Shown one piece after another: positions 1-64,000 of a stretch of DNA of 64,000 nucleotides. Below the pieces are notes generated by a model. It had not been told where the DNA came from and made no database searches. It saw nothing but the letters and a program-made list of their open reading frames with translations. The stretch comes from Prosopocoilus inquinatus (taxonomy: Eukaryota > Arthropoda > Insecta > Coleoptera > Lucanidae): assembly GCA_036172665.1 (NCBI GenBank), contig CM069872.1, forward strand, positions 37,248,101-37,312,100, given 5' to 3'. Each line of letters starts with the position of its first letter. The stretch's first letter is position 1. The position numbers were made by a program, and so were the translations under genes.

Positions 1-2719
1 GTTTTCTATTTCATTGCTCTTAATGGCATTAATATGTGTTGTACAAGAGTCGAGATTCTGCTGCTACAACTTCGCAACTTCGAAGTGTACAGGTGTTGGC
101 GGGGTATAAATAAAAGATACGCTCTCAAAACTCCGGGCGGGCGTGACTTCGTATATTAAATTTCACAACCTGCAGCTTTGAAATCTCTTAGCACTCTTAA
201 TTTACGCTTAGCGTTAATTTAATGCTGTGTGAGTTTTGCAATTAGAGAAGGGAAAAACTTTTTCAACTACTTACCTCAATTATTAATAATGACGTTTCAT
301 TAAAGTTTGGGGCCTCGTAATTTAATTTTCCGCTTATTTAAATACCGAAATCAAGTATCACATTGCACTTGTAATTGTATACGAACTGTATGAGGAACGA
401 CGCTTTTGTTATCGAAACACAACAGATCATTGTATAAAGTTGAAATTATAATTCCGGGTTGAATTGTGAAAACGCTTCAAATCCACTGCCATAAAATTAT
501 ACTCTAACGAGTGAGTACACACTCCCATAAAATATTCGTTAAATTAGACCACTGTTACGCGAAACTCACAGAGTAATAAAACGCCCTAACATGCGCGAGG
601 TTTATCCATTGAAATAATAGGTGGTAGCCCCAGATATTTGTAAACATCCATTACGTAATTGGACCACGTGAAAACTTCTAATTATTTTCGAATGCATCCG
701 CCGACTCAGCCATCAGTAATCAGCAGTCATCGAGTCATCGATTCGAATCTCAATATTAACTAATGGACTTACCGAGTTCATCAAACGTAAGAATCTAATG
801 GATGGGCGCTGGTATTGAATCGTGTCAGCAAAACATAAGAAATTGGTTCGTTAACATTTTAACGGGCCCAATAAAACAAACAAATCTTGCTCTGGTTTTA
901 ATGAAGTGGGCCTTACGAAAATATTTGCAATCCGGAAATCAGCCCGGAGTTTCGACAAAACAATAAAGCTCGATATTCGGGTCAATCCGCAATAATCTTG
1001 GTGAATACGTGCCGGCTTGGTTCCGAGTAAAACTGTTTTGTTGTGTATTTCAATCACTAATGAGACAGTTGTTTCTGCTTTTAAGTTTTACGAGCGTATA
1101 AAACGCTTTCCATTTGCTCCTAATGCTCTAGGTTACTTCATTTAGGATGGGGATTTAAGTAAAACTTCGGCGAGCCGTATAAAACAAAATACAGCTCTTT
1201 TTACTGCGGCCGCAAATGAAAGAGAAAAATAAATATATTCCCGTTCGTAGGGAACTAAAAATAAAAATAAAATGACGGAATTGAATTTATTGCCCGTTTT
1301 CCGGGCATTACTTCGGTCGCAATTAATTTTATTTGTCTCTTCGCCCCCTTTTTCCCGGACTTTTTCGGTACTATAATGCAAGTCGATAATTTATTTCGTT
1401 TTATTCAACATTAAATTAAAACAATAAAGCGGAATTACAGTTTTTATCGGTCAATTAAACTGCGTTTGGCACTTACATGTCAACGCAAACCCATAAACAA
1501 TTGATTGATTGATTGTTATAGAGTAAATAAAATTATCTATTAAATATTTCAAACTTAAAAAAGCAAATTTCATGCAAAAGGGTTAGTAATTAAAAGTAGA
1601 GCTCCGGTTAGAAATTCTATCAATAAATCTTGTACATTAATAGAAAAAGATGGCTGGTAAAATGATAAAGAAATTACCACTTTACAAGGGCTTGTCCAGT
1701 TCAAACCTATTTTAACGCTTGAACTTAGGACGAGAAAGAGAAAGATTTCGAACTTACACAAAAACTCAACAACTTTCTTTTCACTCTTTTTCCCAAAATT
1801 TCGATCAACCATGAAAGACCCAAATGATATGACAATTTTGGCCCTTGCCCGATTTGCACAATGTTTTACTGTAGTTGACGGTACTCTCTTTGCCTAAATT
1901 TATCTTCCTTCTCAGAAAATTTAGATATTCAAATAAAACTACAAATTTGTTAGAAAATGATATAATAAAAAAATTAAACAAATTTTAACAACACATCCAA
2001 TGATTTTAAAAATAATCTCTAAGAAAACTATATTTCAGAATATTAGATAAAATCAATAAAAATAATAATAACTTTGTATAATCAAATAATACAAACAATA
2101 ATTTCATAGATAAAATTCAAAAAAGGCAAAATATAAATAAAGTTGGAATAAATAAATATTATGAATCGTTTAGTAAAACTCAAAATAATTAAAATAATTT
2201 TCTTGGAGTAGGAAAAACATGAGATCGTACACCATCTTTAAAAAAAAAAAGAAAATAAAATAAAATTAAAGCCTTTGTTAGTCATTGAAACAAAGTAGTA
2301 AATAAGGAAATTTAGTGGAGTACGATCTCAGGTTCGTTACAAAGACCAGGAGAAAACATTAAGAAAATTAGAAGTTATAGACCTAAATGAAAAATCCGAT
2401 CATATCGTAGCATGGATAAAAATTAAATTAATTATACTGTTACTAAAAACAGTGCAAAAAGAAAGGAGTACAATGATATCTCTCTGAGATGAATATGATT
2501 AATTCTATTAAAAGGAAGCCCAGTTTAAAGAGGAATAAAAATGATATTGGGCATAAAATCGGTTCCCAGGTAAACATCTTTTGAAGAGGAATGTCTTAAA
2601 AGAGTGACTTAGAGAGATTTGTTGAATATTGCAAACGTACAGACTTATTTTGTTTCAAGGTTGACTGTCGTATCATTAAATTGACAATTTGACTGCCGAT
2701 AAAATGTAACCCATTTTTT
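1..2719. other. AT-rich non-coding stretch
   Basis: I see no recognisable gene, RNA or transposon here. Short open frames on the minus strand near 0.9-1.8 kb are AT-rich, lack any known motif and look like chance. The only structure noted is an 11-bp inverted repeat, TGAGATCGTAC at 2220-2230 against GTACGATCTCA at 2320-2330, about 90 bp apart. It could be the worn end pair of a small MITE. Confidence 0.6.
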
Positions 2720-3112
2720 TCAGTTGATTAGAATTGAGTTTAGTTAGTGAGTCGAGTTTGGTTGGTCGAACTTCGCTTTAATCGTTTTCTTATTTTTTTA
2801 ATTTTTTTGCATTTTAAATGTTTTGCGTCCATTGAATACAGTTAGGTTGAGTTCGGTTGAGTTGGGTAGACTTTGAGATTTGTAAGCTTCACTTATTTGC
2901 ATTCAATTTTTTTAATGTTTCCTTTTCTTAATTCTTGATTTGAATTGAGTTATAGGTTTAGTTGGATTGGGTGGACTTTAATTTTCTTTTGCACACTTCA
3001 AATCTTTTAATCTTAATTTTTTATTAGTTTTTTCTATTGTTAATTTTTTGCTTAGGTTAAATAAAGTTGAATTCAGTTGTTGGATCAAGTTCGGTTGACC
3101 TTGAGATAGTTA
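2720..3112. repeat. Degenerate minisatellite, about four units of 105-115 bp
   Basis: Related GTTGA/GTTTAG-rich blocks recur near 2722, 2838, 2942 and 3056. Each is followed by a T-rich stretch. The units have diverged strongly, so this is an old tandem array. It ends directly beside the decayed retrozyme copy at 3121. Confidence 0.5.
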
Positions 3113-3120
3113 GAGCTGCC

Positions 3121-3405
3121 AAACCAAGACGACTTGATCAAGCATATTCGCAATTGCGATGTAATAGTAGTGAATAGCTAAAACAGCGACATCCTACGAT
3201 CGCTTTTTGACCTCACATTGCATTAGGATTAACAAATTGAAGCCAGTTTGCAAACTAGCAATTGCGAATATCATTGGTCAAGTCGTTTTGGTTTGCAGTG
3301 GAAATCTCGAGTTACGTTTCTGCTGATGAAGTCCCAAATAAAGTTGCAACAGCTATTCAGAGGTTGCTCGAGGGATTCACTGCAATTAGAAACGATTTGC
3401 AACAG
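3121..3405. mobile_element. Decayed 312-bp retrozyme copy with inverted 5' part
   Basis: Positions 3121-3250 match the 312-bp unit of the 7-8.8 kb array in minus orientation, and about 3258-3405 match it in plus orientation. The HHR region is still visible at 3311-3369: TTTCTG followed by CTGATGA. The second core is now GCAA instead of GAAA and helix II is broken, so the ribozyme should be dead. The forward part ends just after GATTTGCAACAG, close to the 3' end shared by the other copies. Two short plus-strand open frames cover the forward part. Compared with the younger units most differences are non-synonymous, so I see no coding constraint. Confidence 0.8.
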
Positions 3406-4449
3406 AATAACTACGTTATTAACGAAGCTTTTAATTTAATTTTTTAATGTTGAAATGCGTAAATCAACAAGGCGTGCTTCATAAAATTAAAAATTTTGAA
3501 ATACAATACACCATCCCGTTTAAAAAACATCACGTTCATTTAAATTTTATGCCAGCCAGATTAAACTGAAACGTATTGCAGTTTTAATAATAATTTAAAT
3601 TCAGCGCTCATTCGTTCACTACAGGAAGCGTTTTGAATAAAAATGATTTAATAGCCGGTCGATGAAAATGAAAACTCTGGCTTGCTTGACCGTGAATCAA
3701 TTTACTTAAAAATAATGAGATGACAAAATTTGAATTACCTAATTCCAAGCGTTTTTATTGGAACGAGAAATGAAGTAAAAAAGTTTTTTTTTTGCGAAAG
3801 TCTGTGGCTATCGATATTTATAGGAGAGACAAAGCATTGTGATTAAAATTTAAAGTATCAAGTTAGTAGCGTAAGGTATGTGTAGAAGTGTGTGGCGTTG
3901 CGGACGCCTCTGTGACTGTTTTGCGAATATTTTCAAACTAAGAACTCATTGGAAACACGTTTTTGCAAATAATAACATAACTGCATGTGCGTAAGACATG
4001 ATATAAGTGCCGTCATTCCTGTGTATTTGAGTTTCGCTATTGGAAAATGCAATTTAATTTTCCGCTTGATGGACGACACAAGGTGAGTGAGTGCTTCTTC
4101 CTTCATTGGTTATTGGAATGCAAAATTTTAAATTTATTTCATTACTTACAATTCAACAAATAGTAATAGGCCTATAATTTAAAAAAATATTTGTCCATAC
4201 ATCAAAATGTTGGCGTTGAAAAATGAAGTTAATTTAATGTATGAATAATAATGCAGCGAGAGAGAGTGAGATTTGAGACAAAAAGACAGAAAAAATAAAT
4301 AGTTGTGGATTTAAAAATAAATCAAGTCATTTATTTATTAATTAAAAGAAAAGGGCCTGATTTATTATTATTAAGGCTTGGTCTTTTAACTTGTTTGTAA
4401 ACTTAAAATAAACACTAAATTAAACGTTATTTATATTCATGTGATTAAG

Positions 4450-4712
4450 TCCCGGTTTCATAATCAAACTAAACGCGACTTTAAAATAAAAGTAAAAGCC
4501 ATATGCCAATGTGTAAATAACTATCTTTTCGCATTTGTTTTGACAACTGACTGTGACTATAAATAATTTAAACTCTCATTTAGTTTAATAAAACTAAAGG
4601 AGACTTTCAAATAAAGTCAGCCGTATGTCCAAAACGATGCGAAAACGTAGTTATTGGTACATCAGATTGTGACCTTTAATTTTAAAGTTTCCTTTAGTTC
4701 GATTATGAAATC
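4450..4712. mobile_element. 263-bp MITE with 4-bp target duplication TAAG
   Basis: The ends are imperfect inverted repeats: GGTTTCATAATCAAACTAAA at the left and the complement of a GATTTCATAATCGAACTAAA-like sequence at the right. TAAG flanks both sides (4446-4449 and 4713-4716). The paralogous repeat at 53.97 kb reads straight through as GTGATTAAGACAGATGC, which is the empty site. No coding capacity is present. The superfamily is uncertain. Confidence 0.8.
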
Positions 4713-4907
4713 TAAGACAGATACAATCGTTCATTTAACGAAAGAGTTAAATGAGCTTTTACTTACAGGACAAATAAATTTACAAATGGCTTGAAAGAAA
4801 GTGACCAGATCCCTTAATCGTTCATTATCTATTTAATTCTATTTGCAAAATTGTTCGTTATTGTTTATTTAATGAAGAAATTACAGCTTTGAATCCTTCT
4901 ACTTAGT

Positions 4908-5100
4908 CAATTAACTGTTTAATTAATCATCTGGTGTTTTAAGGCCCAACTTTCCACTTCCTATTAAATTTATCTAACAGGTAATATCCTAATATTGTTA
5001 CGACAATGGTTTACTAGGACGTTGGCTGCTAGAAAACTTTATTAGGAGATGGAAAGATCGGGCCTTAAAGCACCAGATGATTAATTAAACGGTTAATTGG
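4908..5100. repeat. Foldback with about 58-bp arms
   Basis: Left arm 4908-4965 and right arm 5040-5100 are inverted copies; GGGCCTTAAAGCACCAGATG in the right arm pairs with the left. The paralogous locus near 54.17-54.22 kb has only the left arm and then continues with CTTGAAACACAATT. So either copy 1 gained an inverted duplication or copy 2 lost the loop and right arm. Confidence 0.7.
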
Positions 5101-5482
5101 TCTTGAAACACAATTATTTTATGTGGAAAGATTTTAGGTGAAATTAAAGTTAACGTGCAACTATTCTCATCAAATAATTAATAAATAATTTTATGAATAA
5201 GGTAAGTTAAAAGAGAATGAGAGGGAAAATGAGAGAGAAATTTAATATTCTCAACGAAAACCAATAGCAGAAATGGCGGTAATTTAATTCTTTTTGGTAC
5301 TTTTTTTAACGATCTTATATTGTTATAATTGTAAATATGTATTTATACAATTTACTTACGCTTTAGAGCTAAACGAAACAGCAGAAACACGGTTACTTTT
5401 TGTAATGTGGCAATGTAATTTATATACACAAGTATTTATAAAATGAAATAGTTTTTTAAATTTTGTTTATTATTTTTATATA

Positions 5483-5745
5483 CACTGTGTCCACGCATTC
5501 GGTTTACTACAGTAGAAACTTTTTTACTTTTCAGTTGGTATAAAAATATTCTTTATAAAAGTTTTTATTTGCCCAAAAATTCCTACGAATGTAAAGGAAA
5601 ACAGTAAATTTCGACTATATAGCTGAGAAATAGTAAAAATTCTGACTTTCAAAAACTTTTATAAAGAGTAACATTTTTCGAAAACTCAAAAGTAAAACAA
5701 AATCTTTTGTAGTGAACTTAACCCTTAACCCTTGGATATAGTTTA
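5483..5745. mobile_element. Tc1/mariner-type MITE in copy 1 of the 2-kb repeat
   Basis: It begins TACACTGTGTCCACG and folds back on itself through matching TTTATAAAAG/CTTTTATAAA segments. The paralogue at 54603-54834 keeps the inverted end AAACCGTGGACACGG better. A TA target and a CACTGTGTCC-like end suggest Tc1/mariner, but no transposase is present. The 3' end of this copy is worn. Confidence 0.5.
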
Positions 5746-5836
5746 TTTATCTAATTTATTTATTATATTCCATATTAAAAACTGCTTTTATTTTATACCC
5801 TTCAATTTAAACATGGAAGTTAAGTAACTGGAGGAG

Positions 5837-5895
5837 TAACTTGTCTCATTTTAAATGACAAGGTGGGGTAACTTGTCACATTTTAAATGACAAGG
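5837..5895. repeat. Two tandem hairpin units
   Basis: The block GTAACTTGTCNCATTTTAAA followed by TGACAAGG occurs twice in a row. Each unit can form a small stem of CTTGTC with GACAAG. Function unknown. Confidence 0.6.
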
Positions 5896-7056
5896 ATGCA
5901 AATCCAGTCGCCATTTGAATTTTTGGTGGGCTGAAAACACAAGAATTTCTAAAGTAAGAAGGGATCGACATCTAGCAGGCCCCAGTCTTCCTTTTCTTTA
6001 ATTAATTTTAATATATTTGCGCTCTAGAGAATAGTTCTTTTATGAACATTAATTTATTTAATCCTCTATTTATGAGTTTCGTCAGTATAAATATCATATC
6101 TACTTACAAAACAATTCTTTCTTGGCTTACTAAATTAATTCTTTCATTATAATTTAATTAACAATCATTGTTTAAACATAAAAATTTACATTTTATTTAA
6201 TCTTCGACTGCTGTTTTGAAAATGAGTCTTTTTGGCTACACTATAAAATTTTATTGTATGTAATATCAATGTGAAACGACGTTGAATTCAATATCGTGCG
6301 AATTATTTACATGCTAGTTTATCATACATACTCAGTTACATTTATTATCAAATTTAATACCGTTGAACATCATTTACCTTGATAATTGCACATTATTATC
6401 TGTGATTATTGTTTAGTAATCTTATTAAATTTACATAAATACGATCATCTATTTCTGTTTAATTCATTTGAAATTAGCATCTTTGTATTTTTTGGGTTGG
6501 TTTTCCAATTTTCTTTTTTTCTCTTCAAGAACCCCCGTTAATAATAAAAAAAAAATTGGTGGCGCTCAAATATTAATCGTTGTGTGTCGTTTCAAAATAT
6601 CTATTAAATTGAATCCACAACCCTTAGCTCTTCCCAAAAAGGCTGATGAGTGCCGTTCGCACAGTAGGTATGACCGCTTTTGTAAATTATGCCATAAATC
6701 ATACTATACTGAAGGCCCGCGGCCAGATCGGTTTTCAGTAATATACGTTATACGGCATGGCGTCCTCCATATACTTAACTAAACCTAACTTAGAATGTGA
6801 CAACACAATATGTTGTGTGTCATTACATCTGTCACTATCTAACTTAGGATTATATTTAATCCTGTTTCAAATCTTTTATGCGACCCAGCCTGGCAATTAT
6901 TAAGATTGGAAAGAACTTTAATAAGTAATTCTATTTTTTTAATTTAATAACTTACTTCTTTTGAGGAAATGTACAGTTGCGGACACGTCTTATAACGAAA
7001 TTTCCGATTATTTTGATAGTGTGAAGTTTCCTTGGTGACGGTCGTGACCCTTCTAA
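5896..7056. other. AT-rich stretch with a short relic of the 55-kb foldback
   Basis: It is mostly unassigned. Positions about 6705-6775 are the inverse of 55060-55110 (GGAGGACGCCATGCC and CCGCGGGCC are shared). The open frame at 6468-6782 runs across this relic and does not look like a real gene. Confidence 0.5.
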
Positions 7057-7122
7057 TTAATTTATTACCTTTTAGAAAAATTTTTGCAAATCGTTTTTGA
7101 TTGCAGTGAGAACCTCGAGCAG

Positions 7123-7169
7123 CCTCTGGACAGCTGTTTCAGCCCTGCTTGGGGCTTCTTCAGCAGAAA
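7123..7169 (-). ncRNA. Hammerhead ribozyme, unit 1
   Basis: On the minus strand: helix I TTTCTG/CAGAGG, core CTGAAGA, helix II AGCCC/GGGCT with a 6-nt loop, core GAAA, a 2-bp helix III (AC/GT) closing an AGCT loop, and cleavage triplet GTC. All core positions match the hammerhead consensus CUGANGA...GAAA...NUH. Confidence 0.9.
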
Positions 7170-7434
7170 CGTAGCTCGACATTCCCACTGCAGACCAAAA
7201 ACGACTTGCCCAATTTATTCGCAATTGCGATGTAAGAGTGATGAACATATAAAATAGCGACATCTTACTATCGCTTTTTGACCTACCATTGCAGTAGGAT
7301 AGACAAATTGAAGCGGGATTTGCTCCTAATGAGTCCCCCATGCAAGGCGGCCATGCTTGCTGTCAAAGCATAATGAAAGATTTTAGGAAAAATTTGTGCA
7401 AATCGTTTTTGATTGCAGTGAGAACCTCGAGCAG

Positions 7435-7481
7435 CCTCTGGACAGCTGTTTCAGCCCTGCTTGGGGCTTCTTCAGCAGAAA
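7435..7481 (-). ncRNA. Hammerhead ribozyme, unit 2
   Basis: Identical in core and helices to the motif in unit 1, exactly 312 bp away. Predicted active. Confidence 0.9.
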
Positions 7482-7746
7482 CGTAGCTCGACATTCCCAC
7501 TGCAGACCAAAAACGACTTGCCCAATTTATTCGCAATTGCGATGTAAGAGTGATGAACATATAAAATAGCGACATCTTACTATCGCTTTTTGACCTAACA
7601 TTGCAGTAGGATAGACAAATTGAAGCGGGATTTGCTCCTAATGAGTCCCCCATGCAAGGCGGCCATGCTTGCTGTCAAAGCATAATGAAAGATTTTAGAA
7701 AAAATTTGTGCAAATCGTTTTTGATTGCAGTGAGAACCTCGAGCAG

Positions 7747-7793
7747 CCTCTGGACAGCTGTTTCAGCCCTGCTTGGGGCTTCTTCAGCAGAAA
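7747..7793 (-). ncRNA. Hammerhead ribozyme, unit 3
   Basis: Third minus-strand copy at the 312-bp spacing, with intact core and helices. Confidence 0.9.
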
Positions 7794-8058
7794 CGTAGCT
7801 CGACATTCCCACTGCAGACCAAAAACGACTTGCCCAATTTATTCGCAATTGCGATGTAAGAGTGATGAACATATAAAATAGCGACATCTTACTATCGCTT
7901 TTTGACCTAACATTGCAGTAGGATAGACAAATTGAAGCGGGATTTGCTCCTAATGAGTCCCCCATGCAAGGCGGCCATGCTTGCTGTCAAAGCATAATGA
8001 AAGATTTTAGAAAAATTTTGTGCAAATCGTTTTTGATTGCAGTGAGAACCTCGAGCAG

Positions 8059-8105
8059 CCTCTAGATAGCTGTTTCAGCCCTGCTTGGGGCTTCTTCAGC
8101 AGAAA
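8059..8105 (-). ncRNA. Hammerhead ribozyme, unit 4, altered cleavage site
   Basis: The core CTGAAGA and GAAA are intact. The triplet is ATC instead of GTC and helix I has TAGAGG instead of CAGAGG. This costs one pair each in helices III and I, so activity is probably reduced. It lies next to the inversion junction. Confidence 0.8.
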
Positions 8106-8257
8106 CGTAGCTCGTCTAGCTTGTCTATCCTACTGCAATGTTAGGTCAAAAAGCGATAGTAAGATGTCGCTATTTTATATGTTCATCACTCTTACATCGC
8201 AATTGCGTATAAATTGGGCAAGTCGTTTTTGGTCTGCAGTGGGAATGTCGAGCTACG

Positions 8258-8304
8258 TTTCTGCTGAAGAAGCCCCAAGCAGGGCTGAAACAGCTGTCCA
8301 GAGG
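8258..8304 (+). ncRNA. Hammerhead ribozyme, inverted unit 1
   Basis: Helix I TTTCTG (8258-8263) pairs with CAGAGG (8299-8304). Core CTGAAGA is 8264-8270. Helix II is 8271-8275 with 8282-8286. GAAA is 8287-8290 and the GTC triplet is 8296-8298. Predicted cleavage is after 8298. Confidence 0.9.
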
Positions 8305-8569
8305 CTGCTCGAGGTTCTCACTGCAATCAAAAACGATTTGCACAAAATTTTTCTAAAATCTTTCTTTATGCTTTGCAAGCAAGCATGGCCGCCTTGCATG
8401 GGGAACTCATTAGGAGCAAATCCCGCTTCAATTTGTCTATCCTACTGCAATGTTAGGTCAAAAAGCGATAGTAAGATGTCGCTATTTTATATGTTCATCA
8501 CTCTTACATCGCAATTGCGAATAAATTGGGCAAGTCGTTTTTGGTCTGCAGTGGGAATGTCGAGCTACG

Positions 8570-8616
8570 TTTCTGCTGAAGAAGCCCCAAGCAGGGCTGA
8601 AACAGCTGTCCAGAGG
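8570..8616 (+). ncRNA. Hammerhead ribozyme, inverted unit 2
   Basis: Exact 312-bp repeat of the previous motif, with intact core, helices and GTC triplet. Cleavage at both this and the previous site would release a 312-nt RNA. Confidence 0.9.
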
Positions 8617-8818
8617 CTGCTCGAGGTTCTCACTGCAATCAAAACCGATTTGCACAAAATTTTTCTAAAATCTTTCATTATGCTTTGACAGCAAGTATGG
8701 CCGCCTTGCATGGGGGACTCATTAGGAGCAAATCCCGCTTCAATTTGTCTATCCTACTGCAATGTTAGGTCAAAAAGCGATAGTAAGATGTCGCTATTTT
8801 ATATGTTAATTTATTACC

Positions 8819-9157
8819 GTCAGTGAACGCCAGAAATAACTTGTCAAATTGAGTTCTTAAGAATGTATCGTCTTTCTAAAGGAAATGTAAGTGATAATAT
8901 TCGATCAGTGAATCAAATGGAATTAGTGAAGCCTTTGGAAGAACTGTGTGATATTTTGGATGTGGAATACCTATATTAGAAATCTTAATTCAATCAATAT
9001 TCGGACATTTTATTTCAATAATTCAATCGAAAGGCTGCATGACTGTTATTTTGTTTCATTTTATTTCGCATGACAATAATTGTAAGTAAAATAAAAACTA
9101 ACTATTACACTACTATGATTTATTTGTATGAGGTATTTGTAAGTTATAATTTTTAAT
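8819..9157. other. Unassigned spacer between two retrozyme insertions
   Basis: AT-rich sequence unrelated to the 312-bp unit. I see no gene or repeat. It appears to be pre-insertion host sequence, since each neighbouring insertion has its own target duplication. Confidence 0.6.
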
Positions 9158-9442
9158 TATAAACGGAATATATAAAAGAGCGACATCTTACTATCGCTTT
9201 TTGACCTAACATTGCAGTAGGATAGACAAATTGAAGCGGGATTTGCTCCTAATGAGTCCCCCATGCAAGGCGGCCATGCTTGCGCATAAATTGGGCAAGT
9301 CGTTTTTGATCTGTAGTGGGAATGTCGAGCTACGTTTCTGCTGAGGAAGCCCCAAGCAGGGCTGAAACAGCTGTCCAGAGGCTGCTCGAGGTTCTCACTG
9401 CAATCAAAAACGATTTGCACAAAATTTTTCTATAAACGGAAT
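9158..9442 (+). mobile_element. Single retrozyme monomer with inverted 5' half, 12-bp target duplications
   Basis: TATAAACGGAAT lies at 9158-9169 and 9431-9442. Between them, 9170-9282 is a minus-strand segment of the 312-bp unit and 9283-9430 a plus-strand segment. In RNA order the inverted segment lies immediately upstream of the forward one with about 28 nt missing between. Its outer end corresponds to the internal junction. That is the signature of twin priming in LINE insertions. The 3' end (CGATTTGCAC then AAAATTTTTC) coincides with the 3' end of the larger array. The hammerhead is at 9335-9381. Confidence 0.88.
9335..9381 (+). ncRNA. Hammerhead ribozyme in the twin-primed monomer
   Basis: Same helices as in the array. 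The core is CTGAGGA, which still fits CUGANGA because position 7 may be any base. Predicted active, but a single site cannot release a monomer by itself. Confidence 0.87.
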
Positions 9443-9716
9443 GATTTTGCTTAACGTGAAGGTTGATAAATTACCATAGTTACCGAAATTTAGATGTAAG
9501 GTTTAAACTAAGAAAAGTTTACTGTTCCGCTTTCTGTTTCCGCAACTATACGCCGTGAAGTGGGGATATCTGACCAAGAATATCTGACAACCCTGGTTTT
9601 CTCTCCCTACACATATTTATTTGCATCTTTGTCCTTTTCTTCATTTCATTTTCATCTTAAAACTGCCTGTCCGACTGTTGTTTATCCAACTACTCCTTTA
9701 AGAACAATTAAGCTGA

Positions 9717-9862
9717 GCGTCCACTAGGGCGGTCGGTCGGAGCGGTGCGGCGCGGCGCCAAAACGAAATACATGTAAATCGTAGACACTATTCCGCGTCT
9801 TGCTCCCGCCCTAACGGACGCGTCTCAAATGATGTACATGCATTTCATTTGGGAGCCGCGCC
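9717..9862. mobile_element. GC-rich MITE-like block with interleaved inverted repeats
   Basis: GCGTCCACTAGGGCGG (9717-9732) pairs with CCGCCCTAACGGACGC (9807-9822), 14 of 16. A second pair joins about 9750-9776 with 9833-9862. The two stems interleave rather than nest. The block is far more GC-rich than its surroundings. A GCGTCC...GGGCGG end would suit a hAT-like MITE, but no target duplication was identified. Confidence 0.5.
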
Positions 9863-10689
9863 TTTTTATATCAGCTCTAAAATTAACTTTGAAGTTACAT
9901 TGAATTGGGATAATGTTCTTTTGATTGTCTTTATGCCCTTATAACAAAAAAATTTGACTCATTCACTCCATTCTTCTGATCTAATCTGTGGATTAAAGGG
10001 ATATGTATGTGAGTACATATACTACCATCTATTTGACATTTTCTGTCCTTCCCGCATCACTCCTGTTCCCACCGTCCCAAGTTTGTGGGCTGAATCCTTT
10101 AAAGAATTTTTTTGTTCTTATCAACAAATTTGCAATGACTATTTTTTTACATCGTTTTAATTAAATTTAAAATATCTGAGTTTTACTGTACGTCGGCAGC
10201 TGCTTCAGGCTAAACAGTAAATTATTTAGAAACAGTGAAATACAGATAGTTCAAATCTTTTTAAAGGCTGTCCGAACAATGATTATTGCAAATTTATATT
10301 CAATAATTCACAGTATTTATAAAGAAATAGTAAGTAATAGTTCCAGCACGGCACCTCCACCATTTTCTCCATAATTCTTGATTGAATGTAACTCTTCAGT
10401 TATAAATTCGTGAGTGTCAACCTGATGATTCACAGTATTTTGAAGTATTGTTTTCCTTTCTCTTTTTGTTGTCGCTATCTGTTAGTAGAATATGATTCGC
10501 TGCGCAGCTTCCCACCGTTATCGTTTTTGATCAAATAAACTATTGGGACGTATACGGCCAATACCTGTGCTGATTTTTCAATTTAAAAGATAAAAATCAA
10601 CCAACATGTTACCGCAGAATGCAATGAGCGTCGCTGTAATTTCTAATTTCGCAGATTTGCACCGTATTCAAACGCGTTCAGGACGTTAT
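9863..10689. other. AT-rich spacer
   Basis: No supported gene or repeat. A 68-codon plus-strand frame at 9954-10160 has no recognisable feature. Confidence 0.5.
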
Positions 10690-10743
10690 CGGGTTTAAAA
10701 AAAAAAATACGGATCGGACCGTGCAAGTGAGCCGGCAGAAGAT

Positions 10744-10881
10744 TAACGAGCCCTTGCTTCCGCAAATGATATCGTCAGCTTCACGTGGATTTCAGGCCAA
10801 ACCGGATACATCATCAAGGCCAACCCGACCACCGAAACTGCTGATGCTACGCCCGTGATAAGGCACCCCGACTATATTTAG
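10744..10881 (+). other. Possible exon or pseudogene fragment, unidentified
   Basis: A frame of about 42 codons ending at the TAG at 10879-10881 lies in a GC-richer patch. It contains the strings SFTWISGQTGYIIK and TPVIRHPDYI. The spacing of a hydrophobic-x-x-RHPDY motif recalls the region before the catalytic Asp of S1 serine proteases, but no catalytic residue is present. Candidate splice acceptors (…GTCAG, …TTTCAG) fall inside it. It may be a relic exon or chance. Confidence 0.2.
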
Positions 10882-13800
10882 TTTTAGAGAAGGCAAGAAC
10901 GATTCACTTAGGTTGTTAAGAATCGCGAAGAAAAAATTAATTCTCCTGGGATGAAATTTAATTAAAACAATTTATTGTCGTGGATATTTCAATTTGAACT
11001 CGGCGGGAGGCTTTTAATTTCGCCTGCGAATTTTTTCCGTCGGCCTACGCATTACTTTGTTCGGGAGGGGAACGAATAAAGTTCAACCGCGTGAAAATTT
11101 GTTCAAATGTAGGCGTTTCCACAAGAAGCACTTGCTGTTTTTATACATCATTTTCTTCGTTGTGGAAACTCTCGCAAAAAAATTAATTGAAAAGTGAAAG
11201 ATTTTGTAAAATCGCGAACAATGCTTAGGAGAATGAATGTGTATTGCGAAAAACTGTTTGGGTGTTGAAAGGTTCTTGCATCCTAAAATTTAAGAGGGAT
11301 TACTCGCCCAATAAAATCCACATTACACAGCTTGTTAGGGGTCGTAACCTCCCATTAGGAACCAAAGCCGGCGCTTTATTATCTGGCCGCGACTTTATGA
11401 CCTACTTTTACGTCATATTATAAAATAATATTTAACTGGCGCACTTAAAGGTTCTCAGGGAATAGCGCAAACAGTCGTAAAAGTGAAATTGAAGTAAATA
11501 AAATAAAGAACCGAGGGGTTTTGATTAGACTGCTGATAGTATTGGTTTTCAAATTCAGAAGTTATATGGGAAAACCTGACATTATATTTTTAAGTATATC
11601 AAAGCTTAATATAAATATGTACATCAAATTGTGACGTAAGGAAATATATTATTGCACTTAACTAAACGAAGAACGCGAAATGGAAAGTACCCCTACTTTT
11701 TTAAAGCCCAATTCACACAGTACCTCATCAATTTTAAATAAAAAATGTTTGTAAGTTGACACCATCAATTTTATACTTAATTTGTAATCATTAGGATTTC
11801 TTATTCAATATTGCTGCTCCTTCTATTCGTTATTGTATTCTTTCCAGTATTTCATCTTCTTGTGACCATTTTATTTTTAATTTTTGTTTCTTCTTCAAAT
11901 CATTATGAACATAAACCACAATTAATTATTGTAATTACTAATAACTCCAATTGAATCTCATAGTAAAATTTTAAAAGAAGGCCCTGTTTATTTAAAATTA
12001 TTCAATTAGTTGATTCTTCCTGAAAGCAAAGTTTATCTATTCAAAATCACTTACAATGTGTTCTTCACCAAATATGTAATGTAGGGAAAGTTTTTTGAGC
12101 ACATCGGAAATTCAATTTTATAATGAAATTGAACAATTAACTAATTGCACTTATTACATATTACAATTATGAATAATTAGTGTTGCGCTCAACTTCCTGT
12201 ATGCAGCTGACTTGTTAGTGTTGTTACTGATTAGCGTGTGCACAGCATAACTCAAGACTCCTGTTTAAGTGCTGTAAGTGGTCTGTCTAATAAATTAAAC
12301 TATCCATAACAGCCCAGAGTTGAATCGGGATGATGTTACTGAAACATTGCTTTCATGTTTTAATGCACAAGTTTAAGGCGACTTGCACGTGATTTCAAGT
12401 TGAACGTGGACGTCTACGAATTTAGTTTGAAGTCAGAGGTCAGCACGTTCCAGCCGCTGGTAGTGGCTGACGATGTGGGAGATGATTGGATCACTTTTAT
12501 GAGTTCCCCGGGGATAAATAACACATTTTCCGACCAGAAAACACAAGCCGAGCGGGAAATGGCTCTACTGAGTAGCCGGATCACTCTATGTGCACTTAGC
12601 ATGGAAATTTAGGTCTCGTGCAAAGCAGCATTGTACACGATCTTAACTTTTTAATGCCAGCATCTTAATCCCGCTGAAAACAGACGACGAAACCCAGCAA
12701 GAGTCGAATAAATAAAATTTATAGTTCGTGTCCTGAGTAAATTACAATAAAGTCCCGCGAAATGAGAATAAACTATGAATAATCATGGCCGTGCTCGAGT
12801 TTCGCTTTAACAAGGAGTAGTGTTGATTTATCCGGGCCGACCTGGGGATTTTTAATTAGTCCGGAGCTAATTTCGTGCAGACATCACCCGGTTTTATTAT
12901 TTAATAAAGAACTTCTTCGTTACCGGTTACGCTCGGCTAATAAAATTTTTGCCGGGGTAAAAGCATCAATGCTGAAACTGGAAAGCACGCCCTTCAACTC
13001 AACGGCATAAACAATTCATTAAGGAGATTTATTATTTCAGAGAGCGGGAAAAATATCCAAACTCACTTAATTAATCCGAAAAATTTAATTTATTGCAACA
13101 CAACAACAAGAAAATTGAAACCGCCGCGAGTAGTTTTATTTTAAAACGGAGGAGCGCGGCGGCGCTTGAATTTTTTCCATTTCTTCCAGGCTTGGAAAAT
13201 AATTTCTTAAAAAAGCGTCTCGCAATCATCCTTTTCGATAAATAAAAGGAAGCCCTAAATATTCATAAAATGTCAAAAAAGCGCCACCCTATTCGAAGCT
13301 ATTATAAGATATTGGACTCGGGCTACGAGAGCCCCTCATTCATAATCCGAGCCGTGCTTGTACTCGCTCCGTTACTCGCTCCTAATTGGACCGTTTGGGG
13401 TTGTTGGGGTTAACAAGATAACACTTCAGGTTTTCTTCTTACGGAATTTATGTCAGGTATCAATTTGTTTGTAATGGCTTTAAAGTTATGCTTAGTCTGT
13501 TTTGCATATAACGTCAGATTTTCCTCTGATTTATCCGAAGTTACCTTAAAATTATAACACCCACAAAGTGCAAATTCCCTTGCATTCTTGCATTATTACA
13601 TTATTCAGCATAGTGCGTGTTTATTCAGCGCGTATTGTAATATTTGATTTTATTGCGCCCGTAGCGGTCCAAACTGATATTATTATGAATTGTTATGTGC
13701 TTGTGAAGCACACGCGATCGACACATAATTTAATTTAATTATGAAATGGAAACTGCATATTATTTTGAAATATCTTTTTTCTGTGAATCATTAACGAAAG

Positions 13801-14010
13801 TAATTAAATTTTATGAACTCTTTTTTTTAAATATAATATAAGTTAATGTCAACAGGTTGTTTGAACTGAAATATAATCTAAATCGTAATTTACTAATACT
13901 TAGGTCATGTTTTCATTGCGCACTTATATTTTGGTTAATTTGGGAAAAATGCCTGGGAAAATCTGCTGCGCCTTTACGCTTTTATTCCGAAAACTATCTC
14001 AGATTTGTTA
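10882..14010. other. Mostly unassigned; one unexplained short frame
   Basis: Apart from a moderately GC-rich open frame of 70 codons at 12400-12612 (plus), I see nothing coding. That frame contains PLVVADDVGDDWITFMSS and matches no family I know. A 62-codon minus frame overlaps it, so it may simply be a GC-rich stretch with few stops. No tandem repeat or TIR element was recognised. Confidence 0.4.
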
Positions 14011-14035
14011 ATCTCCGCCCACAATAACTTGATAT

Positions 14036-14080
14036 CCGTAGATACGTATTTCGCCAACTAAGCTGCCATCTTCAGTACTC
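14036..14080 (-). ncRNA. Decayed hammerhead ribozyme
   Basis: Minus strand: CTGAAGA at 14069-14075, GAAA at 14049-14052, TACGTA then TC after it, and helix I GTA/TAC. Helix II has decayed (GGCAGC against GTTGGC, where the sister element has GCTGCC). Probably inactive. Confidence 0.7.
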
Positions 14081-14400
14081 TGCCAACTTAAAAGCACTTA
14101 AAAATATCTAAAAACAACCTAATCATTCTAATAAAATCATAAAAATATAAAAACTAACATCAATCTAATAATCCTAAAAGATGATATGTCTAAATGTAAG
14201 CAAATAAAAATTAATATGTAAATATCTAAAATTAATCGTTAGTAAAACCTTACAAATAAGAGCTAACCAAATAACAAGGAAATACGGAAATAAATAAATA
14301 AAGACCCGAAAGAAGTTCTTATTTTAACGAATAAATAAGTATAAATTCCCTGTTATTTGATACCTAAAAATCTTAAAAAATAAAATAAAATATATATATA

Positions 14401-15473
14401 CTGGGTGTCCCGCGTCATGTGCTCACCCTTCTAGAATCTTTATTTATTAATCGATTAACCTGAATTTTGGAAACGATAAACTAAACAAAAGATGGAATTT
14501 TTCGACATACTGATAGTCGTCATAGGACTTCCGGTTTCGCCGGGAGTGATATCAACTTTCTTATTTTAAATAGAACACCCTATATATTTTTACATATTTA
14601 AAATCTACGGAGCATTACGAGTCCGAATACGTATAAATTATTAATTTTCGTTTCCATGACAACGAAAAAAGAACTTTTTTTTTCAATCTAGAAAGCTATG
14701 AATCGCATTTTTTCGATCTAATGCGATCAAGTGTTTCGAGAAAATCACTCCTTTGATGGTATTTTGATTTTTAACATTTTTACAGTATTTGAAATTTTCA
14801 TTAGCTCTTAACTCATTTTTTTTCGATAGAACCTCATAGGTTTCTTAGCTTAGTTCAACAGAACATTTTTTTCTGAGTACGCTGATACCAAATACGTCAT
14901 ATTTTCTTTGAAAAGAATTGAAAATAGAGCATGTCTTATTCAAACTTTACACTCAAATGACTTTCAAAGAAAATATGACGTATTTGGTATCAGCGTACTC
15001 AGAAAAAAATGTTCTGTTAAACTAAGCTAGGAAACATATGAGGTTCTATCGAAAAAAATGAGTTAAGAGCTAATGAAAATTTCAAATACTGTAAAAATGT
15101 TAAAAATCAAAATACCATCAAAGGAGCGATTTTCTCGAAACACTTGATCGCATTATATCGAAAAAATGCGATTCATAGCTTTCTAGATTGAAAAATAAAA
15201 AAGTTTTTTTTCGTTGTCATGGAATCGAAAATTAACAATTTATACGTATTCGGACTCGTAATGCTCCGTAGATTTTAGATATGTAAAAATATATGGGGTG
15301 TTCCATTTAAAATAAGTAAGTTGATGTCACTTCCGGCGAAACCGGAAGTCCTATGACGACTGTCAGTATGTCGGAAAATTACATTTTTTGTTTAGTTTAT
15401 TTTCTCTAAAATTCAGGTTAATCGATTAATAAATAAAGATTCTAAGGGTGAGCACACGGCGCGGGACACCCGG
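14401..15473. mobile_element. 1073-bp near-perfect palindromic transposon (foldback), TA target
   Basis: Left arm 14401-14913 and right arm 14962-15473 are inverted copies with few mismatches, separated by 48 nt. Ends read CTGGGTGTCCCGCG and its complement. TA flanks both sides (14399-14400 and 15474-15475). No open frame is conserved. TA targeting and the GGGTGTCC end suggest a non-autonomous Tc1/mariner-like element. Confidence 0.85.
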
Positions 15474-15670
15474 TATATTATGTATAAATCGTCAAATAAA
15501 AAACAACCTACAGATGAGAGCAAATCACACGCACACACCACAAGTTAAGAGCATTCTAGGAAAATTTTTATCTCGGAAAATCCTCTCCTTATCAAATATC
15601 CAGTGCAAATAAAATTATTGTGGGCGGAGATTAATTTCAATTATTTCTTAAACCACAGTCTCCTTTATTT

Positions 15671-16090
15671 TAGTCAAAGCAGCTTATTGAATCGATTAGA
15701 AAAAGAGCAAGCTCGGTTGCCAATATGATTATGTATATCTGCGGAAAATTTAGAATAAAAGAAAATGTTCCTCCAAATGAAAAAAAAAATAGTAAAGACA
15801 AAGGAAAATAGAGACGTTGATGGTTGACAGATGTTGAAAATCTCTATTGTGTACAAATAATTTGGGTTTACGAACTTTAGTTTAGTTGCAGGTTATGTAG
15901 ATTTTGCATCTGTAAACTTTGTAATAATAATAATAATAAATTTATTTTCATTATGTTCATGCGTTGTACATACATTTGACTCGTCAAGAAAAGGAATTCG
16001 AATTTTTGCATATCTAAACGCCTACTGAATAACAGCCTTTTAGAGCGAAATAGACCTTCAAATTTAGTTTGAAACATTTAAAGGGCAATA
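15671..16090. other. AT-rich spacer with a short (TAA) run
   Basis: A TAA/ATA simple repeat lies at about 15920-15940. Two short minus-strand frames are unsupported. Confidence 0.5.
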
Positions 16091-16178
16091 GGCGCTATTC
16101 TGTATCGAGTACGTTAAATTTAAAGGTCTGTTGCTATGGTAACAACCTATTATAAAGCTTTTTGACTGGTTATCATAG

Positions 16179-16525
16179 CAATCAAAAACGATTTGCACAA
16201 AAATTTTTCTAAAATCTTTCATTATGCTTTGACAGCAAGCATGGCCGCCTTGCATGGGGGACTCATTAGGAGCAAATCCCGCTTCAATTTGTCTATCCTA
16301 CTGCAATGTTAGGTCAAAAAGCGATAGTAAGATGTCGCTATTTTATATGTTCATCATTCTTACATCGCAATTGGGAATAAATTGGGCAAGTCGTTTTTGG
16401 TCTGCAGTGGGAATGTCGAGCTACGTTTCTGCTGAAGAAGCCCCAAGCAGGGCTGAAACAGCTGTCCAGAGGCTGCTCGAGGTTCTCACTGCAATCAAAA
16501 ACGATTTGCACAAAAATTTTTCTAA
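16179..16525 (+). mobile_element. Retrozyme copy of 1.1 units inside a MITE
   Basis: About 35 bp starting GCAATCAAAAACGATTTGCA occur at both ends (16179-16213 and 16491-16525), so the insert is one 312-bp unit plus an overlap. This is what reverse transcription slightly more than once around a 312-nt circle would give. It ends at the same 3' position as the other copies. The hammerhead is at 16426-16472. A 93-codon frame runs through it. Confidence 0.85.
16426..16472 (+). ncRNA. Hammerhead ribozyme in the nested copy
   Basis: TTTCTG/CAGAGG helix I, CTGAAGA, AGCCC/GGGCT helix II, GAAAC and GTC are all intact. Confidence 0.9.
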
Positions 16526-16563
16526 CAAAATTTAAGTTACTCGATACAGAATAGCCCCTAATA

Positions 16564-16653
16564 GGGCCTGTTCTGTATCCATAAAGCTTTTCGATTGGTT
16601 TGTATCATAGCAACTGTCCGTTAAATTTAACGTAATCGAGACAGAACAGGCCC
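16564..16653. mobile_element. 90-bp MITE, TA target
   Basis: GGGCCTGTTCTGTATC at the left pairs with GAGACAGAACAGGCCC at the right. TA flanks both sides. The internal sequence (AAGCTTTTCGATTGGTTTG) matches the MITE halves around 16140 and 16710 and shows what the interrupted MITE looked like. Confidence 0.75.
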
Positions 16654-16658
16654 TATTA

Positions 16659-16751
16659 GGGGCTATCCTGTATCGAGTACGTTAAATTTAACCGACTGTT
16701 GCTATGGTACAAACCAATCGAAAAGCTTTATGGTTGGTTGTTACCAGCCCC
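16659..16751. mobile_element. 93-bp MITE of the same family
   Basis: It starts GGGGCTATCCTGTATCGAGT, ends AGCCCC and is flanked by TA. The right inverted repeat is weak. It directly follows the previous copy. Confidence 0.65.
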
Positions 16752-16780
16752 TATTATGTCATAATTTACATCAATTGAAG

Positions 16781-17029
16781 CTAGTTTACTAAATGTAAAG
16801 TTTTGTGCCGATATCTTCCGGGTTTGGTTTCCACTTGTAACGTGGACAAGAAGGGAACCTCTAACTCCTTGCTGCCCCTTGTGTTGTATAAGTGTACATC
16901 GGATCTTTTCTTCAGCATTTCAATTGTCTCTTTACATGCACTAAAGTAGCGTACATAAAGAGAGAAGGTCAACTTTTGTAATAACCTAAATAGTGGTCTA
17001 CAAGATTCGTTTGACCTTGCTCCTGTCAT
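16781..17029 (-). pseudogene. Non-LTR retrotransposon ORF2 C-terminal fragment
   Basis: The 82-codon minus-strand frame reads SCRPLFRLLQKLTFSLY and then RSDVHLYNTRGSKELEVP. This resembles the region after the reverse transcriptase of CR1/jockey-group LINEs, where a PLF..L..L...LY segment precedes an H.YNTR motif. The rest of the element is missing, so it is a truncated relic. Family from motif memory only. Confidence 0.6.
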
Positions 17030-17373
17030 ACAACGAATGTTTCTTTAGTTTAATACATCTATAGTGACGGTAGGGTTTTATTTTACGCATAATGTAGATT
17101 GCGAAGTTAATGTTTGGTAGTAGATACTCCACATGTGTTGATCAAATTAGTTTTTGGTCAATATACAAACTGAGGTCATTCATGAAAAAGGACTTGCAAG
17201 TCGTTACCGACGATGCAAATTGCAAATCCCTTGCAATGCAGTGACGTTGTCATAGTAACTACACGGCCAAAACAGTTTTTGCGCGGTTTTTGCAAATCAA
17301 ATTGAAGGGGAAGAGCTAAATGTAATGGAGTATCAACGTTAATAGGTTTGGAAAGTCTTGTTCTTTGATTTGA

Positions 17374-17443
17374 TGCCATTTACCTCGATAATTTGCTCTC
17401 GATTATGGTGCCGTTTACCTCGATAATTTGCTCTCGATTATGT
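17374..17443. repeat. Tandem duplication, 2 x 35 bp
   Basis: TTTACCTCGATAATTTGCTC and the following CTCGATTATG occur twice at a 35-bp spacing with two substitutions. A recent slippage or unequal-exchange duplication. Confidence 0.85.
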
Positions 17444-17747
17444 ACGTAGCAGCAGTAAATCGGTCTGTTTACATGATACTAAAACTAACAGTTTTATTTT
17501 TCATGGTAACATTTTTACTGTTGCAAAAAGTACCAAATACACTCCATAAAATTCGTACTTGATTTATTAATAAGGGAGAAGAGCATCTATGTTTTAATAT
17601 GACTATTTTATTTCGCAAGGTATGGTGATTTCTCCTAAATATGGTTAGGTTCAGGTTTCAATGAAACGATCGGTATGTTCTAAACTATTTAGTTAATGGA
17701 CTACAAAAAGTCAATTTTCTGATTTTTCTTCAATGTTTAATATAATA

Positions 17748-18626
17748 CCGTCCATCCTCTCTAAACCGAACCAATAATTGCACTGGTTCATTCGGATTTT
17801 CGAAATGTTCGGATTATCGAACAAAATACACAAAATATAAATTGCAATGCAAACTGAACTCACAGTCAGTACAGCTTTGGCTTCCTAGGACAGCGGTACC
17901 GTAATATATCAGCCGTCACATGACCGTAAACGACGTCTTGCAGCGTTGAAAAATGACGTCAAATGACGTACATTGACGTAAAGTAATTAAAAAAGAAAAC
18001 CAATCATCTGTATTTATTTTACGTATTTTATAATAGTCCAACTTGATTTGACATTACTAACATATTTGGAAAATGAAAATTCATCAAAAAAAAAGGGTTT
18101 CAAACACTTAAAATATGCTTTTACGTTTTCTTACGGATTGTGATGTTTCTAGCAAACCCGTGCAGTTGCTCACCTGATATAAACCAATTTTTTTTTAAAT
18201 AAATCAGTTCAGACTACAAAAAAAATGTTCGTCTGGAGATCTTTAAGCTTGAACATTTGTCCCTCTTTCTCCCTAATTTCTAAATTGATTAAATTTATCC
18301 GAATATTTTAAATAATAGGAGTAACAAAAATTTATTCAAATTTGCTTACTTGAACATTTTATTTTTATGACGTCATTCATCTCCAATTTACGGCCGCTGC
18401 TTTATGCTACCGCTATCCCACGAATCCGATTCTTAGCGGTCAACATTCTAACGTATAGTATAAATGAACTTGCGCATTTTTTACTAAAGAAAATGGGAAT
18501 TTTCAGCAGGGATCACTTCGCTGTTCTGACTAAGGAGGCGTTGTTCAGATTATGACTTCGAATTTCCCCTGTTCGAATTACTGGAGGTTAGGATTAGGGC
18601 ATGTTCGGATTATAGAGGTCTTACTG
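17748..18626. mobile_element. pogo/Tigger-like non-autonomous element
   Basis: The right end reads GTTCGGATTATAGAGGTCTT then ACTG, followed by TA. The left end (CCGTCCATCCTCTCTAAACC) is a worn inverted copy after TA. The last 130 bp match the left end of the element at 49792-51617 in inverse orientation, so both belong to one family. No transposase was recognised; the 62-codon frame at 18367-18555 spans part of the shared region and is not convincing. Confidence 0.7.
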
Positions 18627-20070
18627 TACAATGACATCAGTATTTAACACAATACGGTGGGAACACAAGCTTCAATCAGGAAACAAAACATATTTAATTG
18701 ACATTATGTATTCTCTTTAATCTCTAATACAGTGACATCAAAAATAAATTCAACTGAAGCGCGACGCGACGTGACTATTTTGAATAAGGTTGTTTCCTTA
18801 GAAGAAGCAGAGCTGAGAAAAGTGAGGTCACTGTTTCAAATTGGCTTATATTTTTCATTGACGTTCGCTCCCTGAAGTGATTATCAACCACTTTTGTATA
18901 TTTTGCAGGTCTAAATCATTTCTGGCAGTCAGGCAACGGAACATCTAAGTCAATCCTATTTTTACTGACAGTGATTGTCCATGTCGTCTAATTTTGCTGT
19001 ATATGTTAAGAAACGTCGATTATATGGTTAATTTTAAGGGGCCCGTAAACACATTTGTTTTAATTTTATTAAAAAAGAAACAAACTTTTCTTGTTATTCC
19101 TTAATTACACCAGCGAGGAACTTTTTACATGAGCAGGTTTCCCTTATAAAGAGGCAAAATTTGTTGTGCCTCTTATATAAAAAAGAAAATTGTAAAGAAT
19201 TTTTCTACAGTTAAGGTTAAAATTTCAATTAATTTATTTTTGTTTCGTTTAATAAATGGCGAAATTGCGAAGCACTGAAAAATATCTATTCACAGCAGAT
19301 TGGTTTACAGTAGATTCATGGAAACCGAAATTACTATTTAAATTCGTTCCATTTCTTATACGTTTTTTTTTTAACTGACAAAATGATTTCTGAACGCGAG
19401 GAAGCTTTAAAGCAACGATAAGCAACCCTCGGCAAGCGAAAATTCTTATCCAGTCTACGAGATCTAAATCAAAACAATTTTTTTTGTAAATATAATTAAT
19501 ATTAAAGAATTTGTTTACTTTAGTGACAAAGAAATGGTATTCATTCCAGCCTCTTATTTACAAAACGTACATCCCTACTTCAAATCTAGTTCTATCGCGG
19601 AAAAAGTGACTTAAGTTGTTCAATTGCATTTAACAATCTGTTCAATGTATGAAGGTGATGGTGATTTTTAATTAATTTATTTTAATTTTTTTATGAAAAC
19701 GGTTTCTTTTTATTGAAGACGTTATTTCTAGGTACACGTAGTCATGGTGACATAAACAGACAATCTCCTTTTCTACAAGGCTGTAATATTTTACAGGTCT
19801 TTCTTACCAGTCCGTAAAATATTACAGGTCTCTTCCCGTAGTTTATCCTTTACTTGGTTACCATAAACAACAAAATTAACCTGTAAAATGTCATTTACTA
19901 AGAAGGTAAAAATAAAAAATTATTGACTTACACACACATCTGACAATGATGTATTAATAATTATCTTGTGTATTCAAAAATTCCAAGATTCGCTCGTATC
20001 TCGCCTGTGGCTTCAACATCAAGATCAGCTCCATTTCGCTTTGGTACTGGTGTCGAATGAGCTACAGTTT
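18627..20070. other. AT-rich spacer
   Basis: No gene seen. A short palindromic stretch around 19781-19836 repeats AATATTTTACAGGTCT-like sequence in both orientations. Confidence 0.5.
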
Positions 20071-20285
20071 AAAGCAAAAAATAGTAGACAAAAAACAGTT
20101 TCCTGTAATTAGTCTTCCTCAAAATGGTATTGAGTAAAGACGAATTAATAAATTTTACCAAAGGCCTAAGGTAAATCTGAAATTCCTCAATTTTTTCAAA
20201 TGTTTTCCGTAAAGTCAGTCTTAACTGATACCATTTTGAGAAAAAATAATTGCAGGAGACTGTTTCGTCCACTATTTTTTGCTTT
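20071..20285. mobile_element. 215-bp foldback MITE
   Basis: Arms of about 60 bp: AAAGCAAAAAATAGTAGACA and on to AAAATGGTAT at the left, with the complement ending ATTTTTTGCTTT at the right. The loop has no features. The two overlapping short frames are translations of the two arms. Confidence 0.7.
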
Positions 20286-21272
20286 CGACAGTAAGTCCTT
20301 CAATTGCCCCCGAATAATGTCGATCATCTCCGTTCCTATCTTGTGTAATTGTGACACGTTTATTTTGATGATTCACAGTTCTCTTAACCAAAATAAACAA
20401 AGAATTAAACAAACACATTCTAGATTAATATTTGACGCAAAATTCAATACAATTACCAGTTTTTAGAATTTAAGATCCTCTAAAAACATCAAAAAATTAT
20501 GTATAAACAAATCCCTGAAACTTTTACGACACCCTGTATAACAAAAATTTTATTCATTTAATTACTCGTTTTGATACGTTAATAATTTCTTCAGTATTCT
20601 GTCATATTAAGTCATTTTTACAGTCTTAAAAATCAATTAATAATTTCCGACCCTACGTTATATAACAAAAAATTCTTATTTTGGCCTATTTTACTTGCCC
20701 TAGAAATTTGGCAAACGAATTTTTCAACATCCTGTCAATGAATTATAACCAGTTTGGAAACCCAAAAAAAGCTTGGCGCTTTGTTTTCAGGAATTTGTAA
20801 ATCTTGAGCCTGTTTCACATTATCACATAAAATGATACAAGAAAAAGGTATAACAAGTTTTAGAATAGTGTAAAACACTAAAACAAATTATGGTGCCATA
20901 AAAGTGTATGGAAACAGATTTATTTGAGTCCGTTGGTCCGTTAGTTTAAATATGGATCAGATTCTCAAGATTTTAATACTTCTCGTCGCATTTATTTTAA
21001 GCATCGCTGTACACTTTGGCAAAAATAATGTTTCGGCGGTGTAAACTCATTCTAAATCTGAAGTTTATACACGTCACTCAAATTACTTTAAATCCTGTTA
21101 TGAATTTGTCAAATTTGACAATGACATCAAAATTATAGCTGAGGGATTGATTTACACCTTACAAAATTACAAATTTTTGACATCGATGTTAATCCTCAAT
21201 GTGCCAGTTTTCAAGGGCCGCAACTGTACTATTTTCTCGTAACATAAATCAGTATAGTATAAAATAGCCTTT
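20286..21272. other. AT-rich spacer with a lone transposon end
   Basis: ACGACACCCTGTATAAC near 20528 resembles the terminal motif of Tc1/mariner-like elements, but no partner end was found. Nothing else is supported. Confidence 0.4.
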
Positions 21273-21403
21273 AAGGGTGGTATTATAAAATCTAGTTGAC
21301 TGAAGGTTGAACTCAACCTTTGGTTAAGGCTATACTTTTAACATTGTTCAACCGAAAGTTGACTATAATATTTGGTCAACTAGGCTTTATAAAACCGAGC
21401 CTT
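21273..21403. mobile_element. 131-bp MITE
   Basis: AAGGGTGGTATTATAAAATC with CTAGTTGAC at the left pairs with GTCAACTAGGCTTTATAAAA and CCGAGCCTT at the right. Internally it carries the perfect palindrome AGGTTGAACTCAACCT. No target duplication assigned. Confidence 0.65.
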
Positions 21404-23074
21404 GGTCAGTTAGGTGATTATGGAAATAATCAATAAAAAAATTAACTAAATTTTTTTCTTTTTGCTTTTTCTTATGGGTTGATAGTTTCGAACTAGAACT
21501 ACGTAAACGAATTCTGGATCAAATGTTTTAACTTAGCTAACGAAACGAATTCATTTTTCCGATAATTTGGTGCCTTATCTATTTGAATTTGCACACTATT
21601 CTGAATAATCTGAGGGAAGATAGGGTATCCAATTCCAATGGGAAATCATGCAAAAACCAACGGAAGGTCAAATAGAAATCATTCAAATTAGGGCGGAATA
21701 ACGACGAGGGGTTGAAGTAACATCACCAGTTGTAATATTCACATTGATGGTTGGTTTGGTATTTATTATTACCCTTACACCAGGACAATCAAATGCTAAA
21801 GAATGCGATGAAGAAGATAAATTAAAAATATGAGTTGCATTGGAGTATCATTTTAGTAAGCAATCTTCACAATCTTCGTAGTGTCCGTTAAGAGGCGTTG
21901 AAGTGCATTAACTGGAAAGCTTCTTTTCAGAAAACGCAACAGATGAAGTAGATCCGGTTGCCGAGTGCGCGTCGCTCCCATTTACCGACAAAAATTAATA
22001 ACGTGTATTCGATACTCTGAAGTGTAGGCTTAACGAGTGAATTCTGAATAGAAATCGGTGATAAATGATTCGCGCACTTTCCTTTGTTGAGTAACAAAAT
22101 CGGAGGCCCCGCTCACGCCGTAATTGAGACGGCCTGAAAAAGCACAATTCCGCGCCCGGAAATTTCCGGCATTTCGTTCGGTGCAATAAGCACAAATAGC
22201 GGCAAATTCACGCGATTCATTTTTTTTTAAGAAATCCGGGCCGAAATCGGGAACGTGTGTCAGTTTCGTTTTCGAGAGTTCGGTGACTAATCTCCGAGAT
22301 TCACAAGGGGGAAAAGTTTCCTGGCAGTTCCTATAAATTATTTGAAGATAATTGAATCCGGGGAAGTTTTATGCGGATTACGATTGCACGGGCATGCTTT
22401 GCAGTTACTTTCTAATTGCGTTTAATTTGTTTTATTGCAAAACAATTTGTTTCGGAACAATGTACATACATTGGATTAACAAATTATCTTTTCCCGGTAT
22501 TTAATCTGATAAACAAAAATATTGAGAAGAAGGTGTCATTTTTTTTTTAATATAAACCGTGGATATTATACTGGGTGTTTACAAAACATTCACACAATTT
22601 CTTACAACGTGTTATTGGGACCTACTACGTCAATCATTTCTGGTGGACACCGGCAAGTCGACGTATTTCTTTGAAAGCCTGTTAGTAGAGCTCACTTGCC
22701 TCATTGCTTTATTTGTATAATGCATATTATGGTCAAATTAATTGAAAACGCTCTACCAACACGTCCTTGAAGGAATGCGTCAACTTACCAATCACTCTAT
22801 ATGTATAAATGATTAATTAGGACAATAGTAACAAAACTAAACCCAAACAACACCCTTGAAACCAATTCCACTAAGAGAATTTTTAAAATGTCAATACAAA
22901 CGTACTTTTACATACATACAAGTGTCCGAGGTTGGCAACAAAAAGATCTCTACATTAGTACATTTTTATGTTTGATAGCTTACAAACGTGATTCAGTAAT
23001 TTATTATTTCCGCCGAACTGTCAGACGTTGTGCTGTCCCTCGTGTTTACTGCAGTAAAAATAACATAGACTGCG
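21404..23074. other. Unassigned stretch
   Basis: The part from 21950 to 22350 is somewhat GC-richer. A 66-codon minus frame (21995-22195) there shows no motif. ACTGGGTGTTTACAAAAC near 22570 resembles a transposon end, but no partner was identified. Confidence 0.4.
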
Positions 23075-23198
23075 GTAAGTGAACGGTTGAAGTTGTCAGA
23101 CCAAATCACGTGATCATTTTTCTCAATTGCTGATTGGTCAGATGGTTTAGCCAGACCGTTGTCTTAACGATTTTGTGCAATTTGACCGCTCACTTAAC
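23075..23198. mobile_element. 124-bp MITE
   Basis: GTAAGTGAACGGTTGAAGTT at the left pairs imperfectly with AATTTGACCGCTCACTTAAC at the right. A second internal inverted pair involves CTGATTGGTCAGA. No coding capacity. Confidence 0.6.
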
Positions 23199-23807
23199 TT
23201 GGCAATAACCAAAACATAACCTTCTTTTGACAAATTAAAACCGGATATGGAATTGATCATGATAGGCAATTATTCAATCATTCCACCTTAAATTAAATAT
23301 TGCTAACTCAGGACAGTTGACACTGACCACCCAGTACATTTAGTCTGAAATGTAACCACTGATAATCTAAAAAGAGGAATTATTTTAAAGTTTTTTTATT
23401 AGTGTAAATGTGATCATAGTTATATAATTAATTTGTCAAATTAATACCGCTACTATAGCAACTGTTTCCTGAAACACCCATTTTCATTAAAGTATTGTAA
23501 GTGTCCCCATTTTTTATGTCTCCCGTGATACCTATTAGCTTCATGTTTAGTAAATAATGGAAATTACAGGTAATTAGATTCCATCATCCTCGGCATAAAC
23601 TCGTATTTCAGTAAATAGATAATAAATTTGTTTAATTTTTGGTGAATGCGCCGGTATTTTCCATAATTTACGCGGGAATATTTGAAATTGGTTTATGTAA
23701 CTTTCTCGCTCTAAAACAAGAAAGTCTTATGCAGTACTCAACCATTAATTATAAATAAAATTTAATTATTTACCTTGACTTACTTACTTACGATCTTAGT
23801 TCTTTAG

Positions 23808-23995
23808 CTGTAATCTGAGTAAATAGTGAGAAAACCCCTCGACCACATTAATTCACTGAAAGCGAATACGTATTTCGGTAACGAAGTTACCATCTTCAGC
23901 GCTAAACTGAATTAATGTGGTCGAGGGGTTTTCTCACTATTTATTTGGATTACAGCCACAGGTTTTGTGTTGCTTTGTGATTACTGTAATCTGAG
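23808..23995 (-). mobile_element. PLE-like hammerhead mini-element, 12-bp target duplications
   Basis: CTGTAATCTGAG occurs at 23808-23819 and 23984-23995, bounding a 164-bp insert. Within it nearly perfect inverted arms (23807-23855 and 23908-23956, about 46 of 49 pairs) enclose a 52-nt loop that is essentially one hammerhead. A 27-nt tail precedes the right target duplication. Arms running slightly into the target duplication suggest microhomology at insertion. The plan (inverted part, ribozyme, forward part, tail) matches PLE terminal repeats. No coding sequence; movement would need enzymes in trans. Confidence 0.8.
23858..23907 (-). ncRNA. Hammerhead ribozyme with very long helix I
   Basis: Minus strand: AGCG/CGCT helix I (23900-23903 with 23861-23864), CTGAAGA (23893-23899), helix II GGTAAC/GTTACC with a TTC loop, GAAA (23873-23876), and helix III formed by TACGTA with an AT pair. 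The position-17 base is T, which the NUH rule allows. Beyond a small internal loop helix I continues into the 49-bp inverted arms. Confidence 0.85.
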
Positions 23996-24681
23996 ATTAA
24001 GAAAAAGCAATGCGGAAGACGGATTTGTTATGTTTCTCTTTTACTTCAGTTACGTATTACTAAATAGAAGCTAAAACTATGAATAGAGAAGAAGAAGACT
24101 AGGTAAATGTTCCCATAATTTTTTATCTTATTTTATTTATTGTTTAATTTAAATACAAATTATAAAATAGAAGTAACCCATTGCACCACATTACACCACT
24201 CTTAAATATTCTAAATGAAAAAGCACCTTTGCCGTAAAGAGGAAGGATTCCTTGAATAATCCAAACATAGACTCATACTAACGGAGCATAATGATCAATA
24301 CTGTTGTTTTAAATTATTTGAACAACTCCCCCAAGTTATGAAGGACCTTATTTAATGTAATAATATACAATACACAATAAGATGCTTAGAGCGGCTTGTT
24401 TTTAGTGTGTGATTCCTATTCATTTCGTGAATATTTCAAATACAGTAGAATCTCTGATTCCACTTAATATCGTTTTGTAAGTGTTATGTATTATGTGCTA
24501 TACTACTCGTACATACTTTACTTAACTTTTCAACATTTCTTTGTCCATTTATAATTCTGTACACATGTATCATGAAATAAATAAATTACTTATTTACTTA
24601 TTATTTATAATAGTAATAATAATCAATTTATTAAGAACAAAAATAAATACAATTATTTAATTTAATATATTATACTCCTAT

Positions 24682-24952
24682 TATTTTACTTTTAAAAACT
24701 TAATTGAAATTAACCTCCGCCCACAATAATTTTTATATCCGTAGATAGGTATTTCGGCAGCTCCGATGATTTTGTCAGTGTGATTAGGTTGTTTTTACAC
24801 ATTTTTTGTGCTTTTAAGTTGGTAGCGTACTGAAGATGGCAGCTTAGCTGCCGAAATACGTATCTACGGATACAAAAATTATTTTGGGCGGAGGTTATTT
24901 TCAATTATCTCTTAAACCACAATCTCCTTTACTATTTTAGTTTTAAAAACTT
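24682..24952 (+). mobile_element. PLE-like hammerhead mini-element, about 20-bp target duplications
   Basis: TATTTTACTTTTAAAAACTT (24682-24701) recurs at 24933-24952 with one mismatch. The 231-bp insert has 61-bp inverted arms (24702-24762 and 24846-24906), a loop carrying the 5' half of a hammerhead, and a 26-nt tail ending CTCCTTTAC. Arms and tail match the element at 14011-15670. The minus-strand frame across it is a by-product. Confidence 0.8.
24823..24873 (+). ncRNA. Hammerhead ribozyme
   Basis: Helix I CGTA (24826-24829) with TACG (24865-24868) and an outer GTA/TAC, CTGAAGA (24830-24836), helix II GGCAGC/GCTGCC with TTA loop, GAAA (24853-24856), self-paired TACGTA, and cleavage triplet ATC ending at 24864. 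All core positions are intact. Confidence 0.88.
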
Positions 24953-25740
24953 TCTAATTTATTATTGTTAGATAAAATATAGAGTGTGACAAGCATGAGA
25001 ACCAAGTCGCTATTTTTTTAAAGATAAGTGGTGCTCTAAATAATAACAATAATACTATTAATTAAACCCCGAAAGGTTGCTACAACATAGCAATTACAAA
25101 CCAAAATTTACAAAAATAGCAGTAAATAAATTTGGGTTAATGGACTTTGGCTCAGATTGGTCTCAATGAGCCATCTATTCTTGAATGCTAAAGCCCCGCA
25201 ATAAATAAATAAAACAATACTAGGCCAACTAAATAAATTAACTTAAATTATACTAACTCCTAAGAAAATATATTACAGAGAAAAATAAAGCGGAAAAGAA
25301 AGAAGAGAAAGAATGAAAGAACATGAAAAATGGAAAGAAGGGAGAAGAAGGAATTTTGAATTTAACCAGACATCTGCCACTCCCATACACAGTTTTTATA
25401 AACTCTGATTTACTTTTGAACATTTCGGCCAGGGAGTTCCAAAACACTGAAATGGAATATGAGAGGGATTTAGTGAATTTTGCAGTATTATGTGAAGGTA
25501 TAGTAAGAATATTTTTTAGGCAAATATTAATGTTATGGACATTCGTGCGAAAAGAGATTTTATTATAAAGATAAGGTGGCGTTTCCTCTTAATAATCTTG
25601 ATGTACAAATCAGCAGAATGAAAACGCCGACGATTATACATATTTCACCAATTACAATCACATAAACGATATGTTACGTGCTCATATTTTCTAGTACCGT
25701 ATGTAACTCTGAGACACGCATTCTAAATACGTTGTATACG
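24953..25740. other. AT-rich spacer
   Basis: Two overlapping short frames on opposite strands at 25253-25568 sit in a purine-rich (GAAAGAA) run. No gene is supported. Confidence 0.5.
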
Positions 25741-25929
25741 TAAAGCCGCGTACAGACTTGAATGTGCATGTGGTGAGTCGAGACGAATGCACATGCATAT
25801 GCATGTTAACTCGAGTTGTACACTCGATTGACGTGCGTTGAAAAATGTTCATATAAACGCATGCATGTTGTCTCAGTGTGCTCAGTGTCTTCGTGAGGGA
25901 CAGTAATCGTGTAATCAGCGGCTGAAATA

Positions 25930-26163
25930 AAAAATTGCAGAACAAGTAATAATAGCAGGAGCTGCATTTTTCGTCATTCCAGAGTTATTGAAAAAGAAGA
26001 AAAAGGATAAACCAAGACGATGGTGGATGACACAAATGTACACCAAGAGAGAATATTATGGTGGTCTCCTCTTCTCCAAGGTTTGCTTCTTGAAGAACCA
26101 TCTGGGCATTTTAAGAATTTTGTTAGAATGGCTTCCGAAGATTTTGTAGTGTACCTACTTACC
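25930..26163 (+). pseudogene. Harbinger transposase N-terminal fragment
   Basis: The plus frame shows KKKKKDKPRRWWMTQMYT and KREYYGG, then after a +1 shift EEPSGHFKNFVRMASEDF. This follows the R.WW...R...GG...E....F.N..RM....F pattern at the N-terminus of PIF/Harbinger nucleases. The frameshift sits near 26061-26070. The sequence stops where the deletion joins the MADF remnant, so no DDE residues remain. It is non-functional and only informative for family assignment. Confidence 0.7.
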
Positions 26164-26400
26164 TTTTCCAGTTCCAACCGTTTTCCTGCCTTTGCTTTTT
26201 TGGGCACGAAAAGATCCCAGCAAACTTATCATTTTTTGCTTAACGCCATTTACATCTCTATTAATTTTTTCTGCTATCTCGTTCTAAGCGTCTGTTTTTT
26301 TTTGTTTTGAATAATGGAAAGGATGCTTGGCCTCCCACAAAACCGGATATTGTTCATAATAATCAATTAATTGAAGGCAGTCGTCATTTGACCATTCCAT
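26163..26400 (-). pseudogene. MADF-domain accessory protein of Harbinger, first exon
   Basis: From the ATG at 26398-26400 the minus strand reads MEWSNDDCLQLIDYYEQYPV and then LWEAKHPFHYSKQKKTDA, the classic MADF pattern (W....LI..YE..P.LW...HP.Y.....K..A). The codon after DA is TAG where the domain normally has Trp. The frame then continues to GKGK and a splice-donor-like GTAAGTAG. In Harbinger elements this second protein helps bring the transposase to DNA. The stop and loss of later exons make it a pseudogene. Confidence 0.75.
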
Positions 26401-26721
26401 CGTAGCGAGAATAAACCTTTATTAACAAATAAATAACCGATAGGTCCTGAAACCCTATTCAAACTGCAGAACATGCAGTCATATGATATAAATGGATTGT
26501 GCATGTTCAAACGCGTCCAAACTGAGCGCACATGCACAATATATTTCCTTTGAGCGGTACCAAAAGACCGACACGCTCGGGCTCGCATCATGTGCGTTCG
26601 CAGGGTCTCGCAAGATGCTAAGCAAGTGTTGAGTCGCTGCGAATATACAGTCCACACCGACGCATGCATGCGTATGCGCCTCGGCTCAACGCATGCACAT
26701 TCAAGTCTGTACGCAGCTTTA

Positions 26722-26958
26722 GATGTCAACCAAATCCAAGCAAGGACCTTATACAGTATCACAATAATCAAATCGAGATAGAATTACTGAGTTAGTCAAA
26801 AGTAATTTACTGTTTTTATTAAGTATGCAACGATTAGAATATAGAATTTTTAAAATAGAAAACGATTTTTGTAATAGTTTACTTACACGAAGTCTGAATT
26901 TTAACTCATTATCAGGGAAAAGAATTCAGGCCACTTATTCCGAGAACGGTACGAAAAT
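26722..26958. other. AT-rich spacer
   Basis: No supported feature. It may include the 3' end of the minus-strand LINE that follows. Confidence 0.4.
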
Positions 26959-27619
26959 TTAGTACTCGGACAGTATCAACCTTGCCCACAACGTGTGAAC
27001 GTTCGCATTGCACTTCTTCCCTTCCCACTCAATAATAATTCGATGCACCGCATCGGAGGCCGCAGAAAGGTGGCAGGAGTGAGCAGTACATTCAGCATAA
27101 AAAGTGTCCTGTTCATTATCAATCCATAGGCCAAGATTTTTGACAGATTGAGAAAACTGTAAAACTGAGTCATCAATTTTAATATTAAGTAAGTTAATTA
27201 AATTAGTTTTCTGTTTGTTACCAAAAATCATAACCGAAGATTTTGTACCGTTTGTTTTAAGATCATGACGTCTTGAAAGATTAACTAGAGCTTGTACATA
27301 TATCTGAATTTACATTAACATTAGTTTCAGCAACATCTCTAGCCTGAAAATGGTAATACAGATGACTGTCATCGGCATAAGTATGTAATTTACAATAACG
27401 CAGGCACTTATTAAATGATGACGTATATATAACGTAGAGTAAAGGACTGCAAATGCTGGCCTGAGGTACACATGAGGTTAAAGTTGGTACATCTGGTTTA
27501 GAGCCATTAGCAAGAACGCATTCTGATCTTCCTACCAAGTACTGCCTAAAGAAATTATTTGAAAAAATGTTAACATACACATGTAATGCACCTCTGACAA
27601 CGATAATGGAAGTTCTCAT
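26959..27619 (-). pseudogene. Non-LTR retrotransposon reverse transcriptase fragment
   Basis: Reading down the minus strand, 27619-27281 gives YLVGRSECVLANG, SICSPLLYVIYTSS and KLHTYADDSHLYYHF, the last being the catalytic YADD box. After a break, 27280-26959 gives KSSVMIFGNKQKTNL and SVKNLGLWID, the palm-to-thumb region. This order identifies a LINE reverse transcriptase of the jockey/CR1 type. The first half of the protein, including the endonuclease, is absent, and the reading frame is broken near 27281. Non-functional. Confidence 0.75.
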
Positions 27620-27849
27620 AATATTTTAATCCTCAGTTGCACCGGGATTTTAAGCGGAATTTAAAAATAATTGGTGTTTAGATTATGATTTTTATGAATA
27701 GTGAGTATAATGTCAATCACATTCTGAATGACAGTAAATTGACACTAAGACTTTATTAAATATCAATTAGAATATGAGTACTAGTATTGCTATATATAAC
27801 TGTATATCATATATTTATAAAAATTTAAACAAGAAATCCTCTGTAGCGA

Positions 27850-28978
27850 TCACGTTATGTGCCGTTGCAAAAGCTTTCGACTGCATCATAGTATTCTATT
27901 CGAAAAATTACACAATTAGGTTTCAGAAGTGTATTAGTCTGTTTATCTAACTTTACACGCAGAAAAGGCAAAATCAGACTTACTAAATGTTAATAACGGT
28001 GTTCCTCAGGGTTCAGTGCCGGGGCCACTTTTGTTCGAACTTTATATAAACGATATTATAATGTTAAAATTATCGGGTCATGTTTTGCTAACGATACTTC
28101 TATTAGCTGGTCAGCCGTAAACAACCATGACTTAAAACGTCAAATAAATGAAGTCTTGAATATTTTGCAAATATGATTCAATAGTAATTTTTTAAAGTTG
28201 TCGACAAAACTAAATTAATTCTGTTTAGGAATAACGAACCCTTAACTGTAGCTATAAATAATAGCTTTGTAAATCAAATTTCTGTATATAAATTCTTAGG
28301 GATTATTCTCGATAAGGGTTATTACATGGGCACATCATATACAAGATTTAACAATGACATTAGCTAAGGACTAATTCGCACAATTTTTTTTTAATCTCGG
28401 TCTTACATCAGCGCTACATCAGTATTCACTCAGTATTCGGATCTAAACTAAGATATGAAATTAGTTTTTGGGGCTTCGGGACTTATGAAAATATCAGCAA
28501 ATTTGTAATTCAAAAAAGAGCAATTATCAATAATTATTTGTAGAGCAGAACTTAACGCCCTTTGTCGTTCATTGTTTGTAAATTTACAACTCTTAACTGT
28601 TTTCTCGCTGCTTTTATTGGAAATATTAATTATCGTGTACAAAAATAAAAATTATCTTAAAATAAATTCGAATGTGCATAATTATTTTACCAGAAATAAT
28701 GTTTCTCGTTTCCTCACACTGCATACGTGAAACCATCTCCATTTTATATGAGTAGGATTTTTTTTAACAAGCTTCCTAATGAATTGCGTGAAATTCCTAA
28801 CGCAAACAAATTCCATATAAATTGAAAAGATTTCTCCTAAGTCAGGCATTTTACTCTGTGAATGAATTCATTACATTTAATTTTTCTTGTTGATTTGTTT
28901 AGTGATGTCTTAATTTTAAATTTTTAAATCTATATCCACAGCTGGTTTCAAGACAATAAATTATTGTTATTATTATTT
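27850..28978 (+). pseudogene. Second non-LTR retrotransposon fragment with 3' end
   Basis: The plus strand shows KAFDCI near 27870, VNNGVPQGSVPGPLLF near 28000, a catalytic box mutated to FAND (28084-28095; normally F/YADD), VYKFLGIILDKG near 28290 and FFNKLPNELREIPN near 28760. It ends in a TTATTATTATT-type tail at about 28960-28978, typical of CR1-like 3' ends. Frameshifts separate the blocks. The D-to-N change alone would abolish polymerase activity. Orientation and sequence differ from the fragment just upstream. Confidence 0.75.
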
Positions 28979-29389
28979 GATATTTTGTTGAATTTACGCG
29001 AAGTGTTATATTCTTAACACGACTTACATATAAAGTTCTACTTAAAATATGGGCGCATCTGTTCCATTTTTCATACTCGCCGTTGTACGTAAAATTTAGT
29101 ATCAAATTTAATTTCAATTCAATATTCTGTTTATTAAAACGTGCTATATTAAAAATTAATAAATTTATGAAACTAAATTATAATTAAAAGAGAATATGGT
29201 CATACTGAAAAAAAAAACTGTAATGTTTATCAGTAATAACACTACAGTGAATACGAAAATATTTATCAAATTATGGTCGCATTCAATTACGCGTTAACAC
29301 ATCAGTGAGGCGGAAATTAATTTCATTTTATTGTGTAAAATTTCTGCAAAATTCCCCGTAGCAAATTTCCCGACCCCTGGTGTAACAAA
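28979..29389. other. AT-rich spacer
   Basis: No supported feature. Confidence 0.5.
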
Positions 29390-30094
29390 TTGGCCGCAGT
29401 TTTACACCCATTTGCAATGCAAATCGCAGATGATCCTATTTTTACATCAAACCGTAAAAAAATTGCAAATTGCTTTCGCTCTGCCCTGAAAAAAGCGGAC
29501 CGTCGTCACGAGGTACTTGCGGTGCGAATTAGTTTCTTTCGACGGTTCGCGTCAATTAAGCGGACAGACGGACGGACACGATGATGACGAAGAGAAAAGA
29601 AATCTTTACGGTGTAAATTTGCGAGGGTTTTGCGAGAGTGTGCGTTCGATTGGCGGGGGTTTAAAGCGCGCAAAAGCGGTTCCGCTTGCCGTCAAAATTT
29701 ATTTAATTTTAGCTGGATTTTAGTGGCGGCCGTATATTATTAACCTGATTGTTTACGCAGGTCAATCATAAATTCATGGTTGGTATCACGCATAATGTTA
29801 TTAAACTGTTTTATTTCGTATCGGGGGCACGCTTTCAGTTTACGATAAAATAAATCATTCTTAGCCTCAAATTTCAGGAACTTTCCTGAGATTACACGTC
29901 GTTTCAGGGCACGACCCTTGACCGAAATAAAACGCCGTCGCCGCCGCCGCCGGCATAACTACCCAAACTACCGCTTATAGTGTAGGACTAGTTTGTACGT
30001 GTAAAGGAACGGCACGCAAGTTTCAGATTTTTCCCTGTTTTAAGACGCCGTCGCCGGCCGCAAGGTTCTTGTCGGATGAAGCTTTGGAACATAC
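29390..30094. other. GC-richer stretch beside a candidate first exon
   Basis: Composition rises, with a CGCCGTCGCCGCCGCCGCCG run at about 29935-29955 and CGCCGTCGCCGGCCGC at 30046-30061. Short frames on both strands are unsupported. If the exon at 30095-30176 is real, this would be the start of its intron. Confidence 0.35.
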
Positions 30095-30230
30095 CTAAAA
30101 AGTCGGCCGTCGTAGTGAACAACGTGAGCACCATTCCCAGAACTACGTACATCAAACGCGCGTGTAAAAGTGCCATGGAACTGGAAGCGTCTTACCAGTT
30201 CCGCTTCCGCATGCCGACTGACGCCAGCGT
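30095..30230 (-). CDS. Candidate first exon of a secreted protein, partial
   Basis: From the ATG at 30174-30176 the minus strand encodes MALLHARLMYVVLGMVLTLF and TTTADFLG, which has the shape of a signal peptide (hydrophobic stretch of about 15 residues, small residues after). It is followed at once by a splice-donor-like GTATGT (30094-30089). Upstream lies an arthropod initiator-like TCAGT (30221-30217) in a GC-rich context, so promoter, leader and signal exon would be compact. No downstream exon was recognised and the product cannot be named. Signal-like strings also arise by chance. Confidence 0.25.
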
Positions 30231-30888
30231 CGTGACGCTCCAAAGCTCGTGATAGAAGCGCCTGCGTGTTCTGACCGCAAAACTAATAGGGCTCTATGTC
30301 ATCAACAACTGTAGCAATCAAATATATCTTCTTATTAAATTTTATTATAACACACGACGACTCCAGGAATTAGATGGAAACGTCAAGACCCTGTTTTATT
30401 TCGACTAATTACCAACATTTATCTGTCCAGACGTTTCGAATTATTACACATATTTATTACGCTCTGCTTTGTTCAGATTTCTCATTTGCAAACGTGTTTC
30501 GCCGGCTCTAAATTGTATTCATATTTTAACAGAACTAACATTTCTAGTTTGTATTACATTACATTATTACAAGAAAATCTGTTTATTTGCACACTAAACG
30601 CATTATTATTTTGAGGACAATGGATAGTCTCATTAAACTTACATACACATAACAGAGTCATTTGCTGCATGATTTTAATTGTAACTTCGATAAAACTGAG
30701 ATGCTTTAACAAATTAGCTGTTTCGAATATTTTAACAAACATCTCTTGCAAATTTTGCAAAGATAAATACAGAGTAGGATAAGAAACATGTTGTCCTTTT
30801 GCAAAATTTACTTTAATTATAGGTAACTTCGATAAAACTGGAATGCCTTAAGAAATTAGTAGTTTTGAATTTTGAGCTTTATAAACAT
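30231..30888. other. AT-rich spacer
   Basis: The phrase AACTTCGATAAAACTG recurs at about 30683 and 30826 in similar contexts, a weak local duplication. No gene seen. Confidence 0.5.
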
Positions 30889-31092
30889 ACAATAGAGGAC
30901 AGCGATGCTTACGGGCGGCGTCCTCGAAAGCGCCACCCACCCTCTCGGTTGTTTCGGGGAAACGAAAATTCATTCGCAGAGAAGAGTCCGGCAAATAAAT
31001 ACTTAGTAAATACAATCCTCCCAGTTGCAACGTTTAACATGGTGGGAGTACACTTTCCCGCTATGAGCTGAGCTGTTTCGCTGATATAGGAT
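30889..31092. mobile_element. Short dispersed element, copy 1
   Basis: It aligns with 36612-36804: GACAGCGATGC, GGCG...CGAAAGC, GTTTCGGG, ATTCATTC and AATAAATAC blocks occur in the same order. The ends resemble inverted CTATATCAG/CTGATATAG, so it is probably a MITE of about 200 bp. Confidence 0.6.
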
Positions 31093-32029
31093 AACAAAAA
31101 TGTTGCATAAACGGGAAGCTTTCAATAATATAAAATCATAAATACTAATAAAAGGAGCTAAATTGCATTTTCTTTACATAAGAACTAAGTGAATGATACG
31201 TAATACGTAACAAATAAATAATATATGAAACTCGATAAAAATACAATTAAAACATGAGAAATTTTGAATCAATTTAAATTATTTAAATAATTTTACAATT
31301 GCAACTGATGCAATAATTTATTTATAGTATTTGCACAAAGCAGACATCAACGCAGCTGATGCCCGATTTATTCGTGAACATAAATACGTTTTTATTAGAA
31401 CATTTGCGAATAATTCGAAAGCGGAACATGACAGCGCCGCGTGTAATAAAAAATATTTCCTCCGCGGATGTGATGAACGTCCGCCAGTTTCATAACTAAC
31501 CTTTAGGACCCTGCGTTTCCAAAGGTTAACCGAAACAATTTAGCCTACTCGCTTTCTTCTCACAGCTTGATGACATTTAGCATTATGACTGTTATTAATC
31601 GAGCGCGGGGAAATAAACCCGCTAAATGCCACTTTTGCGGCAACGACACGTTTAGAATTTTTCTTTTTTTGAATCACCGCTTCGTTCAATAACAATTACT
31701 TTAAAGACTACTCCATTTCTTGATGATTTGATTAAATTTCTACAGTGATAATTTGAGACAAAAACACGTTCTATGTTCTTCAATATTTTTGATATAATTT
31801 AATTCTTCATATATTTTTGTTTATTTTTGTTCATACTGCTCTGTTATTTATCCTGAGATACGTACATTTTTGATAAGGCTCAAGACATCTCAAATATTAA
31901 ATTTCCAGTGTATCAAAAATTTATTACAGAACGTCGAAATCTGAAAAATATCATTTTAAGAATATTTTTAAATTTACAAATTTATTGCATCCATTTAGAA
32001 CATTTTAATTTTGAGATAATTTTCAGGAT
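31093..32029. other. AT-rich spacer
   Basis: No supported feature. The 110-codon plus frame at 31908-32240 runs into the antisense of the LINE below and is not real. Confidence 0.5.
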
Positions 32030-33560
32030 GCAGTACCTATTGCCTCTTCTTATCGGTCTTATTTCGGATCTCTCTGACGATATATGCATCTTCCCCATAC
32101 TTAAAGTTGACTTTCCTACCCGGAAATCATGTTTGTTGTCACTAAATGCATTTCTGTCATCTATCTACTTATGTAGCCTCTCCCTTACAAGAGTCTCTAG
32201 GGCCTTCCCTGTTACATCAAGCAAGCAAATAGGTCTATAGATAGTCTCCTCATTATCTGTCTTCCTTGGCTTTTCCACAAGTACTAGTCTGACTGTTTCC
32301 ACTGCTTTTCATTCTTTCGGGAAAAACCCTTCTTCCAGCTATCATTGAATACTCACAGAAAAATTGCATGGTTCGCCATCACGCTGACTTTGATTATCTC
32401 CGGTGGTATGTTGTCCTGACCGGAGGCTTTGGGGTTCTTGATTCTCCCCGGGGCTCTGATCAATTCCTCTTGTGTAAATCTAAGTTCTTCCAGGTCTTTG
32501 TTTTTGCATCTGGGCGTAATACGCTTCTTCTCCTTCGCTATTGGAAATAGTTTCTGGATCTGTTTTGTTAGCTCCTCTTGGTTTAATTGCGTACTCGGCT
32601 TCAAGTTCAGTTTGTCTCTATCTTGTAAACCTTTCCCCAGGAGTCGTGCTGAAGTTCAGAGCGCAAATTGTCCCAACATCTTTCTTTCTCTTTCCGTATG
32701 GCTTCATTCAACCTGAGTTTAGTCTCCTGATTCCATGCAATCCGTCGGTCCGTTTCCGCGGATCGATGGAGTCGAATAGCTTTCCTCCTTAACGTGATGC
32801 AGGTCTTCTCCATTTCTGCAATGGCATCAGTCCACCAATATGGTGGAGTGTTCTTGTATTGTCCTTTTCTGGGTTTCTCACTCTTCTTTCTTGCACTTGT
32901 TTTACCTTCTCTGCAATTTTTTGCACGCCATCTAGAGTGACTCGCCATCCTTCGCCAGTTTTGCTTTCTCGCCTGAGGCTCGTTTTGTTCTGCTTTATCT
33001 GGAAGGTGATTGTCGCCGAGGCTTTCCACCTCCTCAGCAACCCTCCAGTTTATGATTCAGCTTACCATCTAATTTGAGGCGAGGATCAGGTTTACATGTG
33101 ACTTTCCCCTCGTACTCATTAATGTAGGGGTGTTTCCAGTATTCATCACTACAAGGTTATTTGCACTTATCCATTCCTCCATTACTCTCCCTCTTCCGTT
33201 AGAGACATCTTTCTGAACCGAAAGCATTCGAGCATTGAAGTCTCCAGTGACTTACCCACGTTTCTTATGCGGTCTCCCAACATGGCAAGCCACTCCTTAA
33301 ATTCCCGTATTTGTTTATTTGGGAAGAAATAACAATTAAAAACAACACAAATTGCATAAATACCCGTTTCCTATAGCACAGATTCTGTAGCTTCGGCCCA
33401 AAAGGGTGAAAGTATCACAGTCTTTATCACAGTTTAAGTATTTCGCCCTCTTGTGGCTGGGCTCTTGCCCTAGCACCACATCTATCCTATCCTCAGATCT
33501 CATCTGATTTAGGAGATCCAAGGCTTCCGCATGCCTGTTCTTGTTCAGTTGCATAACCCT
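32030..33560 (-). pseudogene. R1/LOA-type LINE ORF2 relic: endonuclease plus reverse transcriptase start
   Basis: Minus strand in order: an APE-like endonuclease start (MQLNKNRHAEALDLL, DVVLGQEP, 33554-33336), the endonuclease end near 33060-33190 (NTGNTPTLMSTRGKSHVNL), a linker with PPYWWTDAIAEMEKTC (32607-33029), the pre-RT motif NPKASGQDNIPPEIIK (32353-32604) and RT block IYRPICLLDVTGKALETL (about 32250-32180). This order is typical of R1-group elements, which use ORF2 for target-primed reverse transcription. Multiple frameshifts and stops break it, and the catalytic half of the RT is missing. Confidence 0.8.
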
Positions 33561-34066
33561 GATGAACGCAGAAGGGTGTCCATTTTATTTTATTTATTGT
33601 TTCCCGCCATTTTTAGAGCTACTTGCCCATGTCGCTCCTCACGCTCTTACGTCGACAACTGTCTCGCGCTTGAGGAGCCATTGGGATTTCTCGTACAATT
33701 GGTCCACTTTTTGGGCTATTTGCCCTCGATCTGTTTGCTAGCATAGTCATGCTTTCATGCCCAGCTATTTCCATCGCTTCTGGTAGAGCGACGAGGATTC
33801 TCGTGCAGGTACGCACAAGTTAGGGCTAACCGCTATAGGATTGTTCGTTCTGTTTCTATACTTTCATGCTCCATCACTTCCTCTCGTGTTTGTAGGACCG
33901 TCGGGGTTTCACGAGTAAGTGAAGCAGTGATTGGACTATTCATCCTAGGACTCCTTGTCTCCATCTCTACTTTTCCTTGTCCCGCAGCTTTCCCCGCGTC
34001 TGATGGACCATCGATGTTCCTCGCTCAGGTATTTCTTGCTCCTTAATGGCCTCCTTCTTGCTCTCT
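33561..34066 (-). pseudogene. Probable ORF1/leader region of the R1-like LINE
   Basis: This lies between the endonuclease start and the zinc-knuckle block of the same element. A minus frame at 33619-33816 (65 codons) has the basic, Ser/Arg-rich composition often seen in R1-type ORF1 proteins but no diagnostic motif. Assigned by position only. Confidence 0.4.
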
Positions 34067-34327
34067 TTAAAGCACTTTGGAAATAGGGGCATTTACCTGT
34101 TCCGGCCTTATGTCAATTTGTGTTACACAACGAGCAGGCAGGTTGCCAGGTCTTTGCCATGAGGCCCTTCTGGCGCCGCAATTATGACGGCATTCTGTTC
34201 TAACTAGTCCGTTGCATTTCTCAAAACTAGGCGCATAAGACCAACATCTTTTACATCTCGCCATAAAAATGAGGCTGGATTTCTTGACAATTAGTCTTCC
34301 TTGGCCCTTGCTGAACTCCATCAGCAA
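34067..34327 (-). pseudogene. R1-like LINE ORF1 zinc-knuckle fragment
   Basis: The minus frame contains ARCKRCWSYAPSFEKC, RTECRHNCG and LPARCV, a degenerate series of gag-like CCHC knuckles as found at the C-terminus of R1/jockey ORF1 proteins, which bind element RNA. Several knuckle His/Gly positions have been lost. It sits upstream of ORF2 in the expected order. Confidence 0.55.
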
Positions 34328-36611
34328 GAATGGTAATTATAGCTTAAATTATTTAATATTTATTATAACTTGTATGACTTGTAAAATTTTTGACTATTAG
34401 ATTAGATATATTAGTTTTGTACCTACTTTTAAAAAGTTTGTATTCTGGTCAAATACACATAGGACATTTTTGTCTGACTGGTTTGATTGTTGTATTCTAA
34501 AGGGACATTTCGATGAGATATGGATAAGGTGTATTGCCTGACCGATCCCACCGTTTCATGATATCCTAGGATATCCTTGTCTATGGTATTCCGAAATTTG
34601 TTAGCGTAAAGTTCGAGAATAACTATCGATTTCACGTTAATTGTAGCAACTAATTATAAACGTTTGCCACCTCTTTTCTCATATACTCACACAAAATTGG
34701 GTCGATTTCTGCGAGACACGGGCATAGATGCATTGTCTTAAGCGGTTTATCAGAACCGGAACCTTCAAAATACAGTTGTTTGCGGTAACAAAGAAATCGA
34801 GAATAATTATCTTTACCGTATCATTCGCAGGAAGGCAATGGGCTCCCTTAAATTCATTTCTTTCAGATACATAAATACATAAAATTAAACAGTTCTCAAG
34901 AAAAAAAAATATTTTGGCGTCAAAAGTCAAATTCAAACGCAGTGCGGTCATATTGTGATGTCATTTTATCCGCACGGTTATTGGCTATTACACGTTAAGT
35001 GTCTTGTATATTATACTTCGATGTATTGTATCAAATCGTAGTTTCACAATTTCACGCTTCACAAAGAAAAGCGGCAGCCAAGAAATCGACCTTTTCGTAG
35101 ACACCTCGCCGACGCGCTCGTTTCAATGAATCTCAGTTAAAGAAAAAAGTGTGCTATTTGCGGTTTTAGAAATTATAAAAAAAGATAGATCAGGGATTAA
35201 TATTATTGGTTATAAATTGTAGATCTTGTTATGCGATTGGCTAATAATATTAAAGTATTTCTCTTTCTGTTACATACGAAGGAGTATAAATTGTTCCACG
35301 TGGACTGGAAAATGTCTGTATAAATTAAATTGAGGCGTTGTATCTTCTCATACTGCAATTTCAAAGTGATACTACGACTTGATAAAGTACAATTTACTAT
35401 ACTCTGACGTCAAAATATGGTAATGAGATTAAATTTTGCGACTGCCGGCAGTTGACCTGGTAAGTTTGGGGAAATCAGAAAGTTAGACGCACTGAACAAC
35501 AATAGAAACACTGCCAGCCTCAATAAATATACAAATGCCGTATATTTCTATTAATGTTTACTTGCCATCACGGTGTAATAAAACCATAAAACTCAATGGA
35601 GAAGTAGCATCAAAAGAAAGTCGGGTAGCACATGGTGGTAGAATAAATCGAATCGGCTTTTGTTCGGTAATGCACGAATACACACAAATACATGTTTTAC
35701 GGCGCAGCGTTCTCCAGTTAGATCTATTGACGTCACAGATTCGTGTGCGCGACAATTTTAGCTTTTCAAACGTTTATTAATTTTAAACTCGAATATCTCA
35801 TAACAGAATTTCCTAATTCTAAACAACTTTTCTTAATAACTTTTCGTGATTAAGCAAGACCTTATACGTTTTCTTCATTTTTTTACAATTTGTTTTTGAT
35901 CGCAGTAGCCCATGGTTTGTAACGCAAAAGATTTTAAAATCAGAAAATATCGGTTCTAAAAGGAAGTACAAATAGGAAAAATGTAAAATCCATCCCTTAA
36001 TAAATAAAAAATTAACTTTAAAGGAAAGTTTTCGTATACGGTCCGATAATTGTCTACAATATAAAATATTATATTCGTATACGGTACGATAATATAAATG
36101 ATTGATTTCTTACTCCTCCGATCTGATGCTGGACATGAGGAAGCTCATTTCCTCACGCAGAAATTTCAGGGCTCCAATATTCAGAACTTCAAACGACAAA
36201 CGCAAAATCCCTCCAAACGACAAACGCAAAAATTACTCTCGGCTCCAATAGTCATTCCTTCACAACGCAAAATTTTCACAGCTCCTTTCCTTCAAACGAG
36301 ACAACGCAAAATCCGGCAAAAACTTCGCTTAAATGACAAACCGCTTCATCCGAATCATTCGGGGTTAGAAAATGCAGCAGCACCCAGCAATGTCCACTAA
36401 AAAAACTTCCGATAGTAGAAAAACTCTGCGTAAATAACAAAAGAATGTTTTCTTAATCAACTAATTTAAAGTACAAGGCTGGCACTTACAGTCTTTTTGC
36501 TAATTTTTCTGAAGAAGAATGTAGCCGATCACGTGCTTGTGTGTAAATGTTTGCGGCAGGGAGTAAACCTGACGTGGACGACACAGTAGAACGTACGATG
36601 AACAGGCGTTC
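34328..36611. other. Mostly unassigned stretch
   Basis: TCGTATACGGT(C/A)CGATAAT occurs twice, near 36032 and 36075. CAAACGACAAACGCAAAA-like phrases repeat at 36190-36310. Positions 35880-35912 weakly resemble the retrozyme 3' end on the minus strand. Short frames (34679-34951, 35535-35780, 36098-36400) have no recognisable domain. Confidence 0.4.
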
Positions 36612-36804
36612 AACTATATAGAGCAGCGATGCCCTCGGGCGCTCCGAAAGCACTATCCCCACTCTTGTTTGTTTCGGGAAAAGGAGAATTCATTCATACA
36701 GAAGTGCGCGGAAAATAAATACGTAATAAATACAGCGACCGCAGTTGTAATGCCTAGTGCGGTAGGGGTACGCTTCCCCGCTGGCGGTCATCCCTGATAT
36801 AGAG
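36612..36804. mobile_element. Short dispersed element, copy 2
   Basis: Second copy of the element at 30889-31092. Ends ACTATATAGAGCAGCGATG and CATCCCTGATATAGAG form an imperfect inverted repeat, supporting a MITE. Confidence 0.6.
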
Positions 36805-39800
36805 AATTTGCTAAGCTGTCAGCCCCAACAAAAAAGCAAAAACTGTATTCGCAAACCACGCGTTTGCAGATGGAGGCACCGGAATCACAATGTCATCAGA
36901 TGAACTCCAAAGGGAAGGAAAATACGTCACGAAAAATCCTACGTAATTTTCGCTTACGTCAAATAAAGTTTCGATAAATATATTGATTTATTTGACCGAA
37001 ATTCCCGAAAATTAGAGCAGTATGATAACAGAGTATGATTGAATAAAGGTTCGTTACTTAGATGACAACGTCCGCAATACAATTGAACCTAGAACAAAAA
37101 TCGCGAGAAATAACAATTTCAACGAAGAATAAAAGTATGTAAAGTAACGGTCAGTGATAAAGTTTTTTAAATACCGAACGCAGTTATCCAGCGAATGAAC
37201 GTTCTTGGCGAGGGTCCGTTCGTGCATAAAATGACACATTTAATTCACTAGAATTAGAAAGGTTCGTTACCAAACGGACGTTCACAAACGCGGTGCATAA
37301 ACTCAGTCTTAGTTTTTAATAAATCAAAAAGTTGAAGTATGATTAAGGTCACCATTTATTTTTCATTAAAAAAACGGAGCGACCTTGAAAAACAAACAAA
37401 GAGAAACTTATGATGAGACCCATCTATGGATTTTTAGAGAAATTATGTACCTATTTTTCGTTTTTTTTCAGTGATATTTGCTGTGATTTCCTTTACCTAT
37501 GATATAAAAGGTAAGTAGAAATTTTACAATTTATGAAACAAAAATGTCATGGATAATAATAATTGGGGGTCAAAAACGTTTTGTGTCAAAAAATGAGTAG
37601 ATTTGAAGCGAAAACTGAAACCTAGCACGAATTTGAAAAAAGGAGTAATCTGCTATTTAGAAAAATAAGTTTATCATCACTGAATGAAACTGAAAATATC
37701 ATTTAATTAAAACTAAATTCTTTACTTTTACTTTACTAAGATTTTCAAAACGAAACATTGTTGCGAGTGATATCTCGGGGACAACGGGACAACGTCTTGA
37801 AAGAACGGTGCTGTCCCGTTGAAAATGGGACGTATGGTCACCTAAGTATGGTTGAGTTTCTAAACAAACACTTTGTCTTGGATATTGAAGTGTTCGTAGG
37901 ACAATTTCAGCAAATTAATTTAACATTAGAGTTATAAAAGGTAAAAAAATATTTTTTAAAAATTAATTAAATGCAGAAGAGAAAAGGTATATTCAAGTTC
38001 GTTTGTATTCGACGGCTTTATTTAGATAATTAAAAATATTAAGTTAGAGTACAAAGGGAAATGTGATTCCTTTGAAGTTGATTTATTTTATTACACTTTT
38101 AATATACGAATTTAGTTTTGAAAACCTGAACGAAATGTTGGCGCCTCCGCCATATTTGCATGATTTTAATTTTACGATGTAACTTCCGTCGTAATAAAAT
38201 AATTTCGGCGAAGGTCGCGTGTTCATAGTACGCAATAAAGCAGAGAATATTTGCATTCCAAAAACATACAATTACGCCAAAGCTATAAAGCATCCGGTTT
38301 ATAGTGGAGCATGCAGCGAGAGGGCGCGCTTTTCTTATCACAATTAAACACATCTAATTCAGACGTGTGGAGTTGGCGCAATTTCGCGATGAAAAACGGC
38401 TTCACTAATAGAATTGTAAGTTGCGCTCTTGCGTTTAAAAATATGTGAGTTATCAGATCGCAGGTGTACAAGTTCAGCAATGCCAAGCGCGCACAATAAT
38501 ATTAATACATCACGCTAGCGGAGTATAAATGATAACGAGCCCGACTCAGCCGATGCGTTCAACCGTAACGCTAAATATGGTGACGCAGTTCATTGATTTA
38601 AATAAATTCCAACCGTGCTGAACGCCCGTTATATATATGCCATATTCTTCGTAATTGCCCCCACAAAATTAACAAATGAATTATGAAAATGTTTCGCACA
38701 AAAATAACATAAAATTTCGTTCCATTTTTTTTTCTTGAGAACCAGACCATACATAACATCTTTCCTTCTACTATCAATCATTGTTTTAAGTTTCCCTTCA
38801 TTTTTCTTCCCCTTATTACACTTGTCCAAAGAAAAGCTCAACGGGATGGCCTACATTCTCCCTTCGCTTCCCTTTTTTATTATTATCGATTTCACTCAAT
38901 CAGATCATAACCATGCAAATCAAACCACTCACATTAGAAATAAGTCAGGCTATGATTTCGTTTTTTTTTTCGCTTCGAAAGAAATAGCGATGCAAACTCT
39001 ATCATCAAATGAAACGAGGCACACGAGCGAGCACACGCACGCACGTCGAACTTATCAGTTAGAAATCATACAACTTGAAATACCGACGCAAAGAAATCGT
39101 AAAAGTGTTAGGCTTGTAAGAAAAATGGAGGTGCTCCTTTACGTAAACGAAAACCTATAACAACTGGATTTGCGTCGGTGTATAATGCAAGTTCCGGCGG
39201 ACTCTTATTCCGCTCATATTTTAACAATTTGTGCGACAAGTGGAAGAAATTTCAGCTTCGATTTGGCGATAGTTTGCTTCGGCCTTATGAACACGAATTA
39301 ACGACCTAAGAGCTTCCGGATTTTATTGTCATTGAAATGCGAGAACTTTGAAATATGAGGACGATACACAGAGCTTTTACATTTTAAAAAGGCTCTCCGT
39401 CTCACGTGGGTTTCTATATCAGATGTGATTTATTTTTAATGGAGCGTTCAAGTGTGTATATATTTTTAACTTATGATGTTGTTTCATAGAGAAAAGACTT
39501 AGAAAATATGCACACATGCAAACTACGTTGAAATTTATCTTTATGATCGCTGAATTGTTTTTGAGTAAAACATTCTTGAAAATATATTTAAAACTTGTTG
39601 TATTCTGGAACTTTATCTAAAGTCTTTAAAATACACGTACAATTTTTGTTATACATGTAACCGCACTTATTCAAATTTAATTATATTTTTAATTGAATTG
39701 TTTCTTCTTCTTGATTCAATTAAATTGAATAAGTAATACTAATAAAGATTAGTAAATGAGACAATGGTTTAAAAGTTAAATAAAAAATTGAGATTATCCT

Positions 39801-40299
39801 TCAAATATGCATTTATGTGTACCCTAAGTGTTTCGTGTATTTCAGTAATTTTGATTTATTAATTTTTTTAATTCTTTAACTATAACTATTCAAGATATTA
39901 TTGGCATCAATTTAATTAATGCGTATGTTAGGTTTTGTAGTAACAATCAACAATTACCTTATACAAACTTCTAGATCGCTTAATGGATTGTAAAGCGTAC
40001 AGTTTCACTTTTCTTATTATTTTTATATCAAGTTTTAAAATTTTGTAATCAAGTTATAAGTTGCTAAGTTGCTTTTATCTTGATTTTCCGAAGATAACAT
40101 TGTATGAAGAAAACTGGAAAATTAAATTATTATAACCATGTACTTAATAAGCTGCTATTTTTAGGCGACAATACGCGAGATAAACTGAGATATACAAAAA
40201 AGAAACAATAGTGGACCCAACTTACTACCCTGCGAAGTACTCATTTAACATTTTACACTCTTGCCGCAATCATTCCTTTAAATTGAAGATCTGGGATAC
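36805..40299. other. Long AT-rich stretch without recognised genes
   Basis: AAAGGTTCGTTAC occurs near 37046 and 37257. A GGGACAACG...GTCCCGTTG patch near 37780-37830 may be a worn transposon end. The 141-codon plus frame at 38735-39160 is low-complexity and overlaps a minus frame; I do not support it as a gene. Confidence 0.4.
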
Positions 40300-40365
40300 G
40301 GAATATTATAAACAAATCAGAGAATCTAGCTAGGAATATTATAAACAAATCAGAGAATCTAGCTG
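40300..40365. repeat. Tandem duplication, 2 x 33 bp
   Basis: GGAATATTATAAACAAATCA followed by GAGAATCTAGCT occurs twice back to back with at most one difference. Recent slippage duplication. Confidence 0.9.
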
Positions 40366-41364
40366 TATTATTCAGTGTCATTAAATGTTTTTGCTAAGTG
40401 AATCTGAATGATCACTGCATTATGAAACAATTCTTATGAAACGATGATCAACGATGACTTGTTTAAGTCGCTTTACAGTTCCCAATTTTCGTTGAGGGCA
40501 ATAAATGATTGCAGCGATTCGTATTACGCGCATGCGCAATAATTGTATTTTGATCAACTGAGTCAAGGTTCATTGCAATTGCAGAAAGAGCTCCAAACCT
40601 ATTCTTTTCATTGCAGGGGCGATTCTGTTTGTAATTATTGAAGTACCAACTTCATAAAATAAAAAAAAATAAAATATATGACAACAATATAACTTTAACG
40701 TGTTTAATTTTGTGCGTTGAAGAGAAATTTACAATTACTAATCTATTTATTAACTTTTATTGTTTTTAAAGTAACTTTTTTTATAAAAGCATTTTTAATC
40801 CTTCTTCATTATTCATCAATTCCTTAATATGCCGTAATCTTAAATACATATTTTAGTTTTTCGTTTATAATTTTGTTATCTCTTTCTTGCATCTTTTATA
40901 ATCTTCATGTGCTTCCTCGTCATGTTTGAAAGACCTGCTTGAAGAGAATTTCCAAGTCAATCTGAACCATCTGAAAGAATTTGGTACTTGTTTATTTACT
41001 TCTCTATCGTCACTATTTACTTTTTCGTATTTCGCCCATTTGTGCAATATTCTGTTCCAATGATAATCAGTTTCTTTTACCTCAGTATTGTCCATTTCTT
41101 ATTACTTTATTCTCTTTTCATTTCATTTTTCAGTTTAAACTTGTATTTTACGTTAATTTCTTGTGACTTAAATTTAAGCATATTTTTCCATTACTAACTT
41201 AACATTGTTAACTTACTTTTATTCATAAATGTTTCTCTTTTGTGACTCAATTTTTCCGTTTGTTCAACATAAAACATTTATATTTTATCTGCATTTTTCA
41301 GCTCTACTTTTAAATTGATGTTTTCTTTTTATAAAATCATGCAATTCAACTCGGGTAAGCTGAT
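40366..41364. other. AT-rich spacer
   Basis: No supported feature. A Gypsy LTR might be expected here, but I could not define one. Confidence 0.4.
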
Positions 41365-43580
41365 ATTATATTGGCGACAAGGAATAAACAGAAAGGAGGT
41401 AGTGCCAAAAAGAATGACGACCAGAGAGATTGCTGCAAGCTTTTCAATTGTTTGTAATTATTAATTGTTTGTAATTATTAAAAATGTTACGGAGAAGTTC
41501 CGCATAAAAGCAATGTTTTTATATCACGGTGGTCAAAACCACCAACTGCAAGATATATTTTATTCGATACCAGGAACAGATACGATATCAGCAGAAGATG
41601 CATACGCAGCTGCAAAACCGACGTTCATGAATTATTTCAAACCAAAAGAAAATACGACGTTTGAGCGACATGTTTTCATTCAATGGTTCAGCAAGAAAAT
41701 GAATCAGTGTCACAATACGTCATCAGATTAAGACAACAGTCGAAAAATTGTACTTTTGTAAATGAAAATGAGGAAATAAAAGAATAGTTGAAAAGTAATT
41801 GAATACTGTAAATCTACAGAATTACTTAAACTTTTATTGGAAAAAGGCGGAGTTGCGCTCGGCGAAATTTTGGACTTTGCTCAAGTCCTAATCAGTTCGA
41901 GTTTCGAAGTTATCAATGAAAACCAGTTCAGTAAAAACTTAACTGAAGAAGGAGGAGAAAATAGCATGTTTTCAATGCGGTAGAGAAGGACACGTCTTAT
42001 CTAATCCAAAATGTCCAGCAAAGGGGAAGAAATGCAGTTTATGCCAATGACACAACCATTTTGCGAAAGTATGCAAGTCCAAGATACGTTCGAAGGATAA
42101 CCGAGAGCACCTAAGCAACAGGCGAAATATTCAAGTCAAAGGTGAAGAAGTCTTCAGAACAAGAGGACTACGCCTTCGGTCTATTACAGCACAATTATGT
42201 CAACACAGTCGATGGTATAGTTATTAAGTGCACTGTTGGAGGAATAGATTTAGATTTTTAGTCGATTATGGCGCGATGAAGAAACGTGGAAATTTTGTAA
42301 ATACCGCAGTATAGTTTGTAATTCACGTAAAACATCGCAAAAGAAAATTTTTGCTTACATTAAAAAAAAGGCAGTAGATCTCCTGGGTGAATTTGATTGT
42401 TCTGTTTGGATTGGTCAGAAATGTATTTAAAGCGACATTTGTTATGAGAAGACACGGTCTTTAGGTCACCAAACAGCAATTGAATTAGATATTTTACAAA
42501 TCGGTACAGATTTGTAAATAAAAAACTATGGAAAATATGAAAAGCTTTTTCGCGGTATTGGTAAATTAAAACATTTTCAATAAAAAATCCAGTTTGATGA
42601 AACGTACATACCTGTTGTACAACCATAGCGTAAAATACCTTATCACTTAAAGTTTCTAGTTTAAAAAGAATTTAATACTTTGTTAGATAAAGAAGGCCCT
42701 ACTCCATGGTTGTCATCAGTTATACCTATTCTAAAGTCAAATGGGAATGTTAGACTTTGTGTCGACATGAGAAAAGCTGTTATTAGAGAAAGATATCCTA
42801 TTTCTGCTCTTGAGGAGATTCTAAGTTTAGTAAAAGGCAGTCGATAGTTCAGTACGTTGGACCTTACGCCAGCACGTCATCATATAGAACTTGAGGAAAA
42901 GTCACGCGAAATTACAACTTTTGCTAGTAATAGCGCTTTTTTATATTTATATAGATATAAACGATAGATCTTCGGTATTTCTTGTGCTCCTGAAATATAT
43001 CAGCGAATTTTGAGAACGGTCATATGTGATATGTGTCATAAATTTTCAAGACGATATTCTTATCTTTGCAAAAACAGAGCAAGAACACGATTAACGTTTA
43101 AAAATGGTCTTTGAGCGTACGTCAATAAAAGGAGTAACGTTAAGTAAAGCTAAAGGTGTTTTTAAAAGAAAGAAATTAAATTTTCTAGGTTTCCAGCTTT
43201 CAGAATATGCTTACCGTCAAATTGAGTCGAAGATTGAATCCTTTAGAAATCCTAAAACGACTGAAGAGGTTCGCAGTTTTTTGGGCGTAGTAAATTGAGG
43301 TTCACACTTTTTGGGCATAGTAAATAAAAATTTACTATGCCCAAAAAAACTGCGAACCTCTTCAGTCGTTTTGAAATAAAAGCAGCGCAAAGATGGCATG
43401 CCATTTGTAAACCTTTTCGGGAATTGACCGGACAGAATGTAACGTTTAAATGGGGAAAACCGAAGAGTATTACGTTTAATGAATTAAAGAAGCGATTGTT
43501 TGATACAAACACTTTGGGATATTAAACGATATTATGATAAAGACACGAAAACCAGAGTTATTGCTACTTCTTATAATATT
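41365..43580 (+). pseudogene. Gypsy-type LTR retrotransposon relic (gag-pol), no LTRs seen
   Basis: ATTGGCGACAAGGA at about 41371 resembles the start of a Gypsy internal region. Gag follows (41465-41731: EKFRIKAMFLYHGG, KPKENTTFERHVF) and continues in another frame. Two CCHC knuckles are at about 41967-42075 (CFQCGREGHV, CSLC). A worn protease end is near 42235. Reverse transcriptase blocks run 42690-43080 (TPWLSSVIPILKSNGNVRLC, YKRLIFGISCAPEIYQRI, catalytic FQDD at 43044-43055), then LSKAKGVFKRKKLNFLGF (43130-43200). Past an inverted duplication the RT-to-RNase H linker appears (LTGQNVTFKWG, ELKKRLF). Many frameshifts and stops; integrase not found. Confidence 0.8.
43253..43374. repeat. Inverted and tandem duplication inside the Gypsy relic
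   Basis: AAAACGACTGAAGAGGTTCG and on to TAGTAAAT (43253-43292) is repeated in part as a second direct copy and then as an inverted copy at 43333-43374. The result is three copies of the same pol segment, two direct and one inverted. Template switching during reverse transcription or replication is the likely cause. Confidence 0.8.
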
Positions 43581-43719
43581 CGTGTTCCTTTAGGTTTTAT
43601 TGATTATTTTAGGTGATACAAGTAATTAAATTCTCTGGCAAGTTTTTGTCTTTCTTAAATCGTCTCTTCATCCTATACTCATTTAATGTTATTTAATTAA
43701 TCTTTCTCACTTACAGTTT

Positions 43720-44068
43720 TTAATTCACCTTTTTAGTTTTGTAGTTAAAATTAAGGGCCGAGCAACACGAGTCGGAATTCGATGGTCAAATTCGCCTTGC
43801 ACAAGCGCAGGACAGTTTTATTCGTTTTTTAGTTTTATACACCCGTAAAACAGATTATTACCAAGTTATCAAATATTATTACGTGCAACAGCTTATTAGT
43901 TGCCCGTAGTAATATTTGGTTACGTGGTTTTTCTCTGTTTTTAGGGTGTATAAAACTAAAAAACGAATAAAACAATCCTGCGCGTGTGCAAGGCGAATTT
44001 GACCTTCGAATTCCGACTCGTGTTTCTCGGGCCATAATTATAACTACAAAACTAAAAAGTTGAATTAA
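43720..44068. mobile_element. Palindromic element, 125-bp arms
   Basis: Left arm 43720-43844 and right arm 43944-44068 are inverted copies (GGGCCGAGCAACACGAGTCG against its complement ending GGGCC). The loop itself contains an inverted pair around GCAACAGCTTATTAGTTGC, and a third copy of that loop lies at 44100-44165. No open frame of note. A foldback transposon is likely; no target duplication identified. Confidence 0.7.
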
Positions 44069-47000
44069 TGATTAATTAATTAAAAGTTGAATTACCAAAT
44101 AATAAAGTATTATTACATGCAACAACTTATTAGTTGCCCGTAGTAATATTTTATTACGTGGTAATAATCTGTTTTTAGATTGTAACGTGTTAATATTCGC
44201 GGTTTCAGTGTTATTTTCGTTTTGCAAAGTTGCCTTAATTTTTTTTTTAATTTACGTCGTCACTGTAGAATTTCTAATGCTGGAAGCGACGCTTATGATT
44301 CCTGGTGATTTACAGGGCTCAGCTGACGCTCAGTTTTTAACTTTGCTTTGCCTAAAGCTGGTTATAATTTCAGTAGCCATATTTTATATTCAGAATTATT
44401 ACAAAGGATTCTAAAGACGAAAGCTGTAACTTAAAACTCAAACAATGATTTGCTTGCGTTTTTTATGATACTGAAGAATAATTCTATGTTATTTTCATTT
44501 TCGATTTTCTACGTCCACGTATGAGGAATAAGAATAAAGAACCAGTTTCACATTGCCTTTACTAAAGGAAGTATTTACTTGGATTCTGTAGACTGAGTGG
44601 ATGATTGTGTAAGTTCTTGGAATTTTTAATATTACTCCTGCAAAACAGGTGCTATACAAAATGGAAGCACATTCAATACGTTTTCATGTTAACAAATCCA
44701 GGCGGCGTGACTACCCGATTCAGTAAACGTAAACACATTTAGGAATATTTTGATTTTTTCTTTCTGTAACTTAATGTAAAACGTTTTGACTGAATATTAA
44801 AACTGTATTTAAGCTTTTTTAACCGATACCAAATTCCATATAATGTGTAGGAGTAACAACTAAATCCCGCCATTAATTTCACATTTTTCTGAAAAATAAC
44901 GGCAGCATATTTTAGTCGGGGAGCGAAATTAATTTGCGTAAAATTGAATACCGACTGGGCTTTTTCGAGCTGGGTATATTTATTTTTTCAATTAATATGG
45001 ATCTTGATAAACATTTCATCAGGTTGTAGCGGGGCTGAGCAATTTAAATGAAAATTTGGTTGCCGTGCGAGTTAATACATAAAATTTTAATACATTAAGC
45101 ATTTGACCGCGATAAATTAATCCGCCGGGCTATCGGTGAAGTTCTGAGATCTCAATTTCGGGGGGGAAATTTCGCAGTTGACTCCCACAATTGACAATTT
45201 GTCGAATTTGCGTCACAAGAAAAAGGAAAATATTTTGGAAGTTTCTTTAAATTCCGGCGGTAAATCAACGCTGAACTTTCCCTGAAAACGACGTGCGCTC
45301 CTAAGAATACAAACTCGTTAAAAGTCACTATCGTGAAGTATGCTGCAATTTTATATGTTACTCAGATTATAAAACTTGAACTTCGACGAGGAGGAATAGT
45401 TCCACCATCGACTGTAAGTAGCCGGCCAAAAACTTTTCATGCATACTAACGATGGCGCATTCATAAAAGCGCACCAGCTTAACAAACTTTATTTATCACC
45501 TAACGTTCCAAGGAAGTTTTCCCTCTGCGGAATTTCTCCGACAATTACCAAACATCGCAATTAGCAAGCGTAACGAACGGGGAATCGTCGCGTTCCGCTA
45601 ACGCAATTCGAAATTCGGAGGCGGCACAAAAGCGCAAAATAATAACGCTAAAATCGGCACGTACACATCAACGGCGTCCTCCTCGCAATAACGCTAATGT
45701 CGTTTAATACCGGCGGGACGTCCCGGACTAATCCGGCCGACGTTGCGATATTAGCTGCGTGCAATATTAAACAGTGGGTCGTGCGGTATTCAATCAGTGG
45801 ATACCCGCAGCAGTTCCGGTTCAGGCAAGAGGATGTAAACACACAACCTGGGACCCTCTCGCTGTTTAATAATTTCCATACGGTTACATCGCCGCCAGAC
45901 TTGTAAGCGATCCCTAATAATAATAATAATGCCCTAGAAAACTCCACTACACCGTACTTTACTAAACCCGAAATCACTAATTAACTAATCGATTATCCTA
46001 AAATAACCTTCCTTTCATTTCATATTCCCGAGTTTGATTTATCGATTCCCCCAATTACACATCCATCTAAAAACCATCATATTTAAAATTTCCAAAAAAA
46101 TATCCTTAATTAAAATATCTTAAAACAGGCTCATTCAAGTTTTCAACTTTTTCAGATTTTATTAAATTGTTTGTAAGCGACGATGGTTAAAAGATAAAAA
46201 GAAAATTACCGCTTCACAAGTGCTCGTCGAGTAACAGTATATATGTTTCGACGAGAATGAGAGAGAGATTCCACTTATACTCAAAGTCGCGGACTATAAT
46301 TCAAAACTTTAGAATAAGTTTACAGACTAATAAAGACACATGTTTCAATTCCTTTGTTTATTATGTTTCTACTTTGAGTTTCTAAGCAGCCAGGAATCGC
46401 TCTCAACGCCTTTGTTTATTTCTTTTTTTAATGAAATGAAATATTATTCCTTGTCTAATCTACTCTGCATGCAATGCATCTCAGAATGTGTTTGAATTAG
46501 AGGAAATTAACATGGAATTTCAAATATTGTTGAATTATCTGTCTCAGGAATTTTGAATAATCGATATTTTGCAATTACGCTAGTAATTTTGCAAAACACC
46601 GAGTTATTGTGACATACATGCTTTTCTATGCAATCTTACTAATGTAAACAGTAATTTTGCAAAAGTTCTAATGGCATTCAGCAGCAATTTTACTGTTGGA
46701 TTTTAGCAATTTCGCGACTAAAACGTCTCAATAAGACTGAGTATCATTTAATGTTTAGCCAATCTTATTGTCGATCCTTGGGAATTTAACAAAGTTAAAG
46801 ATAGTTTCAGTAACATAACAATGACAAATTAATGATAAAGATGTCCTATTTCAAAAAGTATTCATGCAAGTCGAATAGGTATGTAATGTAAAATTAATAA
46901 AGGTGCACAAAAGTGCAATTCTATGCAATTTAAAATGCCATAACTTATAAACGTAAATTGTGAGATAAGATTTCCTGTTGCCAAAACTTATTAAACATAT

Positions 47001-47070
47001 TGTAACATTTTTATTGTTTGTGTCTTGAGAAATTAGCGTAACATAACTAACCTATTATTACCTAATGAAC
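44069..47070. other. Unassigned stretch with a GC-richer island
   Basis: A 109-codon minus frame (45648-45977) and a 69-codon plus frame (45697-45906) overlap in a patch that is clearly GC-richer than its neighbours. Neither shows a motif I know, and such overlap usually means stop-poor composition. The 75-codon plus frame at 44187-44414 is hydrophobic and unassigned. The rest is AT-rich and featureless. Confidence 0.4.
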
Positions 47071-47134
47071 AACGTGTTAATTGTAAAACAACAATGAATT
47101 TTCAGTTGCACAGCCTATTTATTAATTTTTTTTT

Positions 47135-47176
47135 GTAGACGTGTCACAGCATATTCGCCGCTTCTTCAGTACAATC
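47135..47176 (-). ncRNA. PLE hammerhead, left terminal repeat (core mutated)
   Basis: Minus strand: helix I TTGTA/TACAA is perfect, CTGAAGA (47163-47169) is intact, but the second core reads GACA instead of GAAA (47142-47145). The triplet GTC is present. Expected to be inactive. Confidence 0.75.
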
Positions 47177-47408
47177 TAAGAAACAAATAAATGTGTTACG
47201 AACCAGGAATTTACAATCAGTTACTTAACATCTTCTTACCTAAATGTAAAAGAGGACAAAACAAACACTGAAAATATTCATTCACATATTGCAGTGGTAC
47301 ATAGGGTAGGCACGATGACGCGTCTTGAAGTGACCTTGAATAGATACGAGGCAACCTATTTACTTTATAAATCTTGAATCTGGAACAAGCATCCAAAAAT
47401 ACCATAAC

Positions 47409-47957
47409 GTGATCAGGAGGAATGGCCATATTTTTAATTTATTGACTAGTTCATGTTCCTTGTTTACAAACGTACCTGTAAACATAGCTTTGAATGTTAT
47501 CAATCATAGGTGGTCTGATTTAGCTCCTCACACAACCATCAATAACAAAAATGAATTTATTGAAGCGGTAAAATTTTGCCTCACTTCGTCTTATTTTACC
47601 TTTAATAGTTGCTTGTACCAACAAATTTATGGTACCCCCATGGATTCTACCTTATCACCTGTTATTGCTGACATAGTGATGTTTCATGTCGAAAACTCTA
47701 TTTTAACAAACCTACCTTTGACTCCTATTTTATATTTTCGTTATGTTGATGATATATTAACATGTATTGATAATGCAACACAACAAAGTTTCCTATTACA
47801 ATTTAACACGTTTCATGAAAAGTTGAAATTTACCATAGAAACTGAACAAGACCATAGTATAAATTTCTCAGATGTAATTAAGGAGAACAATTATATTATA
47901 ACGAATTGGTATCGCAAACCTAGTTGGTCAGGTCGCTACGTAAATTTTAGTTCATAA
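47409..47957 (+). pseudogene. PLE reverse transcriptase fragment
   Basis: The frame contains SLFTNVPVNIA (block 2a of PLE RTs), YQQIYGTPMDSTLSPVIADI (normally GTPMGSPLSP) and ILYFRYVDDILTC with the catalytic YVDD intact, then NWYRKPSW. These are diagnostic of Penelope/Poseidon-group reverse transcriptases, which are related to telomerase. Only the palm region survives. The N-terminal third of the protein is absent, and the frame ends at a stop before the thumb and linker. A short continuation with the next domain is seen at 48067-48258 (HIIEINVNKRLKKLL) in another frame. Confidence 0.85.
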
Positions 47958-48066
47958 CAACCTATTAAATATAAAATTCCCACTATCAACAATTTATTAG
48001 ACAGAGGCATACTTCTTTCACACCAAAAAATTTCACAACGATAATATTTTATTAATTAAGGATGTT

Positions 48067-48258
48067 TTGTTAAAAAATTGCTTTCCACCTCATATAATTG
48101 AGATAAATGTTAACAAACGTCTTAAGAAACTTCTTCAAACTAAATTTAACAATAATTCTTCTGATATTTTAACTCAAACTAATCAACACAAGTTTATTTC
48201 GCTTCCTTATCATACTGTTATGTTTCTAGAGTTTAAATTAATTTATTTAATCGAATAA
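48067..48258 (+). pseudogene. PLE linker region fragment
   Basis: LKNCFPPHIIEINVNKRLKK and the following SLPYHTVM match the segment between RT and endonuclease in PLEs in position and character. It is separated from the RT by a frame change near 47960-48060. Confidence 0.5.
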
Positions 48259-48356
48259 AACACTCAGTAACAAATATAACCGTAATTTAATAATGATTCC
48301 CATCTAATTTATTTGCAACAATTTATTTTATACACTAAATCTAACTTCGACGATCG

Positions 48357-48545
48357 CTAATTAGAACTCGATTGACTCCTGAGGTCACCCCGGCCGATTT
48401 TATATTCTACGCTGCCTTCTCGTTTGTTCCAACCTGGAAAAGTCGGGTTTGTTCGGTACAGACCCCGGCGGCGCGGCGGCCGATGACGCACAATAACGAA
48501 CCGACTTCTTGACGCCTTCAGTGTGACGTAATGATCTGAGTGGCG
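48357..48545. other. GC-rich block interrupting the PLE
   Basis: The flanks are AT-rich PLE sequence. This block of about 190 bp contains GACCCCGGCGGCGCGGCGGC and looks foreign. It resembles no tRNA-derived SINE (no B box found) and I cannot name it. It is probably a nested insertion between the RT linker and the endonuclease. Confidence 0.5.
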
Positions 48546-48827
48546 CGCCACAATACTAATTTACAAAGCAGAGTCCATAAAATTTTCAGGAAATACCAAC
48601 TCACACCTGTATGGTCAATAAATAGTATCTTTAGGTCGCTAGAAACTAGAATGAAAGAGAAAAGAGAAAAGCAAAAATGTAGCAATCTCATTTATAAAGT
48701 ATATTGTAAAAACTGTAATTCTTGTTATATAGGTCAAACTTTGCTATATTTAAAAACCAGACTTTACCAACACAATTATCATATTAATAAAGGTAACCCT
48801 AATCATAGTGCTTTAGTACAATCATAG
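48540..48827 (+). pseudogene. PLE GIY-YIG endonuclease fragment
   Basis: The frame ends in LIYKVYCKNCNSCYIGQT and LLYLKTRLYQH, the GIY-YIG signature with the CCHH-type cysteines upstream seen in PLEs (here C..C). The Arg in KTRLYQH and the following His are kept. This domain nicks the target DNA. The frame stops at 48827, before the catalytic Glu helix is complete, so it is not functional. Confidence 0.8.
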
Positions 48828-49303
48828 CTTTTGTTTCGACAACTGTATTGTATTAGATAATGAAAATAATAAATTTAAAAGATTATTTAAAGAATCTTTA
48901 CATATCATTATGAATCCTAATAACATTAATCACATAAGTGATTTCCAAGAAATTAATTATTACAGGCATGACCTAATTAAATAGTTTCCTTTATTGTTTA
49001 TACAGATTAAGAAATAGATTGTGTTGACTTGCTACTTACAGGTATTTTTCCTCCTTCACATATTCATTGTTCTTTTACATATAGAAAAACTAGATATTGC
49101 GCTTTTGTTTTCAAGGTTCAAACCATGTTCGACAATCTGTGTTGTTAACTTGTGCTCGCTTCTCTTAACGTTTTCATAATGTAATTTGTAATTTGCTGTT
49201 ACCAATTTTTTAAAGTGTTTGTTTTGTTCCCTTTTACATTTAGGTACGACGATGTTAAGTAACTGATTGTAAATTCCTGGTTCGTAACACATTTATTTCT
49301 TTC

Positions 49304-49352
49304 TTAGATTGGACTGAAGAAGCGGCGAATATGCTGTGAAACGTCTACAAAA
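49304..49352 (+). ncRNA. PLE hammerhead, right terminal repeat
   Basis: CTGAAGA (49314-49320), GAAA (49338-49341), CGTC (49342-49345) and TACAA follow the hammerhead plan. Helix I has lost a pair (TTGGA where the left repeat has TTGTA) and helix II is imperfect. The left copy has the opposite damage: good helix I, bad core. Confidence 0.75.
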
Positions 49353-49559
49353 AAATTAATAAATATGCTGTGCAACTGAAAATTCATTATTGTTTTACAA
49401 TTTATCCCAGCCAACAAACATCGCTCAAACGTGTTAATTGTAATAGAACTAACTGAACTGAATAGAATAATTGTAGAATTGACGATAACTGTTTTTTGAT
49501 AATATTTATTAATTCTAAAATAAAACTAATTATTTCATTGCTGTGTTATTACGAAGCTA

Positions 49560-49690
49560 TAAATCTATAGCGAAACGTTGAGTGTTTTCTCTTCATAATT
49601 CTGTCCGCTTCGAGATTAGAAAAACTTTGTACTTACAATTTTCATCGGACAAAAACCAACTTCAATCACAGTTATTTAAATAATTGAGGT
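49560..49690. repeat. Short dispersed repeat, copy 1
   Basis: CTATAGCGAAACGTTGAGTG and TTACAATTTTCATCGGA are shared in order with 55565-55680. The GCGAAACGTT string recalls the 3' half of a PLE hammerhead, but no CUGANGA partner is present. Possibly a PLE terminal-repeat relic. Confidence 0.5.
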
Positions 49691-49791
49691 TTCGAAACTG
49701 GGGCATCCGAGCCGAAACTGAAAACTGAAACTGAAACTGAAAACAGAGAAACAACTTCGCTAATATGCTTTAGTGTCCTAAACATTAAATA

Positions 49792-51617
49792 CAGTATAAC
49801 CTCTTTAATATGAACATGTCCTAATCCGAACCTTTAGTAATCTGAACAGCGGAAATTTGAAGCCACAATCCGAACAATGACTTCTTAATTCGAACAGCGA
49901 AGTGATTCCCTGCGTATGTAAATGGGGAAATCCCTTGGTTTCACGTTTTCTGATGCCCTGTCCGGACCAGTGCGAACAGGTTAGCTTACATTTCATCACC
50001 TGAGAACTATAGTATTCTGTCTGCATTTTCTTCTGAAAACGAGTTAAGTTTTGTTTTGAATTCTATAGCATCATATCATTCTGTCAATATAATTAATCAT
50101 GATATTGTACAGTTTAAAGCTCATGAGGCTAATATTAGAATGTTCTAACTAATCATCCTGAATCATTTATTTGTATTTGTATTCGCGGTTTCCACTAATA
50201 TGAAAATATAGATAGAACACTATAATTCTCAGGTGACTATTTGTTCTCTTTCAGTATTAGCTGCGTTTCTTTTAGCGTGTCTCACCTACGGATGGAATTC
50301 CCTTATTAAAGCAGAATTGTTAGTAGATATCTTAGTAAAACACAATTAGCCGCCAACAATGTCAGCGAACGCTGCTGCAAACAGTGTTAGCTAACAATGT
50401 TCGCGTTGGCGTGAACGTGGCATAAGAATGCTTTGTTTGCTTTTTATCTTTCATTATGTTGACTGTTAACCTTGGAGTGTTACTGAGTTCAGTTCACATT
50501 GCAATTTAGAGCACAGATGACTTCTAAAACGAAACACGTTACTTTATTGATAAATTAACAAATTCAACTTATTAACCTATTCGTGACCAAGCTCTGAAAA
50601 ATATTAAGAAATGCTAAGCGGAACAACTGAATTTCCTCAATAAAATTAGTAATTTTATATGCGCAATTGTACATATTAAATTGATGAAATGATGCATCTT
50701 TGGAGCAATGGAATGATGAAGCTACGGATCGATGCAATAATAGATAGATGGTGCCATGAATCGTTGAGGAAGCAATGAAGAGATAGATCGATGGATAATT
50801 GGTTAATAAAACGATGAATCAATGGATTAATGAAGCAACAGATCGATGAAGCGATGGATCGATAAATCGATGGATAAATTAAGTGATGGATCCATGAAGT
50901 GGCGTATAAATCCAGCAAGCTGTCGATGAAGCGATGGATCAGTGAGGCGATAGATGGATCCAGCAAAAGATGAATGTTGCGATGGATAGATAAAGCGATT
51001 GATCGATGAAGTATTGAATCGATGACGCGATGAATTAATGAAACGATGTACTGATTAAACAATGAATCTTTGAAGTGATAGATCAATAGATGGTTGATCC
51101 GATGGTGGATCAATAAAATGATGGATCGAAACGATCGATGGATTGATAAAGTGATGAATTGGTAGGTAGTTCAATGTTTTCAAGCCACAGATGTTCAACT
51201 GATGTTTTTGTGAGTGTACACAGGTTTTACAGATTTTTAAATGTTTCAGATACAAATCGTTTCAATTACAAAAGCGGTCCAGCAGGATATTTAAGTTAGC
51301 CCAATGATAAAGTCTTCAATAATTTAAAATGTAAAACATTATATAATCTTATAAGAATTGTATCTATCAAAGATGATATTTATAAATCCATACATTTGGA
51401 GTATCTCAGATATCAGGGCACAAAATGGTTAAGAGTTTAGATGCGGGTTAATTTCTGATTTAAAAATAAATAATTTTTTATTATGAGAATGTTAAAATTC
51501 CAGGATAATTAAGAAAATGGATATTTTTTATCTTTTCTTGGACTTCGATAATCCGAATATGTCGAAAATACGGATCAACCAGTGCAATTACTAGTTCGGA
51601 TTAAAGAGGTCCTACTG
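49792..51617. mobile_element. pogo/Tigger-like element, 1826 bp, non-autonomous
   Basis: The left end is CAGTATAACCTCTTTAATAT, the right end GTTCGGATTAAAGAGGTCCT then ACTG, with TA on both sides (49790-49791, 51618-51619). TA targets and CAGT ends are typical of pogo-like elements. The left 120 bp match the right end of the element at 17748-18626. The interior has no transposase and holds a minisatellite. Short AATCCGAACA-type repeats lie beside both ends. Confidence 0.8.
50690..51175. repeat. GATGNA/GATGGATCGAT-rich degenerate minisatellite
   Basis: About 480 bp built of variants of GATGAAGCGATGGATCGATA. Units are short (about 8-24 bp nested periods) and degenerate. The 145-codon minus frame over it (a run of IHRFID-like repeats) is a translation of the repeat, not a gene. 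It lies inside the pogo-like element and may be its expanded internal repeat. Confidence 0.85.
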
Positions 51618-51619
51618 TA

Positions 51620-53167
51620 TATGGCACTTAAACGAAATTAAAATTTCCATAACTCTTTTTTTTAATTTAAACTATTGCTGCATAAATCTTCTTCATAATC
51701 TTAAACATTAAATTGCATTCGTGCGATATCTATTAGAAACAGAGCAAATTTTCCCGTATTTTATCTTGGGAAAAAAAAATTCAACAACATTTGAAATCCC
51801 ATATTGTTTTTCCTAAAACTCAGAAGAACGGGACGGACGTACGATATATTTCTCGCGATGATCGTAAAACCGCCCCTTTTACTTGTTTTATGTTTTACAC
51901 AAAACAAATTCAAAAAAAGATAGGAAACGGCATTCTGAACAATATATAAAGCAATTTTTAATTCTGAAAACTAAAGGTACTTGGTATAGAAAGAACTTTG
52001 ACACTTTGATCGCGCTATGACATAATTTTATTGTCAATTTTGTTGATAGCAATACTAGTACTATCTATGTGACGTAAACCTTCGGTTTCTGCGATCTTTT
52101 ATTCGGTCTTTATACTGAAGATTCTTTATTATTTTACTAGCAAAACCTACTAGTTGAATCAAGCTGCAGCTGCGACACGTATTCTAAAACGGATGGAGAA
52201 GTTTTGTAGTTTCCTTCGAGTGCGTTTCAACATCTTTGATGTACAATTACTAATTACCTTCGAGTTAAATTAAATCATTTTTATGTACAGTATACCGTTT
52301 TCTTACAATATCTTTGATATCAGCAACTTTGTGTTTATTGAGATTATTCATTTGAAGATTAAAATTTTTCAATAACTTTTAAGCTTTTTTGGACCTAATT
52401 CTGTGTAAGTATGTAAATATCGCGGTTACTTCCCAGTTCTAGGTTGTTTTACAAATTATTTGACTTTTTAAGAGCCGTGTGGCACGATATTAATTTTTAT
52501 GTAAAATTAGTAGGCAGAAATTTGTTACAGTGACAGATTTAAGTTACTGTAGTGAATGCTTTATTGTTTTATTTATTTTCAAAAAATATCAACGATTCAT
52601 ATGGGCCTAAAACTATTTTCTGAAAAAGCTCTTTTTTACTCGGCAAGTTTCAATTGTTCATTTGAAGATTTAAATTTTACAGTAAATTTTGAACTTTCTT
52701 GCAAACCTTACTTGAGATTAATTAATTCTCTGTCGAAATCGATAGCTTCTCTGTGTTTACTGTTTTAAAAGCTTTTGTTTTACAGATCTTAGAAGATACT
52801 TGTTTAAGTATTTCAATTTCGAAGTGAGATTAAAAATTCTAAATCCGCGTTAAGCTTTGGGAAGGCTGTTTTGAATTTCAGAAAACTTATGTATCAGAAA
52901 GTGGTAATTAAAGCGTGCGGTAAATATCAAAATTTTATAGATTCTCATTCTGCTTATCTGAAATTAATTTTGTTTATATTTGAAAAGGATAAACGAGGCT
53001 TGTCTCAGTGATGTTGGCCCAATTAACGAAAATAGTTTTTTTTAAACACTCCTAGAAAGAAAATTTATGAAAATCGATAGAATATTGTAATCATATGTGA
53101 ATTGTTTATTAATCTTTAATATATAAAACTAAATATCTAATAACAGGAATAACTAAACAAAAATTGC
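51620..53167. other. AT-rich spacer
   Basis: No supported feature. The 70-codon plus frame at 52556-52768 has no motif. Confidence 0.5.
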
Positions 53168-53617
53168 CTAAAAATAATGAGATGACAAAATTTGAATTAG
53201 CTAATTCCAAGCGTTTTTATTCGGACGAGAAATAAAGTAAACAGTTTTTTTTTTTGCGAAAGCCTGCACTACGTGTATCAATAAACACATAACGTATGTA
53301 GGGGACAAAGCATCGTGATTAAAATTTAAAGAATCAAGTTAGTAGTGTAAGGTATGTGTAGATGTGTGTGGCATTGCGGACGGTTCTGTGATTACTTTAC
53401 GAATATTTTAAGACTTGGGACTCATTAGAAACGCATTTTTGCAAAAAATAAGATAAATGCATATGTGTAAGATGTGATGTAAGTGCCTTCATTCTTTCAT
53501 TTGAGTTTCGCTATTGGAAATTGTGCAATATAATTTTCCGCTTGATCGACGACACAAGGTGAGTGAGGACTTCCTTCATTGGTTATTGGAATGCAAATTT
53601 TTAATTTAATTCATTTT

Positions 53618-53660
53618 ATTTAGATCGCTTTATGTAATAACGACATAAAGCGATCTAAAT
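53618..53660. repeat. Perfect 18-bp hairpin absent from copy 1
   Basis: ATTTAGATCGCTTTATGT (53618-53635), a 7-nt loop, and its exact complement (53643-53660). Copy 1 has unrelated short sequence at the matching place. Perfect complementarity implies a recent origin. Confidence 0.85.
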
Positions 53661-54602
53661 AGATTGCATGTAATTTAATCGATTCAATTTAAAGGCCTAT
53701 AATTTAAAAAAAAAATATTTTGTTCATACATTAAAGTGTCGACGTTGAAAAATTAATTTAATTCAATGTATGAGTAATAGTGCAGCTAGAAACAATGCAA
53801 TTTGAGAGAAAAAGACAGAAAAAATAAATAATCGTTGATTTAAAAATAAATCAAACCATTTATTTATTAACTAAAGGTAAAAGGCCTAATTTATGTAATA
53901 AGGCTCGGTCTTTTAACTTGTCTGTAAACTTAAAATGAACACTAAATTAAACGTGATTTATATTCGTGTGATTAAGACAGATGCAAAGTCTTATTTAACG
54001 AAAGAATTGAATGAGTTTTTACTTACAGGATAAATAATTTTACAAATAGCTCTACAAATAAAGTGACCATATCCCCTAATTGTTCATTATCTATTTAATT
54101 CTATTTGCAAAACAAAATTGTTCGTTTTTGCTTATTTAATGAAGAAATTACAGCTTTGAATCCTTCTACTTAATTAATTAACAGTTTAATTAATCATCTG
54201 GTGCTTTAAGGCCCTACTTTTTACTTGAAACACAATTATTTTATGTGGAGAGATTTTAGGGGAAATTAAAGTTAAACGTGCAACTATTCTCATCAAATAA
54301 TTAATGAAGAATTAATGAATAATGTAAGTTAAGAGAGAATGAGAGGGGGGAAAGAGAAAGAAATTTAATAAGCTCAACAAAAAACATAATCGGCGGTAAT
54401 TTAATTCTTTTTAGTACCTTTTTAACGAACTCCATTGGCTTGTTATAATAATTGTAAATATCTAATTATTACGCAATTTTCTTACACTTAAGAGCTAAAC
54501 GAAACAGCAGAAACACCGATGCCTTTTCTAATTGTGGCAACATAATTTACTTACACATTTAAAATGAAATATTTTTTTAATTGTGTTTATTGTTTTTATA
54601 TA

Positions 54603-54834
54603 CACTGTGTCCACGTATTCGGTTTGTTATAGGAAAAGCTTTTTTATTCTTCAGTTTTCGAAAAAAATCATTCTTTATAAAAGTTTTTATTCCACAAATG
54701 TAACGGAAAATGATAAATTTCCATTAATAGCTGAGCAGAAATGAAATTGTAACATTCATAGACTTTTATAAACATTTTTTGAAAACCCATAAATAAAAAA
54801 TATTCTTCTGTAGTGACTCAAACCGTGGACACGG
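54603..54834. mobile_element. Tc1/mariner-type MITE, better-preserved copy
   Basis: TGTGTCCACGTATTCGGTTT at the left pairs with AAACCGTGGACACGG at the right. The interior folds back. Same element as at 5483-5745. Confidence 0.6.
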
Positions 54835-54921
54835 TTCATATACCTAATTTATTGTGTTATTCCGCGTAATAAAAAGCTTATATTTTACACATTTAAATTT
54901 AATCATGAAGGTTAAGTAACT

Positions 54922-55345
54922 GGAGGGGTAACAAGCGAGCGGAGAACACGCCGACTTTCGGACGCGCACCCTCCTTTCTTCTGTGGCAAAAATAAAGAGC
55001 GCCAGAGAGCACATGATGTGCGTGACGAAGTGCGCGATACTTTTACACATCGAGTTATACCACTGGAGGACGCCATGCCTGTGTATTACTGAATACCGGT
55101 CCAACCGCGGGCCTCTTGTACGGCAAGACGAACATAGTGTGGAATATTGCGCACTTTGTCATACACACGTTATGTTCTCTGGTGCTATTTATTTTTATCA
55201 TACAAGAGAGGGGAGCGTGCGTCCGAAAATCGGCTCGTTTTCTATTTACTCCTCCAGAGGTACACCGTGATTTTACCCTCCATTCCTTCTGCCATACTCG
55301 TGACTGGCTCGTGACCAGACCGGTTTTCAGTAATCTCGTATGATA
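54922..55345. mobile_element. Foldback element with arms of about 170 bp
   Basis: GGAGGGGTAACAAGCGAGCG...GACTTTCGGACGCGCACCCTC at the left is the inverse of the sequence up to about 55258 (…GTGCGTCCGAAAATCGGCTCG). Further inverted copies of GACCGGTTTTCAGTAAT extend it to about 55340. Open frames at 54844-55104, 54983-55270 and 55116-55343 are translations of the arms. A fragment occurs inverted at 6705-6775. Unassigned family. Confidence 0.65.
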
Positions 55346-55564
55346 TAATTAATTATATGTGTTCTCAGCCTTAAATAAAGTTCTACGTTTAACAGGACTT
55401 TACACTTTAAATATTTCAAAACACTCCACCTCCAACAAGCTTTGAAAAACAAAATTTAGGAATCCACAGTAATTTTTGGACTTCGAGAAGTTCCATCTTA
55501 CCATCATAATTCCCTATCTTTAAATCTAATTAAATTGATTTAAATTCGCTATCGATTGTTAACT

Positions 55565-55680
55565 ATCAATCGATAGTGAAACGTTGAGTGCTCTTCCAAT
55601 TATAATTCTATCCGGTTAGTAGTGTTAAAAAAAAACATTTTACTTACAATTTTCATCGGAAAAAAGTCGGCTTCAATTAT
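55565..55680. repeat. Short dispersed repeat, copy 2
   Basis: GATAGTGAAACGTTGAGTG and TTACAATTTTCATCGGA match 49560-49690. A perfect palindrome ATCGATTG...CAATCGAT lies just before it (55550-55575). Confidence 0.5.
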
Positions 55681-57870
55681 TAATTATTTTACGTTTATGA
55701 TAAAAAAAGTTTTTGATAAAACCTGCGAAGTAGTGATTTAAGGATTTGAACTTTCCAATTTATTATCCTTCCCGCATTAATCTTATGTAAAAATATTTTC
55801 TAATCTACCTACCTAAATCATACCTACGTTCTAAGAGTTATAAATTTTACTTCGCACTATTTACGCTTTTGTACAGGGTGATTCACAATAAGTGTCCGAC
55901 CCGTCAGGAGCGTATTCACTAAAGTCATGCAAGTGTGAAATTGCAGGAAATAAATCTATTCGAGGCATTTCAAAAATTAACCTCCTTTGAATCCAAAATG
56001 GAAATTATGAATCATCTCTTAGAAAGGTCTGAAAATTTTCCTTTTTCTTCATGATTTCAAGAAAATTTCTGAGTTTAGCAAATACCGCTAGATTTTCCGA
56101 TATCGTTTTTAATGTGTAGTCATTTTTTACTTTGATTCAACTTAAGTTTCTCTAAATTGCATTTTCGTTTTTTCTTTTTTTTTTTTCATGAACAGCTCAT
56201 ACCTGCTTTAGTACCTCTGCATTTTTAACACAAGCAGCTAAAAATAGTTTGTTTGATTCTTTTTTAATTTAATTTCAATAGTGAAGAAACACCTTTTCTA
56301 TAAAATTATTTATCAGTTTTTTTACTTGGTTTTGGATTTCTCTGCGTTGTCTGATTTTTTTGCATTCAATAATGAAAGTGCGATCTCATACTTCGCGACG
56401 GCATACGTTTTATGTTATTATTCGACTAGTCATACAATGATATTTCCCGAGGGCGCTTGTGCCTTCGTAAAATATGGTGGATGCCATCTACTTCAGAACA
56501 GAGATGAAGACGTTTGATTCTCGAGAGAATTCGATAAAACTAGCGTTATTTTGATATCTGACATCTTATCAGTTTGTAAGATGGGCATTCCGGCAAGTTT
56601 TCAGAATTGTGAATTAAAATATAAAATCCATGTTAGATTTTCGTGAAAAAGTTCGATTAAATTGCCTCCTCGTACTCGCATAATCAGGTGTTTACTGTTG
56701 CATGTTGAAAGTTTCACCCATTATGTAGTTTTGCAACTCAAACAGCGATTAACTTTACAGCCCCTTGCGTAAATAAAGCTCCTCGCCCCCACGCTTGCAC
56801 TAAATTCAGATAAAGGCACTCACGCATTTTTTCAGTTGCAATCTGAAGAGTCGCGTTTGCGGAACTACTTGCTCGCTGAGAACTTCCAGTTCAAATATTA
56901 ATAAATAATTAAATTACGAAGCACTCCGGTAATCTCTGAGCGTGCCAAAGTAAACTTCTAATTAGAAAACTTTTCATGTGTCAATAAACGTGCAGCATTC
57001 GTGACGGCATCCATAAATGAATGCGAGGCGCACAAAGTAAACTTGCGGGTAATTTGTAGGCTCTAATGAGCCGGTCGCTCTCAGACGATCATATCGATAT
57101 CAAAGTAATATGCAGGCAATAAACTCCCATTTTACTTAAACTCGTTGTACATAATTCGAAGCTTGCAGTTGATTCTGAGGCCGTCTGGCTCTTATCATTC
57201 CAAATGACTACGGTAGGCGAGCAGGCAGGCTTGTGCTATTATACATTACGATGTATTCAGAAAGTTTTTAGGAAAAATGCCAAGTATTGATGTTGACTTG
57301 CGCGGTCGTTATAGACCTTAAATATTCTACCTTCGTGATTTTATGTTACACGCCATTCGTCTTAATGATACCTCTGCAGAAGCCAACAATGGCATTGATG
57401 TAATCAAAACATGTATACGTATGCATAGTTTCATTCAAAACTACTCCGAATTAATGATTTGCTTCTTATACACTTCGTTTGATACTCATGAAGGTTAAAA
57501 ATAGACTATGAATTATTTGTAAACGAAAAGCTCTGGTAGTGATACAAAAATAAAACAATGAAGTAAATCTTCATGTTATATTACAAATGGGGAAGACGTT
57601 TACCCAAAAAATTATAAAATGTCGGCTGGATTTTTTTTTGTTTAAATATTATTGAGAAACAGTACTATCAGAGGACGGAGTTACAGTAAATATTTACTTA
57701 CCGTTAGTTAGATCTCTCATCCCTTATATTCTTTCTTTCTCGTTTCCCTGGCCGTAACAGGCGCTAAAGGTAAACGTCTTAGCTTCCGGGCATCGCATTC
57801 TAATTCGATAAGGACATTGCAAATTATAAGTAACCCTTTATGAGTATCTATTTATTCAATAAAATGGAAC
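55681..57870. other. AT-rich stretch with a lone transposon end
   Basis: ACAGGGTGATTCACAATAAG at 55875 resembles a Tc1/mariner-type terminus, but the other end was not found. No gene supported; the 78-codon frame at 56281-56517 is hydrophobic and unassigned. Confidence 0.4.
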
Positions 57871-58560
57871 ATTCAACTTACCGGGACCATTTTCCAGGCC
57901 CCAGCCACTCCAGTAGCGAACCTAGAAGCTGCAGCTCTCTTACAATGATATTGAACACTGGAAAAGCTATCCTCATCCGTTGACTTCTTATCTTCGCACG
58001 TATTAACCCTCACATTCAACTATGGTTATAAAAGCCACCCTTCGGTGGATATTAGCATACCTTGCCTCCTCTGCATAAGCTCTCAAGATCATTGGTGTAA
58101 CGGCCTCTTAAAAGTGACTTCACCACTTCGACCGAGCACGGATGTGCACCAAGACATGAGCGTTCTTGGAAAGCACAATGCCATCCACTTGGTCAGATAA
58201 CCAGCTAGCTATTCTCCAGAATCGTCGGTCAACTAATAGTGCTACGCCACTGGACCGATCCCCGACAATGTATGACAGTTAAACTACACCTGAGAGATCA
58301 TCTAGAGACTCCTGTCGATGTCTCCGTACACCTCTCCCATGTCGCCGGTCCCCTACAGAGCTACGCCACTGGACCGATCCCCGACGACATCGTACTCCTG
58401 CTCTCCCTCGAGAGTCCGGGTAATCATCACCTTGACGGCCCCGCGTACTTCGCCAAATCAACCACGAAATACTTTACTAAATATCGCAATTTCAAGGCCG
58501 ATACTATCTCCTAATAAAACATCGCCTCCTCCAGGCTGATATTTTATGGACGGCCCTTAT
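57871..58560. other. GC-richer block with a 119-bp-spaced duplication, possible retroelement relic
   Basis: GCTACGCCACTGGACCGATC and CCCGAC occur at 58241-58266 and 58360-58385. On the minus strand GGTCCCGGTAAGTTG (near 57889) looks like a splice donor. Frames on both strands (58239-58514 plus, 58279-58461 minus) overlap and show no domain I recognise. It may be a retroelement or gene relic. Confidence 0.35.
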
Positions 58561-58794
58561 CAAATATCCACTACACATATTAATCACCTTCGCGAGTCCG
58601 ACATACTTTACGCTTTTCTTTCGCGTTAACCCCAGGGAAACTGTAGTAAGCTCTTTCATTTCTTTCCTACTTGGGCTAAACACGCCCCAATATCATTTTA
58701 CCTAACTAATAACGTAAACAAATATGCTTGTGCTTCACAGATATCTCGAGAATGCATAAACTTTCTTAAATTCTAAACTTTTAAAATATACAAC

Positions 58795-58925
58795 TACATC
58801 GCAAATGCAATTAATCTTGTCGAATCGTTTTGGTTTACAATGGAACTCTCGAGCTGCTGATGAAACACGAACAAAAATCAAAAACAGTGAGTGTCAACAG
58901 CAGCAGCACTGAAGAAGTTAATTCT
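58795..58925 (+). mobile_element. Highly decayed retrozyme relic
   Basis: CATCGCAAATGCAATTAATC, TCGTTTTGGTTTACA, ATGGAACTCTCGAG and CTGCTGATGAAAC follow the order of the 312-bp unit. It stops at AAAAATCAAAAACAGTGAG. The hammerhead is destroyed. It is closest in state to the old copy at 3121-3405. Confidence 0.55.
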
Positions 58926-59949
58926 TCAAAAACATTGATAATATAAGTAATATTAAAATTAAATACAACGGAATAATTACAAAGGATTAAAAATAAGGTG
59001 AAACTTTGTCAATTTCTTGGTGGTGGAATGCAACATATAGTAATAACGAGAGAGAGAAAATAGAGAAAGAAATTTAAGGATAAAATATGAACTACGGGAC
59101 GAGTATAACGTCATGAAATAAAATATATGAATGGTTGGTTGGTGGATGGTAGGCCCGACTTAAAGCATATCACAACCAAAGAAAAAGCTCAAGCCTCTAC
59201 CTTGTCTCGAACGAAATACGTGAACGTATGGCGCCGCTGCTTTGTTTATCTTTATACTGTTTTTTAACAGATGGTAGAACAACAATCAATCAAAGTTTAC
59301 TTTGCCTCATCCGAAGTCAACACGACGATTTACTAATTCACAAGCGTACTCATTTCTACCAATCACTGGCTACTGTCTACCAATTAATGAATACTTCTTA
59401 ATTATTACTGACTTCTTGAACTGCAAATTTCCATTTTATACCATTCGTGCCAGATGCCACATGTGCGTTTTCTAAAAGTTAGGGCCCAAAAGGCAAAGTA
59501 TCTAAACTGTCAGCGTCTCGATGAGAAACATTTAATGACCTAGCACGTTAATTGAATTTACATGAAATACGAACCGCTAGCGCAGTGAGTACAAGTGAGT
59601 TCAACAACTTGAATATCCACTGTTAGCACGGAATCCCCTCGTTTGAAGCATTAATTTTGTCTATGTTCCAAAGACCCAAAAGGTGTTTGATCTGCAAGCA
59701 AAGCAAACATTGATAATTCATGTAGTCAGTTTCCACAGAAATTAAGCTCGGGTCGCTGACCGTACTTGCCAAACGCTAACTAAACAATTTTATCAATTTA
59801 AACCAAAAATACGCGCGATGAATTTTGTGTAAAACCAAAAGTAAAAACGAATTTAGAATATAGTTTTTCAAACCTGACAGTACATAATAATAACAGAAAC
59901 TAATTTTAGCGTAATAATTTAAATGGCGTCCTAGATAACAAATTATAAA
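58926..59949. other. AT-rich spacer
   Basis: No supported feature. Confidence 0.5.
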
Positions 59950-60337
59950 TGTAACGTCGATCGGGTTTAAGGACAATATAAAAATCAATAAAATATCATT
60001 GAGCTGACAGTTTCGATTTATTTTGTCACCTTCGGTTACCAGATTCGTTCTGTCATTTATTACACGTGTTAAAGTTGCTCTAACTTAGTTTATAACGACT
60101 TATTTTGCTGTTTATTATACATCATGTCTAATCAGTGAACTTGTGTGTTCGAAGTATTGTGTCAAAACTCGTATTAAACTTCCGTTTCACCCTTGTTGTT
60201 TTAACTCTAACCGTTATGAGTTGTTGATTTCTTATTGTCTATCAATGGCTCTGATGAAGGTAACAAAATAAACCGAAATGGTCAGCTGAATGATATTTTA
60301 TTGATTTTTATGTTGTCCTTAAACCCGATCAAGGTTA
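59950..60337 (+). mobile_element. PLE-like hammerhead mini-element
   Basis: Inverted arms 59950-60034 and 60253-60337 (about 85 bp, over 85% identical; GATCGGGTTTAAGGACAA is shared) enclose 218 nt without coding sequence. The right arm contains a complete hammerhead. The left arm has the same region without the CUGANGA box. The plan matches PLE terminal repeats. I found no target duplication. Confidence 0.7.
60241..60294 (+). ncRNA. Hammerhead ribozyme
   Basis: CTGATGA (60251-60257), short helix II GGT/ACC with a 10-nt loop, GAAA (60275-60278), TG, then GTC (60281-60283). Helix I: GCT (60248-60250) with AGC (60284-60286), an internal loop, then ATCA with TGAT. The core fits the consensus, and the sequence is unrelated to the other hammerheads here. 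Confidence 0.82.
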
Positions 60338-60725
60338 CTTAAAAGAGAAAATAGAAACAAGGTAAAGAAAAACGAGGGAAAAGAGGATTCAATATAGAAA
60401 AAAAGAACATCACATTTGAATCTATAGCCGGATAAAGAAAATGCCGTTGAAAGAATGAGATACCGTATGTTTCGTAAGTATCGATCGCTCGGTATTATGC
60501 AAAAAATATCTTAATTTTGTTCACTTTTTCATAAAGAAAAGTCCTAAAAATATCGTGTTCGTCTGTATTATCTCAGTAATTAGAAATTCATATTCAAACT
60601 GACTGAATTTTTGAAGAATTTTTCTTTGAAAATACTTTATTTTACGAAAGTAGTTTAATGAAATCAATTTATATTTATACCGTTATAATCAGCTCACTGC
60701 TGCGCATCCAAATATCTAAAAATAT
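60338..60725. other. AT-rich spacer
   Basis: No supported feature. Confidence 0.5.
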
Positions 60726-60901
60726 ACAAGGTGTTCCGTTTAAAAAGAATTAGTATTCACGACACGCCATTTATCTGTAAAGTTCAAAATAATTTTACAA
60801 TGTGCCGCCTGTTGTTTAGTATAAAATTCTTTATCATTGTTTTCCTTTTTTTTCCCATAGGCCTCACAGAAGCAATGTGCATCGTTGGGCCACCCTGTAC
60901 A
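60726..60901. mobile_element. Short MITE with ACAAGGTG/CACCCTGT ends
   Basis: TACAAGGTGTTCCG at the left and GGCCACCCTGTA at the right form short inverted ends with TA. The 68-codon plus frame at 60731-60937 lies across it and is not a gene. Confidence 0.45.
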
Positions 60902-62802
60902 TGTACATGTTTTTATTTGGATATACTTTATATTTAAAGAATTAGTATTTTTATTTTTCTATTTTCTTAAGTGAAGTATTTATCTAAAAAGAAAGTGGAA
61001 AAGAAGGATGTTTAAACAAACTAGAAGAGAAATAAAACGACAGAGAGAGAGAGACAAAGAGCGAACCGATTTTGATAATTCTGAAAATACAAATAGGCGT
61101 CGATTAGTAAACCCTGAAAAACAAATTATAATTTAATTTCTGACTTATTTTTCGAGAACCAGACTACGAACAAAGAAATTTGAGGTTCAAGCTTTTTACC
61201 GCCTGCGAATAAGACTGGTCTCCAGGGATGAAAAGTGAATTATTTCGTTTTCTAGCTTGTTGAGGCATAGGTATAACTACCCTTGCTCTCTTTTAATCTG
61301 TCATATTTTCAACCGCCGTCTGCATGCTTACAACACAGATTGAAGGAAGAATGAGATGAAAGGAAGTTTGGGTAAAAAGGACAATAAAGGAAAAGATAAC
61401 GGGCCATAATGTTTCGAAGAATACGAAAGGCATAGGCATACATGGTCAGGAGAAGAAAGAAGAAAATACCAATGTATAATGTAAAGAGGTATAAAAACTT
61501 CAGGGAAATGGGTATTACACAAAATAGAAAATGTATTCATAAATGAACTTCCATTTTATGCCTCGACTTTGTCTTTGTCTTTGGAACAGTTTCTCTTCCT
61601 TGCATTCGTGAATTTCAAAAACCCCGTTTAAACTTTCGTTCCTTCTATCCCGGCCTCCTGCACTTTCCTTTCCATTTCTTTTTCTAATTTCCTTTTTCAT
61701 TTTCGGCAGCATTTTTCTCCTAAGTGGTACTTAGGTTATATTTTTAGAATTACTTCAAATTATGAAATTTAATTTTTAATAATAATAAAGTTGTCGATGA
61801 CGAACTTCTCTTGCTTGCAGATGTCGGCACTGCTTCACCACCCACGGGTTGTAAGGCCGTATAGGTTTACTTTTAATTATTTGGTGACAGTTTTAATGAA
61901 AATCACGCAGTCTTAAAATTACTATTTATTACACAAATAAAAAGCAAATTAACACTGCACTAGATCTCCTACGACAGTAATATATACGAAGCAAGGTAAA
62001 ACTAAAGTAATGTAAAATAACAGAACGCGACTTGATATGTTACAAAAATTGTGTTATGTAACGTTATATGTTGCGTTACATAACTTTGGATGTGTACGAT
62101 CTACTTAAGATCGAACGTTGCGAAATGATGCGATGATCAACAATGATCAAGAAAATGATGATGTGTTGTGTGTGTTACAGAATATATACTCTACAAAGAG
62201 AGGGGAACATAAAGAACAACTAAAGTGATTCACGGAAATTAATAAAATCAGGAAATGGGTGATTTCTAACCGTGAATAATTCGAAGAAGTTCACAAGGTG
62301 GTCGAAGGAAGCTTAATTGATTTGATAATGCACTTGAATGCTTGTGAAACTAGATGAGCGAGTGTCTTCCGCAAAGGTAAAAACATGGTACTCTAATCCT
62401 TCGATGCAGGTGTGGGACGTTTTATGCCTGTCGCACGTGTATTATCTAATACGGAGAAATTAAGAGGTATGAGATTAACAAGCAACCTGCGTTCTAACAA
62501 GGGTAGAAGCCAAAAAATGGATAAGATTTAAACTACGAGGAATCAGACACCAGATAGGTCATATTTGTTCGTAGAAAATCTGGAACTTAAGTTGTTGCAC
62601 TTAAGTGATTTGATGTTCAGAGTATTCGGATAAAAAATAATAGATTTTTATGTGTTAGATTAATATTAAGTGATACGCAGAAAGGTAAAGCCAAAAATTC
62701 CAAATGAGATTTACTCGGAAGCACTGTCCGACGATGTGAAAAATGCGTAAATATTTTTATGGTGATTAAACTAAGTATTCTATAAATGAATGATCCTGAA
62801 CA
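60902..62802. other. Unassigned stretch
   Basis: Near 62036-62090, GTTACAAAAATTGTGTTATG and nearby GTTATGTAAC/GTTACATAAC form a loose palindrome. Nothing coding is supported. Confidence 0.4.
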
Positions 62803-63040
62803 AAAGTAAAATAAAATAAAAACACTCGGTATTGTTTCATTTAATATATTTAATATAATATTTAATATATTTAGTACTCAATGCACATTTCGGCTGTTAT
62901 GCCTTCGTCAGGAGTTATATTAAAAAAACTGAACTAAAACCGACTGTGCGAACTCTTAAATATATTTCGCTTAAACTAATAAGTATTTACTAAATATAGT
63001 AAGTGAAACAATACCGAGTGTTTTTATTTTATTTTACTTT
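62803..63040 (-). mobile_element. PLE-like hammerhead mini-element with perfect 37-bp inverted arms
   Basis: AAAACACTCGGTATTGTTTC plus flanking AT-rich sequence at 62803-62839 is exactly complementary to 63004-63040, all 37 positions. The 164-nt interior carries one hammerhead and no coding sequence. No target duplication was identified. Confidence 0.7.
62876..62915 (-). ncRNA. Hammerhead ribozyme
   Basis: Minus strand: helix I ACTC (62912-62915) with GAGT (62876-62879), CTGACGA (62905-62911), helix II GGC/GCC with a 6-nt loop, GAAA (62888-62891), helix III ATG/CAT with a TG loop, and base 17 = T. Core intact and unrelated in sequence to the others. Confidence 0.83.
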
Positions 63041-64000
63041 ATTTTCACCAAGCGCCGACAGTCTCTTGCATTGAATATTTTCTAAATTTAAACGATTTTG
63101 TTTATTTCTTGAACAAATGTTTTTCTCCAACGCAAAAACCAATTCTTCATCCTAAAGCAATCCCATAATTTAATTTTTTTGTATTTTTCATTTTAACCTT
63201 TGTTTCTCGTCTTCATGATTGCACAGAGCATTATTTCATTAAATATTGATACTTGATGAAACTGCAGCTCAAAAACCCGTCTGGACAAATTTATCTTCTT
63301 GCATCCATCCAGAGTGTATTCACACAGTGCATCAAAAGTACATTAGTCGCGACGGTATTCTGATCAGAAGTAAGTGAGGGCCTCATTTAAAATTTAATAT
63401 TTTAAGTAATTATTCATAGTGTTCAAAAACTAAATCTGATTTATTGACAACCTTCAAAAGATGTAATCCGGTAGTTCAGTTCTCCGTGAAGTAAATATTA
63501 AATTTCCGCAACGATTAACTGTTTGTTTCCATTAGAGAGGAGAGATTTCATTGTAATTAAAAATGGACTTGATAAAAAAAAGGTACGCTGACAAAAAAGC
63601 AAGACAGATTACAGTAACGAACTCATGAAATTAAATCTCTGTCTGCAATTCTTTCAACCACCCGATGATTATCTAGCCACGCACATGTAAGCCGCCATTG
63701 ATCGCGGATCTGATTTAATTAACTATTTTTTTTTTAAACAGAGTGCACTGGCTTTGACATAATAACATGTGGGCAGATTAGTATGCCAGTGCATTTTTCT
63801 AATGATAACGCATAACGATGTATGGCGCATCCGGTTGCAGTATTATTACAAATTGAAATCCGCTCCCCTTTGATAAAACTACGATCGTCAAATCTACAAA
63901 GAGCCGGCGAGCTTTTTGATGTAACAGTATTAAGATTTTAATTGAACAGGGTCGCTTGCTTTTATTGCATGATAAATCCGCTGAAATAAAATTGCATGCA
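63041..64000. other. AT-rich end of window
   Basis: No supported gene or repeat. Confidence 0.5.

Follow-up and report, generated by a model that had tools for sequence, protein, structure and literature searches.

Head-to-head insertions with two fixed ends in a 312-bp hammerhead retrozyme of the beetle Prosopocoilus inquinatus suggest copying of a circular template by Penelope-like machinery

How does a short repeat that encodes no protein come to lie in a genome as two opposed arrays between short direct repeats? The question is raised by a locus of the lucanid beetle Prosopocoilus inquinatus (GCA_036172665.1, contig CM069872.1), situated in the 64-kb stretch of DNA analyzed here (positions 37,248,101–37,312,100, hereafter the window, to which all coordinates refer). 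We found that positions 7070–8805 form an insertion with a period of 312 bp and unit-to-unit matches of 98–99%, flanked by perfect 13-bp target site duplications (TTAATTTATTACC, 7057–7069 and 8806–8818). On the plus strand of the 64 kb this sequence occurs exactly twice, abutting both insertion ends. The insertion consists of two arrays placed head to head, with the 5' sides of the RNA facing each other. When the unit is numbered from the first base 3' of the ribozyme cut, the left arm (7070–8114, minus strand; 3.35 head-to-tail units) has its outer end at unit position 60, within what we refer to as site 1, and the right arm (8121–8805, plus strand; 2.2 head-to-tail units) at position 195, within site 2; a 6-nt filler (8115–8120) lies at the junction. 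An earlier note on this DNA had described an insertion of 312-bp units with a 13-bp direct repeat on both sides; the units and the repeat, which is exact and lies directly at the ends, are borne out, but the head-to-head arms had been overlooked.

A structural motif scan of the 64-kb window detected seven full hammerhead ribozymes, all within the 312-bp repeat family and five of them in the 7070–8805 insertion. Since only 0.017 are expected per random 64-kb sequence (first-order chain, 60 sequences), the motif is not due to chance. Cuts are predicted on the plus strand after 8298 (type I hammerhead, 8258–8304) and 8610 (core 8576–8610), and on the minus strand after 7129, 7441 and 7753 (cores 7129–7163, 7441–7475 and 7753–7787, the first coordinate of each being the last base before the cut). 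All but one of the insertion's six hammerheads are intact, including those of every complete unit, in agreement with the earlier note, which had placed a type I hammerhead in each. The sixth (core 8065–8099, minus strand) belongs to the partial unit beside the junction and is altered in two places at the cut (unit positions 310 and 1). The Rfam type I model, Hammerhead_1, matched 8258–8304 with 23.8 bits when a 111-base stretch was searched alone, which is below its gathering score of 34, and Rfam reported no hammerhead at the scale of the 64-kb window. Other hammerhead-like letter motifs of the window (at 14075, 23899, 24830, 33037, 41943, 45022, 49314, 60251 and 62911) fail the structural scan. 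Self-inverted, fold-back repeats at 24701–24907, 23807–23956 and 14009–14140 carry a hammerhead-like string, CTGAAGATGG...GAAATACGTA, that fails it likewise.

No protein relatives of the 312-bp unit were found in the search for them, and a diverged copy at 3116–3408 contains several 1-nt indels, which counts against coding; the earlier note's statement that protein-coding sequence is lacking thus stands. A 222-aa open frame (8020–8688) was considered as a protein and dropped, as it has no relative; 312 being a multiple of 3, an open frame is able to run on through the units. Weak Pfam matches of the unit to a spidroin model and to DUF5690, both below cut-offs, were taken as chance. The layout of the retrozyme copies includes no LTR. 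A viral origin was also considered; an exact search of viral_contigs with a 35-nt core gave 0 matches. With its length of 312 bp and G+C content of 43.6%, the unit lies inside the range used for non-LTR retrozymes (about 150–450 bp, G+C below 45–50%).

The features that can be judged from sequence support the assignment of this element to the metazoan non-LTR retrozymes, and with it the retrozyme-like identity proposed in the earlier note. Like the retrozymes described by Cervera and de la Pena (2020; PMC7229834), it combines a type I hammerhead having a two-pair helix III and a tetraloop with a unit of low G+C (170–400 nt there) present in tandem copies, without LTR or ORF, with target duplications longer than 4 bp and with a highly self-paired predicted circle. 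Expression and cleavage were demonstrated for the published elements; for the 312-bp element, cleavage is predicted from the sequence. Plant LTR retrozymes are likewise noncoding, bear hammerheads and spread via circular RNA (PMC4918200), yet they differ, as given in PMC7229834, by type III hammerheads, LTRs with a primer site and polypurine tract, 4-bp duplications and a unit of about 700 nt.

Three further retrozyme copies are present in the window. A short head-to-head insertion (9170–9430, or 9158–9442 with its duplications; antisense arm 9170–9283, sense arm 9280–9430) is bordered by the 12-bp duplication TATAAACGGAAT (9158–9169 and 9431–9442) and has outer ends at unit positions 194 and 57. 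The copy at 16176–16525 (plus strand) is a single arm of about 1.1 units ending near unit position 58 (site 1), at which no target duplication was seen by eye; it seems to be inserted into a palindromic repeat (16089–16739). The old copy at 3116–3408 is again head to head, with a broken ribozyme and an identity of 83–84% over its two arms; its ends lie at about 50 and about 253, the second of which makes it misfit site 2. The window also holds a dispersed repeat family (3699–5840 and 53161–54932, about 77–87% identity between the two) and a degenerate tandem array of a 16-bp period (50812–51048, about 15 copies).

The genome-wide search for the unit and its flanking duplications that the earlier note had proposed was carried out with a 601-base query against the 650-Mb genome (173 contigs). 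It gave 851 candidate places, the best 40 of which were scored and 37 loci taken, so that the sample leans to long, young arrays. The resulting set comprises 38 head-to-head insertions, namely 36 from elsewhere in the genome and the window's two young ones (entered by hand); it leaves out L045 (a duplicate of L044), 12 single-arm rows and the window's old and single-arm copies. We found that among these insertions, drawn from the best 40 of 851 candidates, 36 of 38 pair an outer end at site 1 with one at site 2, and that the same site occurs at both ends in 0 of 38. The site classes (unit positions 45–75 and 180–212) were set after the ends had been seen; by simple arithmetic, about 2% of insertions would be expected to have one end in each class at random. 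In the 36 insertions, site-1 ends fall at 52–60 in 35 cases and at 73 in one, most often 55 nt past the ribozyme cut (10 cases), and site-2 ends at 191–199 in 34 cases, with single cases at 185 and 204 and a mode of 197. The 185/73 pair belongs to a single locus, L021, which has a doubtful 6-bp duplication and whose alignment before correction ended at 197/60. In the two exceptions (L028:1530 and L043:4272) the site-2 end is present and the other end is truncated or rearranged. An additional insertion met by chance in other DNA fits, with ends at 61 and 200, and of the 12 single-arm or small-fragment rows, the five that are long and lie at separate places each terminate at one of the two sites (L022, L024 and L033 at 200, L030 at 60 and L044 at 197). 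A Pol III stop at a T5 run was considered as the origin of the site-1 end and set aside; it would leave site 2 unaccounted for.

Exact target duplications of 11–17 bp, well past the 4 bp used to recognize dispersed insertions, accompany 34 of the 38 insertions (best 40 of 851) and are 12 or 13 bp long in 27; the remaining four comprise L021 and three insertions without duplication. The duplications of the set are 85% A+T. The case that the earlier note had named against its own reading, copies found only in satellite blocks without target duplications, is contradicted by these figures. An ordinary satellite, spreading through unequal exchange or DNA circles, would produce head-to-tail 312-bp arrays, and neighboring retrozyme insertions with identical inner arm ends at L016:586-2595 (unit positions 63 and 24) and L028:1530-2792 (unit position 97) do suggest some local duplication or conversion at the DNA level; yet a satellite consists of arrays only, without insertion boundaries, and here the insertions are dispersed, with differing target duplications and two fixed ends, so that we give this explanation next to no credence. 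The second arm could also be the first cDNA turned back on itself and self-primed, as was proposed for rotifer Penelope-like elements (PLEs) with junction palindromes (PMC3846280). The outer end of such an arm should mirror the first start, whereas in none of the 38 insertions do both ends fall at one site, and the lengths of the two arms are uncorrelated (rho -0.08, 38 insertions), which makes fold-back highly improbable. At the junction itself the arms overlap by 1–7 nt in 29 of 38 insertions.

As for PLEs, the window contains a degenerate one of the plus strand (47087–49427, or 47071–49443 with its duplications), which is flanked by a 16-bp duplication (47071–47086 and 49428–49443) and begins with an inverted, antisense arm (47087–47278). 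It retains remnants of a reverse transcriptase (47340–47954; Pfam RVT_1, 24.8 bits against a cut-off of 29.6) and of a GIY-YIG domain (48540–48824; 22.4 bits against a cut-off of 22.6), and has 25 protein relatives at E <= 0.001 (best identity 49%), most with an RT domain and one with GIY-YIG. A hammerhead-like letter motif lies at 49314–49345; neither Rfam nor the structural scan reported it or a hammerhead in the PLE 3' end. A genome search with this 3' end (best 40 of 75 candidates scored) gave 56 matches and 11 pairs with both arms in view, after exclusion of L058 (a duplicate of L057), L053 (the same locus as L048) and one-arm loci. In 9 of the 11 head-to-head pairs one arm ends 44–58 nt and the other 81–89 nt past the hammerhead-like cut; in the exceptions, L071 and L072, one arm stops elsewhere. 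Six of the nine rule-following pairs have exact duplications of 11–16 bp (window copy 16 bp, L048 13, L054 14, L057 11, L062 11 and L070 13), and L069 has one of 7 bp. Very short PLE copies, of about 120–300 bp, at L057, L067, L068 and L070 consist of two head-to-head 3' ends, one per start site; those at L057 and L070 carry duplications of 11 and 13 bp, and such copies seem to be insertions halted almost at once.

The retrozyme and the PLE thus share head-to-head insertion with one end per start site (36 of 38 and 9 of 11, respectively), and the near site lies about equally far past the cut in both; by eye, the start-site sequences of the two show no clear likeness. Published accounts of PLEs name head-to-head as the commonest inverted arrangement and note that one inverted pLTR may carry a 31-bp tail (PMC3846280). 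A purified PLE cleaves both DNA strands, extends both, and begins synthesis within the RNA at two neighboring positions; most starts lie 111–118 nt into the ORF, the hammerhead cut being at 26 (PMC11167929), which by our arithmetic on these figures places the start about 85–92 nt past the cut. The retrozyme insertions resemble PLEs in the head-to-head arms, the AT-rich targets, the extension of both DNA strands and an internal start downstream of the hammerhead at two sites, corresponding in PLEs to the "tail" (PMC11167929, PMC3846280). Unlike PLEs, the retrozyme is noncoding, has no reverse transcriptase and so is not itself a PLE; its sites are about 142 nt apart as opposed to about 30–40 nt, and its duplications are mostly 12–13 bp, those of rotifer PLEs being shorter, 8–10 bp (PMC3846280). 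This PLE-like anatomy lends indirect support to the earlier note's suggestion that the element may be copied by the reverse transcriptase of another element.

The target sites were compared in 33 insertions brought into one orientation (L041 and duplications shorter than 10 bp dropped). A weak motif is common to the two nicks: G is the first base past the nick in 15/33 and 17/33, respectively, and T the second in 17/33 and 24/33. On the strand priming site 1, T occurs at -4 in 26/33, and an exact GTTA follows the nick in only 4/33 and 3/33. Two nicks about 12–13 nt apart with related sequences fit one enzyme acting twice. A rival explanation is twin priming of the LINE type, in which a LINE enzyme begins from the 3' terminus of a linear retrozyme transcript while the second DNA strand primes internally. 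Twin priming by LINEs gives head-to-head inversions, target duplications of similar size and junction microhomology, both DNA strands priming on one RNA, and broken open frames like LINE RT remnants are present in the window (26959–27625 and 32353–33056, minus strand; one recognized by Pfam RVT_1 at 22.7 bits, below the cut-off, the other by eye). In LINE-1, however, reverse transcription first begins at the poly(A) end, and its second start is not known to occupy a fixed place, whereas both ends are fixed here, no poly(A) tail was seen at the insertion ends, and a single monomer, which has just one 3' end, stands behind both arms. We therefore regard LINE-type twin priming as quite unlikely.

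The evidence for a single monomer comes from sequence variants in 35 insertions, three older ones (L016:597, L028:1530 and L043:4272) having been dropped. Trimming removed unit positions 44–61, 6 nt at the outer ends and, at the junction, the overlap together with 12 nt more. Among the insertions that carry a given subfamily allele, it is present in every unit of both arms in 9/9 for A133G, 7/9 for C203T, 5/9 for A216T, 2/3 for C147T and 2/2 for G16A, and the two arms have the same majority allele in 30/30 (position 133), 29/30 (203), 28/30 (216), 32/32 (147) and 33/34 (16) comparisons. Partial filling is confined to L025, L034:333, L043:1547 and two insertions with long junction overlaps that look composite, L041 and L044. 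In the latter two (L041:1499-4298 and L044:1527-3068) subfamily alleles are mixed and the overlaps measure 35–43 nt; they are perhaps nested insertions or made from two templates. Private variants behave otherwise: 107 calls are partial, 3 fixed and 4 covered once, versus 25 fixed and 15 partial calls among shared variants (Fisher p = 4.6e-15). Untrimmed and with the older copies kept (43 arrays), the counts are 145 partial, 3 fixed and 6 covered once for private variants and 56 partial, 40 fixed and 11 covered once for shared ones. Later mutations stay in single units of an insertion, 114 of the 122 partial calls of the trimmed set being confined to one unit. As inherited alleles fill both arms and private variants occupy part of the units, each insertion was mostly copied from one monomer, and a single monomer template would most simply be a 312-nt circle copied several times round. 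In line with this, the inner ends of the arms do not cluster at the ribozyme cut (1/72 within 5 nt, 2.3 expected), as for a template that has no end there. Their distribution is not uniform (Rayleigh p ~0.014), which we count against the circle-based reading.

A linear multimeric transcript that had escaped self-cleavage might instead serve PLE machinery with two fixed starts. In the published assay, the PLE mainly used RNA that had not been processed, and ribozyme-dead RNA inserted equally well (PMC11167929), which counts against a need for the ribozyme in the PLE insertion step, and homogeneous source arrays would yield homogeneous multimers. Altered units of a source array would, however, be passed on singly, and with the mixed cases aside only 106A, 270T, 265G and 254C are partial in two insertions of the trimmed set; new alleles occupied all units of both arms instead. 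Moreover, since 180 of the 182 ribozyme cores examined in retrozyme copies keep their catalytic letters, a transcript of at least five units would be expected to cut itself. A multimeric template is for these reasons unlikely, and we return to the circle.

The sense circle of one unit is predicted to fold with -112.5 kcal/mol, compared with -75.5 +/- 5.1 for 200 shuffles (z -7.3); for the antisense circle z is -3.5. In the predicted sense fold, the two longest unpaired stretches, 48–69 and 186–210, take in both start-site ranges, as they do in 14 of the 312 rotations when the true one is counted. Part of the ribozyme core is paired at minimum energy, and a fold that leaves the core free is about 5 kcal/mol dearer. 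In the long stem, comparison with the old copy gives two pairs with compensatory changes, a weak support that 37 of 500 shuffles equal.

The head-to-head anatomy with one end per fixed site, the target duplications and the single monomer behind both arms of most insertions are observations; from them we infer that the monomer is a closed circle, that the ribozyme makes it and that a PLE protein is the agent. PLE-type machinery probably nicks both strands of the target and primes two rolling-circle reverse transcriptions on one ribozyme-made 312-nt circle. In such a course of events, retrozyme units would be transcribed, the hammerhead would trim the RNA to 312 nt, and the trimmed RNA would be closed into a circle, for which published work points to a host tRNA ligase. 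A complex of PLE-type reverse transcriptase and GIY-YIG endonuclease could then hold one circle and nick both strands of an AT-rich target about 12–13 nt apart, the two DNA 3' ends priming reverse transcription at site 1 (about 55 nt past the cut) and site 2 (about 197). Each enzyme would circle the template for up to about 8.5 turns, and the two cDNAs would be joined, mostly through microhomology of a few nt, to leave head-to-head arrays between target duplications. We give even chances to a more specific version, in which the PLE complex is dimeric and binds one small ribozyme circle at two fixed sites, both lying in unpaired arms of a central multiloop, and each reverse transcriptase, primed by one nicked strand, circles it several times. 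The anole PLE was assayed with linear RNA (PMC11167929), unlike the circle proposed here.

The kind of element is known; its insertion anatomy and the mechanistic message of that anatomy appear to be new. The accessible passages of PMC7229834 present the copies as tandem repeats and make no mention of head-to-head arms, two fixed starts or one template per insertion, and searches of open full texts turned up no report of head-to-head retrozyme insertions with two fixed starts or of template haplotypes (subscription literature and supplements lie outside this range). Cervera and de la Pena (2020; PMC7229834) proposed circles as templates and PLEs as a strong helper candidate, on the basis of shared traits and coexistence with retrozymes. 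The return of animal retrozymes to DNA has so far been argued from such plausibility, hammerheads being found in both retrozymes and PLEs, which coexist. Here the genome copies seem to record the reaction itself: one template and two fixed starts, one per strand, at nicks about 12–13 nt apart. The step from circle to genome can thereby be put to a direct test, using purified PLE protein together with a 312-nt circle. Should retrozyme and PLE rely on one machinery, this would argue against fold-back as the origin of the inverted repeats of PLEs. If the dimeric complex is real, the inverted repeats and "tails" seen in PLEs would follow from the same one-end-per-site rule, and the role of the hammerhead would be to supply PLE machinery with a circular, endless template.
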